From NCBI GenBank assembly GCA_018433675.1, contig JAHDQS010000005.1, positions 1 through 64,000 of the forward strand: DNA of 64,000 nucleotides. The letters are read 5' to 3'. Under the pieces are notes generated by a model. That model was given only the letters and a program-made list of their open reading frames with translations. It made no database searches and was not told the DNA's origin. This document shows positions 1 through 64,000 of the stretch, one piece after another. Each line of letters starts with the position of its first letter. Within the stretch, counting starts at the first letter, position 1. Source of the DNA: Clostridia bacterium (GTDB taxonomy: Bacteria; Bacillota; Peptococcia; DRI-13; SM3-B62). The position numbers and the translations under genes are program-made.

Positions 1-18
1 CCTATTTTAAGCGGCTTC

Positions 19-143
19 GTTCAACCCGGATTTGCGCAATTGCCTTCGTGTCAGTTTATTCTACCTGCTTTTATCAAGCCTTCATTCTTTATTGGGATGC
101 GGGCTTTTCTGGGCAACTGCGCAACCAATCCTAAGTGTTAGAC
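19..143 (-). repeat. attC-like recombination site 1 (integron cassette-type palindrome)
   Basis: An imperfect palindrome is bounded by GTTCAAC (19-25, fits RYYYAAC) and GTTAGAC (137-143, fits GTTRRRY). These are the two outer core boxes of an integron attC site. Inside, GGATTTGCGCAATTGCC (28-44) pairs imperfectly with the arm at about 111-131, leaving a loop of about 65 bases. Pairing also continues outside the boxes (AAGCGGCTTC on the left against GAAGCTGCGG on the right), which is unusual for attC. The neighbouring gene reads leftward into this site, so the site would sit at the 3' end of its cassette. No integrase gene is in the window, so this is attC-like by structure only. Confidence 0.55.
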
Positions 144-186
144 GAAGCTGCGGTTTACAATTCTAAAATGTATTCTAATCAATATC

Positions 187-696
187 TTATCTTGCCTTTT
201 TCTTTATGATACTTGCCTTTTTCACCATATCTATCAGTTCTGAATGGGCAGTAATCCGAGCTTTAATTGACTTCTCCAACACCTCAGGACTATTTTTCCA
301 TAACATAGGATACTTCTGCTTAATATAATCAATTAATGCCGTCTTTTCTTTTACAGTAGGTAAAGCAACTGCTTTCGGTATGGATAAGGGTTCTTCTCGT
401 TTGCCCAACTCTTCTGGTGTAGAAAATCCAAAGTTAATAAAATTGTATGATCTGTTATGAATTTCTTCCTCGGTTAAGGTATACTGTCCTAATTCATCAA
501 GTAAAATTCTGTCAAAACCAATTTCATGTAATCGCCACGGTTTTCTATCACGTGTTTCATAAAACAAAAAAACCTCTAATACAGATTTATTTGCAAGTTT
601 CGGAATTGGTTTATTTACAAATTTTTTAGGAACAGGGATAGTATAAATTTCCCCTTGACCATCTATATACAGAAATTTTATACCACTCAAACGCAT
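187..696 (-). CDS. Hypothetical 169-residue protein, candidate cassette gene
   Basis: I do not recognise this family. The product is soluble, with no signal peptide or membrane segment. A hydrophobic beta-rich first third is followed by an acidic middle (about 70-110) and a Lys-rich C-terminus ending in KKKAR. The ATG at 696 follows a GAGGT-type ribosome site by a few bases. The gene lies alone between two attC-like palindromes: its stop is 44 bases from one and its start about 80 bases from the other, which is the expected spacing for a one-gene integron cassette. Base composition is clearly more AT-rich than the housekeeping genes further right, consistent with transfer. Confidence 0.7.
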   Translation of the reverse strand: MRLSGIKFLYIDGQGEIYTIPVPKKFVNKPIPKLANKSVLEVFLFYETRDRKPWRLHEIGFDRILLDELGQYTLTEEEIHNRSYNFINFGFSTPEELGKREEPLSIPKAVALPTVKEKTALIDYIKQKYPMLWKNSPEVLEKSIKARITAHSELIDMVKKASIIKKKAR

Positions 697-775
697 TACC
701 TCATCTCATTAGCTTTTATACAAATTCTACCCAAATATTAACACTTTCAAAAAAATAATATAGCTTAGCAGTTTT

Positions 776-969
776 GTCTAACGGTCTCGCACTCACGACG
801 TCCCTGAGCTTACAGGCGAAGTTCGAGTCTTAGAACTGCTTGCAGTTCTTGACGAGGACGAGACGACTCGGTTAGCGAAGGGATGTGGCGCGCACGCTCC
901 AGCCCTGCCCAAAATTTAGCCCCCGCTGAACCCGCTTACCGCGCCCGTTGCGTGAGTGCATTGTTAAGT
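776..969 (-). repeat. attC-like recombination site 2
   Basis: The ends are GTCTAAC (776-782) and GTTAAGT (963-969), matching RYYYAAC and GTTRRRY. Next to them, GCACTCACGACG on the left pairs with CGTTGCGTGAGTGC on the right, with a 1-2 base asymmetry as in L''/L' boxes of attC sites. The 194-bp interior is GC-rich and holds a further hairpin around AGAACTGCTTGCAGTTCT (about 833-850). Length, boundary boxes and asymmetric inner arms together favour a long attC. The non-coding stretch 697-1023 is essentially this element plus a small hairpin at 995-1013. Confidence 0.55.
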
Positions 970-994
970 GAAGTTGGTCGCCCCCATATTCAAA

Positions 995-1013
995 GATCGA
1001 CAGGACGTCGATC
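995..1013. repeat. Short hairpin, GATCGAC-AGGAC-GTCGATC
   Basis: A perfect 7-bp stem encloses the 5-base loop AGGAC. It lies just past the stop of the XRE gene and could act as a weak terminator on the minus strand, although only TTTG follows it. The same loop and inner base pairs (CAGGACG) recur in a GC-rich hairpin at 4481-4499 at the other end of the XRE/ATPase block. Confidence 0.5.
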
Positions 1014-1023
1014 CCTAATTTAT

Positions 1024-1242
1024 CTATTTTAACTTTTCATCATCCGGAACATATTCAAGTAAGTCTGATATTTGACAATTAAACACTTTACAAAGTCTAT
1101 TAAGCATTTCGACGTCTATTCGCTTAATGGTTTCATTATAGAGAGCTGATACTGTATTTGGTCTTATATTGGCAACATCTGACAGATCTTTTCTCGACAT
1201 TTTATACTTACCAAGTAAATCTGATACTTTAATCCTAATCAT
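1024..1242 (-). CDS. XRE-family HTH transcriptional regulator, 72 residues
   Basis: A small single-domain Cro/CI-type repressor. Residues 5-65 form a complete helix-turn-helix fold with the pattern SRKDLSDVANIRPNTVSALYN, followed by RIDVEMLNRLCKVFNCQISDLLEY, as in the YozG/Xre_3 group. The start is set at 1242 because AAGGAGG lies 8 bases upstream; the reading frame extends further but has no ribosome site there. The gene is divergent from the small gene at 1409. Its own promoter (-10 at 1280-1285) and the facing promoter (1339-1367) are both overlapped by inverted ATAACTTTTTGCG repeats, so autoregulation and control of the 73-residue gene are likely. Confidence 0.85.
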   Translation of the reverse strand: MIRIKVSDLLGKYKMSRKDLSDVANIRPNTVSALYNETIKRIDVEMLNRLCKVFNCQISDLLEYVPDDEKLK

Positions 1243-1261
1243 ATAATTATCCTCCTTAAAA

Positions 1262-1354
1262 ATAACTTTTTGCGATATTATTATACTTTTAGAGTTAATA
1301 AACAGCAATAAAACATTAAGCTATAACGCAAAAAGTTATTGACCGATAACTTTT
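1262..1354. promoter_or_regulatory. Putative XRE operators (inverted repeats)
   Basis: ATAACTTTTTGCG at 1262-1274 is repeated exactly, inverted, at 1327-1339. A second palindrome, AAAAGTTAT-N6-ATAACTTTT, spans 1331-1354. One copy covers the predicted start point of the XRE gene. The other overlaps the -35 and spacer of the rightward promoter. This is the layout expected for a repressor that controls both divergent units; assigning it to the XRE protein is inference from position. Confidence 0.6.
1280..1308 (-). promoter_or_regulatory. SigA promoter of the XRE regulator gene
   Basis: On the minus strand, TTGCTG (1303-1308) and TATAAT (1280-1285) are separated by 17 bases. The predicted start near 1273 falls inside the operator at 1262-1274. 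Confidence 0.6.
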
Positions 1355-1367
1355 ATTATCGTATAAT
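1339..1367 (+). promoter_or_regulatory. Strong SigA promoter of the 73-residue gene
   Basis: TTGACC (1339-1344), a 17-base spacer and TATAAT (1362-1367) make a near-consensus promoter. The inverted repeat at 1331-1354 overlaps it, so it should be repressed when the XRE protein is bound. Confidence 0.7.
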
Positions 1368-1408
1368 TAACTCGTATAGTTATTTTTTATCGTTAGGGGG
1401 TATTATGG

Positions 1409-1630
1409 ATGACTCGCCTAAACAGACTACCAGTAACCGAACATCCCTATTTTGGTGAATTTTGGAATAGATATACTAATAGTTTCAACTCTTTATCAGA
1501 GAAATTAGATCATGCTGGTATTGAAATTACAGAACTAAATGAAGTAATTGAAGCTGTCCAGGATGTTGAACGTTTAAGTTTTTGGCAATCAATTCGAGAA
1601 ATTGTTTTTAGGCTTGGCGGTGTTGCATAG
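1409..1630 (+). CDS. Orphan 73-residue protein, divergent from XRE regulator
   Basis: No family recognised. A small acidic to neutral protein rich in Trp, Phe and Tyr near the N-terminus (HPYFGEFWNRY), then a predicted helical stretch (about 25-60). The ATG at 1409 is 8 bases after TAGGGGG and the gene sits behind a near-consensus promoter. An ATG four bases earlier opens only a 17-codon frame. It is the only rightward gene in the island and ends 10 bases before the convergent 98-residue gene. A tightly repressed small gene beside an XRE repressor is the layout of many toxin, inhibitor or excision-type genes, but nothing in the sequence proves a role. Confidence 0.6.
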   Translation: MTRLNRLPVTEHPYFGEFWNRYTNSFNSLSEKLDHAGIEITELNEVIEAVQDVERLSFWQSIREIVFRLGGVA

Positions 1631-1640
1631 TCTTAAGGCT

Positions 1641-1937
1641 CTATAAGGACTTCTTTGATTCAACCTCAAGTACCGCTCGTATACTTTCGTTGAACGATTC
1701 AATAATTTTATATATATACTCAACTAACTTCATAACTTCTTTGCTCTGAACCTCACTTTTAGCCTGAAAAGATTCATAATCTGCCGGATTAATTGATATT
1801 TCTTCTGCAAAATCGCTAACATACTTCACAAACTCAGTTAGCTTTACTTCAGAATTCATATCAAGCTGAAAAATCTTATTGGGATTTTCAAATTTAACTT
1901 CAACAGATTTTAAGCTATCATCAGCCGTTATTTCCAT
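1641..1937 (-). CDS. Hypothetical 98-residue partner of the PHP/ATPase protein
   Basis: No family recognised. An acidic, probably helical protein with no membrane segment. It begins 14 bases after the stop of the large PHP/ATPase gene and has its own site (GGAGATGAAGAATC-ATG), so the two are almost certainly co-transcribed and may act together. The N-terminal 35 residues look beta-rich and the rest amphipathic helix. No attC-like element or promoter lies between it and the larger gene. Confidence 0.65.
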   Translation of the reverse strand: MEITADDSLKSVEVKFENPNKIFQLDMNSEVKLTEFVKYVSDFAEEISINPADYESFQAKSEVQSKEVMKLVEYIYKIIESFNESIRAVLEVESKKSL

Positions 1938-1951
1938 GATTCTTCATCTCC

Positions 1952-4450
1952 TTAACTTTTAATTTTTGCAATATTATATTTTGCCATTCTATTCATAAAA
2001 GCTATGTCCCCACCATCTAGAATTTTGCATGCTTCTTTCCGTACTGCTTCGTTCTCCAATCCACCCTGTTTATAGGTAAATGTATTATCTATATTTTCCG
2101 CAATAATAATGTTCTCAGCATCACCGTATATTGCAATACTAGGATTGTGTGTAACCAAAATGATTTGCATATGTTTTTTGAGTTTCCTTATCATATCGAC
2201 TAAATTTTCACTGATGTACTTATTGTCAATATTATCCTCAATTTGATCAATCATAAGCACATTTTTATCGGTTTTATCTATAAAGCTGTTTAATTTAACG
2301 TCTAGAAAAATGGATGCCTTCCTTCCCTGCGAGGTTGTTGCAGTACTGACAGGTGTATCGATAGGAGTGGCCCCTTTTTCTAATATTTCATATTGTTTTT
2401 TGCTTTTGCAGCTACTGACAAATTCATCAACCTTCTTTTTGAAGTTTTCTAATTTCTTTCCATCTAACCCTGTTTTATTCTTAACTCTTACATCAGACGA
2501 GGGTTCTGCCATTACGATTAAATTTTCAAATATACTTTTTGACTTATCATAGCTATGGATTGAGCAAACAAATAAGTCATCAACTATTTTATCCTTATTT
2601 ATTTCAAAGTTGAGCTTTGTAGCGAACACATACCTCTCTTTTTCTTTGATTTTATCATCAACTTTTTTATCCAACTTTTCAATTAGAGAGCAAGCTTTTT
2701 TGAGCTGTAATTTAGTAACAAAAAAGCTCTTATAATCTGCCAAGTTATCATTTAGGGTTTTCTTCGATACCTCAATACTCTGTTTTTCAGTAGTTAATTC
2801 TTTTTTTAAATAATTTTTGTATATCTGTTTTACTCTTTCGTAAAATAAATTTTTAATTTCAGTTTTTTTCATATTTAATTCAACTGTATCCAACTTCTTT
2901 CTTAACAAATCAGTAGCGTTACTAAGTATAAGTGACTCCTCATTATTAAATAATTTTTCATTCATAAATTGGAGTTCTTTTATATTATTCAATTCTTCAA
3001 GTGCAGTTGTAATTTTTTTAGATATCTCTGAGAAATGCTCAATCTCAAACTCAGGCTCCAATTCGGTTTCATTAATTTCAAAGCATTTATTAGTAGTTTT
3101 AATGCTATTGTTAATAAGCTCTAGTACGCTACCCTTTTCGATCTTCTTTCTTGTTTTATAATAATCCCCATAACCTTTTGTCATGCCTGTAAACATAGTA
3201 TCTATTTCTTTTTCTTCCTTTTGTATCTCAATATCATCAAAGTCCTCAAAAAACTCACTTAGCCTATCTTTCAAATCGTTTTCATTCTTAAATAAATCAA
3301 TAATCTTTTCTTGATAATAGGCTTCTCCTTTTATGTTTATATAGGTATCATAATTTCCTAAATTCGTTTTTATCATTGTTTCTTTTTTGTCTAACATTTT
3401 TTCATATATATCGCGGAATATTCTACTTTCATCTTGTGTAAAGTTTTGATTTAAAGCTATTAGTGAATTAAAAAGAAGACTTTTCCCCGAAGCGCGCCCG
3501 CCAATTATTACATTAAGGTATGGAGACAGGAATATTTCTGTTGATTCTTTGTCTTTTAATTTAAACGCTATTTTCTCAATGTAATATGGAGCATTTGTTG
3601 GTTTTTCTTCATCTGTATGTATTCTACTCTCAGGATCCGAAAAAGAAATCCTTATTGTTTCGAAGTCAAGGCCACCCTTAATCCAGGTACTATACTTATC
3701 ACATTTATAATTACTACAATCATGATTATCGGAAAATACTACATAAGCAGTTGGTTGTTCTGCTACAAAATCATTTTCTACAAGCTTCTTAAATGCTTCA
3801 TCATAAATATTAATAGTATTATTCATCTTATGACTGCTTTTCATTTCAACGGCAGATATCTCTCCCATTAATATCTCCCATTGAGCTTCAATAAGCCTCC
3901 CTGAATTCTTATATGGATTAATGATACTCTTATCCTTATCTCCGTGTGCAATTAGGAAATAGTCCTCGTCCTTAAATGTTTCGACAATTAATCTAAAAGT
4001 TGTCGCTCTTAGTTTTTTCTTTGTACTTAAATCAATCTTTGAACTAAGAATATTATTGCTTATCTTCTTGTACATTTCTTCCAAATCATTAGATAGTTTA
4101 TTAAAATCTTGGGACTTAAAAAGGATTAATAAATGAAAAGGTTTTATGTCTATTTTTGAACCATCATTCAGACCATTGAGTCTATCTATATATTTTTTCA
4201 GATCAGGATTAGAAATGGCAACATCCAATTCAACGCCGACCAAAACTGAAATGTTCTTTTCAAAAATCTTATTGTATGCGTCAGTATTGATAATATTATG
4301 ATCAGTTAAAGATATCAGTTCAATTTCATTTTCTTGTAGTTTCTGATAAAGAACATCAATATCAAATTTTCCTTTATAGTCCTTCTCTTTGGTTTCATTT
4401 GATTTGTCGGTGTGTATATGTAAGTCTGCCTTTCTCCATTTGGAATACAT
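1952..4450 (-). CDS. PHP-domain and SMC-like ATPase fusion (TrlF-like), candidate defence protein
   Basis: An 832-residue fusion. Residues 1-260 form a PHP phosphoesterase domain with its metal ligands visible: DLHIH (9-13), TDHN (about 49-52), a Glu in GVELD (about 74), AHGDKDKS (about 170) and SDNHD (about 245). A P-loop follows at about 318 (GGRASGKS), then a long charged coiled coil (about 390-690). A C-terminal half carries SQGRKAS, a Walker B (VLMIDQIEDN), a D-loop and the switch VTHNPS. This is the SMC/RecN ABC-ATPase layout. Similar PHP-AAA proteins are called TrlF-like, a name I recall but could not check. The ATG at 4450 follows AGAAGGTG. The probable role is nucleic-acid-triggered phosphoesterase or nuclease activity; antiviral function is inference from architecture and island context. 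Confidence 0.75.
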   Translation of the reverse strand: MYSKWRKADLHIHTDKSNETKEKDYKGKFDIDVLYQKLQENEIELISLTDHNIINTDAYNKIFEKNISVLVGVELDVAISNPDLKKYIDRLNGLNDGSKIDIKPFHLLILFKSQDFNKLSNDLEEMYKKISNNILSSKIDLSTKKKLRATTFRLIVETFKDEDYFLIAHGDKDKSIINPYKNSGRLIEAQWEILMGEISAVEMKSSHKMNNTINIYDEAFKKLVENDFVAEQPTAYVVFSDNHDCSNYKCDKYSTWIKGGLDFETIRISFSDPESRIHTDEEKPTNAPYYIEKIAFKLKDKESTEIFLSPYLNVIIGGRASGKSLLFNSLIALNQNFTQDESRIFRDIYEKMLDKKETMIKTNLGNYDTYINIKGEAYYQEKIIDLFKNENDLKDRLSEFFEDFDDIEIQKEEKEIDTMFTGMTKGYGDYYKTRKKIEKGSVLELINNSIKTTNKCFEINETELEPEFEIEHFSEISKKITTALEELNNIKELQFMNEKLFNNEESLILSNATDLLRKKLDTVELNMKKTEIKNLFYERVKQIYKNYLKKELTTEKQSIEVSKKTLNDNLADYKSFFVTKLQLKKACSLIEKLDKKVDDKIKEKERYVFATKLNFEINKDKIVDDLFVCSIHSYDKSKSIFENLIVMAEPSSDVRVKNKTGLDGKKLENFKKKVDEFVSSCKSKKQYEILEKGATPIDTPVSTATTSQGRKASIFLDVKLNSFIDKTDKNVLMIDQIEDNIDNKYISENLVDMIRKLKKHMQIILVTHNPSIAIYGDAENIIIAENIDNTFTYKQGGLENEAVRKEACKILDGGDIAFMNRMAKYNIAKIKS

Positions 4451-4480
4451 TTTTTACACCTTCTTTATATTGAATTCTTG

Positions 4481-4499
4481 CCGCGCCAGGACGGCGCGG
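4481..4499. repeat. Short hairpin, CCGCGCC-AGGAC-GGCGCGG
   Basis: A perfect 7-bp GC stem around the loop AGGAC, in the leader of the PHP/ATPase gene, 30-50 bases upstream of its start. It has the same loop and closing pairs as the hairpin at 995-1013. It could affect translation of the leader or be a copy of a small dispersed palindrome. Confidence 0.5.
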
Positions 4500-4624
4500 T
4501 CTTTGCGACCAATTTCATTTAACTCCTTTTATCCGCACTGTTTCGCAATATCTCCCACAGAATGTGTTTACCCGCATTGCGTATATACTGCAAAATATGG
4601 TGGTTATTACGAACCTGTTGCGTG

Positions 4625-4652
4625 TATATACCTTTTAGCAGTATTGGCTCAA
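4625..4652 (-). promoter_or_regulatory. Putative SigA promoter of the PHP/ATPase operon
   Basis: On the minus strand TTGAGC (4647-4652) and TATATA (4625-4630) are 16 bases apart, about 175 bases upstream of the ATPase start. The match is fair. The rest of the gap 4451-4725 holds only the hairpin at 4481-4499 and a terminator. Confidence 0.4.
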
Positions 4653-4700
4653 TACAATATAAAAATTCAAATAATATGGTAATTATACTACACTTATCTC

Positions 4701-4728
4701 CAAAAATCGACTCGTGTCGATTTTTTTA
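4701..4728. terminator. Bidirectional intrinsic terminator after the DUF4127 gene
   Basis: AAAAATCGAC and GTCGATTTTT flank a TCGT loop, giving T-runs on both strands. The hairpin overlaps the TAA stop of the DUF4127 gene and separates it from the accessory island. Confidence 0.75.
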
Positions 4729-6324
4729 TAACCCCCTCTGTATTTCCTTTACATCAATCTCTAACAAACGCTGCCATGGTATTTCTATCTTGATGTCGTC
4801 GATCCGGAATTCACTTAGCTGGACATCAGAAAATCGCAGTAATCTTTCTCTTATTTCAGCGGAAACATGATCGGTATACTCGCCAAGCTCGTCCTTTCCT
4901 ATACCTTGGGGCTGCAGGATTTCCTTCTCGACTTCCGCTCTTATATTACTTTGATAAGCCCAATCTTCGAGATATCTTTTTATAAGGATTCTTTCCCTGT
5001 CTTCTTTTGCCATTTTAGTCGCCAAAATGCCCTGACAAAGAGCATAGCCCAATGAATTGCTTGCCGTATTCCATGCGCCATATGCTGTTAATTCCGGTAA
5101 TAATGCCTTGTTTTTCAACTCATCCATTAAGGTATTATCCGCACCGTTTGAAAAAGAAATGTCGGCAAGGGCTACTCTGTTACCGGCTTTAATATCTTCC
5201 TCCAATTGGACAGCGAAAGCACACAAGTAGTCCTTCTCGGAAATCTTGTTTTTGGAGGAAGAGGCTTCTTCTGTTATTCCATCAAAGGGGGTGTTGATTG
5301 CCAATACTAAGTCAGCACCCTCGATTCTTTCCGCAGGTAATCCGCCTGCGGCTGCAAGATGCTCTGTTACACTCTTCCCAATCTCCTGATCCTCATAACC
5401 GGGAACTGTCTTTTCTCCTTCTCCCTTTGTATACCTGATGAATACTTGAGGAGTGGCATGGTAGTATTCGTTATAAGCTCTGGTCAGTAATATTAGCCCT
5501 GTTTCATCGGCTCCCGGAAAAGAAACATATTTATCCCTTCCTAATTCTCCGGCATATTCCGCCAGTTCGCGATATTCCATGTGGCTTTGGCTGAAAGGCG
5601 CACTGTCGTCACGACAGATTATCAAATAATCAATGACACCGTTTCGTGCGTATTCGATCAACCGTTTGTTGACGTTCATATTCTTTTCCCTGCGAGTATA
5701 CCAGTCGGACAGCACTTCTTCAGGTATACTTTGTTTGATTTCGGAAATACGCTTTTTCTCGTCGTTTGTTATGTAGCCGAGTTGTTCTTTGTCGATAAGT
5801 GCGGTAAGGGTAAATATTTCATTTCCATATTTACTATAGTACGCAGGTTCTTGTTTGCCGCCATAACGTGGAGTCCTCATAATCGTGCTGAAGATGTATA
5901 TCTTTTTACGGGGATAACGCCCCTTGATATCCTCGATTCTTTCTAAACTCTGTTCCAAGTACGATGTATCGAGATCATGAAGACGCGATTGTGTCAGACC
6001 TCCGTATATCAATGTATCTGAACTCATCACCAGATAGTTCGCTTTTTTGCAGTTATCATCTAACCACTGCCATATGTTGTTGCTATCCGCCGGTTGTGTT
6101 TTTTTCGGCAGGTATTCTTCAGAAGGAATGAAGATATCCATTTTGACTGCATCCATCGTTTCAATAACATAACTTAAATTAACCGGTCTTTCATCAATCG
6201 GTACATAGACAGCTACGTTTGTCCTAAACAAGAAAGAATAATAGATGAGCGCATATGATGCAATCACGAGGACAGCAAAAATCAAAATATATTTTATAAA
6301 TTTCATGTTTCTGTAACCAGCCAC
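4726..6324 (-). CDS. DUF4127-family protein with N-terminal membrane anchor
   Basis: A 532-residue protein that resembles the DUF4127 family of Firmicutes, whose function is not known. One transmembrane helix lies at about residues 10-30, followed by a large extracytoplasmic domain. Conserved-looking parts are VPIDERPVN (about 41-49), YLVMSSDTLIYGGL (about 95-110), CRDDSAPFSQSH (about 236-247) and FPGADETG (about 265-272). The GTG at 6324 is chosen because GGAGATAAC lies just upstream. The anchor suggests the protein sits on the outer face of the membrane. It ends in an intrinsic terminator and is preceded by a 64-residue membrane peptide, probably in the same transcript. Confidence 0.75.
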   Translation of the reverse strand: MAGYRNMKFIKYILIFAVLVIASYALIYYSFLFRTNVAVYVPIDERPVNLSYVIETMDAVKMDIFIPSEEYLPKKTQPADSNNIWQWLDDNCKKANYLVMSSDTLIYGGLTQSRLHDLDTSYLEQSLERIEDIKGRYPRKKIYIFSTIMRTPRYGGKQEPAYYSKYGNEIFTLTALIDKEQLGYITNDEKKRISEIKQSIPEEVLSDWYTRREKNMNVNKRLIEYARNGVIDYLIICRDDSAPFSQSHMEYRELAEYAGELGRDKYVSFPGADETGLILLTRAYNEYYHATPQVFIRYTKGEGEKTVPGYEDQEIGKSVTEHLAAAGGLPAERIEGADLVLAINTPFDGITEEASSSKNKISEKDYLCAFAVQLEEDIKAGNRVALADISFSNGADNTLMDELKNKALLPELTAYGAWNTASNSLGYALCQGILATKMAKEDRERILIKRYLEDWAYQSNIRAEVEKEILQPQGIGKDELGEYTDHVSAEIRERLLRFSDVQLSEFRIDDIKIEIPWQRLLEIDVKEIQRGL

Positions 6325-6349
6325 CGTTATCTCCTTTTCTCTCCATTAT

Positions 6350-6544
6350 TCAGTGCAGGCTTTTGAAGATATTAGAAATGAGCTTCATCACTTCAAGAAG
6401 AATATAAACCACAATTATGATCAAGATGATCCTGAGAGAATAACTGACTGCCACGCTGTTTACTGTTTCCATGAGAAAAGGAGTAATTGCCAGAATAAAT
6501 ATTATTACAGCCACAAGTAGAATGATCCTTAATATTTCTTTCAT
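6350..6544 (-). CDS. Small two-helix membrane protein, 64 residues
   Basis: Not recognised by family. It consists almost entirely of two hydrophobic helices (about 5-25 and 35-58) with a short basic tail. The ATG at 6544 follows GGGAGAG. It lies 25 bases upstream of the DUF4127 gene on the same strand and is likely co-transcribed with it. An overlapping reading frame at 6393-6581 is not supported. Confidence 0.6.
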   Translation of the reverse strand: MKEILRIILLVAVIIFILAITPFLMETVNSVAVSYSLRIILIIIVVYILLEVMKLISNIFKSLH

Positions 6545-6622
6545 GTCTCTCCCACTCCATTGTTCTTTGATTTATTATCATTAGATAATACTTTCACCCA
6601 ATTTACTCTAACACAGCCATCC

Positions 6623-6663
6623 CAAAAAATAAAGGACAGGAGATGATCGCTCTCCTGTCCTTT
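6623..6663 (-). terminator. Intrinsic terminator of the amino-acid dehydrogenase gene
   Basis: AAAGGACAGGAGA and TCTCCTGTCCTTT form a 13-bp stem, followed on the minus strand by TATTTTTTGGG. Confidence 0.85.
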
Positions 6664-6682
6664 AGCGTAATGTATATCCTTT

Positions 6683-7942
6683 TTATGGGAAAATGCCTCT
6701 AATCTTTTTCGCTTTGGCTACTCTGCCGAGAGCCACCATGTATGCTGCCATCCTCAGCGAAACATTGTTTTCCTGATGTATTTTCCAGACCTCTTCGAAT
6801 GCTTTATCCATAACACCCTTTAATTTACTATTAATATAATCTTCGTCCCACATAAAGTACTGTTCGTTCTGTACCCATTCAAAATATGAGACAACAACTC
6901 CACCTGCATTTGCCAATATATCCGGAACCATGATTACATTCCTTTTTTCCAGGATTTCATCCGCCTCATTGGTGGTTGGTCCGTTGGCAGCCTCAACAAT
7001 TATTTTAGCGCGTATATCAGAAGCATTTTTCTTAGTTATCTGGTTTTCTAATGCTGCCGGAATCAGTATATCCACATCAAGACAAAGAAGCTCGTTATTT
7101 GTGATTTCCGCTATTCCCTCTTCTTCATAGCCTTTAAGCATTCTATTATTATTCTTGGCATATTCAAGAGCGCTTTTGATGTCAATTCCTTCTTTTTTAT
7201 AGAGAGCACATGAGGCATCACTTATTCCCACAATCTTAAAGCCCTGCTCAGAAAGCAGCATTGCCGCCACACCGCCGACATTACCGAATCCTTGAACGGC
7301 AATGCTCATATTCTTATCAAGCTTTAGCTTGTCAATAACATTGAGTACAGTAATCATTACTCCTCTTCCCGTAGCTTCCGCTCTTCCTAAGGAACCACCT
7401 ATATCCACAGGTTTTCCCGTAACAACACCAGGCACGGCGTAGCCCTTGAGCATACTGAAGGTATCCATCATCCAGGCCATTACCTGTTCGTTTGTGTTAA
7501 CATCAGGTGCTGGAATGTCCTTCTCAGGCCCTATAATCGGCAGTATCATTGCGGTATATCTCCTGGTAAGCTTTCTCAATTCATTCTCGCTCATTTTTTC
7601 TGGCTCACACTTAACACCGCCCTTGGCCCCGCCATAAGGAATATTGACAACGGCACATTTCCAGGTCATCCAAGCGGCAAGGGCTTTTACCTCCTCCAAA
7701 TCAACGCTGGGATGATAGCGAACACCTCCTTTACAGGGTCCCCTGGTGCTGCTGTGATGGATTCTGTATCCTTGGAAAATAACCTTTTTCCCGTTATCCA
7801 TTTCTACAGGCACGGACACGGTCAATTCCCTTTCCGGATACCTCAGTCCGACATAATCGTCATACTCTAATCCTAATTTCTCCGCAGCTTTGTCCAACAT
7901 AGTCAGCATGTTCTCATAAGGGTTACATTTCTCCTTCGACAT
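6683..7942 (-). CDS. Glu/Leu/Phe/Val dehydrogenase (glutamate dehydrogenase type)
   Basis: A 419-residue cytoplasmic enzyme of the hexameric GDH family, which reversibly deaminates glutamate (or a related amino acid) to the 2-oxo acid with NAD(P)+. Substrate and catalytic residues are in place: GPCKGG (Lys71), WMTWK (Lys95), GGAKGG (Lys107) and PAPDVNT (Asp147). The Rossmann motif GFGNVG is at 218-223. The start at 7942 is preferred over 7960 because GGAGGG then lies about 10 bases upstream. It is monocistronic, with its own promoter (8009-8036) and terminator (6623-6663). Length and motifs fit GDH best, but a leucine/valine dehydrogenase role cannot be excluded. Confidence 0.9.
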   Translation of the reverse strand: MSKEKCNPYENMLTMLDKAAEKLGLEYDDYVGLRYPERELTVSVPVEMDNGKKVIFQGYRIHHSSTRGPCKGGVRYHPSVDLEEVKALAAWMTWKCAVVNIPYGGAKGGVKCEPEKMSENELRKLTRRYTAMILPIIGPEKDIPAPDVNTNEQVMAWMMDTFSMLKGYAVPGVVTGKPVDIGGSLGRAEATGRGVMITVLNVIDKLKLDKNMSIAVQGFGNVGGVAAMLLSEQGFKIVGISDASCALYKKEGIDIKSALEYAKNNNRMLKGYEEEGIAEITNNELLCLDVDILIPAALENQITKKNASDIRAKIIVEAANGPTTNEADEILEKRNVIMVPDILANAGGVVVSYFEWVQNEQYFMWDEDYINSKLKGVMDKAFEEVWKIHQENNVSLRMAAYMVALGRVAKAKKIRGIFP

Positions 7943-8008
7943 TGTTGTCATACCCTCCATCTCTATATGTATTTAGTCGTGTATACTGTATTCCGTATGC
8001 ACTACTAA

Positions 8009-8036
8009 ATTATATTCTCATCGAACTAAAACACAA
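8009..8036 (-). promoter_or_regulatory. SigA promoter of the dehydrogenase gene
   Basis: TTGTGT (8031-8036) and TATAAT (8009-8014) on the minus strand, 16 bases apart, about 70 bases upstream of the start codon. Nothing else was recognised in 7943-8194. Confidence 0.6.
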
Positions 8037-8194
8037 TGGATGTTTAGGTACTAATACTCTCAATATCTGCGAAGCAGCTCAATCGCTGTGCATTATTCAA
8101 TTGATACATATAATAGCGTCAAATTACGTGCATTTTCTACCTGCATACTTTAAGAGCATCTTAAGCCATATTCAGGTATTATTCGCATAATATG

Positions 8195-9478
8195 CTATCG
8201 GTTTAAATACTCCCCCGCGATTCTGTAAGCACACACGTCCCCGCACATCGTACAATATTTCTGATCCTCTTTATTCTTGTTATTTCTGATTTCCGCAGCC
8301 TTTTTAGGATCGATTGCCAAGCTGATTTGCTTGTTCCAATCTAAGCTTTTTCTGGCTTGAGACATGGCAAGATCCCATTCCCATGCCGCATTGATCCCGT
8401 TGACCAAATCAGCACTGTGCGCGGCTATTCTTGAGGCGATCACCCCGTCCCTCACATCTTCACTTGTCGGCAGCCCCAAGTGTTCGGCGGGAGTGACATA
8501 ACACAGAAAATCAGCACCGGCGGAAGCTGCGATTGCACCGCCTATCGCTGACGTGATATGGTCATATCCTGGAGCTATATCAGTTACCAGGGGCCCCAAA
8601 ACATAGAAAGGTGCCTTATGACAAATAGTCTTCTCAAGCTGCATATTTGTTTTGATCTGATTTAAAGGCACATGTCCGGGGCCTTCGACCATCACCTGTA
8701 CTCCCGCTTCTCTGGCCCTTTTGACCAATCCTCCCAACACAATCAATTCCTTTATTTGCGGAGAATCTGTTGCATCAGCAATACAGCCCGGACGCAGTCC
8801 GTCTCCGAGGCTTAGTGTCGCATCATACCTGCCGGCAATTTCCAACAACCTGTCAAACTGCTCATACAAAGGATTCTGCTTATTATGATAAAGCATCCAG
8901 CCGGTTATGAAGGAGCCTCCCCTGGAGACGATATCCAACGTTCTGCCGCGTTCCTTGAGTTCCCGGATCACCTCCATCGTAACACCGCAGTGTACAGTGA
9001 TAAAATCGACACCGTCCTTGCAATGCTTTTCAATCCCGTCAAAAATATCATCAGCTGTTATTTGTACCATAACATCCTTCTTCCCCCGATTCTCCACCAA
9101 GACCTGATAAAGAGGAACCGTCCCCACCATCACCGGGCATTCTTCAATGATATTGCGCCTGACCACATCGATGTCCCCGCCGGTACTTAGATCCATCACG
9201 GAATGAGCTCCTGCCTCCACGGCAATCCTCATTTTCTCAAGCTCTTTTTCCTTTTCGGGATAGGCATCAGAAGTTCCTATATTGGCATTGACTTTGGTAG
9301 TCAAGCCCTTGCCTACCGCAATGGGAGTAATCCCTTTATGGTTGACATTACAGGGCAGCACGACCTCACCCAAAGCGATTTTTCCCCTTAATTCCTCGGC
9401 ACTGATCTCTTCCAGCTTGGCCGCTTCTTGCATTTCTTTTGTAACTATTCCTCTTTTGGCAGCATCTAATTGTGTCAT
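8195..9478 (-). CDS. thiC: Phosphomethylpyrimidine synthase ThiC
   Basis: A 427-residue radical SAM enzyme that rearranges aminoimidazole ribotide to HMP-phosphate, the pyrimidine half of thiamine. The C-terminal cluster motif CTMCGDVC (about 409-416) binds the [4Fe-4S] cluster. VNANIGTS near residue 84 and MVEGPGHVP near 273 are family signatures. The protein is the short type lacking the N-terminal extension of the enterobacterial enzyme. It is the last gene of the thiW-thiD-thiM-thiE-thiC operon. The ATG lies 1 base after the thiE stop, with GGAG inside the end of thiE. Control comes from the upstream TPP riboswitch. Confidence 0.96.
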   Translation of the reverse strand: MTQLDAAKRGIVTKEMQEAAKLEEISAEELRGKIALGEVVLPCNVNHKGITPIAVGKGLTTKVNANIGTSDAYPEKEKELEKMRIAVEAGAHSVMDLSTGGDIDVVRRNIIEECPVMVGTVPLYQVLVENRGKKDVMVQITADDIFDGIEKHCKDGVDFITVHCGVTMEVIRELKERGRTLDIVSRGGSFITGWMLYHNKQNPLYEQFDRLLEIAGRYDATLSLGDGLRPGCIADATDSPQIKELIVLGGLVKRAREAGVQVMVEGPGHVPLNQIKTNMQLEKTICHKAPFYVLGPLVTDIAPGYDHITSAIGGAIAASAGADFLCYVTPAEHLGLPTSEDVRDGVIASRIAAHSADLVNGINAAWEWDLAMSQARKSLDWNKQISLAIDPKKAAEIRNNKNKEDQKYCTMCGDVCAYRIAGEYLNR

Positions 9479-9481
9479 TTC

Positions 9482-10120
9482 TCACTTCACGCTCCTTTTG
9501 ATGTTTTTCAATTTTTCGACTGCTTTCTTTATGTCATTGCAGCCTAATATCCCTGAAACGCAGGCAGCTCCGTCCGCCCCGTTTTCAAACACGGCTTTCA
9601 AATTCCCCTCATTTATACCTCCAATTGCTACTACGGGAATATCGATACTATGCTTAATCTTTCGCAAACCCTCCAAGCCAATAAACCTGATATCTTCTTT
9701 GGTACCGGTTGCAAACACCGCACCTGCTCCGACATAGTCGGCGCCTTCCTGCTGTGCCAAAACCGCCTCTTCTACCGTCGCCGCAGAAACCCCTAATATT
9801 TTGTGAAGCCCAAGCAATTTTCTGGCAATCTTCGCCGGCATATCCTCCTGCCCGATATGCAAGCCTACGGCATCAACGGCCAGGGCAATATCCAGCCGGT
9901 CATTGATGATCAAGGGTATCCCCAACTCATCTGTAACTTCCTTTACTTTTTTGGCCACGCAATAGAATTCGCCGGTTAATAGCTCCTTTTCCCGTAACTG
10001 TACGACCGTAACACCGCCCCTCACCGCTTCAACAATGGCTTGTATAAGCTCACGCCCACAAAGTATCTTTCTGTCGGTAATCAGATATATCCCATAATCA
10101 ACATCTTGTTTATTCAACAT
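9482..10120 (-). CDS. thiE: Thiamine phosphate synthase ThiE
   Basis: A 212-residue TIM-barrel enzyme that joins HMP-pyrophosphate and thiazole phosphate into thiamine phosphate. Family motifs: YLITDRK (12-18), VQLREKE (about 40), INDRLDIA (about 73), GLHIGQEDMP (about 86), VAIGGIN (about 170) and a final GADGAACVSGI. Its ATG lies inside the last codons of thiM (11-base overlap), showing translational coupling. It needs the products of ThiD and ThiM, encoded immediately upstream. Confidence 0.96.
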   Translation of the reverse strand: MLNKQDVDYGIYLITDRKILCGRELIQAIVEAVRGGVTVVQLREKELLTGEFYCVAKKVKEVTDELGIPLIINDRLDIALAVDAVGLHIGQEDMPAKIARKLLGLHKILGVSAATVEEAVLAQQEGADYVGAGAVFATGTKEDIRFIGLEGLRKIKHSIDIPVVAIGGINEGNLKAVFENGADGAACVSGILGCNDIKKAVEKLKNIKRSVK

Positions 10121-10937
10121 CTAGCACCGCCTCTTTCTGTAGGTTGTCTGCCGTTAAATTATATAGACTGTCAAACAATCTTGTCTTGAAAGTCCCGATG
10201 CCATCATTTTCCTGTAACAGGCGATATGCCTTCTCACCCGCAATATCCATGAGGAGAATACCCGCTACGGCTGCCAAGAAAGTGTTTTTTGACACACCGC
10301 AGCAAGCACCGATCAGGGACCCCACCATACATCCCGTTCCCGTAACTTCAGAGAGCATCTGATGTCCGTTCTTTATAAGCAAAGCTCTGTCACTATCCGC
10401 AACAATGTCCCTGGCGCCTGTAACCGCAACAATACAGTCTTGCTTAGAAGCCAACTCCCGGGCAATTTTTAATCCACCTGTCATATCCTCACAGGAGTCA
10501 ACGCCCTTGCTTTTGGCATCATATCCAGCCGCCGTCTTTATCTCCGACATGTTGCCTTTAATAACGGATATTTTCACCCTTTCAAGCAGCCTATGAAATG
10601 TACCCAACCGAATCGAAAGTGCTCCTATACCCACAGGATCAAGGACAACGGGTATTCCTAAAACATTAGCCTTTTCCCCCGCCCTGATCATTGCGGCAAT
10701 GGTAGCGGGATACGGCGTTCCCAGGTTTAATACCAGGGCCGAGGATTGACTCACCATTTCCTCGACTTCACTAAGCTCATCGGCCATAACTGGCGAAGCA
10801 CCTATTGCCAATAAAGCATTAGCACAGTCATTTATCGTCACATTGTTCGTGATATTATGAACAAGTGGCCTATTTTCTTTAATATCCTGCAATATTGCGG
10901 CTATCTTCGAAAGATATGCAGTGCTTTTTTTATCCAT
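10110..10937 (-). CDS. thiM: Hydroxyethylthiazole kinase ThiM
   Basis: A 275-residue ribokinase-like salvage enzyme that phosphorylates hydroxyethylthiazole with ATP. Conserved pieces: PLVHNITN near the N-terminus, VLDPVGIGA, IKGNMSEI, and the catalytic VTGTGCMVG (about 208-216) with the Cys of the family. The start is set at 10937 (MDKKST), where GGAAGG lies 8 bases upstream and the ATG overlaps the thiD stop by 8 bases; the frame reaches 10976 without a ribosome site. With the thiazole transporter ThiW in the same operon, the cell appears to import and salvage the thiazole moiety. Confidence 0.95.
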   Translation of the reverse strand: MDKKSTAYLSKIAAILQDIKENRPLVHNITNNVTINDCANALLAIGASPVMADELSEVEEMVSQSSALVLNLGTPYPATIAAMIRAGEKANVLGIPVVLDPVGIGALSIRLGTFHRLLERVKISVIKGNMSEIKTAAGYDAKSKGVDSCEDMTGGLKIARELASKQDCIVAVTGARDIVADSDRALLIKNGHQMLSEVTGTGCMVGSLIGACCGVSKNTFLAAVAGILLMDIAGEKAYRLLQENDGIGTFKTRLFDSLYNLTADNLQKEAVLDVE

Positions 10938-11760
10938 TTTTACTACCTTCCTTTCTTGACCGGCTTTCATCGCCATAAAATTTATACATGTGATTTACCG
11001 GTCCGGCCCCTTTGCCTATTGCAAAAGAATGTTCGATGGCCGCCGATACATACTCCTTAGCGGAAGCAACCGCCTCATATACCGCAAAGCCCTTGGCCAG
11101 ATAAGAGGCTATGGCCGAAGAAAGCGTACAGCCTGTACCGTGTGTGTTTTTCGTCTTAATCTTTCTGTGGTAAAGATAACTAAAATCGTTGCCGTCGAAG
11201 AAAACATCCATTGCCTCATCACCCTGAAGATGCCCTCCCTTGACCAGGACATTGCCGACCCCCATTTTATGAATAATCCCGGTCGCCTTTTTCATGTCTT
11301 CCCCCGTACTGATTTCGATATCTGCCATTGCTTGGGCTTCGAAAATATTCGGCGTCACCACCTTCGCCAAGGGCAGCAAACCCTCGATCAAAGCTTCTTT
11401 GGCCCCCCGTCTGGAAAGCTCATGTCCGCTAGTAGAGAACATGACCGGATCCAAGACCACATTTTCGGCCTCGTATTTAAGCAAACCTTCTCTAATGACC
11501 TCAATCGTGTCCCTCCTTGAAACCATCCCGATCTTCACGGCATCCACAGCTATGTCTTCAAAAACGGCTTCGATTTGCTTTTTGATAAGTTCGGGAGATA
11601 CATCCTCATAGTCTTTTACACCCTGTGTATTCTGCGCCGTTACCGCAGTAATGACACTCATGCCATAAACCCCGAGAGCCTCAAAGGTTTTCAAATCAGC
11701 TTGGACCCCGGCCCCTCCGCAGCTGTCCGAGCCGGCAATAGTTAAAACCTTTCTCACCAT
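10930..11760 (-). CDS. thiD: HMP/HMP-phosphate kinase ThiD
   Basis: A 276-residue ribokinase-fold enzyme that phosphorylates hydroxymethylpyrimidine twice to HMP-PP, the partner of thiazole phosphate in the ThiE reaction. It opens with LTIAGSDSCGGAGVQADLKT, the family signature (6-25). VKIGM (about 96), VLDPVM (about 121) and the ATP-site HGTGCTLSSA (about 210-219) follow. The ATG at 11760 follows GGGGGTGAATTAGGA. It is the second gene of the operon, 7 bases after thiW, and overlaps thiM. Confidence 0.96.
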   Translation of the reverse strand: MVRKVLTIAGSDSCGGAGVQADLKTFEALGVYGMSVITAVTAQNTQGVKDYEDVSPELIKKQIEAVFEDIAVDAVKIGMVSRRDTIEVIREGLLKYEAENVVLDPVMFSTSGHELSRRGAKEALIEGLLPLAKVVTPNIFEAQAMADIEISTGEDMKKATGIIHKMGVGNVLVKGGHLQGDEAMDVFFDGNDFSYLYHRKIKTKNTHGTGCTLSSAIASYLAKGFAVYEAVASAKEYVSAAIEHSFAIGKGAGPVNHMYKFYGDESRSRKEGSKNG

Positions 11761-11767
11761 TCCTAAT

Positions 11768-12259
11768 TCACCCCCTCAAGCTATTACCGAACCTTTGCCC
11801 GGCAAAATATTTTAACAACAAATAGCCGATAGCACTGCCGCCAATTGTACTTGCTAAAAAGGGTACAACGAAAAAGAATATTGCGATTTCTTGCCCGATA
11901 ATGTATTTAGCGATAGGATAAGCAGCTATCCCTCCCAATACCCCTGTTCCGAAAACCTCACCACCTATCGCATATGCTGTTGACCCTTTGACCCTGTATA
12001 GGCATGCGGCCAGCAAAGCACCGAACATACTGCCCGGGAAAGCCAACAGCGAACCTGTTCCGAGAATATTGCGCAATAAGGAAATACAAAATGCATTCAA
12101 CAAAGCGTAAAAAGGCCCTAACAATACAGCTGATAATACATTAATCGCATGCTGCACCGGGTAACATTTGGCCACTCCCACCGGTATGTAGATCAAATGA
12201 CTCGATAACGTACCTATCGCTACCAAAAGCGCCGAAGCGGTAAGTCTTCGTACCTTCAT
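11768..12259 (-). CDS. thiW: Thiazole-specific ECF transporter substrate-binding protein ThiW
   Basis: A 163-residue membrane protein with about five hydrophobic segments, matching ThiW, the substrate-binding (S) component of an energy-coupling-factor transporter for hydroxyethylthiazole. The N-terminal KVRRLTASALLVAIG and the downstream LLGPFYALLNAF and FPGSMFGALLAA segments are typical. The start at 12259 is preceded by GGAGGGATTTTT; the longer frame to 12310 would run into the riboswitch terminator. As first gene after the TPP riboswitch it is switched off by thiamine pyrophosphate. The ATPase and T-components are not in the window. Confidence 0.88.
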   Translation of the reverse strand: MKVRRLTASALLVAIGTLSSHLIYIPVGVAKCYPVQHAINVLSAVLLGPFYALLNAFCISLLRNILGTGSLLAFPGSMFGALLAACLYRVKGSTAYAIGGEVFGTGVLGGIAAYPIAKYIIGQEIAIFFFVVPFLASTIGGSAIGYLLLKYFAGQRFGNSLRG

Positions 12260-12290
12260 AAAAATCCCTCCTTTCCTTGTTTCAGCAACG

Positions 12291-12333
12291 GGAAAAAAGA
12301 AAGAACACAACCACCCATAAGGTCTGTGTTCTT
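12291..12333 (-). terminator. Expression-platform terminator of the TPP riboswitch
   Basis: On the minus strand AAGAACACA and TGTGTTCTT form a 9-bp stem followed by TCTTTTTTCC. It lies between the aptamer and thiW and is the expected attenuator that stops transcription when TPP is bound. Confidence 0.85.
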
Positions 12334-12383
12334 CATGACTCCGATTTAGATATTAACAGAAAACATCAATCAATATCCATTAC

Positions 12384-12476
12384 ACTTCCCTACGCTGGTA
12401 TTAACCAGATCAGGTTTCAAGGGTTAAAGAACTGCGGTTCTTAATCTCAGCCGGCCTTCCCAGCTCCCCCAGCAAT
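12384..12476 (-). ncRNA. TPP riboswitch (THI element)
   Basis: Read on the minus strand, the conserved THI-box pieces occur in order: GGGGGAGCTGGG, GGCTGAGA, an imperfect variable stem, ACCCTTGAAACCTGATCTGG and ATACCAGCGTAGGGA. The aptamer ends about 50 bases before the terminator at 12291-12333. Binding of thiamine pyrophosphate should favour that terminator and shut down thiW-thiD-thiM-thiE-thiC. Confidence 0.97.
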
Positions 12477-12494
12477 ATTCTGTTTTCAAGAATA

Positions 12495-12523
12495 ATCCTA
12501 TCACAATTACGATACTAGCACAA
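12495..12523 (-). promoter_or_regulatory. SigA promoter of the thiamine operon
   Basis: TTGTGC (12518-12523) and TAGGAT (12495-12500) on the minus strand are 17 bases apart. The predicted start is about 10 bases before the riboswitch aptamer. Confidence 0.6.
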
Positions 12524-12546
12524 CCTGGAAATATTTCAAGCCTTGC

Positions 12547-12993
12547 TTAAGCAACAGTTCGGCGGCGTTGGAAATAGATAAATACCGGAAGTGGGATGAC
12601 AATCCAGCCTAAGGCCTTGATAAGGCTGTTTTTAGCCCGATTAATCTGACGGTCTTTTTCGGCAGCCACCATCTCATCATAGTTTGCACGCATTTCTTCT
12701 TCCGACAAGACTTTTCCATCATCCGTTTCTGCAGCGATCTTTCCTGCATCCCTTAGCTGTTTATAATCCTCAAAAGTCTGGTGATATGTTACCGGACTGA
12801 CGATATCGGCAGCAGCCATAAAGACAGCAACGCTTCCCCCAATCGTCATCATCAGTGTCGCAAACAAGACCAGATAAACATAAACATTCTTAATCATTTC
12901 TTCTCCCCCCTCCTCGGGTTCCGCTCTCACCCCGATAATCAACAACATAATCAACGCAATCGCGGCAAGTGAAATTAATATTATTGCGCTCAT
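12547..12993 (-). CDS. Membrane protein of unknown function, 148 residues
   Basis: Three hydrophobic segments are visible: about residues 2-22, 37-62 and 123-142. A polar, helical middle (about 70-120) rich in Glu, Asp and Lys lies between the second and third. The C-terminus is basic (RRRTVA). The start at 12993 has AGGAGGGAATA just upstream. It could belong to the DUF5671-like membrane proteins, but I cannot confirm that. It stands alone, between the thiamine operon promoter and its own putative promoter at 13025-13053. Confidence 0.65.
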   Translation of the reverse strand: MSAIILISLAAIALIMLLIIGVRAEPEEGGEEMIKNVYVYLVLFATLMMTIGGSVAVFMAAADIVSPVTYHQTFEDYKQLRDAGKIAAETDDGKVLSEEEMRANYDEMVAAEKDRQINRAKNSLIKALGWIVIPLPVFIYFQRRRTVA

Positions 12994-13024
12994 TATTCCC
13001 TCCTCTTTAAAAATTTTATTACCC

Positions 13025-13053
13025 ATTATATCTCACTTTATAGTAGACGTCAC
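13025..13053 (-). promoter_or_regulatory. Putative SigA promoter of the 148-residue membrane protein
   Basis: GTGACG (13048-13053), 17 bases, TATAAT (13025-13030) on the minus strand. The -10 is perfect but the -35 weak. Nearby, GGAATATTATTCC (13091-13103) is a 13-base palindrome that may be an operator for either flanking gene. Confidence 0.4.
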
Positions 13054-13254
13054 AGCAGAAAAAAAGTTTCCTCCATTATGATATAACCATGGAATATTAT
13101 TCCTGAATAAACAGATAATATTAGTGAAGCTTAGTTGAAGATATCCTAATGCTTACTTCACCCTCTCCCTATATCTTAGTGACAGTTTGCATCAGGATTT
13201 GTGAAACTTGCTTCAGATGGAGTTTGTTCCAGAACCCAAATACGGAGGTATATC

Positions 13255-14739
13255 ATGACCGACAAAGACACCCTGAAACAAAACGTTCTGTCCCGAAAAC
13301 CCCAATCATATTGGCTTACCTCAACAGAGAAAACAGAGTATCCTGTCTTAAACGACGACATCAAAGCGGATATAGCCATAGTCGGCGGTGGCATGGTCGG
13401 GATTTCCTGTGCCTATCTTTTAAAGGATGAAAACATACGGATTGTCATTTTAGAAGCAGATAGAATTCTTCAAGGCACGACAGGTCATACCACGGCCAAA
13501 GTCACTTCACAACATAACATCATCTACAGTAAAATACAAAGTCAGATGGGTAACGAATTGGCCCGACAATACGCTGAGGCAAACGAGTCTGCAATTAAGT
13601 TAATTAGTTCGATCACCAACGAGTTGGGGATTGAATGTGACCTCGTTCCCCAGTACGCTTATGTCTATACCCAACAGGAGAAACACATCCAAACAATCAG
13701 CGACGAGGTCAGGGCTGCTGCCGCCGCAAGTATCGCAGCCGATTATGTTGAAGAATTGCCCGTAGGACTACCTATTAAAGCAGCCGTTCGCTTTGCCGAC
13801 CAGGCTCAATTTCATCCTCGCAAATATCTGCTAGCTTTGGCCAAAAAAATCACCGACAAAGGTATTAGCATTTTCGAACAAAGCAGGGTTGTAGATATCG
13901 AAGAAGATGGGCCTTATCTTTTGACTACCCAAAACGGAAAGAAGATACAAGCGGACAAAGTCATCATAGCATCCCATTATCCCTTTTATAACAAAGATGG
14001 CCTTTATTTTTCCCGCATATATACAGAGCGTTCTTATGTTGCCGCTGTTAAACCAGCAAATGATTATCCCGGAGGCATGTACATCTCCTATGAGAATCCC
14101 ACTCGTTCCTTGCGCTCCCAAACCATACCTGAAGGTGAACTAATCCTTGTCGGCGGTGAAAACCATAAAACCGGTCAGGCCAAGGATACGCTAAAGAACT
14201 ATGAGGCTTTGATCGATTTTGCCTTTGACAACTTTGAAGTAGAAGACATCCCCTACCACTGGTCAACACAGGATTGCATGACACATGATGGCATACCTTA
14301 TGTCGGGTATTTTGCAGAAACTACGCCCAACCTTTACCTGGCCACAGGTTACGGTAAATGGGGAATGACTAACAGCACAGCTTCGGCCATGATCGTCCGA
14401 GATTTGATCATGCACGGAACAAGCCCGTGGGAAAATGTTTATAGTCCGTCCCGCAAGGCTACTGTCACTTCCGCTAAAAGTTTTGTCGTGCAAAACCTCA
14501 ATGTGGCCGAAAAATTCATCGCAGGCAAGATCTCCCCTCCGGACTCACCATTGAATACAACGTGTACGCATATGGGCTGCGAACTTTGTTGGAATAAGGC
14601 CGAAAGAACTTGGGACTGTCCCTGTCATGGCTCCCGTTTCTCCGAAAAAGGAGATATTATCGAGGGTCCGGCTGTCTCGCCGCTAGAAAAAAACCATGAT
14701 GTCAATACCGTCGAAAAGCTGATAAAAGATGATTTTTAA
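13255..14739 (+). CDS. FAD-dependent oxidoreductase with C-terminal Rieske domain
   Basis: A 494-residue fusion. Residues 30-400 form a DAO-type (D-amino-acid/glycine oxidase) FAD domain with the dinucleotide motif IAIVGGGMVGISCAYLL (about 41-57) and a Glu-containing second strand (VILEAD). Residues 420-494 form a Rieske [2Fe-2S] domain with both ligand pairs, CTHMGC and CPCHGS. The start at 13255 follows GGAGGTATATC. Proteins of this layout (YurR/IreX-like) are annotated as oxidoreductases of unknown substrate; the Rieske cluster probably passes electrons to or from the flavin. The gene is monocistronic and convergent with the nitroreductase-like gene. Confidence 0.85.
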   Translation: MTDKDTLKQNVLSRKPQSYWLTSTEKTEYPVLNDDIKADIAIVGGGMVGISCAYLLKDENIRIVILEADRILQGTTGHTTAKVTSQHNIIYSKIQSQMGNELARQYAEANESAIKLISSITNELGIECDLVPQYAYVYTQQEKHIQTISDEVRAAAAASIAADYVEELPVGLPIKAAVRFADQAQFHPRKYLLALAKKITDKGISIFEQSRVVDIEEDGPYLLTTQNGKKIQADKVIIASHYPFYNKDGLYFSRIYTERSYVAAVKPANDYPGGMYISYENPTRSLRSQTIPEGELILVGGENHKTGQAKDTLKNYEALIDFAFDNFEVEDIPYHWSTQDCMTHDGIPYVGYFAETTPNLYLATGYGKWGMTNSTASAMIVRDLIMHGTSPWENVYSPSRKATVTSAKSFVVQNLNVAEKFIAGKISPPDSPLNTTCTHMGCELCWNKAERTWDCPCHGSRFSEKGDIIEGPAVSPLEKNHDVNTVEKLIKDDF

Positions 14740-14753
14740 GTGCATGTCGCATT

Positions 14754-15596
14754 TTAAATCTCAAATCTCCACACGACACGCCCCTTATCTTGGCTGATAG
14801 AAACCCGGCACATAATATTTTTTAGCAGCAGACCAAGCCAAAAGTGGCAGGCACAAATACCTATATCCACATCAGGATGCTCCCATTTCATATGCTTATA
14901 GCCGACCGGCATAGCAATCGTGATCGTTTGATTATCAGGAGAGACCCCAAAACGCCAAAACTGACTGTTCGCTGCCGAAGGTGCTTTTCTGGCCAAATCA
15001 AGGGCATAATTAAGGTTAGGTGAAAGTTTTTCCGCATCCGTTCCATCTTCGAGCAAAGCGCTGACAGGTTTGCGTTTATGACTGATGAAAGTTTCCTGAA
15101 TTCTGTCTATCAACCGCACCCCGGTATTTCGCCAGTAACCCAGCGGTGTGATGCATATTGCCCGTCTGCCTTCCACTTCATTTTTGCCATAGCCCCATTT
15201 CGGTTGCGTTAATGCCGCGTATTCCCCGAGATGGGGCATGATTTGTTCAAGCTCATCCGTCTTGTAATGTCCGTACCAACACGTGGCGATACCGAGGTTC
15301 GTGGCGTATAAGATCAGAAGTTCTCCGATAAAACCTGCTTTGGAGATAGAGATGATATCCGTACCCGCCAAAAAAGCTGCTCCATCCGGCGGCGACGCAA
15401 ATACCGTAAAGAGCTTCTTATCCGGATTAGCTTTAAAAAAACGTATCTTTACATCATGCGGGAAAGGCACATTCATGCTTTCGGCAAAATCCTGCAGTTG
15501 TTTTAACTTCCCCTCTTCCAAAGCCTGCATTTCGTAGTTGCGCACAGACCTGCGGGCATTTACCGCAGCTTCCCAGTCAATACTTCCGATCATCAT
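14754..15596 (-). CDS. Nitroreductase-family protein, 280 residues
   Basis: Matches the TM-nitroreductase group: an N-terminal ARRSVRNYE (about 14-22) FMN-contact motif, a GELLILYATNLGIATCWYG core (about 106-124), and a second half with KAPSAANSQFWRF. The FMN fold appears complete, but the family rarely has proven substrates. Two adjacent Met codons follow GGAGGAAAT; either may start the protein. It lies 97 bases downstream of the MTA deaminase gene and may be the last gene of that transcript. Enzyme substrate is unknown. Confidence 0.8.
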   Translation of the reverse strand: MMIGSIDWEAAVNARRSVRNYEMQALEEGKLKQLQDFAESMNVPFPHDVKIRFFKANPDKKLFTVFASPPDGAAFLAGTDIISISKAGFIGELLILYATNLGIATCWYGHYKTDELEQIMPHLGEYAALTQPKWGYGKNEVEGRRAICITPLGYWRNTGVRLIDRIQETFISHKRKPVSALLEDGTDAEKLSPNLNYALDLARKAPSAANSQFWRFGVSPDNQTITIAMPVGYKHMKWEHPDVDIGICACHFWLGLLLKNIMCRVSISQDKGRVVWRFEI

Positions 15597-15693
15597 ATTT
15601 CCTCCTTATTGTGACCGCATCTACCTTTTCCTGTTCAGCTATGGCCGCAAAGAAGGTATGCTGTTTTCTATTTGTCATCCTTTACTATACCTG

Positions 15694-16995
15694 TTAACGT
15701 CTCATTAAATCTTTTCCGCACTTTTTAGCCATATACTTGATTTTTTCTTCATCCAATGTCATAACGGCACGATCCTTCATAATTACCTTCCCGTTAACGA
15801 TCATCGTTTTAACATCCGAGGCGTGGGCGGAATAAACGAGGTTAGCTATCGGATTGTAAAGGGGAAGCATATGGGGTTCATTTACATCAATGATGATCAT
15901 ATCCGCCTTGCATCCCGGCTGTAATGAACCAACCTTATCCAAGCCCAAAGCCTTGGCCCCGTTACAGGTAGCCATTTCCAGTACCTGCTGTGCTGGTACA
16001 ACGGTCGGTTCCTGGGAGAACACCTTATGCAGCAGTGCGCAAGACCTCATCTCTCCTATCATATCCAAGTTATTGTTGCTGGAAGCCCCATCTGTGCCCA
16101 AGCCAACCACAGCGCCTTTGCGCAAAAGTTCCGGTACCAAAGCGACACCGCTGGCCAATTTCATATTGCTTTCGGGATTATGGGCGATTCCTACGTTGTT
16201 CTCTACGAGTATTTCAATTTCCTTCTCATCCAAATAGACACAATGTGCGGCCACAACCCTGCGACCAGTGAACAGTCCGATGGAGTCCATAAGCTTGATA
16301 GGGCTTAACCCATATTTCTCTTTCATGTCATTTACTTCTCCGGCTGTTTCGGCCAAATGAATGTGGATACCGACATTATGTTTATCGGCCAGCTTAATTA
16401 CTTCTTTCAGGTAGTCCGGTGGGCAAGTATAAGGGGCATGGGGTCCGAGCATACAGGTGATACGCCCCTCTTCCTTTCCATGCCAATTTGTAATAAGCTC
16501 TTCACTTTCCCTCATCGTTTCCGCAGCTTTCTGGCCAAAACCCATCATCCCGCGGGCCAGAACGGCTCTGATCCCGGCTTCGGAAACCGCCTCCGCCGTC
16601 TTTTCCATCATAAAATACATATCGGCAAAAGCAGTCGTCCCCGACTTGATCATCTCCAAAACGGCCAACAGGGAACCCCAATAGATGTCATCTGCCTTCA
16701 AGTGTTCCTCCCGGGGCCATATTTTTTGGGACAGCCATTCCTGGAGCTGCATATCGTCAGCATAACCCCGCAGCAAGGTCATAGCCGCATGGGTATGACA
16801 GTTGATAAAGCCCGGCAGCACCAAGTTACCGTCAGCAGCAATGACTTCATAATCCCGATACTTTTCCTGGAGGTTTTCCCCTATTTCTTTAATCAGGGTA
16901 TCCTCAACCGCAATATCACCTTTAAACCAAGCCTCTTCACCCCTCCTGCCGTCCAAGGGGATGATTGTGGCGTTTTTTATCAATAGACTACTCAT
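15694..16995 (-). CDS. mtaD: 5'-methylthioadenosine/S-adenosylhomocysteine deaminase (MtaD-like)
   Basis: A 433-residue amidohydrolase of the MtaD/TrzN group, which deaminates MTA (and often SAH) to the inosine form. Metal and catalytic residues are visible: FINCHTHAAM (about 64-73), IHLAE (about 217-221), AAHCVYLD (about 245) and GTDGASSNNN (about 297-306). The ATG overlaps the mtnA stop by 4 bases. Placed after mtnP and mtnA, it points to an MTA salvage route in which deamination may precede or compete with phosphorolysis. Guanine or other purine deamination is less likely from this context. Confidence 0.9.
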   Translation of the reverse strand: MSSLLIKNATIIPLDGRRGEEAWFKGDIAVEDTLIKEIGENLQEKYRDYEVIAADGNLVLPGFINCHTHAAMTLLRGYADDMQLQEWLSQKIWPREEHLKADDIYWGSLLAVLEMIKSGTTAFADMYFMMEKTAEAVSEAGIRAVLARGMMGFGQKAAETMRESEELITNWHGKEEGRITCMLGPHAPYTCPPDYLKEVIKLADKHNVGIHIHLAETAGEVNDMKEKYGLSPIKLMDSIGLFTGRRVVAAHCVYLDEKEIEILVENNVGIAHNPESNMKLASGVALVPELLRKGAVVGLGTDGASSNNNLDMIGEMRSCALLHKVFSQEPTVVPAQQVLEMATCNGAKALGLDKVGSLQPGCKADMIIIDVNEPHMLPLYNPIANLVYSAHASDVKTMIVNGKVIMKDRAVMTLDEEKIKYMAKKCGKDLMRR

Positions 16996-18041
16996 TGTCT
17001 TCCCTCCCTCTTTCTAAAGACATCCGCTATCGCTGTTTGATAAGGGGGCTTGAGTAATCCCTCATCAGTAATGATAGCAGTGATATATTGTGCAGGTGTA
17101 ACATCGAAGGCCGCATTATAGACCTTGACATTTTCCGGTGCCAGCAAGACTCCGTTAAGCATTCTTACCTCATCGGGGTTTCTTTCCTCAATAGGTATGC
17201 TGTTGCCCTCCGAGAGCTTTCGATCAAATGTCGACAAAGGGGCCGCCACATAGAAAGGTATTTGGTGATGGTAAGCCAGAATCGCTAAGCTGTATGTTCC
17301 GATTTTATTGGCCACATCACCGTTGGCGGCAATCCTGTCCGCACCGACGATCACCAGATCAATCTTGCCTTGCTGCATCAAATATCCCGCAGTATTGTCG
17401 GTTATCAGTGTAACCGGTATTTTTTCCTCCGTTAATTCCCAAGCCGTTAGCCTGGCCCCTTGTAAAACAGGCCTGGTCTCATCGGCATACACCATTATTT
17501 TTTTCCCTTCTTGATGAGCGTAACGTATCATCCCTAAGGCCGTACCGTATCCGGCCGTAGCCAGGGCTCCGGCGTTGCAGTGGGTCAGGATGGCAGCCCT
17601 GTCCGGAACAAGGGTGCTGCCGTATCTGCCAATCTCTTTGTTTTTTGCTATATCCTCTTGTTCTATTCCTATTGCCTCTTCTGCCAAGAGCCGGACTGTT
17701 TCTTCTCTTCCTTGGGCCTGATTGCTAAGCCAAACCTGTTCCATCCGTTCCAAGGCCCAAAAAAGATTAACAGCCGTAGGACGAGTCGAAGCCAATAGAT
17801 CTTTCGCCTCATCCAGTGTCTTAACCAGACCACTGCTGTCACCTTCATCATAACCTTGAGCCGCAAGTACTATCCCGTAGGCGGCCGCAACGCCGATAGC
17901 AGGAGCGCCCCTGATTCTCATCTTCACAATGGCCTCCGCCACATCATGATATGTTCGGCACAGGATTTTTCTTTCCTCCGACGGCAAAAGTGTCTGATCC
18001 AGCAGAACCAGACAACCGTTTTCCCACTTGATATGCTGCAA
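16992..18041 (-). CDS. mtnA: S-methyl-5-thioribose-1-phosphate isomerase MtnA
   Basis: A 349-residue member of the eIF2B-related isomerases. It converts methylthioribose-1-phosphate to methylthioribulose-1-phosphate in methionine salvage. Signatures: IRGAPAIGVAAAYG (about 41-54), THCNAGALAT (about 152), ETRPVLQGARLTAWEL (about 184-199), the catalytic Cys at about 154 and Asp in VGADRIAANGDV (about 233-244). The start is TTG at 18041, preceded by GGGGGGATAGGC; 3 bases separate it from the mtnP stop. No mtnB, mtnC or mtnK is nearby, so the fate of the product is not shown here. Confidence 0.95.
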   Translation of the reverse strand: MQHIKWENGCLVLLDQTLLPSEERKILCRTYHDVAEAIVKMRIRGAPAIGVAAAYGIVLAAQGYDEGDSSGLVKTLDEAKDLLASTRPTAVNLFWALERMEQVWLSNQAQGREETVRLLAEEAIGIEQEDIAKNKEIGRYGSTLVPDRAAILTHCNAGALATAGYGTALGMIRYAHQEGKKIMVYADETRPVLQGARLTAWELTEEKIPVTLITDNTAGYLMQQGKIDLVIVGADRIAANGDVANKIGTYSLAILAYHHQIPFYVAAPLSTFDRKLSEGNSIPIEERNPDEVRMLNGVLLAPENVKVYNAAFDVTPAQYITAIITDEGLLKPPYQTAIADVFRKREGRQ

Positions 18042-18044
18042 AGC

Positions 18045-18836
18045 CTATCCCCCCAAACTTACATCATTTCTGCCACCACAGCTGCAAGAGCCGTTCAGAG
18101 GTACTTCGCCCAAAACGGCCATGATGAGTTTTGAAATATTGTTGCTCAAAAGCCCCATCACCTCAAGAACCTCGGCGTGGGATAAAGCTTCCTTGGAAAT
18201 ACCGGCAGCAAAGTTTGTTACCATGGCCACCGTAGCATAACAAATTCCCGCCTCTCGGGCCAACACGACCTCCGGCACACTCGTCATCCCGACCAAGTCT
18301 CCACCCAGCATTTTATACATCTTGATTTCCGCAGGTGTTTCAAAGCGGGGTCCTTCGGCGGTAACGTAGCAGCCACCCTGATGTACGGAAAGACCCAAGC
18401 TTTGCGCTTTTTGATAGATAAAGCCACCTAAATCCGGGCAATAGGGCTGAGTCACATCCGTATGCACAACTCCCTGGCTTCCACCCTCAAAAAAGGTTGA
18501 CTGCCTGTTTTTAGTGAAGTCCAGAAATTGGTCAACGATGACAAAATCCTGGGGCTTCATTTTTTCGTTGAGAGAACCGACGGCAGCGGTAGCAATAATC
18601 CTTTTTACACCCAGTTCCTTTAAAGCCATGATATTAGCCCGGTAATTGATTAAATGTGGAGGCACCGAATGACCTTTACCGTGTCTGGAAAGGAATGCAA
18701 TCCTTCTGTTTTGATATTCACCTGTCAAAACACTTACCTTCCCATATCTGTTTTCTATATCTATCTCTTTTGTCTTGCTTAGCATCTCGGCGTTATATAC
18801 CCCTGTTCCGCCAATAACAGCCAAATCAACTTTCAT
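18045..18836 (-). CDS. mtnP: MTA/MTI phosphorylase (MtnP family)
   Basis: A 263-residue purine nucleoside phosphorylase of the MTAP group, producing free base and methylthioribose-1-phosphate, the MtnA substrate. Phosphate and ribose sites: GGTGVY (9-14), SRHGKGH (about 50-56), AAVGSL (about 84), and MTSVPEVVLARE (about 188-199). The C-terminal CSCGG is typical of archaeal-type and some bacterial members. The base-site region cannot by eye separate adenine from hypoxanthine preference, which matters because a deaminase is encoded two genes downstream. It lies 36 bases after ftsY on the same strand. Confidence 0.92.
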   Translation of the reverse strand: MKVDLAVIGGTGVYNAEMLSKTKEIDIENRYGKVSVLTGEYQNRRIAFLSRHGKGHSVPPHLINYRANIMALKELGVKRIIATAAVGSLNEKMKPQDFVIVDQFLDFTKNRQSTFFEGGSQGVVHTDVTQPYCPDLGGFIYQKAQSLGLSVHQGGCYVTAEGPRFETPAEIKMYKMLGGDLVGMTSVPEVVLAREAGICYATVAMVTNFAAGISKEALSHAEVLEVMGLLSNNISKLIMAVLGEVPLNGSCSCGGRNDVSLGG

Positions 18837-18872
18837 CTTTTCCGCTCCCCCTCTTTTCCCTAATCTATTTCT

Positions 18873-19784
18873 TCACCCCAGCAACGCTTTGCAGAATACA
18901 GCCGGGTCAAACTCTTCCAAGTCTTCCAGTCCCTCGCCTACCCCGATAAATTTCACCGGCAGTTTATACTCATCCTGAATGCCAAGCACTACTCCCCCCT
19001 TGGCCGTCCCGTCAAGCTTGGTAAGAATGACCCCCGTTACACCTACAGCCTCAGTAAAGAGTTTGGCTTGGGAAAGAGCGTTTTGTCCTGTAGTGGCATC
19101 CAACGTGAGCAACACCTCTCCAGGTCCTTCCGGGATTTCCCTTTGGATGATGCGCCTGACCTTTTTAAGCTCTTCCATCAGATTCGTTTTCGTTTGAAGC
19201 CGCCCTGCGGTATCAACGAGTAAGACATCGACATTACGTGCCCTGGCGGCTTGTAGGGCGTCATAAACTACCGCAGCTGGGTCTGAACCCTCCTGATGAC
19301 GAACGATATCAACACCGACCCGGCGGCACCACACCTCAAGCTGTTCGGCTGCACCGGCCCGAAAGGTATCACCGGCCGCTACCAGTACTTTCCTGCCTTC
19401 CTGCTTCAATCTATGACTGAGCTTGCCGATACTGGTCGTTTTGCCTGCACCGTTTACACCCACCATCATTATCACCTGCAAAGAACCCTCAGCTAAATCC
19501 AAAGAATGGTCGCCCTCTTGTAGGATCCCACTGATCTCCTCTTCCAAAAGCATCCGCACTTCTGAAGCGTCCTCAGCCTTTTCTTTTTGTACTTTCTCCC
19601 GCAACAATTCAACCAGCTTCAAGGATGTGGCGACACCCACATCGGCCTGAATTAAGGCTTCCTCAAGCTCTTCCAACATCTCTTCGTCAATCTTTTTTCT
19701 GCCGGCAACTATCCCTCCCAGCCTTTCAAGAAATGACTTTCTTGTCTTCTCCATTTTCGTATCCAACTGTTTTGAAGATTTCAA
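18873..19784 (-). CDS. ftsY: Signal recognition particle receptor FtsY
   Basis: A 303-residue SRP GTPase that docks ribosome-SRP complexes at the membrane. A helical N domain (about 10-95) is followed by the GTPase domain with G1 GVNGAGKTT (about 108-116), DTFRAGA (about 137), DTAGRLQTK (about 194) and TKLDGTAKGG (about 255-264). The acidic A domain found in longer FtsY proteins is absent, as is usual in Firmicutes. The start is TTG with GGGGG 9 bases upstream. It follows smc by 80 bases, the classic rnc-smc-ftsY order. Confidence 0.95.
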   Translation of the reverse strand: MKSSKQLDTKMEKTRKSFLERLGGIVAGRKKIDEEMLEELEEALIQADVGVATSLKLVELLREKVQKEKAEDASEVRMLLEEEISGILQEGDHSLDLAEGSLQVIMMVGVNGAGKTTSIGKLSHRLKQEGRKVLVAAGDTFRAGAAEQLEVWCRRVGVDIVRHQEGSDPAAVVYDALQAARARNVDVLLVDTAGRLQTKTNLMEELKKVRRIIQREIPEGPGEVLLTLDATTGQNALSQAKLFTEAVGVTGVILTKLDGTAKGGVVLGIQDEYKLPVKFIGVGEGLEDLEEFDPAVFCKALLG

Positions 19785-19864
19785 TGTCGTATGCCCCCGT
19801 TTTTCTAAGTGATGTTCCTTTATCCCAATATACTTTTATTTTGATTGTCATTTATTGTCTTCCT

Positions 19865-22800
19865 TCAGCTTGCTTCCTTTTCAATGTCTTTCAACCTGAC
19901 CGACACCATTCTTGATACCCCGTCCTCCTCAATAGTGACACCATAAAGAACATGAGCTTTTTCCATCGTCCCTTTCTGGTGTGAAATCACAATGAACTGC
20001 GTTTCCTCTGCAAAGGCCTTCAAAGCCTCGGCAAAGTTTACAACGTTCATCTCATCAAGATTGGATTCGATTTCATCCAGTACGCAAAACGGACTGGGCT
20101 TTACCTTTAAAATCGCCAGCAAAAGAGCAATAGCCGTCAAAGATTTCTCCCCTCCGGACAGCAAGGATAAATGCTGGGTTTTCTTGCCCGGTGGCTGGGC
20201 AATAATATCCACACCGGTCTCTAACAAGTTTTCGCTGTTTGTCAAAACCAGCTCTGCCCTCCCGCCGCCGAATAGTTTTGTAAACATCTCCTGAAAAGCC
20301 TGATTAACTAAATAATATGTTTCCTCAAATCTCTTCTTCATTATTTTTTCCATTTCTTTAATCACTTCATGCAGCTTTTCCCCGGCTTCTGTTAGATCCT
20401 GGATTTGTTGATTGAGAAACTCCAGCCTTTCTACTAAACGCCGGTGTTCTTCAATAGCGGCAATATTCACCTCACCGAGACCTGTGATTTCTGCCCTGAT
20501 TTCCTCTATCCGCTGTTGGGCCAGCTTTCGGTCTTCACACACTATGCCTTTTTCTGCCGCTTGTTCCAGACTCATGCCATGCTGTTCAAACAGTTTATCT
20601 ATCAGTCCCTCAAGGGACGTTTCAAATTTTGATTGCTGGATGTCGTACTGATGAAGCCTTTCCTCTTTTGCTCTCAGCAGTTTCTCCACTTCCCTGGCTT
20701 CCTCGTCGGTGCTGCCGATGAGAACCGTCAGTTCGTTTTTTTCGCCTTTCGTCTTCTCCAACTGTTTTTCCAAGGCTTGCAGTTCTTTTAGGATACCTTT
20801 CTTCTCAACCTCGAAAGCCTGAAAAGCTTCTTCCAGCCTTTTAGTATCCTCTTTTAATGAATTCCTCTCGGCTTCCTTGGCTTCCCTATGCTGTGACAAT
20901 TGCCTGATCCGCTGTTCAAGATAACTGCTTTCCTTCTTGAATGCGGTGTATTTTTCCTCATCCGTGGCTACATCAATCCGCAATTGGGTGAGCTTTTCAT
21001 TCTTTTTCAGAATTTCCGTCTGGTTTGTCCTGATCTTTTCCTGCAATTCCTTTATCACCTGTTCCATGGAATCAACCTTACCAAGGAAAGCAGCCACGGC
21101 TTTTTCCGCTTCTGTAATACCCTTTTGGGTCACAGACTTTTCCGAAATCATCTCCGCCAGCTGCAGCGAAATGTTGTCATGCTCAAGAAGAGACCGTTCC
21201 TTCTCCGCCTGCCAACGCTCCTGTATTTTTATATTCTCTGCTTCCTTGATAATGACCTCTTGCAGCTTCTCTTTAATCTCCTGCTCTTTTTGCCTTAATT
21301 CGGTGACACCTGTCAGTAATTCCTCTTCCTCTTTTTTCAGAATCGAGAGTCTTCCTTCCAAATCACTTAGCGTCTTTTCCAACTCCTGAACAGACCTTTT
21401 TCTGGATAAGATCCCCCCCGAACTTGGTTTGACGCTCCCGCCTGTCAGCGAACCGCCTGCATTCACCAGTTGCCCGTCAAGGGTCACGATTCGATAGCGA
21501 AAACCCGTCTTCTTTGCCGCCGCCACAGCGGTCTGCAAATCATCAACGAGCCAAACCCTTCCCAGCAAATACTCCATTATTCCCTGGTACTCTTTAGCAA
21601 ATTCAACCAACTCGCTTAACCTTCCGTAAACACCTTTCCCACTGGGTACATTATCAATGGCAGGCCTTCCCTTCACGGTAGTTATAGGCAAAAACGTTAC
21701 TCGCCCCTTATTGTTTTTCTTTAACCAGCCAATTGCCTCTTGGGCAGCTTCCTCGTCTACCGTCACCAAATTCTGTAACGCATTGCCCAGTACGATTTCG
21801 ACGGCAAGCTCATACTTTCCGGGAACACTTACCAGTTGAGCAACAGACCCGATAATTCCGGGGAAACCGCCTGCCTGTTTATGCCTGAGTATTTCTTTAA
21901 CACCTACGCCATAACCCTGTCCCTCACGTTCCATCTCCTGCAAGATCTTTTGTCTGGCGGCCAAACTGTTCCTTTCTTCTCCGAGCCCTTGCCCCTGTTT
22001 TTTTAGCTCCTGATACTTTTTTCCCTGAGTTCCGATAAATTCATGCAAACCTGACAATTCCTGCTCGTATCCTTGACGTTGTCTGGTATGTTCTCTAGCC
22101 TCTTTTTCCAGTTCCTTTAATTTAATGGTATCGACTTCAACTTTAGAAGCAGCATCTTTTTTTCTATCGTCAACATCTTTTTCCTGCTTGACCAAAAGAT
22201 CCAAGCGCTGCTGGAGAGCAGTGAGCTCATTTTTAATCCTTGTCTCCTCCTGCAAGGTTTCAAAATGCTCTGTTTTTAACTCTTCCAGTTTTTCGTTCCG
22301 CTCTCTTCCCCGTATATTCTCTTTTGCAACATGATTTTCAAACTCCTGCAGCTTTGCTTTTTTCTCGTGAACAGAAGCCAAAAGGCCCTCTCCTTTTGTC
22401 TGGTGATCTTCAAACTCCTTTTTCAATCCGTTCAACTCTTCCTGCAACTGCCGCAGGTCATGTCCCATGCTTTTTCTCTGTTTATCCAAATCGGAGATCC
22501 GCTCAGTAGTGAGTTTCTTCTCGTTTTCCTTTTTTTCCAACTGCAAATTTTTCGCATATATTCCCTCTTGCAGCCCAGCCAGCTTTTCCTCGGTTTTTTG
22601 CAGTTTGAGGCGAAGCTCCTCCTCTTTGGACCGCAAGCCATGATAATTAGTCCGCAGCTGTTCGCTTTCACTCTCTACCTTAGACCGGTTATTATCAATA
22701 TTCTTCAGCTTATCCTTCATGCTTTCGGCTTCTTCAAGAATAAGCCCGATTTCCAGCTCATCATTTTCTGCCCTCAGCTCTTTATACCTGAGGGCATCTT

Positions 22801-23428
22801 TCGCCTGCTCCTCTAAGGGGCCTTCCTGGGATGAAAGCTCATAAACGATATCCCTCAGCCTGAGCAGGTTGTTTTCCGTGTCCTCAAGCTTTTTTTGGGC
22901 CTCCCTTTTCCGATAGCGGTACTTGACGATTCCCGCCGCTTCCTCTATTAAGCCCCGCCTCTCCTCCGGCTTGACCGCTAAAATCTCATCGACCTTTCCC
23001 TGACCGATGATTGAGATACCCTCACGGCCTGCTCCGGTGTCCATAAACAACTCATAAATATCCTTCAACCGGCAGGGTACGCGGTTAATCAAATAATCGC
23101 TCTCCCCTGAACGATAGAGCCTCCTGGTAACAGTAACCTCGTTGAACTCCAGAGGAAAGATACCTTTGGAGTTATCAATAGTCAAGGATACCTCAGCCAT
23201 CCCTAAAGAACGTCGTTTTTCACTGCCGGCGAAAATAACGTCCTCCATTTTTCCGCCCCGCAATGACTTCACACTCTGTTCTCCAAGGACCCACCTGATT
23301 GCATCGGCAATATTCGATTTTCCACTGCCGTTTGGACCAACGACAGCCGTGATACCGGGTTTAAACTCCAAAGAAGTCTTATCGGCAAACGATTTAAAAC
23401 CATGTATTTCCAGTTTTTTTAAATACAC
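19865..23428 (-). CDS. smc: Chromosome segregation protein SMC
   Basis: 1187 residues, the normal length of bacterial SMC, the ATPase of the condensin complex with ScpA/ScpB. The N-terminal Walker A GPNGSGKSN is at 32-40. Two long coiled coils (about 170-500 and 680-1010) flank the hinge (about 510-670, with GIIGSVAQLV). The C-terminal head carries the signature LSGGEKSLTAIALL and Walker B FCVLDEIESNLD. The start codon is GTG at 23428 with an AAGAAAAGG-type site; 27 bases separate it from the radical SAM gene upstream. Coiled-coil register looks intact; no frameshift is seen. Confidence 0.97.
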   Translation of the reverse strand: MYLKKLEIHGFKSFADKTSLEFKPGITAVVGPNGSGKSNIADAIRWVLGEQSVKSLRGGKMEDVIFAGSEKRRSLGMAEVSLTIDNSKGIFPLEFNEVTVTRRLYRSGESDYLINRVPCRLKDIYELFMDTGAGREGISIIGQGKVDEILAVKPEERRGLIEEAAGIVKYRYRKREAQKKLEDTENNLLRLRDIVYELSSQEGPLEEQAKDALRYKELRAENDELEIGLILEEAESMKDKLKNIDNNRSKVESESEQLRTNYHGLRSKEEELRLKLQKTEEKLAGLQEGIYAKNLQLEKKENEKKLTTERISDLDKQRKSMGHDLRQLQEELNGLKKEFEDHQTKGEGLLASVHEKKAKLQEFENHVAKENIRGRERNEKLEELKTEHFETLQEETRIKNELTALQQRLDLLVKQEKDVDDRKKDAASKVEVDTIKLKELEKEAREHTRQRQGYEQELSGLHEFIGTQGKKYQELKKQGQGLGEERNSLAARQKILQEMEREGQGYGVGVKEILRHKQAGGFPGIIGSVAQLVSVPGKYELAVEIVLGNALQNLVTVDEEAAQEAIGWLKKNNKGRVTFLPITTVKGRPAIDNVPSGKGVYGRLSELVEFAKEYQGIMEYLLGRVWLVDDLQTAVAAAKKTGFRYRIVTLDGQLVNAGGSLTGGSVKPSSGGILSRKRSVQELEKTLSDLEGRLSILKKEEEELLTGVTELRQKEQEIKEKLQEVIIKEAENIKIQERWQAEKERSLLEHDNISLQLAEMISEKSVTQKGITEAEKAVAAFLGKVDSMEQVIKELQEKIRTNQTEILKKNEKLTQLRIDVATDEEKYTAFKKESSYLEQRIRQLSQHREAKEAERNSLKEDTKRLEEAFQAFEVEKKGILKELQALEKQLEKTKGEKNELTVLIGSTDEEAREVEKLLRAKEERLHQYDIQQSKFETSLEGLIDKLFEQHGMSLEQAAEKGIVCEDRKLAQQRIEEIRAEITGLGEVNIAAIEEHRRLVERLEFLNQQIQDLTEAGEKLHEVIKEMEKIMKKRFEETYYLVNQAFQEMFTKLFGGGRAELVLTNSENLLETGVDIIAQPPGKKTQHLSLLSGGEKSLTAIALLLAILKVKPSPFCVLDEIESNLDEMNVVNFAEALKAFAEETQFIVISHQKGTMEKAHVLYGVTIEEDGVSRMVSVRLKDIEKEAS

Positions 23429-23455
23429 CTTTTCTTCTACCCTTTCCGTTATGAC

Positions 23456-24535
23456 CTACACTCCACTAATTCTATATTTCTCCAAAAACTCCTGTCTTTT
23501 TATCTCAAGGGTTTCGCCGTCCACAGATACCTTCAGATCTTCTGCCCAGACTGCCTCATCCTTAATCAACTCGATCCTTTCAAAACCACATTCTTCTTTA
23601 AACCTGAATAAATTACTTTTCTTATGCCCTACTACCTTTGAATAATCACAAGGATTACAAATGATTCTTAAAACCTCTCCTCGCTTGTCAATTTGCTTCA
23701 GAGCCAGCATGACTTGCTTATACATCAAAAGGCTCTTTACCATTTCCCCGTATGCCGGCTGGTACGGACCTGCCAACAGGTCTTTTGCCACCGTCAAGTT
23801 TTCTGAGGCCTGCAGCCCCATGCGAATAACCTTGATCCCATAGAGAGAAAACACACCCAACCAATGGGCACCGATTGTCACAGCCTCCTTAAGAGTCCAG
23901 GGCCGGTACTTTCCTTCCTCATACCAACGAGCCAGCGTTGTCCCCTTTAACACAACGGTCGGATAAATCCTCACCACATCCGGTCTGATCATTACCGTCC
24001 TTTGTGCTGTCAGCAGGGCATTATCCAAAGAATCACCGGGCAGTCCGGGCATTAATTGAAAACCAAGCTCAAAACCCCAGGCCCTGATCATTTTCGCCGC
24101 CTCCTCAACAACAGAAACCTTGTAGCCGCGGCGGCTTGCTATCAGCACCTCATCAACCATCGACTGTACACCCAGCTCTATGGTTGTCACCCCGTATTTC
24201 CTGAGCCTCTTTAAAATATCGTCCGATATGTAGTCCGGTCGGGTGGAAAGCCTAATCCCGTTTATCATTCCCTCCGCTTTTGCCTTGGCGGCCTCTTCAA
24301 GCCAGGAAACCTGTTGTTCTTCTTCAATGCCTGTAAAATTGCCACCAAAAAAAGCCACCTCCCGCTGCAAAGGAAGCTCCTTGACAGAACGCAGATATTG
24401 TTGAACTCTATCCTGCAGCTTTGCAGGACAATCCTGAGTGCTCGTACCGCTGATCCGCCATTGATTGCAAAAAACGCAAACAAAAGGGCAGCCCGCATGG
24501 GGAATAAAAAACGGTACGATCAAAGCCCTACTCAT
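23456..24535 (-). CDS. Elp3-like radical SAM protein of the rnc-smc cluster
   Basis: A 359-residue radical SAM enzyme with the cluster motif CPFVCVFC (16-23), a GGNFTGI loop (about 64-70) and an Elp3/YhcC-type barrel, including ELGVQSM and GFQLMPGLPGD. It lacks the C-terminal acetyltransferase domain of true Elp3. Proteins of this type sit between rnc and smc in many Clostridia. A role in tRNA modification is often assumed but not shown. Its ATG overlaps the rnc stop by 8 bases, indicating coupled translation. Confidence 0.85.
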   Translation of the reverse strand: MSRALIVPFFIPHAGCPFVCVFCNQWRISGTSTQDCPAKLQDRVQQYLRSVKELPLQREVAFFGGNFTGIEEEQQVSWLEEAAKAKAEGMINGIRLSTRPDYISDDILKRLRKYGVTTIELGVQSMVDEVLIASRRGYKVSVVEEAAKMIRAWGFELGFQLMPGLPGDSLDNALLTAQRTVMIRPDVVRIYPTVVLKGTTLARWYEEGKYRPWTLKEAVTIGAHWLGVFSLYGIKVIRMGLQASENLTVAKDLLAGPYQPAYGEMVKSLLMYKQVMLALKQIDKRGEVLRIICNPCDYSKVVGHKKSNLFRFKEECGFERIELIKDEAVWAEDLKVSVDGETLEIKRQEFLEKYRISGV

Positions 24536-25235
24536 TTCCCTCCCTCATTCTTTGCAACGCTTTCTTGGCAGCCTGCTGCTCAGCCTCTTTTTTCGTACGA
24601 CCTTTCCCTCTGGAAAGCTCCATCTCATTTAAAACGGCTGAGACCGTGAAGGTTTTTTCGTGCTCCGGTCCCTCTTCGCCCACGATTATGTACATCAACT
24701 TGTTATCCGCCGTTTTCTGCACGAACTCCTGTAGTTCAGTTTTAAAATCACCAATAGTACCATTGGCTACAGCATAGATCTTATTCTCCAATAATTTTAT
24801 AACAAAGGGCGCTGTTTTGTCTAAACCTTGGGCAATATAGAGGGCGCCAATCAGGGCTTCAAAACAATCCGCCAGATTAGAAGTTCTTTTGTTGCCCCCG
24901 CTTATTCTTTCGCCTTTTCCTAAAAGAAGGTACTCCCCTAATCCCAGCGTTCTTGCCGTTTCTGCCAAGGAGGCCTCACAGACTACTGCTGCCCGCATCT
25001 TTGTCAAATCTCCCTCACTTTTATCAGGATACTTATTAAATAAATAATCGGCTGCAATCAAGCCGATAACAGCATCCCCCACAAACTCCAACCTTTGATT
25101 ATGCTGCTCACTAACCCCTTCCACAGCATACGAAGGATGAGTTAAAGCCTGGTCGATGAGGCGAAAATCCGCTTCATCCGCAACTCCCAGCTTTTCAATA
25201 AGTTTTGCCAGTTTTTTATACCGTTCTTTTGCCAA
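24528..25235 (-). CDS. rnc: Ribonuclease III
   Basis: A 235-residue double-strand-specific endonuclease for rRNA and mRNA processing. The catalytic signature NQRLEFVGDAVIGL (about 46-59) contains the Glu and Asp ligands, and the second Asp/Glu pair lies near DCFEALIGALYI (about 119-130). A double-stranded RNA-binding domain fills 160-235 with GKGRTKKEAEQQAAKKAL. The start is TTG at 25235 after GGGGGGAAAGGGA. It leads the rnc-radical SAM-smc-ftsY-mtn run and is isolated from the fab operon by a hairpin. Confidence 0.96.
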   Translation of the reverse strand: MAKERYKKLAKLIEKLGVADEADFRLIDQALTHPSYAVEGVSEQHNQRLEFVGDAVIGLIAADYLFNKYPDKSEGDLTKMRAAVVCEASLAETARTLGLGEYLLLGKGERISGGNKRTSNLADCFEALIGALYIAQGLDKTAPFVIKLLENKIYAVANGTIGDFKTELQEFVQKTADNKLMYIIVGEEGPEHEKTFTVSAVLNEMELSRGKGRTKKEAEQQAAKKALQRMREGNE

Positions 25236-25275
25236 ATCCCTTTCCCCCCACCGTATTTCACATTATGTTAGTAAA

Positions 25276-25310
25276 CTTTAAAGGGAGACCGGTTTTCACC
25301 AGCCTCCCTT
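25276..25310 (-). terminator. Hairpin terminator at the end of the fab operon
   Basis: On the minus strand AAGGGAG/CTCCCTT with an inner CTGGT-GAAA-ACCGG stem, followed by TTAAAGTTT. The T-run is short. It lies a few bases after the fabF stop and before rnc. Confidence 0.65.
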
Positions 25311-25313
25311 CTA

Positions 25314-26549
25314 TTATGCCTTAAATTTCCCGATAAGAACAGTGGCATTATGACCGCCAAAGCCCAAAGAATTACTGAGGGCATAATTCACTAGAGCTTC
25401 CCGCGGCTTATTAGGAACATAATCAAGATCACACTCGGGGTCCGGATTTTCATAGTTGATGGTGGGCGGTATAATATCGTTCTTGACGGCAAAGGCCGTG
25501 GCCACCATTTCAACCCCTCCGGCAGCACCCAGCAAATGACCCGTCATAGACTTGATCGAGCTGACAGGTGGTACCTTATGTCCAAATACGCTCTTGATAG
25601 ACATGGTTTCATACTTATCGTTCAATTCCGTAGATGTCCCGTGGGCATTGATATAATCCACATCATCGGTCGTCAGTCCCGCATCGTTTATCGCTATTTT
25701 CATGGCTCTGGCTGCCCCTTCGCCTCCCGGGGCCGGTGCCGTAATATGATGAGCATCCGCTGTTGCACCATAGCCAAGTACCTCAGCATATATTTTTGCA
25801 CCTCTTTTTTGCGCGTGTTCCAGACTCTCCAACACCAAAAGACCTGCTCCTTCGCCCATCACGAACCCATCCCTGGCCCCATCAAAAGGACGGCTGGCCT
25901 TTTGGGGTTCATCATTTCTGGTGGAAAGTGCCTTCATCGAACAAAATCCGGCCAGTGCCAAAGGTGTGATTGAAGCCTCGGCCCCTCCTGTTACCATAAC
26001 CTCAGCATCTCCCCTTTGCACCGTCCTGAAAGCATCGCCTATAGCATGGGTCGAGGATGCGCAAGCCGAAACAAGAGTGACATTAGGACCTTTAAAGCCC
26101 AATGTTATGGCGGCCTGACCTCCCGCCATGTTACCGATCATCATCGGAACGAAGAAAGGACTGACCCTGCCCGGTCCTTTTTCATGAAGAACTCGTGCGG
26201 TATTCTCTAATGTTTCCATCCCGCCGATACCGCAGCCCAAAATAATACCGGCCCTATCCGCATCAATACCATCCGTTTTTATCCCGGCATCCTCAACGGC
26301 CATCACCGCCCCGGCAACGGCTAAATGGGTAAAACGATCCATTCTCCTGGCTTCTTTTTTATCTATATAACAGGCAACATCAAAGTCTTTGACCTCACCG
26401 GCGATTTTCGACGTGTAGTCACTTGCATCAAAGCGTGTAATCTCAGCGATCCCGGATCTTCCCTCCAGTAAACCCGTCCAGAATTCCTGCAATCCGATAC
26501 CTATGGGAGTAATCGCAGACATGCCGGTTATTACTACTCTCCTTTTCAT
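25314..26549 (-). CDS. fabF: Beta-ketoacyl-ACP synthase II FabF
   Basis: 411 residues; the condensing enzyme that elongates acyl-ACP with malonyl-ACP. The thiolase-fold Cys-His-His triad is visible: [10 protein letters not shown] (Cys about 163), NAHGTST (His about 303) and SMTGHLLGA (His about 340). The C-terminal NSLGFGGHN loop is intact. The start at 26549 (MKRRVV) has AAGGGGTGTTCT upstream; the frame extends to 26600 without support. It is the last gene of the fapR-plsX-fabH-fabK-fabD-fabG-acpP-fabK2-fabF operon. Confidence 0.97.
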
Positions 26550-26609
26550 AGAACACCCCTTCTTTGCATTAAGGCTATATATATAAACCCCCCCGTTCAA
26601 GCACTGACA

Positions 26610-27560
26610 CTAATCCTCATTCCTTTCGAACGTCTGCAGCAGTGATCTGATTATTTCCTTGACCGGCAAAATTTCTTTTATCTTGCCGATGTGCTCCCCG
26701 GAGAAAATCAAACCTTCCTTTAAATTTCCCTGCTGCGCATTTTCCAGGGCCTTAATAATGCAAAAGTTCTTTTTGCACTTTTTGAGGCATTGCATACAAT
26801 TTGCCGAGAGAGGCACTTCATTCCTTAACAACTTTTCCGAAAACTCATTTCTTATAGTTCGTCCCAGCAAGCCGACAGGACTATCAATTAAAATAATATC
26901 CTCGTCGCAGGCGTTTACGTAGGCTTCTTTCAGGTTGTCGGCAGCATTGGATTCCTTGCTGGCAGCAAACCTCACTCCAACCTGAACACCATCTGCTCCC
27001 AACCGAAATATCTCCTCAACGTCGCTATTGTCAGTTATGCCACCGGCCGCAATCACTGGAATGCTCACCGAATCCTTAACTTCCGGTACCAGCTTCTTGA
27101 TCGATTCTGTTGTGCCTAAATGTCCTCCTGCTTCGCTGCCTTCGACAACTACCGCCGCGGCACCCAACATCTCGGAAATGCGCGCCAATTTTCCGGTGGA
27201 GACAATCGGCACCACCGGAATATTGGCCGCCTTTCCCCAAGAGAACATGTCCCTGGAAAAACCGGCACCCGAAACTATCAAATCGATTTTTTCTTCGATA
27301 GCCGTCTTGACTAATTCGGCAAAAGCAGAAACCGCATACATTACGTTTACTCCGATGATACCTTTTGTAAGCTGCCGCGCCCTGCGTATTTCATTTTTCA
27401 GTTCCTCCACCGTCATACCCGTTCCGGCAATTATGCCAATACCTCCCTCATTGGCAACTGCCGCAGCTAGCCCGGCAGTTGAGATCCTCACTGCCATGCC
27501 TCCCTGGATAAGCGGTATGCTGGGTCTAAGTGCTCCGATTTGTAATGTAGGTAATTTCAA
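26610..27560 (-). CDS. Second FabK-like / nitronate monooxygenase-family flavoprotein
   Basis: A 316-residue FMN TIM-barrel with the family features IQGGMAVRIS (18-27), GVNVMYAVS (about 75), SGAGFSRD, EGSEAGGHLG (about 138-147), IAAGGI and GADGVQVGVRF (about 188-198). It is related to the FabK encoded three genes upstream. It differs in carrying a Cys-rich segment, CMQCLKKCKKNFC (about 263-275), which could hold a metal or [Fe-S] cluster. It is called nitronate monooxygenase in many Clostridia, but its place between acpP and fabF suggests a lipid-related reductase. Which of the two is the main enoyl-ACP reductase cannot be settled by eye. Confidence 0.8.
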   Translation of the reverse strand: MKLPTLQIGALRPSIPLIQGGMAVRISTAGLAAAVANEGGIGIIAGTGMTVEELKNEIRRARQLTKGIIGVNVMYAVSAFAELVKTAIEEKIDLIVSGAGFSRDMFSWGKAANIPVVPIVSTGKLARISEMLGAAAVVVEGSEAGGHLGTTESIKKLVPEVKDSVSIPVIAAGGITDNSDVEEIFRLGADGVQVGVRFAASKESNAADNLKEAYVNACDEDIILIDSPVGLLGRTIRNEFSEKLLRNEVPLSANCMQCLKKCKKNFCIIKALENAQQGNLKEGLIFSGEHIGKIKEILPVKEIIRSLLQTFERNED

Positions 27561-27603
27561 ATTATTCCCTCCAACCTATAAAAAACGCTTTTCAGCAATC
27601 CTT

Positions 27604-27637
27604 CAGGAGGCCCCGCAAGTCTTTACGGAGCCTCCTC
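27604..27637 (-). other. Intercistronic hairpin between acpP and the FabK-like gene
   Basis: AGGAGGC at 27605-27611 pairs with GCCTCCT at about 27630-27636, with an inner CCCCG/CGG pairing. No T-run follows. It lies 8 bases past the acpP stop and probably stabilises the acpP message or lowers read-through, matching the high ACP demand. Confidence 0.55.
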
Positions 27638-27643
27638 ATAAAG

Positions 27644-27871
27644 TTATTTTTTTCCTTTAATATATTCTGCTGCGTCACCAATCGTTTTAATCTTCTCCGA
27701 ATCCTCATCCGGTATTTCAATATCAAATTCCTCTTCCAGTGCCATAATCAATTCAACAACATCGAGAGAATCAGCATTCAAATCATCAAAGGTAGTTTCT
27801 ACTGTGATATCTGCCTCATCAACACCCAATTGGTTGGCAACAATGGATTTTACTTTATCAAATATGTTCAT
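27644..27871 (-). CDS. acpP: Acyl carrier protein
   Basis: 75 residues, acidic, four-helix carrier. The phosphopantetheine site is Ser35 in [10 protein letters not shown]. The start at 27871 (MNIFDK) is fixed by GGAAGGAGGTGAAACA directly upstream, the strongest ribosome site in the operon; the longer frame to 27916 is not used. It carries growing acyl chains between FabD, FabG, FabF, FabH, FabK and PlsX, all encoded beside it. Confidence 0.97.
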
Positions 27872-27948
27872 TGTTTCACCTCCTTCCACAAAATCAAGAT
27901 ACCAAATTTTGTGCATAATAACAATATCTATTTTCCTACATACCCATG

Positions 27949-28704
27949 CTACATCAGCAGCCCGCCGTCAACCCTTATAACCTGCCCTGTAATATAGTCG
28001 GCATACGGGCTTACCAGGAAAAGAACCAGATTTGCCACGTCTTCAGGATTACCCAATCTTCCCAGCGGTATACCGGATATGTATGCTTCCTGAGTTTTTT
28101 CATCTAGAGCGGCAGTCATTTCAGTCGCAATAAACCCTGGCGCAACGGCATTTACCGTTATACCTCTGGCCGCGAGTTCCTTAGCGGCGCTTTTTGTCAT
28201 GCCTATGATACCTGCCTTGGCAGCGGCATAGTTTATTTGACCGATATTTCCTGTCAGACCGATCACCGAACTGACATTCACAATTTTCCCGCGGCGCTGC
28301 TTCATCATCAATCGCGATGCCCCACGGATGCAGTTAAAGGCCCCGGTTAAGTTGGTATTGAGAACCTGTTCCCATTCCTCATCCTTCATTCTCATTATCA
28401 GCTTATCCCTGGTTATTCCGGCGTTATTGACCAAAATATCCACACCGCCGTGTACCTCCACTATCTCCTTAAACATGGTTTCCACGTCTGCCGATTTGGC
28501 AACATCGGCCCTACACAGCGAGGCCTCACCGCCTCCGCTTCTTATCATGGCAAGAACTTCCATGGCGGCCTTCTCATTACCCTGATAATTGACGACCACT
28601 TTAGCTCCGGCTTTAGACAAAGTCAAGGCAAGAGCCCGGCCTATCCCTCTGGATCCCCCTGTTACCAAAGCCACTTGCCCGGATAACAGCCCATTTGCTT
28701 GCAT
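27949..28704 (-). CDS. fabG: 3-oxoacyl-ACP reductase FabG
   Basis: 251 residues; an NADPH-dependent short-chain dehydrogenase that reduces beta-ketoacyl-ACP. TGGSRGIG (about 16-23) binds the cofactor; NVSSV, then YAAAKAG supply the Ser-Tyr-Lys triad (Tyr about 158, Lys about 162). The C-terminal [12 protein letters not shown] is typical. ATG at 28704 lies 2 bases after the fabD stop with AAAGGGGG 7 bases upstream; a TTG six bases earlier is in frame but less likely. Confidence 0.97.
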
Positions 28705-28706
28705 TT

Positions 28707-29645
28707 TCAAGCCCCCTTTAACAAAGGTATTGTCTCCAACAGGCCTGCCTCATCTCCAATGCTGTAAACAGTGACGCTCCTGTCGATTTTCCTTATTAAA
28801 CCACTGAGAACCTTACCCGGTCCTATCTCCAAAAAGGTTGTAACGCCTAACTCCAAAAGCTTATTAATTGACTGCTGCCAAAGCACTGCGCTGACAACCT
28901 GATTTTTCAAATTATGTGCTATGACCTGGGGTTCAACCTCAAGCTCAGCCGTATAATTCGCCACAACCGGGATCCGGGACGGTCTGATAGTAACGCTACT
29001 CAAAGCGTTCTCCAGCTTTTGCGCCGCAGGCATCAGCATGGCGGAATGAAACGGTCCGCTGACAGACAGCGGGATCGCTTTTCTCGCTCCCATCTCCTTT
29101 GCAATATCCATGGCCCTTTGAACGGCTTTTGTCTGGCCGGCAATAACAACCTGGCAGGGACAGTTATAGTTAGCCGCTTGCACGACACCCTCAACAGCCG
29201 CCCTGCGGCAGGCCTCCTCGATTTCTTTTTCCCCTAAACCGATAATCGCCGCCATCATGCCCTCACCGGGCGGTACTGCCTCCTGCATGTATTTCCCACG
29301 CTGCCGCACCAGCCACAAGGCGTCTTCAAAATCCAGCACACCGGCGGCAACCAGGGCTGTGTATTCACCCAAGCTGTGTCCGGCAAGATAATCCGCCTTG
29401 ATTCCTAATGCTTCTACCTCCTTGAGAATTGCTACACTCGTGGTAAGTATTGCCGGCTGAGTATTGACCGTCAACTTCAACTCATCCTCAGGCCCGCCAA
29501 AGCACATCTGGCTGAGATTTATTCCCAGTTTTTTATCCGCCCGCTTAAAAATTTGTCTCGCCCGCGGATATTTGTCATGAAAATCTCTCCCCATACCCAC
29601 AAATTGTGAGCCCTGTCCGGGGAAAACAAAAGCAACTTTACCCAT
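28707..29645 (-). CDS. fabD: Malonyl-CoA:ACP transacylase FabD
   Basis: 312 residues. It loads malonyl groups onto ACP. FPGQGSQ (9-15) and the catalytic GHSLGEY (Ser about 92) are present, as is the later His in GPFHSAML (about 200). The start is an ATG 11 bases after the fabK stop. It sits directly before fabG, as in most Firmicute fab operons. Confidence 0.97.
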   Translation of the reverse strand: MGKVAFVFPGQGSQFVGMGRDFHDKYPRARQIFKRADKKLGINLSQMCFGGPEDELKLTVNTQPAILTTSVAILKEVEALGIKADYLAGHSLGEYTALVAAGVLDFEDALWLVRQRGKYMQEAVPPGEGMMAAIIGLGEKEIEEACRRAAVEGVVQAANYNCPCQVVIAGQTKAVQRAMDIAKEMGARKAIPLSVSGPFHSAMLMPAAQKLENALSSVTIRPSRIPVVANYTAELEVEPQVIAHNLKNQVVSAVLWQQSINKLLELGVTTFLEIGPGKVLSGLIRKIDRSVTVYSIGDEAGLLETIPLLKGA

Positions 29646-29656
29646 AAATCGTCTCC

Positions 29657-30610
29657 TTAATCCCGAAGGTACTGCTGTTTTTCTTTGAAAACCTGCAGGG
29701 TCTCTTCGACAATCTCTGTAATGATCTCCCGGGCGGGTTGGATTTTTTTAACCATGGCCGCAACCTGTCCGGACATCAAAGAACCCATTTTATCATCACC
29801 CTCGACTGCTGCTGCCCGCAACCGACCTGTACCTAGCTTCTCAAACTCCTTTTGTGGAGCGTGCTCTTTGGCTAAGGCCTCAAATTGTCTTGTCAGCATG
29901 TTCTTGATAACCCGTACATAATGCCCCTCCGGGCCTGTCAAGGTAGTATCCCTATCCTTGGCTTTGATGACCGCCATTTTATAATTATCATGAACCTTGC
30001 ACTCTGTTGCGCAAATAAACCTGGTTCCCATCTGGGCACCTTGGGCCCCCAAGCAGAACGAAGCCGCCAATTGTCTCCCGTCGGCAATACCTCCGGCGGC
30101 AATGACGGGAACCTTGACCGCATCCACAACTTGCGGCACAAGAGCCATTGTCGTCAATTCCCCTGTATGTCCCCCGCATTCCAGCCCTTCGGCAATCACC
30201 GCATCTACCCCTATTTTTTCCAACCTCTTGGCCAGAGATACGGCTGATACAACCGGAATAACCTTTATCCCGGCTTCCTTCAAACCGGCAATGTGTTTTC
30301 CGGGATTACCTGCCCCCGTAGTAACAACGCTTACTTTCTCTTCAATAACAATCTTTATCACTTCGTCAATAAATGGAGAAAGGTAATAAGCATTAACGCC
30401 GAAAGGCTTAGAGGTCATTTCTTTTGCTTTCCTAATCTGCTGGCGAACTACCTCTCCCGGTGCATTTCCCGCACCGATAACCCCCAGACCTCCCGCTTCC
30501 GACACGGCTGCGGCCAATTCTGCAGTCGCAACCCACGCCATGCCACCTTGTAGGATCGGATACTCTATTCCAAGCAAATCACATAAACTGGTATGTAAAG
30601 ATGAACTCAT
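29657..30610 (-). CDS. fabK: Enoyl-ACP reductase II FabK
   Basis: 317 residues; an FMN-dependent NAD(P)H enoyl-ACP reductase. ILQGGMAWVA (about 19-28), GVNAYYLSP, TTGAGNPGKH (about 96-105), EGLECGGHTGE (about 140-150) and GAQGAQMGTRF (about 190-200) are FabK features. The ATG at 30610 follows AGGGGTAAGAGTTTG; a TTG just before it is an alternative start. No fabI is seen, so this and the second paralogue at 26610 are the enoyl reductase candidates. Confidence 0.93.
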   Translation of the reverse strand: MSSSLHTSLCDLLGIEYPILQGGMAWVATAELAAAVSEAGGLGVIGAGNAPGEVVRQQIRKAKEMTSKPFGVNAYYLSPFIDEVIKIVIEEKVSVVTTGAGNPGKHIAGLKEAGIKVIPVVSAVSLAKRLEKIGVDAVIAEGLECGGHTGELTTMALVPQVVDAVKVPVIAAGGIADGRQLAASFCLGAQGAQMGTRFICATECKVHDNYKMAVIKAKDRDTTLTGPEGHYVRVIKNMLTRQFEALAKEHAPQKEFEKLGTGRLRAAAVEGDDKMGSLMSGQVAAMVKKIQPAREIITEIVEETLQVFKEKQQYLRD

Positions 30611-30649
30611 CAAACTCTTACCCCTCTCAATTTTTAAATTGTCTTCAAC

Positions 30650-31648
30650 TTACATCACCCATCGCATCACACAAGCCCCCCACGTCAGGCCACCACCAAA
30701 TCCTACTAAAATAACGACATCACCCGTCTTTATTAAACCTTTTTTTACTGTTTCATCAAGGGCTACCGGGATAGAAGCGCCGGACATATTACCATAATTG
30801 CTCAAGTTTAAGTAGACCTTTTCCGGAGGCAGCTCCAGCCTCTTTAAGGCCGCATCGATAATCCTGGTATTAGCTTGATGCGGCACGAGAAAATCAACAT
30901 CCTTCCTGTCCAACCCAGCCTTTTCCAACACTTTTAATGAGGCATCACCCATGATTTTAACAGCAAACTTGTAGACCTCATTTCCGGACATTTGAATACA
31001 GTGTTCGTTTTTATCAACCGTTTCATGTGTCGCGGGTTTACGAGACCCTCCCGCCGGTATCTTCAGCAGATCACCGCCGGCTCCAATGGCACCCAGGTCA
31101 AAGGACAGAAAGCCCTTCCCTTCCTCCACTGCTTTCACAACCGCCGCTCCGGCTCCGTCGCCGAAGAGAATACAAGTCCCTCTATCCTGCCAATTAGTGG
31201 CCCTGGTCAGGACCTCCGTAGCAACCACCAGGACGGTATCATACATCCCTGTCGCCACATAATTGTTTGCGGTAGCCAAAGCATACAGGAAACCAGAACA
31301 AGCCGCCATCAAATCAAAAGCTGCCGCTTTTTCGGCCTTAATATTATCCTGTATGATACACGCCGTAGCGGGCAGAAGAGAATCCGGCGTAACGGTGGCT
31401 ACGATTATTAAATCCACCTCAGCAGGTGTCACACCCGCATTGTCAAGGGCCTTGAGGGCAGCCTTAGTACCCAAATCGGAAGCAGCCTCCTCAGGAGAGG
31501 CTCTCCTTCTCTCCTTGATGCCTGTTCTTTTCATAATCCACTCATCTGTTGTTTCTACCATCTTTTCCAAATCGGCATTGGTTATTCTTGTCGAGGGCAG
31601 GTATGAACCGAGCCCAACTATACCGGCCGACCTTAATGATTTGGCCAT
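30650..31648 (-). CDS. fabH: Beta-ketoacyl-ACP synthase III FabH
   Basis: 332 residues; starts fatty-acid synthesis by condensing an acyl-CoA with malonyl-ACP. The Cys-His-Asn triad is visible in MAACSGFLYAL (Cys about 114), VPHQANTRI (His about 254) and NLSNYGNMS (Asn about 284). The start at 31648 (MAKSLR) has GGAGGT 10 bases upstream, giving the normal family length; the frame reaches back into plsX. Substrate preference (straight or branched primers) cannot be read off. Confidence 0.96.
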   Translation of the reverse strand: MAKSLRSAGIVGLGSYLPSTRITNADLEKMVETTDEWIMKRTGIKERRRASPEEAASDLGTKAALKALDNAGVTPAEVDLIIVATVTPDSLLPATACIIQDNIKAEKAAAFDLMAACSGFLYALATANNYVATGMYDTVLVVATEVLTRATNWQDRGTCILFGDGAGAAVVKAVEEGKGFLSFDLGAIGAGGDLLKIPAGGSRKPATHETVDKNEHCIQMSGNEVYKFAVKIMGDASLKVLEKAGLDRKDVDFLVPHQANTRIIDAALKRLELPPEKVYLNLSNYGNMSGASIPVALDETVKKGLIKTGDVVILVGFGGGLTWGACVMRWVM

Positions 31649-31667
31649 TTCTTCACCAACCTCCAGG

Positions 31668-32672
31668 TTATCCATGAAATACAACGCCATCCTGAAGCGC
31701 GCTCACAAAATTACTATTATGGCACTCGATAGCTACGCGGATTGCGTTTTTAATCGCCGGGGCTTTGGAACTCCCATGACAGATAATGCTGACCCCGTCC
31801 ACCCCTAATAACGGGGCCCCGCCATGCTCCGAATAGTCAAGGCGCGCCTTGATACTTCCAAAAGCAGGCTTTAAAAGAACTGCCCCCAGCTTACCGCGAG
31901 AACTTTTTGATATCTCCTCTTTCAGTAGAGTAAAAATTGCCCCGGCAGTTCCCTCTATTACCTTGAGGATAGTATTACCGACAAAACCGTCACAAACCAT
32001 GACATCAGCTTTCCCCATTAAAACGTCTCGGCCCTCAACGTTTCCCAGAAACTGAACTGAGGACTCATTTTGCAGAATCTCATAAGCTTTCTGCACCAAG
32101 TCATTACCCTTTGTTGCTTCTTCTCCGTTACTGATCAAAGCAACCTTCGGTGTTTTAATCCCAATAATCCTTTCAGCATACACGCTGCCCATTAAAGCAA
32201 ATTGCACAAGATTTTCCGGCTTACAGTCTGCATTCGCGCCCACATCTAAAAGTACTTTTGGCCCTGTCAAAGCAGGTATCACCGTACAGATCGCCGGTCT
32301 ATCAACACCCTTCAACCTTCCTAGCTTAAATAGCGCTGCCACCATCTGCGCCCCGGTATTCCCGGCTGAAATTACAGCATCAGCCTTCTTCTCCCTAACA
32401 AGCCCTGTAGCAACACTTATGGATGCGTTCTTCTTCTTGCGATAGGCCAAGGCGGGATGTTCATCCATGCCAATCACTTCATCGCAAGCAACAATCGTAA
32501 CCTTCTGACCTTCTGCCTCCAATATTTCCTGCGTTATGTATCTTTTGATCTCCTCTTTGTTGCCGACAAAAATCAATTTAATCTCGGGATATTCTTTCAT
32601 GGCGTCCAATGCCCCCAGGATTACCTCCTGAGGCGCGTGATCTCCGCCCATAGCATCGACAGCGATTCTCAA
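31668..32672 (-). CDS. plsX: Phosphate acyltransferase PlsX
   Basis: 334 residues; makes acyl-phosphate from acyl-ACP for PlsY, linking fatty-acid and phospholipid synthesis. RIAVDAMGGDHAP at the N-terminus, SAGNTGAQMVAALF (about 102-115), LDVGANADCKPENL (about 138-151) and the C-terminal GVDGVSIICHGSS (about 293-305) are diagnostic. It follows fapR by 11 bases and its 3' end lies inside the upstream frame of fabH, so coupling is tight. Confidence 0.97.
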   Translation of the reverse strand: MRIAVDAMGGDHAPQEVILGALDAMKEYPEIKLIFVGNKEEIKRYITQEILEAEGQKVTIVACDEVIGMDEHPALAYRKKKNASISVATGLVREKKADAVISAGNTGAQMVAALFKLGRLKGVDRPAICTVIPALTGPKVLLDVGANADCKPENLVQFALMGSVYAERIIGIKTPKVALISNGEEATKGNDLVQKAYEILQNESSVQFLGNVEGRDVLMGKADVMVCDGFVGNTILKVIEGTAGAIFTLLKEEISKSSRGKLGAVLLKPAFGSIKARLDYSEHGGAPLLGVDGVSIICHGSSKAPAIKNAIRVAIECHNSNFVSALQDGVVFHG

Positions 32673-32683
32673 GCCATCTCCTC

Positions 32684-33238
32684 CTATCTCGCAACAACGA
32701 CGAATTTACCGACAAAAACTTCTTCTGCTCCGACCTTCGACACGACCTTAATTAAATACTTGTTGGACTTTTTCCTGGCCAAGACAGCCCGGGAAACAAT
32801 TTTTTCCTTCAGATATACGGGTCTCCTAAACCTTAGCCTAGCACTTCCTGTCAGCACAACGTCAGCGTTGATTAGGGCTATGGCCAGTGTATTGGCCTGA
32901 GAAAAAATATAATCACCGTTACATACCTGGCTTTTTTCGGCAACCATTTCCTGACCTACCTCCATCACTGAAACCGCGTAATCCTCCAGTTTCAATTCCA
33001 GAAGTTCACCGACAAACTCATGGTTTAACATCGAACGAACTTTATCATAGACCTGTCTTGCTACCTGCTTTGTTCTTTCCCTTAGTTCCGGTATGCCCAT
33101 TTCCATTCTGTCTAACCTGATAGTCTGTACGCTAACCCCAAATTTTTTTGCCAGCTGTTCATCTGTTGTGAAGGGATTATCGGCAAGAAGATGTGAAAGC
33201 TCTTTCTGCCTGTTCTCTTTTTCTAACCTGCGTACCAC
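32684..33238 (-). CDS. fapR: Transcription factor FapR
   Basis: 184 residues. An N-terminal helix-turn-helix (about 1-60, with TTDEQLAKKFGVSVQTIRLDR) is joined to a hotdog-fold effector domain (about 75-184) that binds malonyl-CoA in characterised homologues. The repressor controls lipid genes and is released by malonyl-CoA. It is first in the operon it is expected to control; two FapR-like boxes overlap its promoter (33260-33289). Confidence 0.95.
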   Translation of the reverse strand: MVRRLEKENRQKELSHLLADNPFTTDEQLAKKFGVSVQTIRLDRMEMGIPELRERTKQVARQVYDKVRSMLNHEFVGELLELKLEDYAVSVMEVGQEMVAEKSQVCNGDYIFSQANTLAIALINADVVLTGSARLRFRRPVYLKEKIVSRAVLARKKSNKYLIKVVSKVGAEEVFVGKFVVVAR

Positions 33239-33259
33239 CGTTAATTCATCTCCTTCTTT

Positions 33260-33289
33260 TTAGTACCAGGTCTCAATACCTAGTATAAA
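33260..33289. promoter_or_regulatory. FapR operators upstream of fapR
   Basis: TTAGTACCAGGTCTCAA (33260-33276) and TCAATACCTAGTATAAA (33273-33289) each share 12-13 of 17 positions with TTAGTACCTGATACTAA-type FapR sites. The second covers the promoter -10. This fits autorepression relieved by malonyl-CoA. Confidence 0.75.
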
Positions 33290-33310
33290 TAATTCCGAAA
33301 GTATTTTCAA
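33282..33310 (-). promoter_or_regulatory. SigA promoter of the fapR-plsX-fab operon
   Basis: TTGAAA (33305-33310), a 17-base spacer and TATACT (33282-33287) on the minus strand, about 44 bases before the fapR start. The -10 lies inside a FapR box. Confidence 0.8.
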
Positions 33311-33349
33311 GTAAATAATGGTGTTTTTTTTTGTTTTTTATTCCACCCC

Positions 33350-33381
33350 TATAAAGAAAAAAGAAAGCATATCATGCCTTC
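33350..33381 (-). terminator. Intrinsic terminator after rpmF
   Basis: GAAGGCAT-GAT-ATGCTTTC on the minus strand (with one G-T pair), then TTTTTTCTTTAT. It separates the DUF177-rpmF pair from the fapR promoter. Confidence 0.75.
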
Positions 33382-33393
33382 TCTTTTAGTAAA

Positions 33394-33579
33394 CTATTTT
33401 CCTTCAACCTCTACGACCTTACGTCCATCATAATAGCCACATGCGGGGCAAACCCTGTGGGGCTGCTTAAACTCATGGCACTGAGGGCAAGTTACCACAT
33501 TTGGCTTCTCCATTTTCATAACAACAGCCCTTCTCTGGCGTTTTCTTGCTTTGGAACGGCGGTGCTGCTGTACTCCCAT
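33394..33579 (-). CDS. rpmF: 50S ribosomal protein L32
   Basis: 61 residues. Basic N-terminus ([12 protein letters not shown]) and a zinc ribbon, CPQCHEF then [12 protein letters not shown], identify the zinc-binding (C+) form of L32. The ATG follows AAGGAGGAGG. It lies downstream of the DUF177 gene, the conserved yceD-rpmF order, just before the lipid operon. Confidence 0.96.
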
Positions 33580-33666
33580 TCAAACCACCTCCTCCTTATC
33601 CGATCAAAACAGCCAAAGTCCCGCCTCGGCCGCTAAGATACAATTTTTTTCCGTGTTACCTGTTAT

Positions 33667-34176
33667 CTAACTTTTTTCCTTAAGCTTTGACAATATGGCA
33701 AGCCTGGGATCGACATTAACAGTTTGGCAGTCACACCGACCGTTTTTCAGGTTTTTTCCACAATGCGGACATATCCCGGGACAATCCGGAGAACACAAAA
33801 ACTTCATCGGAAGATTGAGTAAAATCCCATCCTTGACCGCCTCATCAATATCCAGATAGTCATCCTGAAGCTCAATAACATCCTCATTAGCATCAGCTGC
33901 AAAAAAACCCTCTTTGGAAGAATGAGAATACCTCTCCTTAAAATCAAAAGCGTGGGACTCCTGTACAGTCTCAAGACACCTGCTGCAATGAGAAGAAAGC
34001 CTCGCCTCAACGCGAACCGACAATTCCAGCGATTGCCCGTTATTAACAACACTTCCTTTGACATGAACCGGACCTACAAAGGATACATCTCCCATGCTCT
34101 CTCCTATTTCCAAAGAATAATCGATTGCCGTACTATTCCCCGGTTCACCCAACAAACGAACAACATTCACCTTCAT
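33667..34176 (-). CDS. DUF177 (YceD-like) metal-binding protein
   Basis: 169 residues with two Cys motifs, CSRCLE (about 80-85) and CSPDCPGICPHCGKN (about 128-142), which are typical of DUF177/YceD proteins. In plants and E. coli this family is needed for 23S rRNA accumulation. Its fixed position next to rpmF supports a role in ribosome assembly, not shown directly. The ATG at 34176 is in the usual family frame. Confidence 0.9.
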   Translation of the reverse strand: MKVNVVRLLGEPGNSTAIDYSLEIGESMGDVSFVGPVHVKGSVVNNGQSLELSVRVEARLSSHCSRCLETVQESHAFDFKERYSHSSKEGFFAADANEDVIELQDDYLDIDEAVKDGILLNLPMKFLCSPDCPGICPHCGKNLKNGRCDCQTVNVDPRLAILSKLKEKS

Positions 34177-34251
34177 ACGCCATCACCCCGTTTAGCACCG
34201 AAACTACGGTTATGCCGAAAGGGCTCTTGCTTTGCCGTACACACGACAGAA

Positions 34252-34280
34252 GAAAGACGCAGCATCGCTGCGCTTTTTAG
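34252..34280. terminator. Hairpin terminator downstream of the metallo-hydrolase gene
   Basis: AAAGACGCAG and CTGCGCTTT pair around CATCG, with CTTTTTA on the plus strand and TCTTTCTTCT on the minus strand. It follows the 3' end of the metallo-hydrolase gene at 34340. Confidence 0.5.
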
Positions 34281-34339
34281 CAAAACCTGCTACTAATTAT
34301 ATAAAGATAATATTTCTTTGTCAAGAAGTGGTCGGATAA

Positions 34340-35170
34340 TCATATTGTAACGACCGTACCTACGTTGCAAAAGAAGAATCTGTCCTTAAACTCCTGAGCC
34401 AGTTTTGCAGATACATCTAAACCGGTACAATGGGATACCCCAAGGTGTTCGATGTTGAATGTCTTTAGAGCTTCAATGGTTTTATTGACCTGCTCTTCGC
34501 TTGACATTCCCAAATGAGTACCGCCAATAACTGTATGGATATGGTCTTGGCCTGTTTTTTTGATTGCATAATCAATTATGTTAATTACTCCGGCATGGGA
34601 ACAGCCTAAAATGATGAACAACCCTTTTTCTGTTTCAATCACAATAGATTGATCATCGTTCACCGGATCCCTGATAAAATCATTTCCTTCCTTGCACACA
34701 ATATCCTGATCCCCTGTTTCAAAATCTGTTACCCGGGGTATTTGTCCTGTTAGATGCAGTCTGGGAGCAATTTCCCTGAATTCAGCACTGAAAATAAAGT
34801 TCGCGCCACTGCTCTCAAGAGCAACTTTGCTAAAGGGCACCCCTATATACATTTTGCCGTTGCGATTAATATAGCATTCCTTAAAGAAATCCGGATGAGA
34901 GTACACATCAACCGGTGAAGGAACCATTGACAACGCCGCCAGTAGTCCGCCCGTATGATCGGAATGGTTATGACTGATAATAATCCCCTTGATGGTAGAA
35001 AGGTCTTTTTTGAAAAACAAGGCATTGTTAACCAACGACAATCCCTGCCCTGTGTCAAACAGAAAGTTACCATGATTTGTTTCTATGAACACTGCCCATC
35101 CATGTTCTGCCGTAGCACCTAAGTTTCCTGAAACCGTGTTTTCACATAAAACCGTTGCTCTTATTTCCAC
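34340..35170 (-). CDS. MBL-fold metallo-hydrolase, 276 residues
   Basis: A metallo-beta-lactamase fold enzyme with the metal motif SHNHSDHTGG (about 68-77), a Cys/His site in GCSHAG (about 190) and a final His near GVSHCTG (about 246). It resembles the group named after dihydropterin ribofuranosyl-aminobenzene phosphate synthase, whose substrate in bacteria is unknown. The start is uncertain: GTG at 35170 has GGGGGG 11 bases upstream, whereas the in-frame GTG at 35182 touches that site. It stands between pta and DUF177. Confidence 0.8.
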   Translation of the reverse strand: MEIRATVLCENTVSGNLGATAEHGWAVFIETNHGNFLFDTGQGLSLVNNALFFKKDLSTIKGIIISHNHSDHTGGLLAALSMVPSPVDVYSHPDFFKECYINRNGKMYIGVPFSKVALESSGANFIFSAEFREIAPRLHLTGQIPRVTDFETGDQDIVCKEGNDFIRDPVNDDQSIVIETEKGLFIILGCSHAGVINIIDYAIKKTGQDHIHTVIGGTHLGMSSEEQVNKTIEALKTFNIEHLGVSHCTGLDVSAKLAQEFKDRFFFCNVGTVVTI

Positions 35171-35214
35171 AATACATAGCACCCCCCAACTATATCTCTT
35201 GCTTTATCTTTAAT

Positions 35215-36210
35215 TTAGCTTAACTTCTGACAACAGGTCATAGCGACAGTGTTAACTATATCCTCTACACTGCAACCCCTGGAAAGATCATTGACCGGTT
35301 TGGCCATACCCTGTAGTACAGGTCCAATCGGTTCTGCCAGGCCTAAACGCTGAACTAGCTTGTAGCCGATATTACCCGCTTGCAGATCAGGGAAAACAAG
35401 AACGTTTGCTTTGCCGGCGACCTTACTATCAGGGGCTTTTGATGCTGCAACCTTAGGCACTATAGCTGCATCCAGCTGCAATTCACCGTCTATCTGTAAA
35501 TCGGGATACTTATCCTTGGCCAGCCTGGTAGCCCTGACAACCTTTTCAACAAGTTCATGCTTTGCACTGCCCATTGTCGAAAAAGACAGCATCGCTACCT
35601 TTGGCTCCATACCGACTAAATCCCTTGCAGTCTGGGCGGAACAATAGGCTATTTCCGCCAATTGCCCTGCTGTTGGATTAGGGGTTACGGCACAATCGGC
35701 AAAAACAAAAACCCCTTCCTCCCCAAATTCTTTTACCGGAGTAACCATCATAAACGCACCGGAAACAACCGTAATCCCGGGAGCAGTCTTGATGATCTGC
35801 AAGGCCGGTTTTAAAACATTCCCCGTTGTGTTTTCGGCCCCGGCGACGAATCCTTCTACCTCGCCTTTATACACCATCATCGCCCCAAAATAGAGCGTAT
35901 TCTTCATCAGCTTTTCCGCTTCCTCACGCTTTAATTCCTTTTTCTTGCGTATTTCCACAAGTTCATCAACATACGAAGCAAAACAAGGAGCCTCTACAGG
36001 ATTAATTATCGTAATATCGTCTAATTCCGCCCCCACCGACTTGGCGACCTCTTTAACTTCCTTTTCATCACCTAGTAAAGTCACCTTAGCCAGACCTTCC
36101 GCTTGGATGATTTGGGCAGCCTGAACGGTTCTCGGTTCTGTTCCCTCAGGCAGTACAATCCTTCGCTTATTCTGTTTCGCCTTTGCTTTGATTTTCTCAA
36201 CCAAATTCAT
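35215..36210 (-). CDS. pta: Phosphate acetyltransferase
   Basis: 331 residues, the short (catalytic domain only) form. It interconverts acetyl-CoA and acetyl phosphate, feeding acetate kinase for ATP. RRIVLPEGTEPRT (16-28), the substrate-binding GFVAGAENTTG (about 120-130), and SFSTMGSAKH (about 210-219) are characteristic. The ATG follows AGAGGGGGTC. No ackA is adjacent. It would draw on acetyl-CoA made by the HMG-CoA lyase pathway encoded further right, though this link is inference. Confidence 0.95.
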   Translation of the reverse strand: MNLVEKIKAKAKQNKRRIVLPEGTEPRTVQAAQIIQAEGLAKVTLLGDEKEVKEVAKSVGAELDDITIINPVEAPCFASYVDELVEIRKKKELKREEAEKLMKNTLYFGAMMVYKGEVEGFVAGAENTTGNVLKPALQIIKTAPGITVVSGAFMMVTPVKEFGEEGVFVFADCAVTPNPTAGQLAEIAYCSAQTARDLVGMEPKVAMLSFSTMGSAKHELVEKVVRATRLAKDKYPDLQIDGELQLDAAIVPKVAASKAPDSKVAGKANVLVFPDLQAGNIGYKLVQRLGLAEPIGPVLQGMAKPVNDLSRGCSVEDIVNTVAMTCCQKLS

Positions 36211-36359
36211 TTAATTTGACCCCCTCTGGAATTTTTCTTCACCAAATCTATATATATTCGCCACTTTCTGCGAATTTCCTATATCAAATCATATTTTTTT
36301 AAGTGTTTTTTTTATATAATTGAAGTAGATTAAACTTTCCATACATTTGGAGGCCGACT

Positions 36360-37622
36360 ATGAACGTTGTAGGAATCATCTGCGAATATAACCCATTTCA
36401 TAACGGGCACTTATATCACCTGCAGGCAGCGAAGAAAGCATCCTCCTCATCCGCCGTCGTTTGCGTGATGAGTGGTAATTTCACCCAAAGAGGAGAACCT
36501 TCAATAGTTAACAAATGGGCCAGGACGGAAATGGCCATTGCTGCCGGTGCTGATGTAGTTTTTGAGCTTCCGGTGCTCTATGCAACTCGCAGTGCTTACT
36601 GGTTTGCCCGCGGCGGTATCGAAACACTCCACAGTACCGGAGTAGTCTCGCATCTGGCCTTTGGTGCCGAAAACGTCTGCGCTGAAGCCATGCAAGAAAC
36701 AGTAAAGATTTTAACACATGAAACCGCAGCCTTTCGAAAAAAGCTAAAACACTCCTTAAAACAAGGAATGTCCTATCCAAAAGCCCGTTCAACAGCATTA
36801 AAAACCGAATTTCCCGGCAAGACGGAACTATGGTCAAAACCCAACAACGTGCTGGCTCTTACCTACCTACAGGTATTACAAGAGTTAGACATAAAAATGC
36901 AGCCCGTCATTATCAAGCGCCAAGGACTTGGCTACGAAAGCCTCAAATTGCAAGAAGGCGTTTTCCCCAGCGCCACAGCGCTCAGAAACGAACTGTCCGT
37001 AACACAATCAAGCGGTTTTTTGCTTTCTCTGGAAAAAATCCACCCGCACCTGCCCGCAGCCGCATATATGCTGCTGAAAAAGGAATACTTACAAGGCTGC
37101 TGTCCGGTGACCCCGCAGACCTTTTCTCCTCAAATCATGACCCTACTCAGGCGCAGCACGGAAAAAGAAATATGCCAAATAGTTGATGTTACAGAAGGGC
37201 TGGAAAACAGGATCTCGGCTCTTGCTCAAGAATGCGGTGATACCACAGAATTTCTGGGTAAATTAAAAACAAAACGCTTTACCTATACCAGGTTGCAGCG
37301 TTTTCTAATCCATCTGCTGCTAAACTACACACGTGATAACGAAAAGCACATAAAAAAAGGGCCTCCCTATCTGCGTGTCCTGGGTTTCAGTAAGAAGGGC
37401 CAGACGCTTTTAAAAACAATCTCCTCCGCATCAGATCTGCCCGTCATTGTCAAAGCAGCCCATGCAAAAAAATACTGCCGCAATGATGAGTCTTTTAATG
37501 CTTTTTGGGAAATGGATACTCTTGCTACAAACCTTTATAACCTCGCTTATCCCGAAGTATCCCAAAGAACGGGAAACCAAGATTACCGCCGAGGACCTGT
37601 TCTACAAACCGACTGCTTTTAA
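36360..37622 (+). CDS. tmcAL: tRNA(Met) cytidine acetate ligase TmcAL (YlbM)
   Basis: 420 residues; uses acetate and ATP to form ac4C at the wobble base of elongator tRNA-Met. The nucleotidyltransferase motif FHNGHLYH is at 13-20, and MSGNFTQRGEPS (about 38-49) and NNVLALTYLQ (about 161-170) are conserved. The ATG follows TTTGGAGG by 7 bases. It is divergent from pta and overlaps the 3' end of the convergent patatin-like gene by 21 bases. Confidence 0.95.
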   Translation: MNVVGIICEYNPFHNGHLYHLQAAKKASSSSAVVCVMSGNFTQRGEPSIVNKWARTEMAIAAGADVVFELPVLYATRSAYWFARGGIETLHSTGVVSHLAFGAENVCAEAMQETVKILTHETAAFRKKLKHSLKQGMSYPKARSTALKTEFPGKTELWSKPNNVLALTYLQVLQELDIKMQPVIIKRQGLGYESLKLQEGVFPSATALRNELSVTQSSGFLLSLEKIHPHLPAAAYMLLKKEYLQGCCPVTPQTFSPQIMTLLRRSTEKEICQIVDVTEGLENRISALAQECGDTTEFLGKLKTKRFTYTRLQRFLIHLLLNYTRDNEKHIKKGPPYLRVLGFSKKGQTLLKTISSASDLPVIVKAAHAKKYCRNDESFNAFWEMDTLATNLYNLAYPEVSQRTGNQDYRRGPVLQTDCF

Positions 37623-38381
37623 TAGTCCGCTCAATTTTTCTTCCGCTGCCCTTCTTCCTTCTTCGATACAAAACTCAACCTTGTTAAAATCCAAAACGGC
37701 AACCTTCCTCATATCAGGTGTAATTAAAATGTCCGCTTCTTTAAGCTTGATCTTGCTGATTTCACTTTCCAGTATGTTAATTGACTGGCTGATAACATCA
37801 TAAATGTTATTTACCTGTACCACATCTCCCTCATATTGCTGATAATAGTTGACGTCGACTCCAATAACGATATCAGCCCCCATCTCTTTGACAACACTGA
37901 TCGGTACCCTATCCTTAACAGCCCCGTCCACCAATAGTTTCCCGTCGATACGAACAGGATTGAAAATGCCGGGAATCGAGATGCTGGCCCTAATGGCCGA
38001 GGCAATATTACCCTCCTTAAAGACCACCCTTTCCATTCTCTCAATATCCGTTGCGATTACGGAAAGCGGAATGTTTAACTGGTCAAAATCCTTATTATGC
38101 GTCAACAAACGAGCAATCTCCAGCACCTTTTCTCCCCTCAAAAGACCCATTTTGGGAATTGTGACATCCACAAAATGCGATTGGTTCAACTTACAGGCCA
38201 GTTTCGCCATAAAATCCGGGTCCGCACCGGCAGCATAAGCTGCCCCTACTATTGCGCCCATGCTCGAACCGGCAATGAAATCAACCGGTATATTTTCCCT
38301 TTTAATGACCTGCAAAATACCGATGTGGGAAAGCCCTTTAGCTCCACCCGCTCCAAGCGCCAGCCCGACTTTTTTTCTCAT
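37602..38381 (-). CDS. Patatin-like phospholipase (RssA/YlbK-type)
   Basis: 259 residues. All patatin motifs are present: oxyanion loop GAGGAKG (8-14), nucleophile GSSMG (about 39-43) and DGA (about 150) that completes the Ser-Asp dyad. The start at 38381 (MRKKVG) has AGGTGGTCAAT upstream; the longer frame to 38438 has no site. It lies between tmcAL (ylbM) and ylbJ, as in Bacillus, where the homologue is ylbK. Its substrate is unknown; lipid ester hydrolysis is the family activity. Confidence 0.9.
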   Translation of the reverse strand: MRKKVGLALGAGGAKGLSHIGILQVIKRENIPVDFIAGSSMGAIVGAAYAAGADPDFMAKLACKLNQSHFVDVTIPKMGLLRGEKVLEIARLLTHNKDFDQLNIPLSVIATDIERMERVVFKEGNIASAIRASISIPGIFNPVRIDGKLLVDGAVKDRVPISVVKEMGADIVIGVDVNYYQQYEGDVVQVNNIYDVISQSINILESEISKIKLKEADILITPDMRKVAVLDFNKVEFCIEEGRRAAEEKLSGLLKAVGL

Positions 38382-38493
38382 ATTGACCACCTTTATCCAT
38401 GTAATTAACCAATTAGCGAACGCACAAATACTTGTCATAGCAATTCCCTGTTTTCATATTTATTAAAGAGAGTACTTCAGGGGATGGCGCATT

Positions 38494-39714
38494 ATGATAA
38501 TTAAATACAGTACCGTTAGATTATTTTTCCTCTCTCTTATATTATCCCTCTTTGCCTTATTCCTATTAATCGGCCTTTTCATCTGGCCGGAGGGGGCCTT
38601 GGAGGGTGCAAAACACGGGTTGGAATTATGGGCTTTTGTACTGGTCCCATCATTGCTGCCGTTTTTTATCATGGCCGAAATACTTTTAGGACTAGGTATA
38701 GTCAAAACACTGGGCATCTTGATGGAACCACTAATGAGACCTCTTTTTAAGCTGCCGGGTTCAACTGCTTTTGTCGTCGCCATGGGTTTTACCTCAGGCT
38801 ACCCTATGGGCGCAATACTTACAAGACGTTTGCATGAAGAAAAACTGTGCTCGACTGCAGAGTGCGAAAGACTTGTGGCCTTTACAAATAACTCCAGTCC
38901 CGTCTTTATCCTCGTCGCCGTTGCGGTCGGAATGTTCGATAGCCAACAGCTTGGTTTGATTACAGCATTTTCGCATTATACCTCCAATATCATACTGGGG
39001 ATAATTCTGGGACTGCTGCCGTTTGCCAAAGGACAATACACAGACTTTTCACCCGGCATCATCAAAAGGGCCTTAAGTACATTCCTGGCCGCACAGAAAA
39101 AACGCAAGCCCCTCGGCACCCTTTTGGGGGACGGAATTAAAAAGGGGATCAACAATATTACCCTGATTGGCGGTTTTGTGGTACTCTTTGCGGTCATCAT
39201 CAAACTGCTCTCTTCCTCTGGCCTGCAAAAGTATTTGGAAACGATAAGTCTTCTGTTGCTTCACCCGACAGCCTTGCCTGATTTTTTGAGCAAACCATTG
39301 GCTACAGGCTTTTGGGAAATGACGCTTGGCTTAAAGGAAGCTTCCCTCTTTAAATTGTCCTTACCGCAACAAGCAGCAGTAATCAGCCTCCTGATGGGTT
39401 GGAGTGGTCTTTCGATTCAAGCACAAGTGGTCAGTATCCTGGCAGGCTCCAACATTCGCACTCACCTTTACCATATTTGTAGAATACTGCAAGGTCTGCT
39501 TTCAGCCGTATTAGCCTATGTACTCGCTTCAACAAAAAACTTTCTGCACACAGAAACGGCGACACCTGTCTTCAACGTCATCCGACACATCGACGGCCCC
39601 ACCCTTCTTTTTAAGTACAATTTTATTCTAGCAGCAAAAGCCTTTATCCTAATATTACTGGTTTTTCTATTCCTATCGGCAGTTCTCGCCATGGCAAGAC
39701 ACCTAACTGATTGA
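38494..39714 (+). CDS. ylbJ: Sporulation integral membrane protein YlbJ
   Basis: 406 residues with about nine hydrophobic segments, of the nucleoside-transporter-like (Gate) fold. GFTSGYPMGA (about 92-101) and FTNNSSPVFIL (about 130-140) are conserved in YlbJ, a protein made in the mother cell and required for spore coat or lipid-dependent steps in Bacillus. It is transcribed away from the patatin-like gene. The ATG follows the GGGGATGGCGC region. It supports the view that the organism forms spores. Confidence 0.92.
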   Translation: MIIKYSTVRLFFLSLILSLFALFLLIGLFIWPEGALEGAKHGLELWAFVLVPSLLPFFIMAEILLGLGIVKTLGILMEPLMRPLFKLPGSTAFVVAMGFTSGYPMGAILTRRLHEEKLCSTAECERLVAFTNNSSPVFILVAVAVGMFDSQQLGLITAFSHYTSNIILGIILGLLPFAKGQYTDFSPGIIKRALSTFLAAQKKRKPLGTLLGDGIKKGINNITLIGGFVVLFAVIIKLLSSSGLQKYLETISLLLLHPTALPDFLSKPLATGFWEMTLGLKEASLFKLSLPQQAAVISLLMGWSGLSIQAQVVSILAGSNIRTHLYHICRILQGLLSAVLAYVLASTKNFLHTETATPVFNVIRHIDGPTLLFKYNFILAAKAFILILLVFLFLSAVLAMARHLTD

Positions 39715-39729
39715 ACCGACCAAAAACGA

Positions 39730-40191
39730 TTATTCCTTTCTTTCGCGCTGGTTTCCCCTTAACTCTTCTCTGCTCGCCCTCACAACCTGTAAGGTTTTCT
39801 CCAGCTCCGCCTGCAGTTGCATCATCACATCGTCGGCATAACTCAAAGCTCCCTGAGTAACCTCCTTCGCAACCTGCTTGGAGTTATCAATAATTTCTTC
39901 ACTTTGGGATTTTGCCAGCCTGACAACCTCACTCTCTCCTGCCAGACGCTGCAGTTTAGCTTTAGCAGCCTCAATAATCGTCTCGGCCTCACGCTCCGCC
40001 TCTCCAATCAACCTTTCCCTTTCCCGCATAATCCATTCTGCCTCTTGGATAGCTTCCGGAAGGAGCACCCTCATTTTATCAATAAAATTGTACACCGTAT
40101 CCTCATTCATAATCAACTTACCCGTCATGGGAATACGTGAACATTCCTCAACAATATTCTCGAATTCTTCTATCAAGCGTAGCACTTCCAT
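39730..40191 (-). CDS. Coiled-coil protein of the ylbJ-rsmD interval
   Basis: 153 residues, mostly one long charged helix (about 40-150), resembling the b-subunit-like or DivIVA-like proteins found between rsmD and ylbJ in Clostridia. No catalytic motif is visible. The start at 40191 lies 21 bases after the rsmD stop. Homologues are often labelled ATPase without evidence; no P-loop is present here, so that label should not be used. Confidence 0.75.
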   Translation of the reverse strand: MEVLRLIEEFENIVEECSRIPMTGKLIMNEDTVYNFIDKMRVLLPEAIQEAEWIMRERERLIGEAEREAETIIEAAKAKLQRLAGESEVVRLAKSQSEEIIDNSKQVAKEVTQGALSYADDVMMQLQAELEKTLQVVRASREELRGNQRERKE

Positions 40192-40212
40192 TATTCTCCC
40201 TCCATTAATCCA

Positions 40213-40773
40213 TTAATCATAAATCATTTGATAGAACCAGATTCGCGTGTCACCATAAGCTTTATTTCTTACCGCAGTCAATCCACCTATTTTCTCAGGT
40301 AAAATTTCCTTATTCCCGCTTTCCGCAATCACTACCGCTTCATCTTGCAGTAGGGCAGATTGCGCCAAAGCTGTCAGCATCTCCGTATACAATCCCTTGG
40401 CATAGGGCGGATCAAGATACACGATATCGAACCTTAACATTCCCTTTCTGTCAAGATACTCGATCAGACGCAGTGCCTCCATGTTGAAAACCCTGCTCTT
40501 TTCCTCCAACTGACAGTTTTGTATATTTGACCTTATTATATCACAAGATTTTCTCTGAACATCATTAAAACAACAAAAACTTGCTCCTCTGCTTAACGCT
40601 TCAATTCCCATCGAACCTGTGCCGGCAAAAAGGTCCAGGAAGAACGATTCCTGAATCAGAACACCCAAAACATTGAATACCGATTCTTTGACCCTGTCCA
40701 GCGTCGGCCTGATCGTGTTTCCTTTTAAGCATTTTAAATTACGGCCTTTGGCCGATCCTGCTATTACCCGCAT
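40213..40773 (-). CDS. rsmD: 16S rRNA (guanine966-N2)-methyltransferase RsmD
   Basis: 186 residues. SAM-binding LDLFAGTGSMGIEALSRGA (about 45-63) and the catalytic DPPYAKG (about 124-130) identify the enzyme. The ATG at 40773 gives MRVIAGSAKGR, the standard N-terminus; the in-frame TTG at 40785 touches GAGGAG and is less likely. It is upstream of the coiled-coil gene and divergent from gpr. The 270-base gap to gpr holds no convincing gene. Confidence 0.94.
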   Translation of the reverse strand: MRVIAGSAKGRNLKCLKGNTIRPTLDRVKESVFNVLGVLIQESFFLDLFAGTGSMGIEALSRGASFCCFNDVQRKSCDIIRSNIQNCQLEEKSRVFNMEALRLIEYLDRKGMLRFDIVYLDPPYAKGLYTEMLTALAQSALLQDEAVVIAESGNKEILPEKIGGLTAVRNKAYGDTRIWFYQMIYD

Positions 40774-41044
40774 TATACATGGCAACTCCTCATTACCTTA
40801 TTTCGCCGATAATAATAATAATCCTTTTTGCAAACAATAGATATAGAAAAGGACTTATTCTTCCTTGGACATCTGATACTTCTCATTGTTCCCCTTTTCA
40901 ACACTATGCAAGCGTCGTTTTTTGTCATTTTCTCCCGAAATGAACAAACGACGTTTTTCTTTTTTACCAAATTTTATTTTAGCCACATATAAAAGTAATA
41001 AATAGTAAAAAATAACGGCAAAACAATAACAATGGGGTGTTGAT

Positions 41045-42031
41045 TTGCAAACCAGTGAGCTGTACAGACTATTAGGGATCAACCTGGATCTGGCCGTAGA
41101 AGCGCATGATTTGCTGCGTGGTGAGACAGGACGGGAAATTCCGGGAGTAAAAATGGATGAAGAAACCTTTGACAATTGTTCAATCAGAACAATTACCATC
41201 CTTAACGAACAAGGCGAACAAATCATGAGAAGGCAACAGGGAACTTACATAACTATGGAAACAGAGGCTCTAAGAGTCAATAATAAAATTGTGCATAAGG
41301 AAATAGGGGAAATACTGGCAAAATGCTTAAGTAACGTATTGCCTCTAAAAGATGACTCTTCCATTCTGGTCGTTGGTTTAGGTAATTGGAATGCAACACC
41401 GGATTCCCTTGGACCAAAAGTAATCAATTCATCAATGGCTACCAGGCACCTTTTCCATTACGCTCCGGTCGAATTGCAGCAAGGTTTAAGACCCGTATCC
41501 GTGATGGCTCCCGGTGTGTTAGGACTTACAGGTATTGAAACAGCCGAAATCATTAAAGGAACTGTCGACAGAGTTCAACCAGATGTACTAATCTGTATTG
41601 ACTCTTTAGCAGCAGGCAGCGTCGAAAGGATAAACGCCAGTATACAAATCTCCGACACGGGAATCAGCCCCGGCTCGGGCATTGGCAACACGAGGATGGG
41701 CATCAACCCTGAGTCAATGGGCGTACCTGTAATTGCCATCGGCGTTCCGACAGTCGTTCAGGCAGGTATCATCGCCCATCAAACCATGGAGCAATTGTTC
41801 AACCATCTCAATGCGAACCCGGCCCTGCAAGACATGTATATGAGACTCCAACCCATAGCTATCAATGAAATGATCGCCAAAGTCCTGGAACCCTTCGGCG
41901 GACAATTAACCGTAACACCGAAAGAAATAGATGAGCAAATTACCAATACCGCCCGGGTTATCGCGATGGCCCTGGCCCTTGCTCTCCATCCCGGTATGCC
42001 TCCCGATGAGGTCGAACATTATCTTCATTGA
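41045..42031 (+). CDS. gpr: Germination protease GPR
   Basis: 328 residues; the aspartate-type endoprotease that degrades small acid-soluble proteins in germinating spores. GLGNWNATPDSLGPKVI (about 113-129) and PGVLGLTGIET (about 159-169) are family signatures, with ICIDSLAAGS (about 193-202). The start is TTG at 41045 with GGGGTG 5 bases upstream. The family is made as a zymogen and trimmed near residue 15. It is convergent with the SASP gene, its substrate, across a shared terminator. Confidence 0.95.
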   Translation: MQTSELYRLLGINLDLAVEAHDLLRGETGREIPGVKMDEETFDNCSIRTITILNEQGEQIMRRQQGTYITMETEALRVNNKIVHKEIGEILAKCLSNVLPLKDDSSILVVGLGNWNATPDSLGPKVINSSMATRHLFHYAPVELQQGLRPVSVMAPGVLGLTGIETAEIIKGTVDRVQPDVLICIDSLAAGSVERINASIQISDTGISPGSGIGNTRMGINPESMGVPVIAIGVPTVVQAGIIAHQTMEQLFNHLNANPALQDMYMRLQPIAINEMIAKVLEPFGGQLTVTPKEIDEQITNTARVIAMALALALHPGMPPDEVEHYLH

Positions 42032-42046
42032 TTTTTCTGCAGTATT

Positions 42047-42083
42047 AAAAACAAGCAGGAACCTGCATTCCTGCTTGTTTTGT
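42047..42083. terminator. Bidirectional terminator between gpr and the SASP gene
   Basis: ACAAGCAGGA and TCCTGCTTGT form a 10-bp stem flanked by AAAA and TTTTG, serving both convergent genes. Confidence 0.85.
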
Positions 42084-42089
42084 TCATTA

Positions 42090-42308
42090 TTACAGCTGGC
42101 CTTGATTCTTAGAAAGAGCATCTTCGGCGTACTGCACCAGCTTCCGCGTCATATAACCTCCGACATAGCCGTTCTGGCGGGATGTCAGCTGGCCTTTGTC
42201 GCTCTGCTGATAGTTTGCCAACCCCAGTTCATTAGCAATCTCGTACTTAAGCTGATCTAAGGCATAAGCTGCTCCCTGAACTGCGGGCTTGTTGGTATTT
42301 CTGCTCAT
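42090..42308 (-). CDS. Alpha/beta-type small acid-soluble spore protein
   Basis: 72 residues. It binds and protects spore DNA. The GPR cleavage-type segment KYEIANELGL (about 22-31) and the C-terminal GYVGGYMTRKLV (about 47-58) are diagnostic of alpha/beta SASPs. The start at 42308 (MSRNTN) is set by GGGAGGTGAAATAATA; the longer frame is not used. A SigG-like promoter precedes it (42372-42402) and gpr lies beside it. Confidence 0.95.
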   Translation of the reverse strand: MSRNTNKPAVQGAAYALDQLKYEIANELGLANYQQSDKGQLTSRQNGYVGGYMTRKLVQYAEDALSKNQGQL

Positions 42309-42371
42309 TATTATTTCACCTCCCTTCAAAAGAATGTGACCTTTGAGGGGAACCAAATCTTTTTCTACCCT

Positions 42372-42402
42372 TATTATGAACTGCAATTAAATGTTTTATA
42401 CT
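42372..42402 (-). promoter_or_regulatory. SigG-like promoter of the SASP gene
   Basis: AGTATA (42397-42402), an 18-base spacer and CATAATA (42372-42378) on the minus strand resemble forespore SigG promoters. SASP genes are SigG-dependent in Bacillus. Confidence 0.55.
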
Positions 42403-42446
42403 TTCATAAAAAACAACTATTTTAGAATCTTTTACCATGAATAACC

Positions 42447-42506
42447 ATAAAAATTAAAGCGCACCTCCACATGCCAGATTTTCTATCCAACATTTGAGGT
42501 GCACTT
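42447..42506 (-). terminator. Terminator of the methylmalonyl-CoA operon
   Basis: On the minus strand AAGTGCACCTC pairs with GAGGTGCGCTT (11 pairs, one G-T), followed by TAATTTTTATGG. The loop is about 28 bases. It lies about 50 bases after the mmdB stop. Confidence 0.65.
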
Positions 42507-42553
42507 AATCTTTTAAAAAATTTTTTCGTTATAAGTTAACATCCACCTAAAAT

Positions 42554-43744
42554 CTATTGAAACAAGGTCAACAGGACTCCGGCCGCAACGGCAGAACCGA
42601 TTACACCGGCCACGTTTGGCCCCATGGCGTGCATCAACAGGAAGTTTTTGGGGTTATCCTTCTGTCCAACTACCTGGGAAACACGGGCAGCCATAGGAAC
42701 AGCGGAGACCCCGGCTGAACCGATAAGCGGATTAACCTTCTTGCCGGAAAGATAATACATGGCAACACCCAGCAGTGTACCTCCGGCTGTACCCACACAA
42801 AAAGCAATCAGACCCAGCACTACTATCGAGATTGTTTCAAAGGAAAGAAATGCCTCGGCATTGGCTGTTGCGCCGACTGTTACACCCAGGAAGATGACGA
42901 CAATATTGTTAATGGCATTTTGCGCCGCATCGCTTAAGCGTGCCACAACCCCGGATTCTCTAAACAGGTTTCCCAGCATTAGCATACCGATCAAGGGTGC
43001 GGAGGCCGGCAAGAGCAAAATGACTATGATGGCAACTGCAATCGGAAATACTATCTTTTCCAGCTTTGATACCGGCCGTAATTGGTCCATTTTAACCATT
43101 CGCATTTCCTTAGTGGTCAGGGCCCGCATGATTGGCGGCTGGATAATCGGAACCAGCGCCATATATGAGTACGCTGCTATCGCAATCGCCCCCAATAGTT
43201 CCGGAGCCAGCTTGGAGGTAAGGAAAATAGCGGTAGGTCCGTCGGCTCCACCGATAATAGCAATGGAAGCTGCCTGTTTCGCTGAAAAACTTAAAAAAGG
43301 CAAGAAATCTAAAAAGAGTGCTCCGATAAAGGTGAAAAAGATACCCAACTGAGCCGCAGCACCCAACAGTAAGGTTTTCGGGTTAGCAATCAAGGGACCG
43401 AAATCGGTCATGGCCCCGACACCCAGGAAAATCAGGGGTGGATAAATGCCCAGCTTCACTCCCTGGTACAAATACCACAGCAAACCTCCCGGCTGGGTCT
43501 TTTCCAGGCCCGTCACCGGATCGATACCCAGGGTAGGTCCGTCCATCAAACCGGTATTAGGCAGGTTTACCAAAAGCATACCAAAGGCTATGGGAAGTAA
43601 AAGCAAGGGTTCGAATTTTTTCACGATAGCCAAATAAAGAAGTACAAATGATATGAGCAGCATTATAATCTGCTGGAGATCCATCGATGTAAAGCCGGTC
43701 CCCACCACCAGGTCATGTAATGCGCCCCAGAAATCTATCTGCAT
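42554..43744 (-). CDS. mmdB: Methylmalonyl-CoA decarboxylase beta subunit (Na+ pump)
   Basis: 396 residues with about ten hydrophobic segments; the OadB/MmdB/GcdB family. It removes the carboxyl from carboxybiotin and exports Na+. The Na+-binding motif region [12 protein letters not shown] (about 162-173) and the [17 protein letters not shown] and GSAGVSAVP parts are conserved. It is last in the operon after the biotin carrier. The substrate is set by the alpha subunit; the neighbouring mmdA, mce and mutase genes point to methylmalonyl-CoA. Confidence 0.94.
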
Positions 43745-43793
43745 GGTAGAAGTTCATCCCCTCTCACGTTAATACGAATAATCCTGTTGCACA

Positions 43794-44183
43794 TTAACCT
43801 ATAACCACAAGTACTTCATCAGAGTCAACGGTAGAACCTTCACTCACTCTGATCTCTTTGACCGTACCTGCAGACTCGGCGAATATTTCATTTTCCATCT
43901 TCATAGCTTCCAGTGTCAACAGCAAATCTCCGTCATTAACCTGTTGCCCTACCTTTGCTTTTATCGACAGTATCTTACCGGGCATCGGTGCAGTTACCAC
44001 CGAAGCGCCAGCCGGGGTAGGTGCCGCAGCTTTTGGTGCAGCAGGAGCAGGAGCAGCCGGTGCAGGTGCTTGCGATACTATAGGTGCAGCTGCCGGTCTC
44101 GCTGCCGGAGCAGAACTTCCTCCTATTTCTTCTACTTCAACTTCATAAGCCTTCCCATTTACTGTTATTTGAAATTTTTTCAT
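43794..44183 (-). CDS. mmdC: Biotin carrier subunit of methylmalonyl-CoA decarboxylase
   Basis: 129 residues. A short N-terminal region (1-25) is followed by an Ala/Pro linker (about 28-58) and a biotinyl domain with the biotin Lys in LEAMKMENEI (about 92-101). The start at 44183 (MKKFQI) follows GAGGAGAGTTAAGG; the longer frame overlaps the gamma gene. It shuttles CO2 from the alpha to the beta subunit. BirA, encoded at 61151-62158, would be needed to biotinylate it. Confidence 0.94.
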   Translation of the reverse strand: MKKFQITVNGKAYEVEVEEIGGSSAPAARPAAAPIVSQAPAPAAPAPAAPKAAAPTPAGASVVTAPMPGKILSIKAKVGQQVNDGDLLLTLEAMKMENEIFAESAGTVKEIRVSEGSTVDSDEVLVVIG

Positions 44184-44221
44184 CCTTAACTCTCCTCTTC
44201 GTATTAGACTTAAGCTTTTTT

Positions 44222-44578
44222 TCAATAGCACTCTTGCCGCAGGTTCATTGTCTCACTGCGTCCTGCATAACTCCAGGCAGGAGCATTTGTACCCGGCAAG
44301 CATCGGATAGCTTTCACATAGGCCGTACCATGAGACATACTGGCCACAGCGGCAGCGATAACCGCAATTATTTCATCATTGTCTTCGCAAGCCTCGATTT
44401 TCAAAGTCGTTCCCGTTGTCTCCTGATGATTTTCCTTCCCTTTATCGATACGATTCCTTCTCTTTTCAATTGTACTTGCGAAAAGAGAGATTCCTTTAAT
44501 AATAAATATCAATAAGATCAGCTCGAGAAAAACGACTCCTATACCTATGACCGCAACAGTTAAACCGAATGACAGCAT
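44222..44578 (-). CDS. mmdD: Gamma/delta subunit of the Na+ decarboxylase (OadG-like)
   Basis: 118 residues. A single N-terminal membrane helix (about 5-30) is followed by a polar region, then a conserved C-terminus with APAWSYAGRSETMN (about 98-111). In the oxaloacetate decarboxylase family this subunit anchors the alpha subunit and carrier to the membrane. It lies between mmdA and the carrier gene. Confidence 0.88.
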   Translation of the reverse strand: MLSFGLTVAVIGIGVVFLELILLIFIIKGISLFASTIEKRRNRIDKGKENHQETTGTTLKIEACEDNDEIIAVIAAAVASMSHGTAYVKAIRCLPGTNAPAWSYAGRSETMNLRQECY

Positions 44579-44599
44579 AGCTTTTGCCTCCTTTCAGGG

Positions 44600-46150
44600 C
44601 TAGAGGGGAATATTACCATGTTTTTTCGCCGGACGCGTCTCGCGCTTTGTGGCCAGCATTTCTAAGGCATTCGCCAAACGCGGACGAGTTTCCTGAGGTT
44701 CAATAACAATATCAACAAAACCTCTTTCGGCTGCTACATACGGTGTTGCAAACCTCTCCTTGTATTCCTCAATCATTTCCGCTCTCTTAGCTACCGGATC
44801 GTCGGCACCCTCTATTTCTTTACGGAAAATGATGTTAGCAGCACCATCGGCACCCATGACGGCAATTTCAGCTGTCGGCCAAGCAAAAACCTGATCTGCC
44901 CCTAAGTCCCGCGAACACATGGCTAAATATGAGCCACCATATGCCTTTCTTGTTACAATCGTTATTTTAGGCACCGTAGCTTCCGAGTACGCGTACAAAA
45001 GCTTAGCCCCGTGCCTGATGATTCCTCCAAACTCCTGATTTGTTCCCGGCAGGTAACCCGGAACATCAACGAAGTTCACAATGGGAATATTAAAGGCATC
45101 ACAAAAACGGATATGCCGGGACGCTTTGTCGGAGGCATTAATATCCAGGCAACCCGCCATAAACCTGGGCTGGTTGGCAATTATCCCGATGACTCTGCCG
45201 TTTACCCTGGCATAGCCGGTGAGAATATTTGTTGCATAGTATTGCATGGTCTGGAAAAACTCCCCGTTATCAACAACCTTTTTAATTACCTCGACCATAT
45301 CATAAGCCGCATTAGGATTATCCGGAATGATTTCATTTAGGGCTTCATCCATGCGCTCAGGGCTGTCTCCCGTTTCCAGATAAGGCGGTTCCTCCAGGTT
45401 ATTGGAAGGTAAAAAGCTCATCAGTTTTCTGATTTGCCCAAAACAATCCTCCTCGTCCTCTGCCGCAAAATGCGCTACCCCACTGACACGGTTATGAGTC
45501 ATAGCCCCGCCCAGCTTTTCGGAAGTAACTTCCTCCCCTGTAACGGCTTTAATGACCTGAGGTCCGGTGATAAACATTTGAGAAATGTTTTTGACCATAA
45601 AGACATAGTCGGTGATAGCAGGCGAATAAACCGCGCCGCCAGCGCTGGGTCCCATTATTACGGATATTTGAGGAATAACACCGGAGGCCAGTGTGTTCCG
45701 ATAAAAGATCTTTCCATAACCGCTTAAGGCGTCGACAGCCTCCTGGATTCTTGCCCCGCCGGAGTCGTTCAGTCCAATACAAGGAGCTCCCATTTGCATG
45801 GCCATATCCAGGACCTTGCATATTTTTTTCGCGTGCATTTCACCTAATGAACCGCCGAGAACGGTAAAATCCTGGGCAAAGACATACACCAGACGCCCCT
45901 CAATTGTCCCGTAACCGGTTACAACACCTTCCCCGGGGGCTTCTTTCCCGGCCATATCAAAGTTTACGCAGCGGTGTGTCATAAATTTATCGATTTCCGT
46001 AAAGGAATCGGGGTCTAGCAGCTTGTTGATCCTTTCCCGGGCAGTCAACTTGCCTTTCTGATGCTGTTTTTCTACAGCTTTCGGACCGCCCCCCATTTCA
46101 ATCTTTTTACTGCGTTCGAACAAATCATCGATTTTTTCTCTTGTACTCAT
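44600..46150 (-). CDS. mmdA: Methylmalonyl-CoA decarboxylase alpha subunit (carboxyltransferase)
   Basis: 516 residues; the acyl-CoA carboxyltransferase fold with both halves. GGGPKAVEKQHQKGKLTARER (20-40) and the acyl-CoA-binding LNDSGGARIQE (about 122-132), GPSAGGAVYSPA (about 167), GYLPGTNQE (about 368) and AYGGSYLAMCS (about 406-416) are typical. It moves CO2 from methylmalonyl-CoA to biotin. No biotin carboxylase is encoded here, so the complex acts as a decarboxylase and sodium pump. Confidence 0.95.
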   Translation of the reverse strand: MSTREKIDDLFERSKKIEMGGGPKAVEKQHQKGKLTARERINKLLDPDSFTEIDKFMTHRCVNFDMAGKEAPGEGVVTGYGTIEGRLVYVFAQDFTVLGGSLGEMHAKKICKVLDMAMQMGAPCIGLNDSGGARIQEAVDALSGYGKIFYRNTLASGVIPQISVIMGPSAGGAVYSPAITDYVFMVKNISQMFITGPQVIKAVTGEEVTSEKLGGAMTHNRVSGVAHFAAEDEEDCFGQIRKLMSFLPSNNLEEPPYLETGDSPERMDEALNEIIPDNPNAAYDMVEVIKKVVDNGEFFQTMQYYATNILTGYARVNGRVIGIIANQPRFMAGCLDINASDKASRHIRFCDAFNIPIVNFVDVPGYLPGTNQEFGGIIRHGAKLLYAYSEATVPKITIVTRKAYGGSYLAMCSRDLGADQVFAWPTAEIAVMGADGAANIIFRKEIEGADDPVAKRAEMIEEYKERFATPYVAAERGFVDIVIEPQETRPRLANALEMLATKRETRPAKKHGNIPL

Positions 46151-46184
46151 TTTTCGAACTACCTCTCTTTTCCGCTAATATTTA

Positions 46185-46589
46185 TTACTTCCTTTGAGAA
46201 AGCTCGAGCAAAACGCCCTTGGTAGCTTTCGGGTGCGCAAAGGCAATACTGGCACCACCTGCCCCGTAACGAGGCTTCTCATCAATCAATCTGACGCCTT
46301 TTTCTTTCAGCTCGGCCAGTGCTTCTTCGATGTTGTCCACACGCAGGGCAATATGCTGGATGCCCTCACCATTCTTTTCAATGAATCTGGCGATGGGTCC
46401 GTCTGGTGAAGTGGATTCCAACAATTCTAACTCACTGTCCCCACAAGGAAGAAAAGCAACCTTTACCTTTTGCTCTTCAACAACCTCCTTTCCTATTACC
46501 TCTAATCCCAGCACTTCGGTGTAGAATTTCAATGATTCTTCCAAGTCTTTCACCGCAATGCCGATGTGATCAACGCATAAAACCTTCAT
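46185..46589 (-). CDS. mce: Methylmalonyl-CoA epimerase
   Basis: 134 residues of VOC fold (two beta-alpha-beta-beta-beta units). Metal-binding His, Gln and Glu lie in [16 protein letters not shown] and LLELSQ. It interconverts (R)- and (S)-methylmalonyl-CoA, joining the mutase with the decarboxylase. It sits between meaB and mmdA. Confidence 0.95.
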
Positions 46590-46605
46590 AATTCTCAGCC
46601 TCCCT

Positions 46606-47544
46606 CTATTTCACAGTATCCGCAAGAATACTTTGTACCAGGGTATACGGATCGTTTTCTTTTCTTACCAGCTTGTCTATCTCTTCCTGAAAGCTTCCGC
46701 CTTTGACAAATTTCTCATTAACGTAACGGGCCATATTCTGGACTACCAGTTCTAACACTTCCGTCTCTAAACGCTCCCTGCGCCGTTTTCCTAACAATCC
46801 TGTTTTATCCAGGTGTTCCTTGTGTCTGATAACAGACTCAACCACTTCAATTATCCCTTTATTTTCCGAAGCTACCGTCATTAAAATCGGATGATCCCAT
46901 TCATCCTTTTCGGCGTTAAGCCCGAGCATCATTTCCAATTCAATGACCACACGGTTAGCCCCGTCTCGGTCTGCCTTGTTGACAATAAAAATATCGCCTA
47001 TTTCCAAGATCCCGGCTTTGATAGCCTGGATATCGTCTCCCAACCCGGGAACCGTCACAACAAGAATCGAATCCGCTGTTTTAATAATATCAACCTCGGA
47101 TTGCCCGACACCTACTGTCTCGATAAATATGTAATCAAATCCACAAGCATCAAGAATCTTCACCGCATAATGCGTAGCCTTGGATAAACCTCCCAGCTTA
47201 CCTCGTGTGCTTAAACTGCGAATGTATACCCCTTCATCCAAATTGAGATCGGACATCCGCACGCGATCCCCTAAAATAGCTCCTCCCGAAAAGGGACTCG
47301 CCGGGTCAACAGCCAGGATTGCCACTTTCTTCCCTCTCTTACGCAGCTCTTTTACAAGCTTGTCTGTCATGGTGCTCTTTCCGGAACCGGGCGGACCCGT
47401 AATCCCAACTATATGGGCCTTCCCTGTCAAGGGGAACATTTCCCGCAATGCCGTGACCGCTTCTTTTTCTTCGTTTTCTGTTATGCTTATTAACCGCGCA
47501 ATGGCACGGCGATTGCCCTTTAACGCTTTCTGCACAAGTTCCAT
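46606..47544 (-). CDS. meaB: Methylmalonyl-CoA mutase-associated GTPase MeaB
   Basis: 312 residues; a SIMIBI GTPase that guards B12 loading and repair of methylmalonyl-CoA mutase. Walker [10 protein letters not shown] (about 49-57), [18 protein letters not shown] (about 83-100) and NKADRDGAN (about 190) are clear. The start at 47544 (MELVQK) follows GGCGGTGTAGAC; an in-frame GTG at 47574 is an alternative. It lies between the small mutase subunit and mce. Confidence 0.95.
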
Positions 47545-47681
47545 GTCTACACCGCCCTTTGCGGGATAAGCCACCTATCCTAAGAATATAACCAAAAATC
47601 CCAAAATAGTCAAATAAAGCTCATAGTTAATCATCTAAGAAACTCCGACATAATCCCGCTGAATTCTGCCTAATTCGCACT

Positions 47682-48083
47682 TTATGCTTGTCTAACGTTG
47701 TTTTTAATATATTCAATGACCTTACCGGTAGGAGTACCCGGTGTGAATACCTCAGCAATCCCGTTTTCTTTTAGATAGGGAATATCAGCATCAGGTATGA
47801 CTCCACCGCCTAAAACCAGAACATCTTCAGATCCTTCTTCCGCAAGAAGCTTGACCACCTTGGGAAAAAGATGATTATGAGCGCCTGATAAAAGACTCAT
47901 CGCCACAACATCCACATCCTCCTGTACAGCCGCCGCCACTATTTGCTCCGGTGTCTGACGCAGACCTGAATAAATAACCTCCATGCCGGCATCTCTTAAG
48001 GCACGGGCAATAACTTTTGCTCCACGATCATGCCCATCCAATCCCGGCTTAGCAACGAGAACCCTAATTTGTTTTTCTGACAT
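47682..48083 (-). CDS. mcmA2: Methylmalonyl-CoA mutase small (B12-binding) subunit
   Basis: 133 residues; a stand-alone cobalamin-binding Rossmann domain with the DGHDRGAK motif, whose His coordinates cobalt (about 16-23), SLLSGAH (about 62) and GGGVIPD (about 92). It pairs with the catalytic subunit encoded just upstream, as in archaea and some Firmicutes where the mutase is split. Confidence 0.95.
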
Positions 48084-48119
48084 TTTTCCATACCTCCATC
48101 CAGTCTTTTGAAATAATAG

Positions 48120-49799
48120 CTACAGAATCTCGACCGGTCTATATTCTCCGAAGATTTCCCTCATCACATCGCAAATCTCGCCCTCCGACGCGTAAACACG
48201 TACAGCATCAAGAATATATGGCATTAGATTAGCATCCGTTTTCGCGGCTTCCCGCAGAACAGAAAGCTTCGACTTAACAGCAACATTATCACGGGATTCC
48301 TTTAAAGCCTTTAGTTTTTTAACCTGAGCTTCTCCCACGGAAGGATCAACACGGAGCAGTCCCTCAATGGGTTTCTCCTCCACCTGGAATTTATTCATAC
48401 CGACAACTATTCTCTCATTAGCCTCTACTTCCTTCTGATAAGCATAGGAACTGTCGGCAATTTCCTTCTGTATATAACCCTGTTCAATTGCTTTGGCCGC
48501 TCCGCCCAGCGCATCTATCTTTTCAATATACTCCAAGGCCTTCTTTTCAATCTCATTGGTGAGGCTTTCCACATAGTAAGATCCGGCCAGGGGATCAATC
48601 GTATCACAGACACCTGATTCATAAGCCACAATCTGTTGTGTCCTCAGCGCTATCCGTACTGATTCCTCAGAAGGCAGTGCCAAAGCCTCATCCTTAGAAT
48701 TTGTATGCAGGGACTGGGTACCCCCTAAAACTGCGGCCAATGTTTGGATGGCAACACGCACTATATTGTTCTCCGGCTGTTGTGCGGTCAACGTTGAGCC
48801 ACCGGTTTGAGTATGGAAACGCAGCATCCAGGAACGCGGGTTCTTCGCACCGAAACGTTCTCTCATGATTTTTGCCCACAGTCTGCGAGCAACCCTGAAT
48901 TTTGCCACCTCTTCCAAAAGATCGTTATGTGCATTAAAGAAAAATGACAGCCTGCCGGCAAAACCGTCAACATCAAGACCTGCCTTAATGGCCGCATCAA
49001 CATAGGCAATGCCGTCTGCTAGCGTGAAGGCCACCTCTTGAGCAGCTGTCGAACCGGCTTCACGAATATGATAACCTGAAATAGATATTGTGTTCCAGTT
49101 CGGAACATTCTTGGAGCAAAACTCAAAGATATTAGTAATCAAACGCATAGATGGTTCCGGCGGATAAATATATGTACCCCTCGCCGCATATTCCTTGAGA
49201 ATATCATTCTGGATAGTGCCTTGAAGCTTATCCGGTGTTACCCCCTGTTTTTCCGCAACAGCAATATACATGGCTAAAAGCACCGAGGCCGGAGCATTAA
49301 TAGTCATCGAAGTACTAACCTTATCAAGTGGTATCTGGTTGAACAAAGTCTCCATATCCTGCAGCGTATCGATCGCAACACCAACTTTTCCAATTTCACC
49401 TTGGGCTATTTCCGCATCTGAATCATATCCGATCTGCGTAGGAAGGTCAAAAGCCACCGATAACCCTGTCTGTCCTTGATCCAGCAAGTACCTGTAGCGC
49501 TTATTGGAATCCTCTGCCGTGGCAAAACCGGCATATTGGCGCATTGTCCAGAACCGTCCTCTGTACATTGTTGGCTGTACACCACGGGTGTAAGGATATT
49601 CACCAGGCATGCCTAAATCCTTCATATAATCAGTATCTTGGTTCTCAAGCGGAGTATACAACCTCTCCACGGTAATGCCAGAAGTAGTCTCAAAATTCTC
49701 CTTGCGTTCCTTGAATCTCGACAGCGTCTTGGCAACCTGCCCTTTTTCCCACTCCTCTTTGGACAGGCTAATCTCCTTCAGTTTCTCCTTGTCATACAT
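48120..49799 (-). CDS. mcmA1: Methylmalonyl-CoA mutase large (catalytic) subunit
   Basis: 559 residues; the TIM-barrel half of the mutase that rearranges succinyl-CoA and (R)-methylmalonyl-CoA. [20 protein letters not shown] (about 70-90) is the acyl-CoA loop, followed by [10 protein letters not shown] and [12 protein letters not shown]. The barrel ends before a B12 domain, supplied by the separate small subunit. The ATG at 49799 follows GGAGC; a GTG just before is in frame. It leads the operon under a near-consensus promoter. A mutase for isobutyryl-CoA is less likely given mce and mmdA. Confidence 0.94.
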
Positions 49800-49898
49800 C
49801 ACCTTTGCGCTCCTTCCTGTTATTCATGTTCTTAATATCGGCTATTCCCAAGATTCTATTCTTAGGAACAAAAAATTTGGTAAAGTGCGCCCAGTTAC

Positions 49899-49927
49899 AT
49901 TATATATATATCTTGTTCATAGTTCAA
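49899..49927 (-). promoter_or_regulatory. SigA promoter of the methylmalonyl-CoA operon
   Basis: TTGAAC (49922-49927), a 17-base spacer and TATAAT (49899-49904) on the minus strand, about 100 bases before the mutase start. In the gap 49800-50188, only this promoter and the hairpin at 49979-50037 were found; 50038-50188 shows nothing. Confidence 0.75.
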
Positions 49928-49978
49928 TATTTTTTAGAGACACCGTCTATGTTTTTTTAACGCCGACCTGTTTCATTC

Positions 49979-50037
49979 AAAAAGCCAGCTGCCTACCCAT
50001 GTTGTGCCGAAGAACAACAAAGCAAACAACCGGCTGT
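49979..50037 (-). terminator. Putative terminator of the CoA-transferase transcript
   Basis: On the minus strand AGCCGGTTG pairs with CAGCTGGCT (two G-T pairs), enclosing an inner GTTGT/ACAAC hairpin, followed by TTTTTGAATG. It is upstream of the mutase promoter and about 150 bases past the CoA-transferase stop. Confidence 0.45.
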
Positions 50038-50188
50038 TTTTGCTGACTTCCCCCAATTTATGTGCCTTTGTTCAATAAGGAGCTGACGACTTGAAGTTTT
50101 GAAGGAGATTACGCCACTAAAACTATGACAAGAAAGGAAAGTTCCCAGTCAATTAGTCACCGACCTACTCTTGCCATCCCAATATTTT

Positions 50189-51388
50189 TTAAATCACGTC
50201 TTTTTCTCTTAAAATTTCTAACTCTTCCGGTCCCATTTCTAATAACTCTCCATAAATTTCCTCGTTGTGCTGACCTAAATCAGGTGCTAATCCCTTGGGG
50301 TTTGCAGGAGTCTCACTCAGCTTGATAGGTTGACCGATCATGCCAATTTTCCCCTCTGGATACTCATTCTCAATTACCATTTCGCGCGCAATAATCTGTG
50401 GGTCTTGTACTACCTTTGATACATCATTAATTGGAGTAATCGGAACATGATCACCCAATCCTTCCATCAGTTCTTCAATTGTATACCTAGATATCCACTC
50501 TTCCACCTTTGGTTTGATTTTTTCTTCGTAGACACTTTGTACTTGTCTTTTTACCATAGTATCAATCTCAGGTATCTCGGCAAACTCTGGCTCGCCAAAG
50601 AATTCACAAGCTTTATTCCACAATTTATCCGTATATGCTCCGAAGAAAATGTAGCCATCCTTGGCTTTAAAAGCGCTGTAAGGCATAACAAAGGGATGAT
50701 CATTGCCGTTTGGCTTCTGAATTTTTCCCTCAACCATATAATTTACGACCATCGTCTCCGTCAAGGTTAGGGTAGAGTCAACCTGTCCTATATCAACTAA
50801 CTGCCCAATCCCTGTGTTTCTTACATGATGCAAGGCAGCCAACAAACCGACACCGGCATAAAGTCCGGCTGAAAAATCACCAATAATTGTCCCTACTCTA
50901 ACCGGTGGCCGGTCAGGGTAACCATTGATAGACCAGAGACCACTGAGGGCCTGAGCAACAGTGTCAAAAGCCGGCCGGTGAATGTGCGGGCCGTACTGTC
51001 CAAAGCCGCTGATTGCTACATATACGATTCTCGGGTTCACCTTTTTAAGCACATCGTAGTCAAGCCCGAATTTCTTCATCACACCCGGACGAAAATTCTC
51101 CACAATAGCATCTGCTTTTTTTACTAACCGCTTTAAAATCTCCTGGCCTTCCGGTTTTTTTAAGTTTAATGTGATCCCCTTTTTATTACGGTTATATTGC
51201 GCAAAATATCCACTAATCTTTTTTTCGCCATCACCCACAAATGGTATAAAGTTCCTCGCATCATCCATTGATTTCCAATGCTCTACCTTAATTACCTTTG
51301 CTCCCAGATCGGCAAGATGCATAGTACAAAAGGGCCCCGCAGCAAACCTTGTCAAATCAATAACTGTTATGTCCTCTAAAGGTCTCAC
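50189..51388 (-). CDS. Family III CoA-transferase (CaiB/BaiF type)
   Basis: 399 residues. It moves CoA between carboxylic acids. ITVIDLTRFAAGPFCTMHLADLGA at the N-terminus, KVEHWKS, YNRNKKGITLNLKKPEG (about 65-81) and the region LVDIGQVDS (about 171-179) holding the catalytic Asp are typical. Which acids it uses cannot be read from sequence. It follows the TRAP permease by about 270 bases and probably belongs to the same locus. It may activate the imported acid or acetoacetate. Confidence 0.9.
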   Translation of the reverse strand: MRPLEDITVIDLTRFAAGPFCTMHLADLGAKVIKVEHWKSMDDARNFIPFVGDGEKKISGYFAQYNRNKKGITLNLKKPEGQEILKRLVKKADAIVENFRPGVMKKFGLDYDVLKKVNPRIVYVAISGFGQYGPHIHRPAFDTVAQALSGLWSINGYPDRPPVRVGTIIGDFSAGLYAGVGLLAALHHVRNTGIGQLVDIGQVDSTLTLTETMVVNYMVEGKIQKPNGNDHPFVMPYSAFKAKDGYIFFGAYTDKLWNKACEFFGEPEFAEIPEIDTMVKRQVQSVYEEKIKPKVEEWISRYTIEELMEGLGDHVPITPINDVSKVVQDPQIIAREMVIENEYPEGKIGMIGQPIKLSETPANPKGLAPDLGQHNEEIYGELLEMGPEELEILREKDVI

Positions 51389-51657
51389 ATGTATTCCTCC
51401 TTACTATGATTTAGATTTTTTTAAAACTATAGACATGTGTTTAAGTCAGTAAAACCCGAAATAAATATATTAATTTAAAAACAAAGACAAAAGGCCCTCA
51501 ACCCTTCCTTACACAAGATTGCTCAAACCTACTACTCTTTGTTTTTAGCTTGCTCTCCCCGCAAAATTTTTTCATTGATTAACTTTCAAGCTTCCAAATA
51601 TTCATGAGGTTTCCCTCAGTGTACAGGTAAAGGTGTTGTTTTTTCCCATATCCTCCT

Positions 51658-52944
51658 TTAAAATAACTGACTGGGCAGCCAGAGTGAAAGCGCCGGTACA
51701 AGTATAATAACTATTCCAATAATAAAGTAAGCTATGATGTATTTAATTACTCCCGCAGAAACCTCTGCAATAGGAGCATCACAAACACCCGCGGACACAT
51801 ATAAGGCAAGACCAAAGGGAGGGGAAATCTGCCCAATTTGCATTGCTAATGTCAACAAAACATTAAAATGAATCAGATCAACTCCTGTCGCTAACAGAGC
51901 CGGATACAGAATAGGTACTGTCAAGTATACAACCGGTAATACATCTATAAACATACCTAAAACAATGAATAGAATAAAACATGCAACCATCAAAGCAGTG
52001 GCACTTAATCCTATATTAATAATAAATCCACTAATCATTTGAGGAATCCGCAGAAAGGTAATGGGATTAGCAAAAAGTAATGCTCCCGCAATTAATATAA
52101 AAATCATCGCATTAGAATTCAAGGTACTAATCATTGTCTTTTTAAAAGCTGTCCAGGTCATTTTACGGTAAAGAAAGCTAATAACAATACTGTAAACAAC
52201 CGCTAGTCCGCCTGCTTCAGTGGGAGTAACAATACCATTATAAATGGAGCCTAAGACCGCTATTGGCATAAATATCGCCGGGAAGCCAAGTAATAAGGTT
52301 CTTCCTTTATTTTTCCATGAATAAATCTCCGGATTCACATTAAGCTTATCTTTATCTGCTTTAGGACTTAAATACCATGCCATTACACAAAGTACGATAC
52401 CTGACAAGATTCCCGGTATAACGCCTGACATAAATATGATACCCGTGTTCAATTGTACCATTGAAGCATAAACAATCATCATAATACTAGGTGGAATCAT
52501 TTGACCTAATGTACAACTTGCAGCCAGCAGGGAAGCAATAAATGAATTGTTATATCCCTTCTTTAACATCTCCGGTCTGGCAAATTCCGCCACTCCTGCC
52601 AGAGTTGCAGTGCTGGATCCTGTTATGGCAGCATAAATCATCGACATCACAACAGCCGTGACAGCTAATCCACCTCTCTTTCTTCCAAAAAAGGCATTTA
52701 CAAAATCAAAGATGTATTTTGACGGACCACAATATGCCATTATTGAACCAGCCATAAGGAAAAAAGTAATCGCCATTAATGTAAAGCTGTCAACGCTATT
52801 TAGAAAAGTAAGTGGTATTTGTGTTGGAGGGGAACCAATAACAAAATTAATCAGGAAGATGCCTCCTAAAGATAATGCCGCCCAAATTGGTATGCCTGAC
52901 ATAAACAAGACTATAGTAAGAATAAAACCTATTGCCATCGTCAT
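51658..52944 (-). CDS. TRAP transporter large permease (DctM family)
   Basis: 428 residues with about 12 membrane segments. GSSTATLAGVAEFARPEMLKKGY (about 108-130), TPTEAGG (about 238) and the C-terminal PPFGLALYVSAG (about 376-387) are family signatures. It forms the Na+-driven channel of a tripartite carboxylate importer with the DctQ and DctP genes just upstream. Its ATG follows the dctQ stop directly (TAA-ATG), so translation is coupled. Confidence 0.95.
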   Translation of the reverse strand: MTMAIGFILTIVLFMSGIPIWAALSLGGIFLINFVIGSPPTQIPLTFLNSVDSFTLMAITFFLMAGSIMAYCGPSKYIFDFVNAFFGRKRGGLAVTAVVMSMIYAAITGSSTATLAGVAEFARPEMLKKGYNNSFIASLLAASCTLGQMIPPSIMMIVYASMVQLNTGIIFMSGVIPGILSGIVLCVMAWYLSPKADKDKLNVNPEIYSWKNKGRTLLLGFPAIFMPIAVLGSIYNGIVTPTEAGGLAVVYSIVISFLYRKMTWTAFKKTMISTLNSNAMIFILIAGALLFANPITFLRIPQMISGFIINIGLSATALMVACFILFIVLGMFIDVLPVVYLTVPILYPALLATGVDLIHFNVLLTLAMQIGQISPPFGLALYVSAGVCDAPIAEVSAGVIKYIIAYFIIGIVIILVPALSLWLPSQLF

Positions 52945-53487
52945 TTATAAATCCTCCGCCCTTTCAATCGCAGATTCGGACGTACCCTTATCGTTAACTT
53001 GAGATCCTGCGGCAATCGTCACGGCGATTTTTAGTATACAATAGACAACTAAAACTGACATAGAAATGGGAATGATGCTGTAAGGTAATGCTTGGGGAAA
53101 GATCAAGGAGTAAGTTTTCATCTTATAAGCTATAGCTTCCCGTGTTAATAACAATCCCCAATAAAACAGTATAATGGAACAAATTAAAATACAAACTGCG
53201 CTATATATTTTAAACAGGCAAAGCAATTTAGCATCCTTTATTCTACCGGAAAAGAAGTCCATCACTATATGAGTTTCTTTATAGACCATCGGTCCACTTG
53301 CTATGAAAGCGGAACTAATTATTAAATACCTTAATAACTCTTCTGTCCACTCCCATGAAACATTAAAAAAATACCTTGCAAAGGTTATAATAAATACTAT
53401 TGCCGTGGCAACAATAAGTTCAATAGCTACGACAGGAGTTATTACTTTTGTCAGCTTTCTTTCAAATGCGGCTATTTTATGTTCCAT
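52945..53487 (-). CDS. TRAP transporter small permease (DctQ family)
   Basis: 180 residues with four hydrophobic helices (about 15-40, 50-72, 90-112 and 130-155). WEWTEELLRYL (about 45-55) is the conserved DctQ motif. It bridges the DctM permease and may be essential for stability. Its start at 53487 follows AAAGGAGGGCAAAATT. A strong hairpin lies between it and dctP. Confidence 0.92.
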   Translation of the reverse strand: MEHKIAAFERKLTKVITPVVAIELIVATAIVFIITFARYFFNVSWEWTEELLRYLIISSAFIASGPMVYKETHIVMDFFSGRIKDAKLLCLFKIYSAVCILICSIILFYWGLLLTREAIAYKMKTYSLIFPQALPYSIIPISMSVLVVYCILKIAVTIAAGSQVNDKGTSESAIERAEDL

Positions 53488-53512
53488 AATTTTGCCCTCC
53501 TTTCTTATTATC

Positions 53513-53547
53513 AGAATAGGGGTAATAATTCATATTACCCCTATTCT
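53513..53547 (-). other. Intercistronic hairpin between dctP and dctQ
   Basis: AGAATAGGGGTAATA (53513-53527) and TATTACCCCTATTCT (53533-53547) form a perfect 15-bp stem with a 5-base loop. No T-run follows on the minus strand. It likely protects the binding-protein message or partly stops transcription so that the binding protein exceeds the permease. Confidence 0.7.
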
Positions 53548-53578
53548 GCACATACTTTATCGAAGCAAGCCTCCATTC

Positions 53579-54670
53579 CTACTCGAGTTGTTCCCTCAAA
53601 CGATAAACCTCATCAATTAATTTTTGACCTTCCGGTCCTACAACCGACAAAAATTTCTCTATTGCTGCATCTCGAACATTATTATAATTAGCCCAGTCCT
53701 CTAGTTCTTCGTCGGGCACCATATATACCTCGACATTATGGGGCGGTTTTTGAATTGCTTCATATGCTTCTTTATTTCCTCTGGTCGTTTCATCATTACC
53801 ATATTTTTGGACCTCTGGCATAACTTCGTTTTGAATGATGTCTTGCAGGTCTTCCGGCAAGGATTCCCACCATTTCAAATTAAGTAGCATTGGAATGCTG
53901 TAACACTTGGAATATGGAAGTGTAACGTATTTAGTGTACCATTGTGCATCATGATAGTGTAAGATGCCCGTCTGCAACCCATCAAATACTCCTTGAGTTA
54001 ATCCAACCGTGACTTCCGCACCTGCTACGGTTATGGGAGCAGCTCCCAGTTTTTCTATTGAAAGTGCCGACAACAATCCGCCGGAATGTCTGATTTTCAG
54101 TCCTTCCATATCTTCTGGTTTTAAAATAGGCCGCTTGTTATTAGCAGCTATGAACTGACCATTTTGTGTATTAACAATACCCAGTCTGTAAATACCCTTT
54201 TCCTTTAATTTTTCTCTCAATGTCTCTTCAATAAGACTATCATACTGGTTTGCCATAATATAATGAGTAGAATCTAAGGGAGAAGATTTCCAGATAAATG
54301 GTATTGTATAAATCGCTTCTAACGGTTCTATAGTTTCGATAGCTCCACAAATGGAATACGCAGCTTCGACTGCTCCTGACTGAAGCAAGCTAATTTCTTT
54401 GTCGCTACCGGCGAGCTGTGCATTAGGAAAAATCTGTACTTCTACTCGACCGTTAGTTTTCTCTTCCACCAATTTTTTAAAATACAGGGAATTACGGCCG
54501 TGTTGCGTGGTCTCCGGATAAGCATGAGTCATGCGCATAACATATTTTTCATCTTCTCCTCCAGCGTCCCCTGTATCCCCTTCGGTTCCGGCATCATTTC
54601 CACAACCAACTAACATCAATGATATTATGCACACTATAGAAAACAAACTAATTAAAAACTTTCTCTTCAT
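53579..54670 (-). CDS. TRAP transporter solute-binding lipoprotein (DctP family)
   Basis: 363 residues. A signal peptide ends in the lipobox LVGC (about residues 20-23), so the mature protein is a membrane-anchored lipoprotein. The DctP fold follows, with AQLAGSDKEISLLQSGAVE (about 83-101) and LKIRHSGG (about 172-179); Arg175 would hold the substrate carboxylate. The start at 54670 (MKRKF) follows GGAGGTGTAATTG. Substrate is not known; the neighbours suggest mevalonate or a branched dicarboxylate. Confidence 0.92.
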   Translation of the reverse strand: MKRKFLISLFSIVCIISLMLVGCGNDAGTEGDTGDAGGEDEKYVMRMTHAYPETTQHGRNSLYFKKLVEEKTNGRVEVQIFPNAQLAGSDKEISLLQSGAVEAAYSICGAIETIEPLEAIYTIPFIWKSSPLDSTHYIMANQYDSLIEETLREKLKEKGIYRLGIVNTQNGQFIAANNKRPILKPEDMEGLKIRHSGGLLSALSIEKLGAAPITVAGAEVTVGLTQGVFDGLQTGILHYHDAQWYTKYVTLPYSKCYSIPMLLNLKWWESLPEDLQDIIQNEVMPEVQKYGNDETTRGNKEAYEAIQKPPHNVEVYMVPDEELEDWANYNNVRDAAIEKFLSVVGPEGQKLIDEVYRLREQLE

Positions 54671-54760
54671 CAATTACACCTCCACATTTTTATAATAGAC
54701 TTTGTCAGAAACATTTATTTAGATAACCATCCCACCTTTCCTATCACTAAATATTATTGT

Positions 54761-55189
54761 TTATAATGTTTTGTCCTTAGCCGGCATAGTAACCGCCTCT
54801 CCTTCAATGACCACCAGCCCAGTTTGGTTATAGCAAGTTGTTTTTAAGGTAAGTCTATTTTTTTCCACATCTTTCGCAATAACCTCAAGTTCTGCAGTAA
54901 TAGTATCTCCTAAAAACACCGGTGCCCTGAACTTAACGCTTTGACTAACATAAATCGAACCGCCTCCCGGAAGTTCACAACCCAATGTTGCTGCAATCAA
55001 ACTCACAGACAACATTCCATGAGCAATCCGCTTTTTAAACCTAGTCTTGCTTGCAAATTCTTCATTGATATGAACCGGATTTAAGTCACCGGTAGCACCG
55101 GCAAAGACAAGTACATCACCCTCAGTTATTGCTTTCGTCATAGAAGCCTTCTGCCCAACATAAATTTCACTCATTACCAGACTTTTCAT
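54761..55189 (-). CDS. MaoC-family acyl-CoA hydratase
   Basis: 142 residues; a single hotdog domain with the hydratase-2 motif: Asp and His in GDLNPVHINEEFA (about 35-47), then RIAHGMLS. It adds or removes water on an enoyl-CoA. The start at 55189 has GGAGGTTAAC upstream. It lies between the HMG-CoA reductase and the binding-protein gene, so it probably acts on a 3-hydroxyacyl- or enoyl-CoA of the same pathway, for example 3-methylglutaconyl-CoA to HMG-CoA. That substrate is inference. Confidence 0.85.
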   Translation of the reverse strand: MKSLVMSEIYVGQKASMTKAITEGDVLVFAGATGDLNPVHINEEFASKTRFKKRIAHGMLSVSLIAATLGCELPGGGSIYVSQSVKFRAPVFLGDTITAELEVIAKDVEKNRLTLKTTCYNQTGLVVIEGEAVTMPAKDKTL

Positions 55190-55249
55190 GTTAACCTCCA
55201 CTTATGCTTTTATCAACGAACATTGCTAATCGTTCTCTAGCAGCAACAC

Positions 55250-56515
55250 TCATTTTTTAGCTAGTTTTTCAATTAACTCTTGAGCATAATCCATTCTAAC
55301 CTTTTTCTCTTTGACCATAATCTCTACTACCTTATCGAGAATATCAGCTGTAGCACCAGCCATAATCGCCACATTTCTAGCGTGCAAGGACATATGTCCT
55401 CTCTGAATGCCTTCAGTTGCCAGGGCTCGCATGGCTGCAAGATTTTGTGCTAAACCTACCGTAGCAATGACTTCTCCCAATTCAGCCGCTGATTTAACAC
55501 CAAGTATTTTTACAGCAATTTTTGCTATTGGATGTACCTTCGTGGCCCCTCCGACCAAGCCAACGGCCATGGGCATTTCAATAGAACCAACTAGGTTGCC
55601 TTCTTCATTCTTTTCCCAAGTAGTTAAAGGACGGTAGACCCCAGTTCTGGCTGCATAACAGTGAGCACCAGATTCAATAGCCCTTGTGTCATTGCCTGTT
55701 GCGGTGACAATCGGAGTAATCCCGTTCATTATGCCCTTATTATGAGTGACCGCTCGATATGGATCAGCATCAGCAAAAGCATAGGCTGCCAATACTCCTT
55801 CCACGACCTCCTCGCCCCCCAGCGCATTCTTTGTTATTTCCACGCGGGCCCTAACCAGTCTTTTATCGGCCAAGTTAGAGAGAATGCGAAGATAAACACG
55901 TCCTCCAGTGATTCTTTCCACGTACGGAGCAACTGCCTCTGCCATTGTGTTTACTGTGTTTGCTCCCATGGCATCTAATGTATTGACAACTAAGTGCAAT
56001 ACAACCATTGGCCCAACAATAGAATCAAGAACCCTAACCTCCAAATCCCTCATGCCTCCCCCCAGAGATATAAGCATGGGGTCTTTATCGTTAGCAATTT
56101 TAATGATTTCTTCTTTATGCTCAAGTATTTTTAGTTTCGCATTAAAAGGATCCTTAACATTAACCACTTGCACTTGAGCCATCATAATAGATCCTGTATT
56201 GCTCGCAAAGAATCCTCCTGCCTCCCTGGCCATTTTGGCGGCATTGCTGGCTGCTGCAACCACTGAAGGTTCTTCAATAGCCATGGGAATCAAGTAGTCC
56301 TTTCCATTAATCATGAAGTTAAGAGCCACACCCACGGGTAATTGAAATGCACCAACTACGTTTTCGATCATATGATCAGCTTGGGAAACTTCAAGCCCGC
56401 CTGTATCCAACATAAGCTTTTGTTCTTTTTCTGTTAGATTGGCAAACTCTGCTACTTCTTTCAGTCTCTCCTCAACCTTCAACTTATAAAACCCTGAGAA
56501 ACTACTTGTTTTCAT
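55250..56515 (-). CDS. mvaA: HMG-CoA reductase, class II (degradative type)
   Basis: 421 residues. It interconverts mevalonate and HMG-CoA with NAD(P). The four catalytic residues of the Pseudomonas mevalonii enzyme have clear counterparts: Glu in IEEPSVVAAAS (about 81), Lys in HNKGIMNG (about 265), Asp in GNDTRAI (about 282) and His in SLHARN (about 379). DAMGANTVNT (about 182-191) belongs to the cofactor site. No mevalonate kinase or other isoprenoid gene is near; a transporter and a lyase are, so I read the direction as mevalonate oxidation. It is first after a sigma-54 promoter. Confidence 0.9.
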   Translation of the reverse strand: MKTSSFSGFYKLKVEERLKEVAEFANLTEKEQKLMLDTGGLEVSQADHMIENVVGAFQLPVGVALNFMINGKDYLIPMAIEEPSVVAAASNAAKMAREAGGFFASNTGSIMMAQVQVVNVKDPFNAKLKILEHKEEIIKIANDKDPMLISLGGGMRDLEVRVLDSIVGPMVVLHLVVNTLDAMGANTVNTMAEAVAPYVERITGGRVYLRILSNLADKRLVRARVEITKNALGGEEVVEGVLAAYAFADADPYRAVTHNKGIMNGITPIVTATGNDTRAIESGAHCYAARTGVYRPLTTWEKNEEGNLVGSIEMPMAVGLVGGATKVHPIAKIAVKILGVKSAAELGEVIATVGLAQNLAAMRALATEGIQRGHMSLHARNVAIMAGATADILDKVVEIMVKEKKVRMDYAQELIEKLAKK

Positions 56516-56683
56516 GTATTAATCCTTCCCTTCTTTATATTTTAAAAGGCTTCTTTAACAAAGCTCTTTCTTTGAAGCATACATTATCCAAGAATAGTAC
56601 TAATCTTGCCTGCATAATGTGTTTTATTTATTCTCTAGATTCTTTATTGCTGGATAAATAGCAACAACGTTACCCACATAACT

Positions 56684-56700
56684 TGCAATTCACATGCCAA
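56684..56700 (-). promoter_or_regulatory. Sigma-54 promoter upstream of HMG-CoA reductase
   Basis: Minus strand TTGGCATGTGAATTGCAA has GG (56697-56698) and GC (56685-56686) exactly 10 bases apart, the -24/-12 spacing of sigma-54 sites (TGGCA-N6-TTGCA). The start codon is about 170 bases downstream. An activator of the right class is encoded at 58332. Confidence 0.8.
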
Positions 56701-56772
56701 TACTGCAAAAAACGTTATTTAGACAGGTCTCTATGTTTTTGATAAAAAAAAACCTTTTTTAAAAAAGGCTGT

Positions 56773-56907
56773 TGTATACCTTTGTATACTAAGTCGATTA
56801 TCATTTTAGCTTATGTTATTCTGTGCTATCCCTTACTTCTCAATACTTTCAGTTGTTTTGCATGTGTATACACGGTATTGATTCCATTTGTTTACCCTGA
56901 TATACAC
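56773..56907. promoter_or_regulatory. Putative upstream activating sites (TGTATAC repeats)
   Basis: TGTATAC occurs at 56773-56779 and 56783-56789, 10 bases apart. A full palindrome GTGTATACAC is at 56864-56873, and a related TATACAC half-site at 56901-56907. They lie between the two divergent sigma-54 promoters, where a shared enhancer would be expected. The 631-base gap 56516-57146 holds no gene. Confidence 0.6.
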
Positions 56908-57084
56908 TATTTTACCGTTTCATGATTACTGATTATAATAATCAACCTTATTGCTGTTATTACAGAAAATATGTTTCCCTTTAATCCCCTCCGAATATTC
57001 TACTTAAGTTTCAAGCCATTGTATTGTCTACATAGCAAATTCAGCCTGCCAACTTCATAATATTGAGTAAAATAGCAAATCCCC

Positions 57085-57101
57085 TTGGCATAAATGTTGC
57101 A
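57085..57101 (+). promoter_or_regulatory. Sigma-54 promoter upstream of the DRE-TIM lyase
   Basis: TTGGCATAAATGTTGCAA has GG at 57087-57088 and GC at 57099-57100 with 10 bases between. The predicted start is near 57112, and the gene starts at 57147 after TTGGAGGTG. Confidence 0.8.
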
Positions 57102-57146
57102 ATATAACTTGTTACAATACTATTTTGGAGGTGAAAACAAACTCTT

Positions 57147-58229
57147 ATGTTCAAAAAACCAGAAAAAGTCTACATTGGGGATATTACTATCCGCGACGGT
57201 TTCCAGCATGAAGAAAAATACGTGTCGTTAGATGCCAAAACTACTTACGCTGAATTGTTAATACTAGCGGGTGCAAAGCGTTTAGAACTGACAAACTTCG
57301 GTAATCCCTATAATATGCCTCAGTTCAAAGATAGACATGAATTAATGAAACGTGTGCGTAACAGTAAAACTTTAAAAAATGCAAATATTAACTGGGATGA
57401 AATAGAGCTAACCGTTGTTACGATTCGTGAACGGGCCGTGGATTTAGCCATTGAAGCCAAAAAGGAAGGATACGGCCCGGACCGTATATTAATGATGGTT
57501 TCAACGGATGAAGAACACCATTATGCTAACTCCGGAACAACCCTGCCGGAATATTGGAAAGAGGCAGAACGCTGTATTAAAAAAGCCCGGGATGCCGGAA
57601 TTAAAATGAATGGTACCGTGAGCACGATCTGGGGCAGTCCTATCTCCGGTCCTACAAAATTAGAAGATGCGGTTTCGTTCACAAAGCATTGGCTGGAGAT
57701 CGGGGCACACGATGTCGAACACGCAGATCATGATGGTTCCTCCACTCCTGACGACGTCTACAGGTATTTTTCAATGCTTCTGGATGCAATTCCTGACCCC
57801 ATGAAACACATTGCCCACTTTCACACGACCCGCGGTTGGGGCTTAGCTAATGTTTATTCGGCTTTGCAAGCAGGTGTGATTTGTTTCGAAAGCACAATAG
57901 GAGGAATCGGCGGGCAGCCAGCCAATTTTCTTGACGATTGCCCTGTTGCCGGAACAGGTGAATATTATTATAAAAATCCTAATGAGGTAGGTCTTGTTTG
58001 CACAGAGGATATGGTACTTATGATGGAGGAAATGGGGATTGATACCGGCATTCATGTTGAAAGAATCCTTCAAATCGGTATTTTCCTGGAAAAAACTTTA
58101 AACCGTAGACTCCGCTCAGAATCGATTCTGTCCGGACCAATCCCCAAAAAACCTAATGAAGCTTTTAAAAGGATAGGTTTAAAGGAACGCAAACAAGTGC
58201 GAGGCGAACAATCTGACCAACGTTTTTAG
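57147..58229 (+). CDS. DRE-TIM metallolyase related to HMG-CoA lyase
   Basis: 360 residues. The barrel opens with DITIRDGFQHE (about 10-20), then the divalent-metal HFHTTRGWGLAN (about 225-236). In HMG-CoA lyase the next loop is GGLGGCP with a catalytic Cys; here it reads GGIGGQPANFLDDCPVAG (about 252-269), so a segment is inserted and the first Cys position is Gln. The C-terminal stretch is about 60 residues longer than the classical lyase at 60224. It may cleave a different branched hydroxyacyl-CoA or condense acyl-CoAs. Strong GGAGGTG site and own sigma-54 promoter. Confidence 0.75.
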   Translation: MFKKPEKVYIGDITIRDGFQHEEKYVSLDAKTTYAELLILAGAKRLELTNFGNPYNMPQFKDRHELMKRVRNSKTLKNANINWDEIELTVVTIRERAVDLAIEAKKEGYGPDRILMMVSTDEEHHYANSGTTLPEYWKEAERCIKKARDAGIKMNGTVSTIWGSPISGPTKLEDAVSFTKHWLEIGAHDVEHADHDGSSTPDDVYRYFSMLLDAIPDPMKHIAHFHTTRGWGLANVYSALQAGVICFESTIGGIGGQPANFLDDCPVAGTGEYYYKNPNEVGLVCTEDMVLMMEEMGIDTGIHVERILQIGIFLEKTLNRRLRSESILSGPIPKKPNEAFKRIGLKERKQVRGEQSDQRF

Positions 58230-58257
58230 CTTCTTTCCCTTTATAATTACCTTTATT

Positions 58258-58300
58258 AAAGGCTAGAATGTGTAGATGCAGACACATTCTAGCCTTTTTT
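58258..58300 (+). terminator. Terminator between the convergent lyase and regulator genes
   Basis: GGCTAGAATGTGT and ACACATTCTAGCC form a 13-bp stem extended by AAA/TTT, followed by TTTTTT on the plus strand. It can also serve the minus-strand regulator. Confidence 0.9.
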
Positions 58301-58331
58301 GACTATCAACCATCCGTTCATAAACATACTA

Positions 58332-60092
58332 CTACAAGTTAAGTTCTTTTAATTTCTTATAAAATGTTCTCCTGCTAACCCCTAGAAGCTTCATGGCCTC
58401 GCTTTTGTTGTTATTTGTTTGTATTAAAGCCTCTAAAATCGCTTTCTTTTCCTCATCCTTAACTCTGCCAACCAGCGGTTTTAATTGAGGGTTATCCGCC
58501 TGCTCCTCATTATTGTTGTTATCAGTTGCCCTCAGATACTCGGGAAGATTTTTGATTTTAATAATATCATTAGCCATTACAACAAGATGTTCTATGACGT
58601 TTTTTAGTTCACGAACATTCCCCGGCCAATGATAATTCAGTAAGAATCGTAAACATTCAGGAGAAAAGTTAACCTGTTTCTTGTAATTATCTTCATAGTA
58701 CTTCTTGTAATTCTCAACTAGATTAAAAGTGTCTATTTTTCTTTCTCGTAATGGGGGTAATATTATTGTAAACACATTTATTCTGTATAACAGGTCTTCC
58801 CTAAACCCCTTTTCTTCAATCATCTGAGTAAGGTTTTTATTTGTAGCGGATATAAATCTGACATCAATTTTTTTTGGCTTCATACCCCCCACTCTGTCTA
58901 ACTCTTTATCCTGTAAAAACCGTAATAGTTTTGTTTGCATAGTAAGAGGCATATCACCGATTTCATCCAAAAACAAGGTTCCCTCGTTAGCCTGCTCAAA
59001 CTTCCCGATTTTACCGCCTTTTTTGGCTCCGGTAAATGCCCCTTCTTCATATCCGAACAATTCGCTCTCCAATAGATTATCTGGAATGGCAGCGCAATTG
59101 ATTGAAACAAAGGGGCCATCCTTACGGGGACTGGCCTCATGAATTGCTTTTGCCAGTAATTCTTTGCCGGTACCGCTTTCTCCCAGGATTAAAACAGGAG
59201 ATTCTATTGATGCTACCTTTGCAGCCAGATTAAGCTGCTTACGCAGTTTCAAGCTGGTACCAATAATATTTTTGAAGGAATCCGGAAGATCATAGCCTGA
59301 TTTCATATCCTGGGTTAATAATTTATTGATCAAATTCATTTTTTCAAGTTCAGCCGCAATGTTAGTCATTTTGGTTATATCTGAAAAAACTGAAATGGCT
59401 CCTACTACTTCATCATAAAACTTAATTGGGGTGATATTTGCCATTATCAAGGTCCCTAAGCTTCTTATACTAATTATCTTGCCCACAACAGGTTCTATGG
59501 TTTTCAAGACATCTAATATTTTAGCCTCAGGTTCAATCTTACTTAAATATCGGCCAGTTATTTTTTGTATGTCTACCCCTAAAATATTACTATATGCCTG
59601 ATTGGCGTATAGAATTGTACTGTTTCTATCAACTAGAATAACCGCATCGTTTAGCTCGTCTAAAATGCACCTGGCTAAAGAAGTAGGACGCAAAATTTGC
59701 TTTAAAAATTGCTCCTCATTCATTACTTCTATCCTCTGTATCCTGTTTTTGACAAAGGGTAATATATTGATTACATCAATCAGTTTGCCCTCATAGTCTG
59801 TAATAAATATTTCTGTGTATTGCTCCGATGTTGAATAATATCTTTTTAAAATGTCGTCACTTGTTGTAGGCCTTTGAATGCTGATATAATACTCTGATAT
59901 ATAAGGAGCTATCGTTTGTTCTGTGCCTTCTATAAATAATATATCCTTAATTCTGACTACTCCCACCAGTTTTTTATCATGCCCCACCACAGGTAGACTA
60001 AAGCATTGGGTCTTCGTAAACATTTTTTTTGCATCAATTATATTGCTTTCCAGACTTAAAGCCTGGTCAAAAGGATACTGCAATACAATCAT
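58332..60092 (-). CDS. Sigma-54-dependent activator with CBS, PAS, AAA+ and Fis domains
   Basis: 586 residues. A CBS pair (about 1-115) is followed by a PAS domain (about 130-245), the AAA+ motor with Walker A GESGTGKE (about 295-302), the sigma-54-contacting GAFTGA (about 357-362) and Walker B LFLDEIGD (about 380), and a Fis-type helix-turn-helix (about 545-586, [19 protein letters not shown]). CBS domains often bind adenosyl ligands; a CoA or nucleotide signal is possible. Position next to two sigma-54 promoters makes it their likely activator. The ATG at 60092 has GGGAG close by; a TTG 9 bases in is another possible start. Confidence 0.93.
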
Positions 60093-60223
60093 CTCCCTGC
60101 CAAATCAACTGTTTTCATTATATCAAATCAATCTCAGACTGTCGATTATAAGCTCTTGTCAGTACGTTTGTTGTGTTTATCTACGATATTATCAGTCCAT
60201 ATTTGTCATATGCTCGGATAATG

Positions 60224-61084
60224 CTAGATTACTTTTTTTACAAACGCTGACGCCTCCAGGAGTTGGGATAAATCAAGTCCTGTCTTTATTCCCATCTGTT
60301 CCAGCATATTGACTAAATCCTCCGTAGCAATATTACCAACTGCACCGGGAGCAAAGGGACATCCCCCTAAGCCTCCTACCGCAGTTTCAATATTATTAAA
60401 ACCTTGCTGCAAGGCAACCAATGTATTGTCCAGGCCCATACCCTGGGCATCATGCAGATGTAATATAAAATCAAAGTCCTGGTATCTTTTTTTGAGTACA
60501 CTAAGCACTTCTGTAATTTGCTCAGGATTAGCTATACCGATAGTATCAGCTAAAGATATTTCATCAACGCGGGACTCAAGGCCCGCGTCTATCATTTTAA
60601 TGACTTGCGCAAGCGGTACATCACCCAGGAAAGGACAGCCAAAGGCCGTAGCAATTGCCAGCTTTATCTTTAATTTAGGATATTTTTTTCTTATGGCCTC
60701 TAAATCATTAAAGGATTCCTTAATCGTCCTCTTTACATTCTCCCGATTATGCCTCCAACTGGCCGAAATAACATAAGTTATCTTCCTTATCCCTGCCTCC
60801 CATGCTAGTTCCGCTCCCTTCAGATTCGGAACAAGGGCTGAAAACTCCACATTTTTATACTCATGGCACTCCCGTAGTATTTGAACCACTATTTCAGCGG
60901 CATCTTTCATTTGTGGTATATCTTGGGGGTTTACAAAAGAGGTTAACTCAATCTCTTTAATACCAGCCTTAAGCAGAGAAGAAATTACCGCAATTTTTGT
61001 CTCGGTGGGAATCCAGGTGTTTATGTTCTGAAACCCATCCCGCGGTCCTACCTCTATGATATGCACCGTATCCGGCAATTTCAT
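60224..61084 (-). CDS. mvaB: HMG-CoA lyase
   Basis: 286 residues; cleaves HMG-CoA to acetyl-CoA and acetoacetate. VGPRDGFQN (about 12-20) carries the DRE-type Arg-Asp, ELTSFVNP (about 46-53) follows, HLHDAQGMGLDN (about 203-214) gives the His pair for the metal, and GGLGGCPFAPGAVGN (about 233-247) holds the catalytic Cys. All expected catalytic residues are present, unlike the paralogue at 57147. The ATG at 61084 follows GGAAGGAG. It lies after birA and before the sigma-54 activator on the same strand, with no sigma-54 promoter of its own. Confidence 0.93.
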   Translation of the reverse strand: MKLPDTVHIIEVGPRDGFQNINTWIPTETKIAVISSLLKAGIKEIELTSFVNPQDIPQMKDAAEIVVQILRECHEYKNVEFSALVPNLKGAELAWEAGIRKITYVISASWRHNRENVKRTIKESFNDLEAIRKKYPKLKIKLAIATAFGCPFLGDVPLAQVIKMIDAGLESRVDEISLADTIGIANPEQITEVLSVLKKRYQDFDFILHLHDAQGMGLDNTLVALQQGFNNIETAVGGLGGCPFAPGAVGNIATEDLVNMLEQMGIKTGLDLSQLLEASAFVKKVI

Positions 61085-61103
61085 TTCTTTGGTCTCCTTC
61101 CTA

Positions 61104-61160
61104 AATACCTTATCAATTCTCTAATACCTTATCAATTCTCTAATACCTTATCAATTCTCT
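61104..61160. repeat. Tandem repeat, three exact 19-bp units at the end of birA
   Basis: AATACCTTATCAATTCTCT occurs at 61104, 61123 and 61142. The last unit contains the birA stop codon (61151-61153). The extra units therefore look like tandem copies of the birA 3' end, placed between birA and mvaB. It is too short and too regular for a CRISPR. Confidence 0.9.
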
Positions 61161-62158
61161 TGAAAATATCCCCCTCGTTCATCACGCAAGGACACATCAC
61201 CGGCAATGACACTCTCTATTTTCCCTTCCTCGGTCTCGACCAACAAACACCCGTCTTCGGCTATATCCCTGGCTACCCCTCGCAAAGTATCGTCCTTTGA
61301 GATAACCGTTACCTTTTTCCCCAGCACACAATTCAACCTACGCCACTTCTCCAGTACTGTTGGAAAGCCTTCTTTCAAATAAGACGTATATTCCTCTTCA
61401 TAGTGTTTTGCTATCTCCTGGAATAGTTCTGCACGCCTGATAGGCCTTTTAAGCTCTGCCGGGAACTGAGCCAAGGAAGTGGCAATATCCCTTATTTCCT
61501 CCGGGAATTGTTCTCTTGTTTGATGGACGTTGATACCGATACCCATAACTATATAGTTTATCTTCTCTACCTCGGCACTCAATTCCGTTAGTATCCCACA
61601 TACCTTTTTTCCTCTCAGCAGTATATCATTAGGCCACTTAATACTGACCGGCAAACCGGTATACTCACGAATCGCGGAACAAACGGCAATGGCGCCGACA
61701 AAGGTTATCTGCGAAGCGTACAGCGGCGCGTACTCCGGGCGCAGAATCAGCGAAAACCATAGGCCCAAACCTTGTTGCGAGTCCCAACTGCGTCCCCGCC
61801 TTCCTTTACCGCCTTTTTGGCTTTCCGCTACAACCACTGTGCCTTCCGGCTCTCCTTTTTCGGCAAGCTTTTTTGCCGCCTCATTTGTCGATGAAACCTC
61901 CTGATAAACATAGCTATTTCTGCCTATAAACCCTGTCGATAACCCCAGCTTGATTTCCTCCGGAGAAATGATATCCGGACGTTCCAACAGCCGGTAGCCA
62001 AGACGGGGTTTTGATTCAAATACATATCCTTCCTTTTTTAGGCTTTTGATATGCTTCCAAACAGAGGTACGAGTTACCCCTAGTTTATCGCTTATTTCTT
62101 CTCCTGAAAGATATCTGCCCTTTTCTTTTAAAAGCAATCCTAAAATAGCTTCTTTCAT
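61151..62158 (-). CDS. birA: Bifunctional biotin ligase/repressor BirA
   Basis: 335 residues. An N-terminal winged helix (1-60, with SDKLGVTRTSVWKHIKSL) is joined to the ligase domain with GKGRRGRSWDS (about 115-125), SIKWPNDIL (about 170-178) and a C-terminal SH3-like region with GDVSLRD. It biotinylates proteins such as the carrier MmdC and may repress biotin genes. It is divergent from rpmB. Its stop lies within a 19-bp tandem repeat. Confidence 0.94.
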   Translation of the reverse strand: MKEAILGLLLKEKGRYLSGEEISDKLGVTRTSVWKHIKSLKKEGYVFESKPRLGYRLLERPDIISPEEIKLGLSTGFIGRNSYVYQEVSSTNEAAKKLAEKGEPEGTVVVAESQKGGKGRRGRSWDSQQGLGLWFSLILRPEYAPLYASQITFVGAIAVCSAIREYTGLPVSIKWPNDILLRGKKVCGILTELSAEVEKINYIVMGIGINVHQTREQFPEEIRDIATSLAQFPAELKRPIRRAELFQEIAKHYEEEYTSYLKEGFPTVLEKWRRLNCVLGKKVTVISKDDTLRGVARDIAEDGCLLVETEEGKIESVIAGDVSLRDERGGYFQEN

Positions 62159-62239
62159 TCTTACTTAGCCTCCATCCCTTGTTTCCACCTCATGACTCAA
62201 GTATTTTACTGATTTGACCTAACCGACCCGCTAAATTTG

Positions 62240-62268
62240 TTGCATTGCTAAGTAATTTTTGATAAAAT
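62240..62268 (+). promoter_or_regulatory. SigA promoter of rpmB
   Basis: TTGCAT (62240-62245), 17 bases, TAAAAT (62263-62268), about 65 bases before the rpmB start. Confidence 0.6.
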
Positions 62269-62332
62269 ACTCTAGTGGATTGAACATACTTGATATACCG
62301 TTCTCTTCATCGTACTTAAGGAGGTGTATTAA

Positions 62333-62524
62333 ATGTCTTATAAATGTGATATATGCGGAAAAGGCAGAAGCGTGGGTATGAAAGTCAGTCACTCCCATAT
62401 CAGGACTAAGAAAGTCCTACGCCCCAATCTGCAAAATGTTAGAACAGTTATAGACGGTAGGCCGGTAAAATTAAAGGTTTGTACACGCTGCTTGCGTTCC
62501 GGTAAAGTACAAAGGGTTGGGTAG
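62333..62524 (+). CDS. rpmB: 50S ribosomal protein L28
   Basis: 63 residues with the zinc-binding pairs CDICGKG (5-11) and CTRCLRSGKV (51-60), the C+ form, and the conserved RPNLQNVRT. The ATG follows AAGGAGGTGTATTAA. The gene is alone on the plus strand among minus-strand genes and ends 7 bases before the convergent thiN stop. Confidence 0.96.
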   Translation: MSYKCDICGKGRSVGMKVSHSHIRTKKVLRPNLQNVRTVIDGRPVKLKVCTRCLRSGKVQRVG

Positions 62525-62531
62525 TTACTGT

Positions 62532-63173
62532 TTACTTTATCCTGATGGCCAAAAGAAACCCTTCTTCTATAGTAATCTCAGCCTCATCCTCACAAAATAC
62601 GTTACTAACACCATTGGAGATTCCCATAACAAATTGGCCTTCCGGAACTTGATAGCTTAAACCGCTTGTGCTGATACCCCGTACCTTTTCACTCAACGGT
62701 AAAAGAGAGATAATATCTCCCTTTTTACCGTTGAGTTTTTCTTTTGCGCGAATCAAAGATATTTCCTGGATACTGTCAATTATTCTGATCCTGGCCTCTT
62801 TCGCCTCCGGCAGCACTAAAAGCATGACATTGGCCAACGTATGGTCGAATCTGCTACCTAAAGCCGCAACCAACAATATATCACGATAACCCATCTCCAA
62901 AGCCTTTAAGACTGCCAAATGGGTATCCGTATAGTCCTTGTTTGACGGGTGTCTCTCAATTACCACACCTTTTCTTTCCAGTTCCCCTACTTCCTGAAGA
63001 GTCAGGGTGTCAAAATCACCTATCGCCAGGTGCGGTACCATCCCAAGTTTTGCAGCATATCTGGCCCCACCGTCAACAGCAATAATGTAGTCGGCATTTT
63101 CGACACTGTCAATGATGCTCTCATCAACATTTAAATCCCCTCCGGTAATAATCAGACACTTCTTTTTTTCCAT
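62532..63173 (-). CDS. thiN: Thiamine pyrophosphokinase
   Basis: 213 residues; converts thiamine to TPP. The N-terminal AVDGGARYA (about 33-41) and IGDFDTLT (about 51-58) belong to the active site, and the later NKDYTDTHLA (about 78-87) and GSRFDHTLANV (about 106-116) are conserved. TPP from here would repress the operon at 8195-12259 through its riboswitch. It lies next to rpmB and rpe, as in many Clostridia. Confidence 0.94.
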   Translation of the reverse strand: MEKKKCLIITGGDLNVDESIIDSVENADYIIAVDGGARYAAKLGMVPHLAIGDFDTLTLQEVGELERKGVVIERHPSNKDYTDTHLAVLKALEMGYRDILLVAALGSRFDHTLANVMLLVLPEAKEARIRIIDSIQEISLIRAKEKLNGKKGDIISLLPLSEKVRGISTSGLSYQVPEGQFVMGISNGVSNVFCEDEAEITIEEGFLLAIRIK

Positions 63174-63211
63174 GGCCTGTCAACACCCCCGCATACTTTG
63201 CACCATAACGA

Positions 63212-63868
63212 TTATCTTTGGTATGACTCCATTAATTGGGCCACAGCTTGTGCAGGATTAGGATGATTAAAGACCGCCGAACCTGCCACCAGAACATTTG
63301 CTCCTGCCTCAACAACAAGGGGTGCCGTATCACGGTTGATTCCACCATCAACCTGAATATACAAATCCGGATTTTTCTCCAGAGCCCAGTCCCGTAATTT
63401 TTTTATTTTTGGAATAACCGAAGGTATGAACCTTTGTCCGCCAAATCCTGGATTAACGCTCATTAACAGTATTAAATCCACATCCTCCAATACATATTCA
63501 ATACCATTAAGCGGAGTATGAGGATTGAGAGCTACGCCCGCCTTTGCCCCCGTCTCCTTAATCATTTGTACCGTTCTGTGCAAGTGCGTGCAAGCCTCTA
63601 CATGTACAGTGATTAAATCTGCTCCGGCCTTGCGAAAATCATGAATGTACATTTCCGGCTTCTCTATCATCAAATGAACATCAAAAAAAAGCCTGCTTTT
63701 TGTCCTTAAATCCTTGATAACCACAGGTCCGATCGTTAAATTCGGCACAAAATGCCCGTCCATAACATCAATGTGCAACCAATGAGCCCCGGCTTTTTCC
63801 ACATACTCGATTTCACTGCCCAGTTTACTAAAATTAGCCGAAAGAATTGAAGTCGCCAACAACACCAT
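63212..63868 (-). CDS. rpe: Ribulose-phosphate 3-epimerase
   Basis: 218 residues; pentose-phosphate TIM-barrel enzyme. [13 protein letters not shown] (4-16), [12 protein letters not shown] (about 32-43), [10 protein letters not shown] (about 139-148) and VDGGIN (about 177-182) hold the metal and catalytic residues. The ATG is 3 bases after the rsgA stop, with AAAGGAGG inside rsgA's end. Confidence 0.96.
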
Positions 63869-63871
63869 TAG

Positions 63872-64000
63872 CTAATACCTCCTTTCATTCTCTGCCACTT
63901 CGCTAAGTATTTGCAAATACCTCTCATAACGTTCAAAATCTATTTCCCCGCCTTGTGCAGCCTCCCTCACCGCACAAGCCGGTTCGCTCTTATGAAGGCA
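63872..64000 (-). CDS. rsgA: RsgA ribosome small-subunit GTPase, C-terminal fragment
   Basis: Only the last 42 codons are in the window; the gene continues beyond position 64000. The visible part begins CLHKSEPACAV, the C-terminal part of the RsgA zinc-finger and tail, and ends in NERRY followed by TAG. This is a window edge, not a broken gene. rsgA-rpe-thiN is a common order in Firmicutes. Confidence 0.85.
   Translation of the reverse strand, partial: CLHKSEPACAVREAAQGGEIDFERYERYLQILSEVAENERRY

Follow-up and report, generated by a model that had tools for sequence, protein, structure and literature searches.

Divergent sigma-54 promoters beside HMG-CoA catabolic genes in a Clostridia bacterium and a predicted two-site operator for a proposed common activator

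In the 64,000-nt stretch of a Clostridia bacterium genome analysed here (the window), a 631-bp intergenic region separates a gene for an HMG-CoA reductase from one for an HMG-CoA-lyase-like protein and carries two elements that resemble sigma-54 promoters. An earlier note on this DNA proposed that one activator could drive both transcripts from the same TGTATAC sites. The locus therefore raises the question of whether both promoters are genuine, which protein acts on them and whether its binding sites are shared by the two promoters or divided between them.

The two near-identical TTGGCA-N6-TTGCAA sites noted previously are both exact, as are their GG-N10-GC spacing and their opposite, outward orientation across 385 bases (Table 1). 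Each fits the pattern TGGCAY-N5-TTGCW with GG-N10-GC by which sigma-54-dependent promoters are recognized, and no other -24/-12 site on either strand of the 64 kb reaches the maximum score. When the intergenic region was subjected to first-order Markov shuffling, one site of comparable score arose in 4 of 3000 sequences and two arose in none. Across the 3.0-Mb genome, TTGGCA-N6-TTGCWW gives 23 matches versus 2 for the reversed control pattern, and the strict sites are therefore largely real; the pair described here is the sole back-to-back arrangement among the 23. The genome also encodes RpoN (PF04552, 202 bits, above the cut-off). Judged by these features, both promoters are very probably sigma-54 dependent.

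Table 1. Positions of promoters, predicted operators and genes in the window, with operator dyads of related genomes.
Feature	Position	Strand	Description
sigma-54 -24/-12 promoter	56683-56700	minus	TTGGCATGTGAATTGCAA, exact consensus; predicted start ~56673; leader ~158 nt; targets HMG-CoA reductase/MaoC/TRAP/CoA-transferase genes
sigma-54 -24/-12 promoter	57085-57102	plus	TTGGCATAAATGTTGCAA, exact consensus; predicted start ~57112; leader ~35 nt; target 360-aa HMG-CoA-lyase-like gene
proximal operator (predicted)	56772-56791		TTGTATACCTTTGTATACTA; dyad score 13 of 14; conserved in four relatives
distal operator (predicted)	56888-56907		TTGTTTACCCTGATATACAC; dyad score 12.5; aligned copy TTGTTTACATTTATATACAC in L087
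possible auxiliary half-site	56864-56873		GTGTATACAC, between the operators; partly kept in congener as GTGTATACAA
degradative HMG-CoA reductase	55250-56515	minus	first gene of the minus operon; TIGR00532, 508 bits, cut-off 260
MaoC-type hydratase	54761-55201	minus	PF01575
TRAP transporter	51658-54673	minus	dctP 53579-54673, PF03480; dctQ 52945-53487, PF04290; dctM 51658-52944, PF06808
family III CoA-transferase	50189-51388	minus	PF02515
HMG-CoA-lyase-like DRE-TIM protein	57147-58229	plus	360 aa; PF00682, E 4e-30
candidate activator	58332-60092	minus	586 aa; CBS - PAS - AAA+ sigma-54 interaction - Fis-type HTH
sigma-70-like promoter of activator gene	60117-60145	minus	TCGACA-17-TATAAT, TG-extended; 11/12 matches, consensus scan only
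classical HMG-CoA lyase	60224-61084	minus	286 aa; upstream of activator gene, same strand
operator dyads, L087			TTGTTTACCTTTGTATACTA and TTGTTTACATTTATATACAC
operator dyads, L088			TTGTTTACATATGTATACAA and TTATATACCAGGTATACAA
operator dyads, L089			GTGTATACTAAGTATACAC and TTGTTTACATGGTATACAC
operator dyads, L098			TTGTATACTTAGTATACGT and a weaker second site

The predicted minus-strand operon points to a catabolic role. Its reductase scores above the TIGR00532 cut-off in a genome with no apparent mevalonate isoprenoid pathway. Because Dxr is present and no mevalonate kinase above the cut-off was found in the genome, the reductase is most likely catabolic and would work in the oxidative direction. 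The enzymes together most likely belong to a pathway that imports mevalonate, or a relative of it, and oxidizes it via HMG-CoA. The closest solved structures to the plus-strand gene product are HMG-CoA lyases. Compared with the 286-aa lyase, this protein is extended at its C terminus and carries two inserts around CPxA, the motif with the catalytic cysteine of the lyase (GGIGG-QPANFLDD-CPVA, then a nine-residue insert after CPVA). Its substrate may be other than HMG-CoA, and paralogues occur in L099, L100 and L097. Downstream of the operon and on the same strand (44600-49802, minus) are genes that, by reading of their translations alone, belong to a propionyl-CoA pathway and encode methylmalonyl-CoA mutase subunits, a GTPase chaperone, an epimerase and a carboxyltransferase.

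The candidate activator is encoded beyond the lyase-like gene, convergent with it and about 1.5 kb from the predicted operators. Its Pfam matches (PF00571, PF13426/PF00989, PF00158 with E 8e-72 and PF02954 with E 6e-11) include the AAA+ sigma-54 interaction and DNA-binding domains of a bacterial enhancer-binding protein, and repeated dyad upstream activating sequences (UAS), conserved among the orthologues of five genomes, lie upstream of the promoter. The best NCBIfam model for the protein is that of PrdR (NF041552), for which its score of 488.8 bits is well below the cut-off of 795, placing it outside the PrdR family. The sigma-70-like element preceding the gene suggests housekeeping expression. 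Full-length orthologues were found in four other genomes (L087, L088, L089 and L098), in each case beside an HMG-CoA reductase gene, and the recognition-helix sequence SRRTFYKK is common to all five activators.

Comparison of the regions from the window, its congener L087, L088 from another family, L089 and the distant L098 yielded a candidate operator, an 18-20-bp dyad of the form TTGTWTAC-N3/4-GTAWACAA. It is located upstream of the reductase operon in every one of the five genomes with a full-length activator orthologue. The best dyad score of each region was reached in 0 or 1 of 500 shuffles of that region, counts that are supportive and not independent, as the dyad model was drawn by eye from the same five regions that it describes. 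Two observations serve as independent checks of the predicted operator: such a dyad was found upstream of none of the remaining strict sigma-54 promoters in the genome, and the proximal site is the single exact match to the degenerate pattern in 3.0 Mb. In the rest of the 64-kb window, no background site has a dyad score of at least 12.

This operator revises the earlier reading. Two TGTATAC copies 10 bases apart are indeed found at 56773 and 56783, and the additional half-site that had been described is GATATACAC at 56899-56907. However, GATATACAC is one arm of a second full dyad whose other half, TTGTTTAC at 56888-56895, was missed, and as a result the central palindrome GTGTATACAC was taken for the main site. 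That perfect palindrome is present, but its supposed role as operator passes to the longer dyad, which is conserved instead; in L087 the palindrome is not kept perfect and reads GTGTATACAAG, and it would be auxiliary at best. Of 4000 shuffles, 2 gave at least four TGTATAC strand-hits, and none contained GTGTATACAC or GTATAC-N3/4-GTATAC. A scan of the genome for GTGTATACAC beside other -24/-12 elements, as had been suggested, returned two further copies, both in reading frames and without a good sigma-54 promoter nearby; the wider regulon was therefore not seen, and the palindrome was discarded as an operator or regulon marker. Also rejected were five one-mismatch dyads elsewhere in the genome, none of which has a sigma-54 site closer than 1.5 kb, and the other exact GTATAC-N3/4-GTATAC match (C53:233388), which has no sigma-54 promoter beside it.

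Gene order and promoter number vary among the five genomes. Both promoters match those of the window at every letter in L087 (9399, the minus counterpart, and 9750, the plus counterpart), even though the stretch separating them from the operators has diverged there and contains indels. The divergent pair recurs in L088 (10991, minus; 11279, plus) in the same relation to the genes. The window, L087 and L088 each have two divergent sigma-54 promoters with UAS between them, the UAS being assigned to the activator by co-occurrence. The reductase operon of L089 has a single sigma-54 promoter (12069), as does that of L098, where it is weaker (7963), and in both the activator gene is directly upstream. 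A TctA-family transporter replaces the TRAP transporter in these two genomes (10397-11752 in L089, 6314-7660 in L098) and the activator, operator, promoter and reductase are kept, hinting that the two transporter types share a substrate or have similar ones. Regulators in L005, L006, L008 and L101 that also sit near sigma-54 promoters were rejected as orthologues (about 44-48% identity, no CBS part, no exact dyad core), and a search around G310 revealed no more activator orthologues in the remaining genomes of that class.

The spacing of the sites bears on whether they are shared. In the window the proximal site is 83 bp upstream of the minus-strand -24 element and 305 bp upstream of that on the plus strand, and the distal site is almost midway (199 and 189 bp, respectively). 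Over the five genomes the minus-strand -24 element is 52-83 bp from the proximal and 122-200 bp from the distal site; the corresponding plus-strand distances are 255 and 140 bp in L087 and 222 and 131 bp in L088. Because the proximal and distal distances are kept in all five genomes, including the two without a divergent promoter, the array appears to belong to the reductase promoter.

These comparisons lend good support to the control of both back-to-back promoters by one activator acting from common sites. The proposal of the earlier note gains strength from the conservation seen in relatives and from the Fis-type activator gene adjacent to the region, and is altered in the detail of its operator. 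We consider it likely that one activator acting through two dyads coordinates sigma-54 transcription of an HMG-CoA/mevalonate catabolic regulon. The same activator might instead use divided enhancers, with the proximal site serving the minus promoter and the distal site the plus promoter. Such a division agrees with the spacing in the three divergent genomes, 52-83 bp between the minus promoter and the proximal site and 122-190 bp between the plus promoter and the distal site, and with nifJ/nifH, where UAS2/3 belong to PnifJ and UASnifH to PnifH (PMC6710252). We nonetheless regard it as rather unlikely: L089 and L098 have the two-site array but, of the two promoters, just the reductase one, so both sites serve that promoter there and the distal site does not owe its presence to a divergent one; in the window this site is nearly equidistant from both promoters. 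Since the array is independent of the divergent promoter in these two genomes, the comparison favours sharing, above all of the distal site: the plus promoter has access to an array that belongs to the reductase promoter. Points against the preferred reading are the 305 bp between the plus promoter and the proximal site, outside the usual 100-250 bp range (PMC6615313), and the location of the activator gene behind a convergent gene.

It is improbable that the TGTATAC dyads bind a different regulator, either a repressor or another activator, and that an unrelated activator drives the promoters. The genome does hold 39 first-look activator-like candidates and the operator was derived purely from conservation, but across five genomes the operator tracks the orthologous activator, in both gene orders and despite the switch between transporter families. 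Moreover, the dyads are at enhancer distance and fit the TGT-N10-12-ACA class of Fis-type activators (PMC6615313). Even less credible is the idea that only one -24/-12 element is functional or that the pair is a coincidence. A consensus match alone is no proof of use, and a sigma-70-like hexamer pair is also present at 56911-56939; yet two sites never arose together in shuffles of the region, and both elements are unchanged in the congener and recur in L088 in the same relation to the genes.

The preferred reading, in which one activator serves both promoters from common dyads, can be put as a scheme whose steps are drawn from established sigma-54 biology, starting from the promoters, operator conservation, domain make-up, gene content and rpoN as read at sequence level. 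The activator would probably be made from its sigma-70 promoter, and its dimers would bind the proximal and distal dyads. A signal to the CBS/PAS part, perhaps a CoA ester of the pathway or a nucleotide, would promote oligomerization by gating AAA+ assembly. The DNA could then be looped either way and sigma-54 polymerase remodelled at both promoters, jointly switching on the HMG-CoA-reductase/hydratase/TRAP/CoA-transferase genes and the HMG-CoA-lyase-like gene. With somewhat better than even confidence, we propose that the locus represents an undescribed sigma-54 regulon for mevalonate/HMG-CoA catabolism under a new CBS-PAS orthologous group recognizing TTGTWTAC-N3/4-GTAWACAA, and that a two-site enhancer belonging to one operon came to act on a divergent promoter as well.

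Catabolism by a reductase and a lyase has a counterpart in mvaAB of Pseudomonas mevalonii, a mevalonate catabolic operon for a degradative HMG-CoA reductase and an HMG-CoA lyase. The title of Rosenthal and Rodwell (1998), cited in PMC3985676, names the mvaAB activator MvaT. MvaT is not known to be a sigma-54 activator. A literature search for sigma-54 linked to mevalonate produced nothing relevant.

Precedents for two divergent sigma-54 promoters served from common activator sites are nifH/nifJ (PMC6710252) and orp1/orp2 (PMC3897727). The Klebsiella nifH/nifJ region likewise has two such promoters, one activator and three UAS in the common intergenic region, but it functions in nitrogen fixation, its UAS are reportedly divided between the promoters and its activator is NifA rather than a CBS-PAS protein (PMC6710252). 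The divergent orp1/orp2 operons of Desulfovibrio vulgaris are co-activated from palindromic sites by DVU2106, itself made from a sigma-70 promoter, as predicted for the activator here; in contrast, DVU2106 autorepresses its own promoter, IHF sites have been shown, and function and operator are different (PMC3897727). A DVUA0100 motif has also been predicted in the upstream region common to two other divergent D. vulgaris operons (PMC4641369). As described in PMC6615313, fifteen groups of Clostridiales one-component activators, including PrdR, use TGT-N10-12-ACA UAS, which are multiple and mostly 100-250 bp upstream, with the promoter consensus TTGGCAT-N5-TTGCT. The present system resembles these groups in its Fis-type HTH, UAS class, multiple UAS and promoter consensus. 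Table 1 of that article includes no HMG-CoA/mevalonate regulon, and its per-group motif table could hold an identical motif.

The layout is thus already known, whereas the regulator, its binding site and the target pathway appear undescribed; the activator group, operator and pathway are probably new. These findings offer a testable operator for an activator group apparently without an assignment, and tie sigma-54 to HMG-CoA/mevalonate catabolism. They also provide a natural series, in which a single promoter with two UAS can be compared with a divergent pair beside the same two UAS, for studying how one enhancer comes to serve two promoters.

Further observations concern regions outside the dyads. 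Clostridium bovifaecis (L008, 5351-8254) has an HMG-CoA reductase gene preceded by a sigma-54 promoter of its own (6913), together with a related activator that is shorter and is without the CBS part and the dyad operator; this is a predicted case of parallel sigma-54 control of HMG-CoA reductase. In the window, a search for an RNA element in the leader gave only sub-threshold Rfam matches. The perfect 16-bp palindrome CCTTTTTTAAAAAAGG (56753-56768) lies on the minus-promoter side of the proximal operator, adjoins a run of nine A residues and is largely kept in the congener; it could form a bend between that site and the promoter, or a hairpin.
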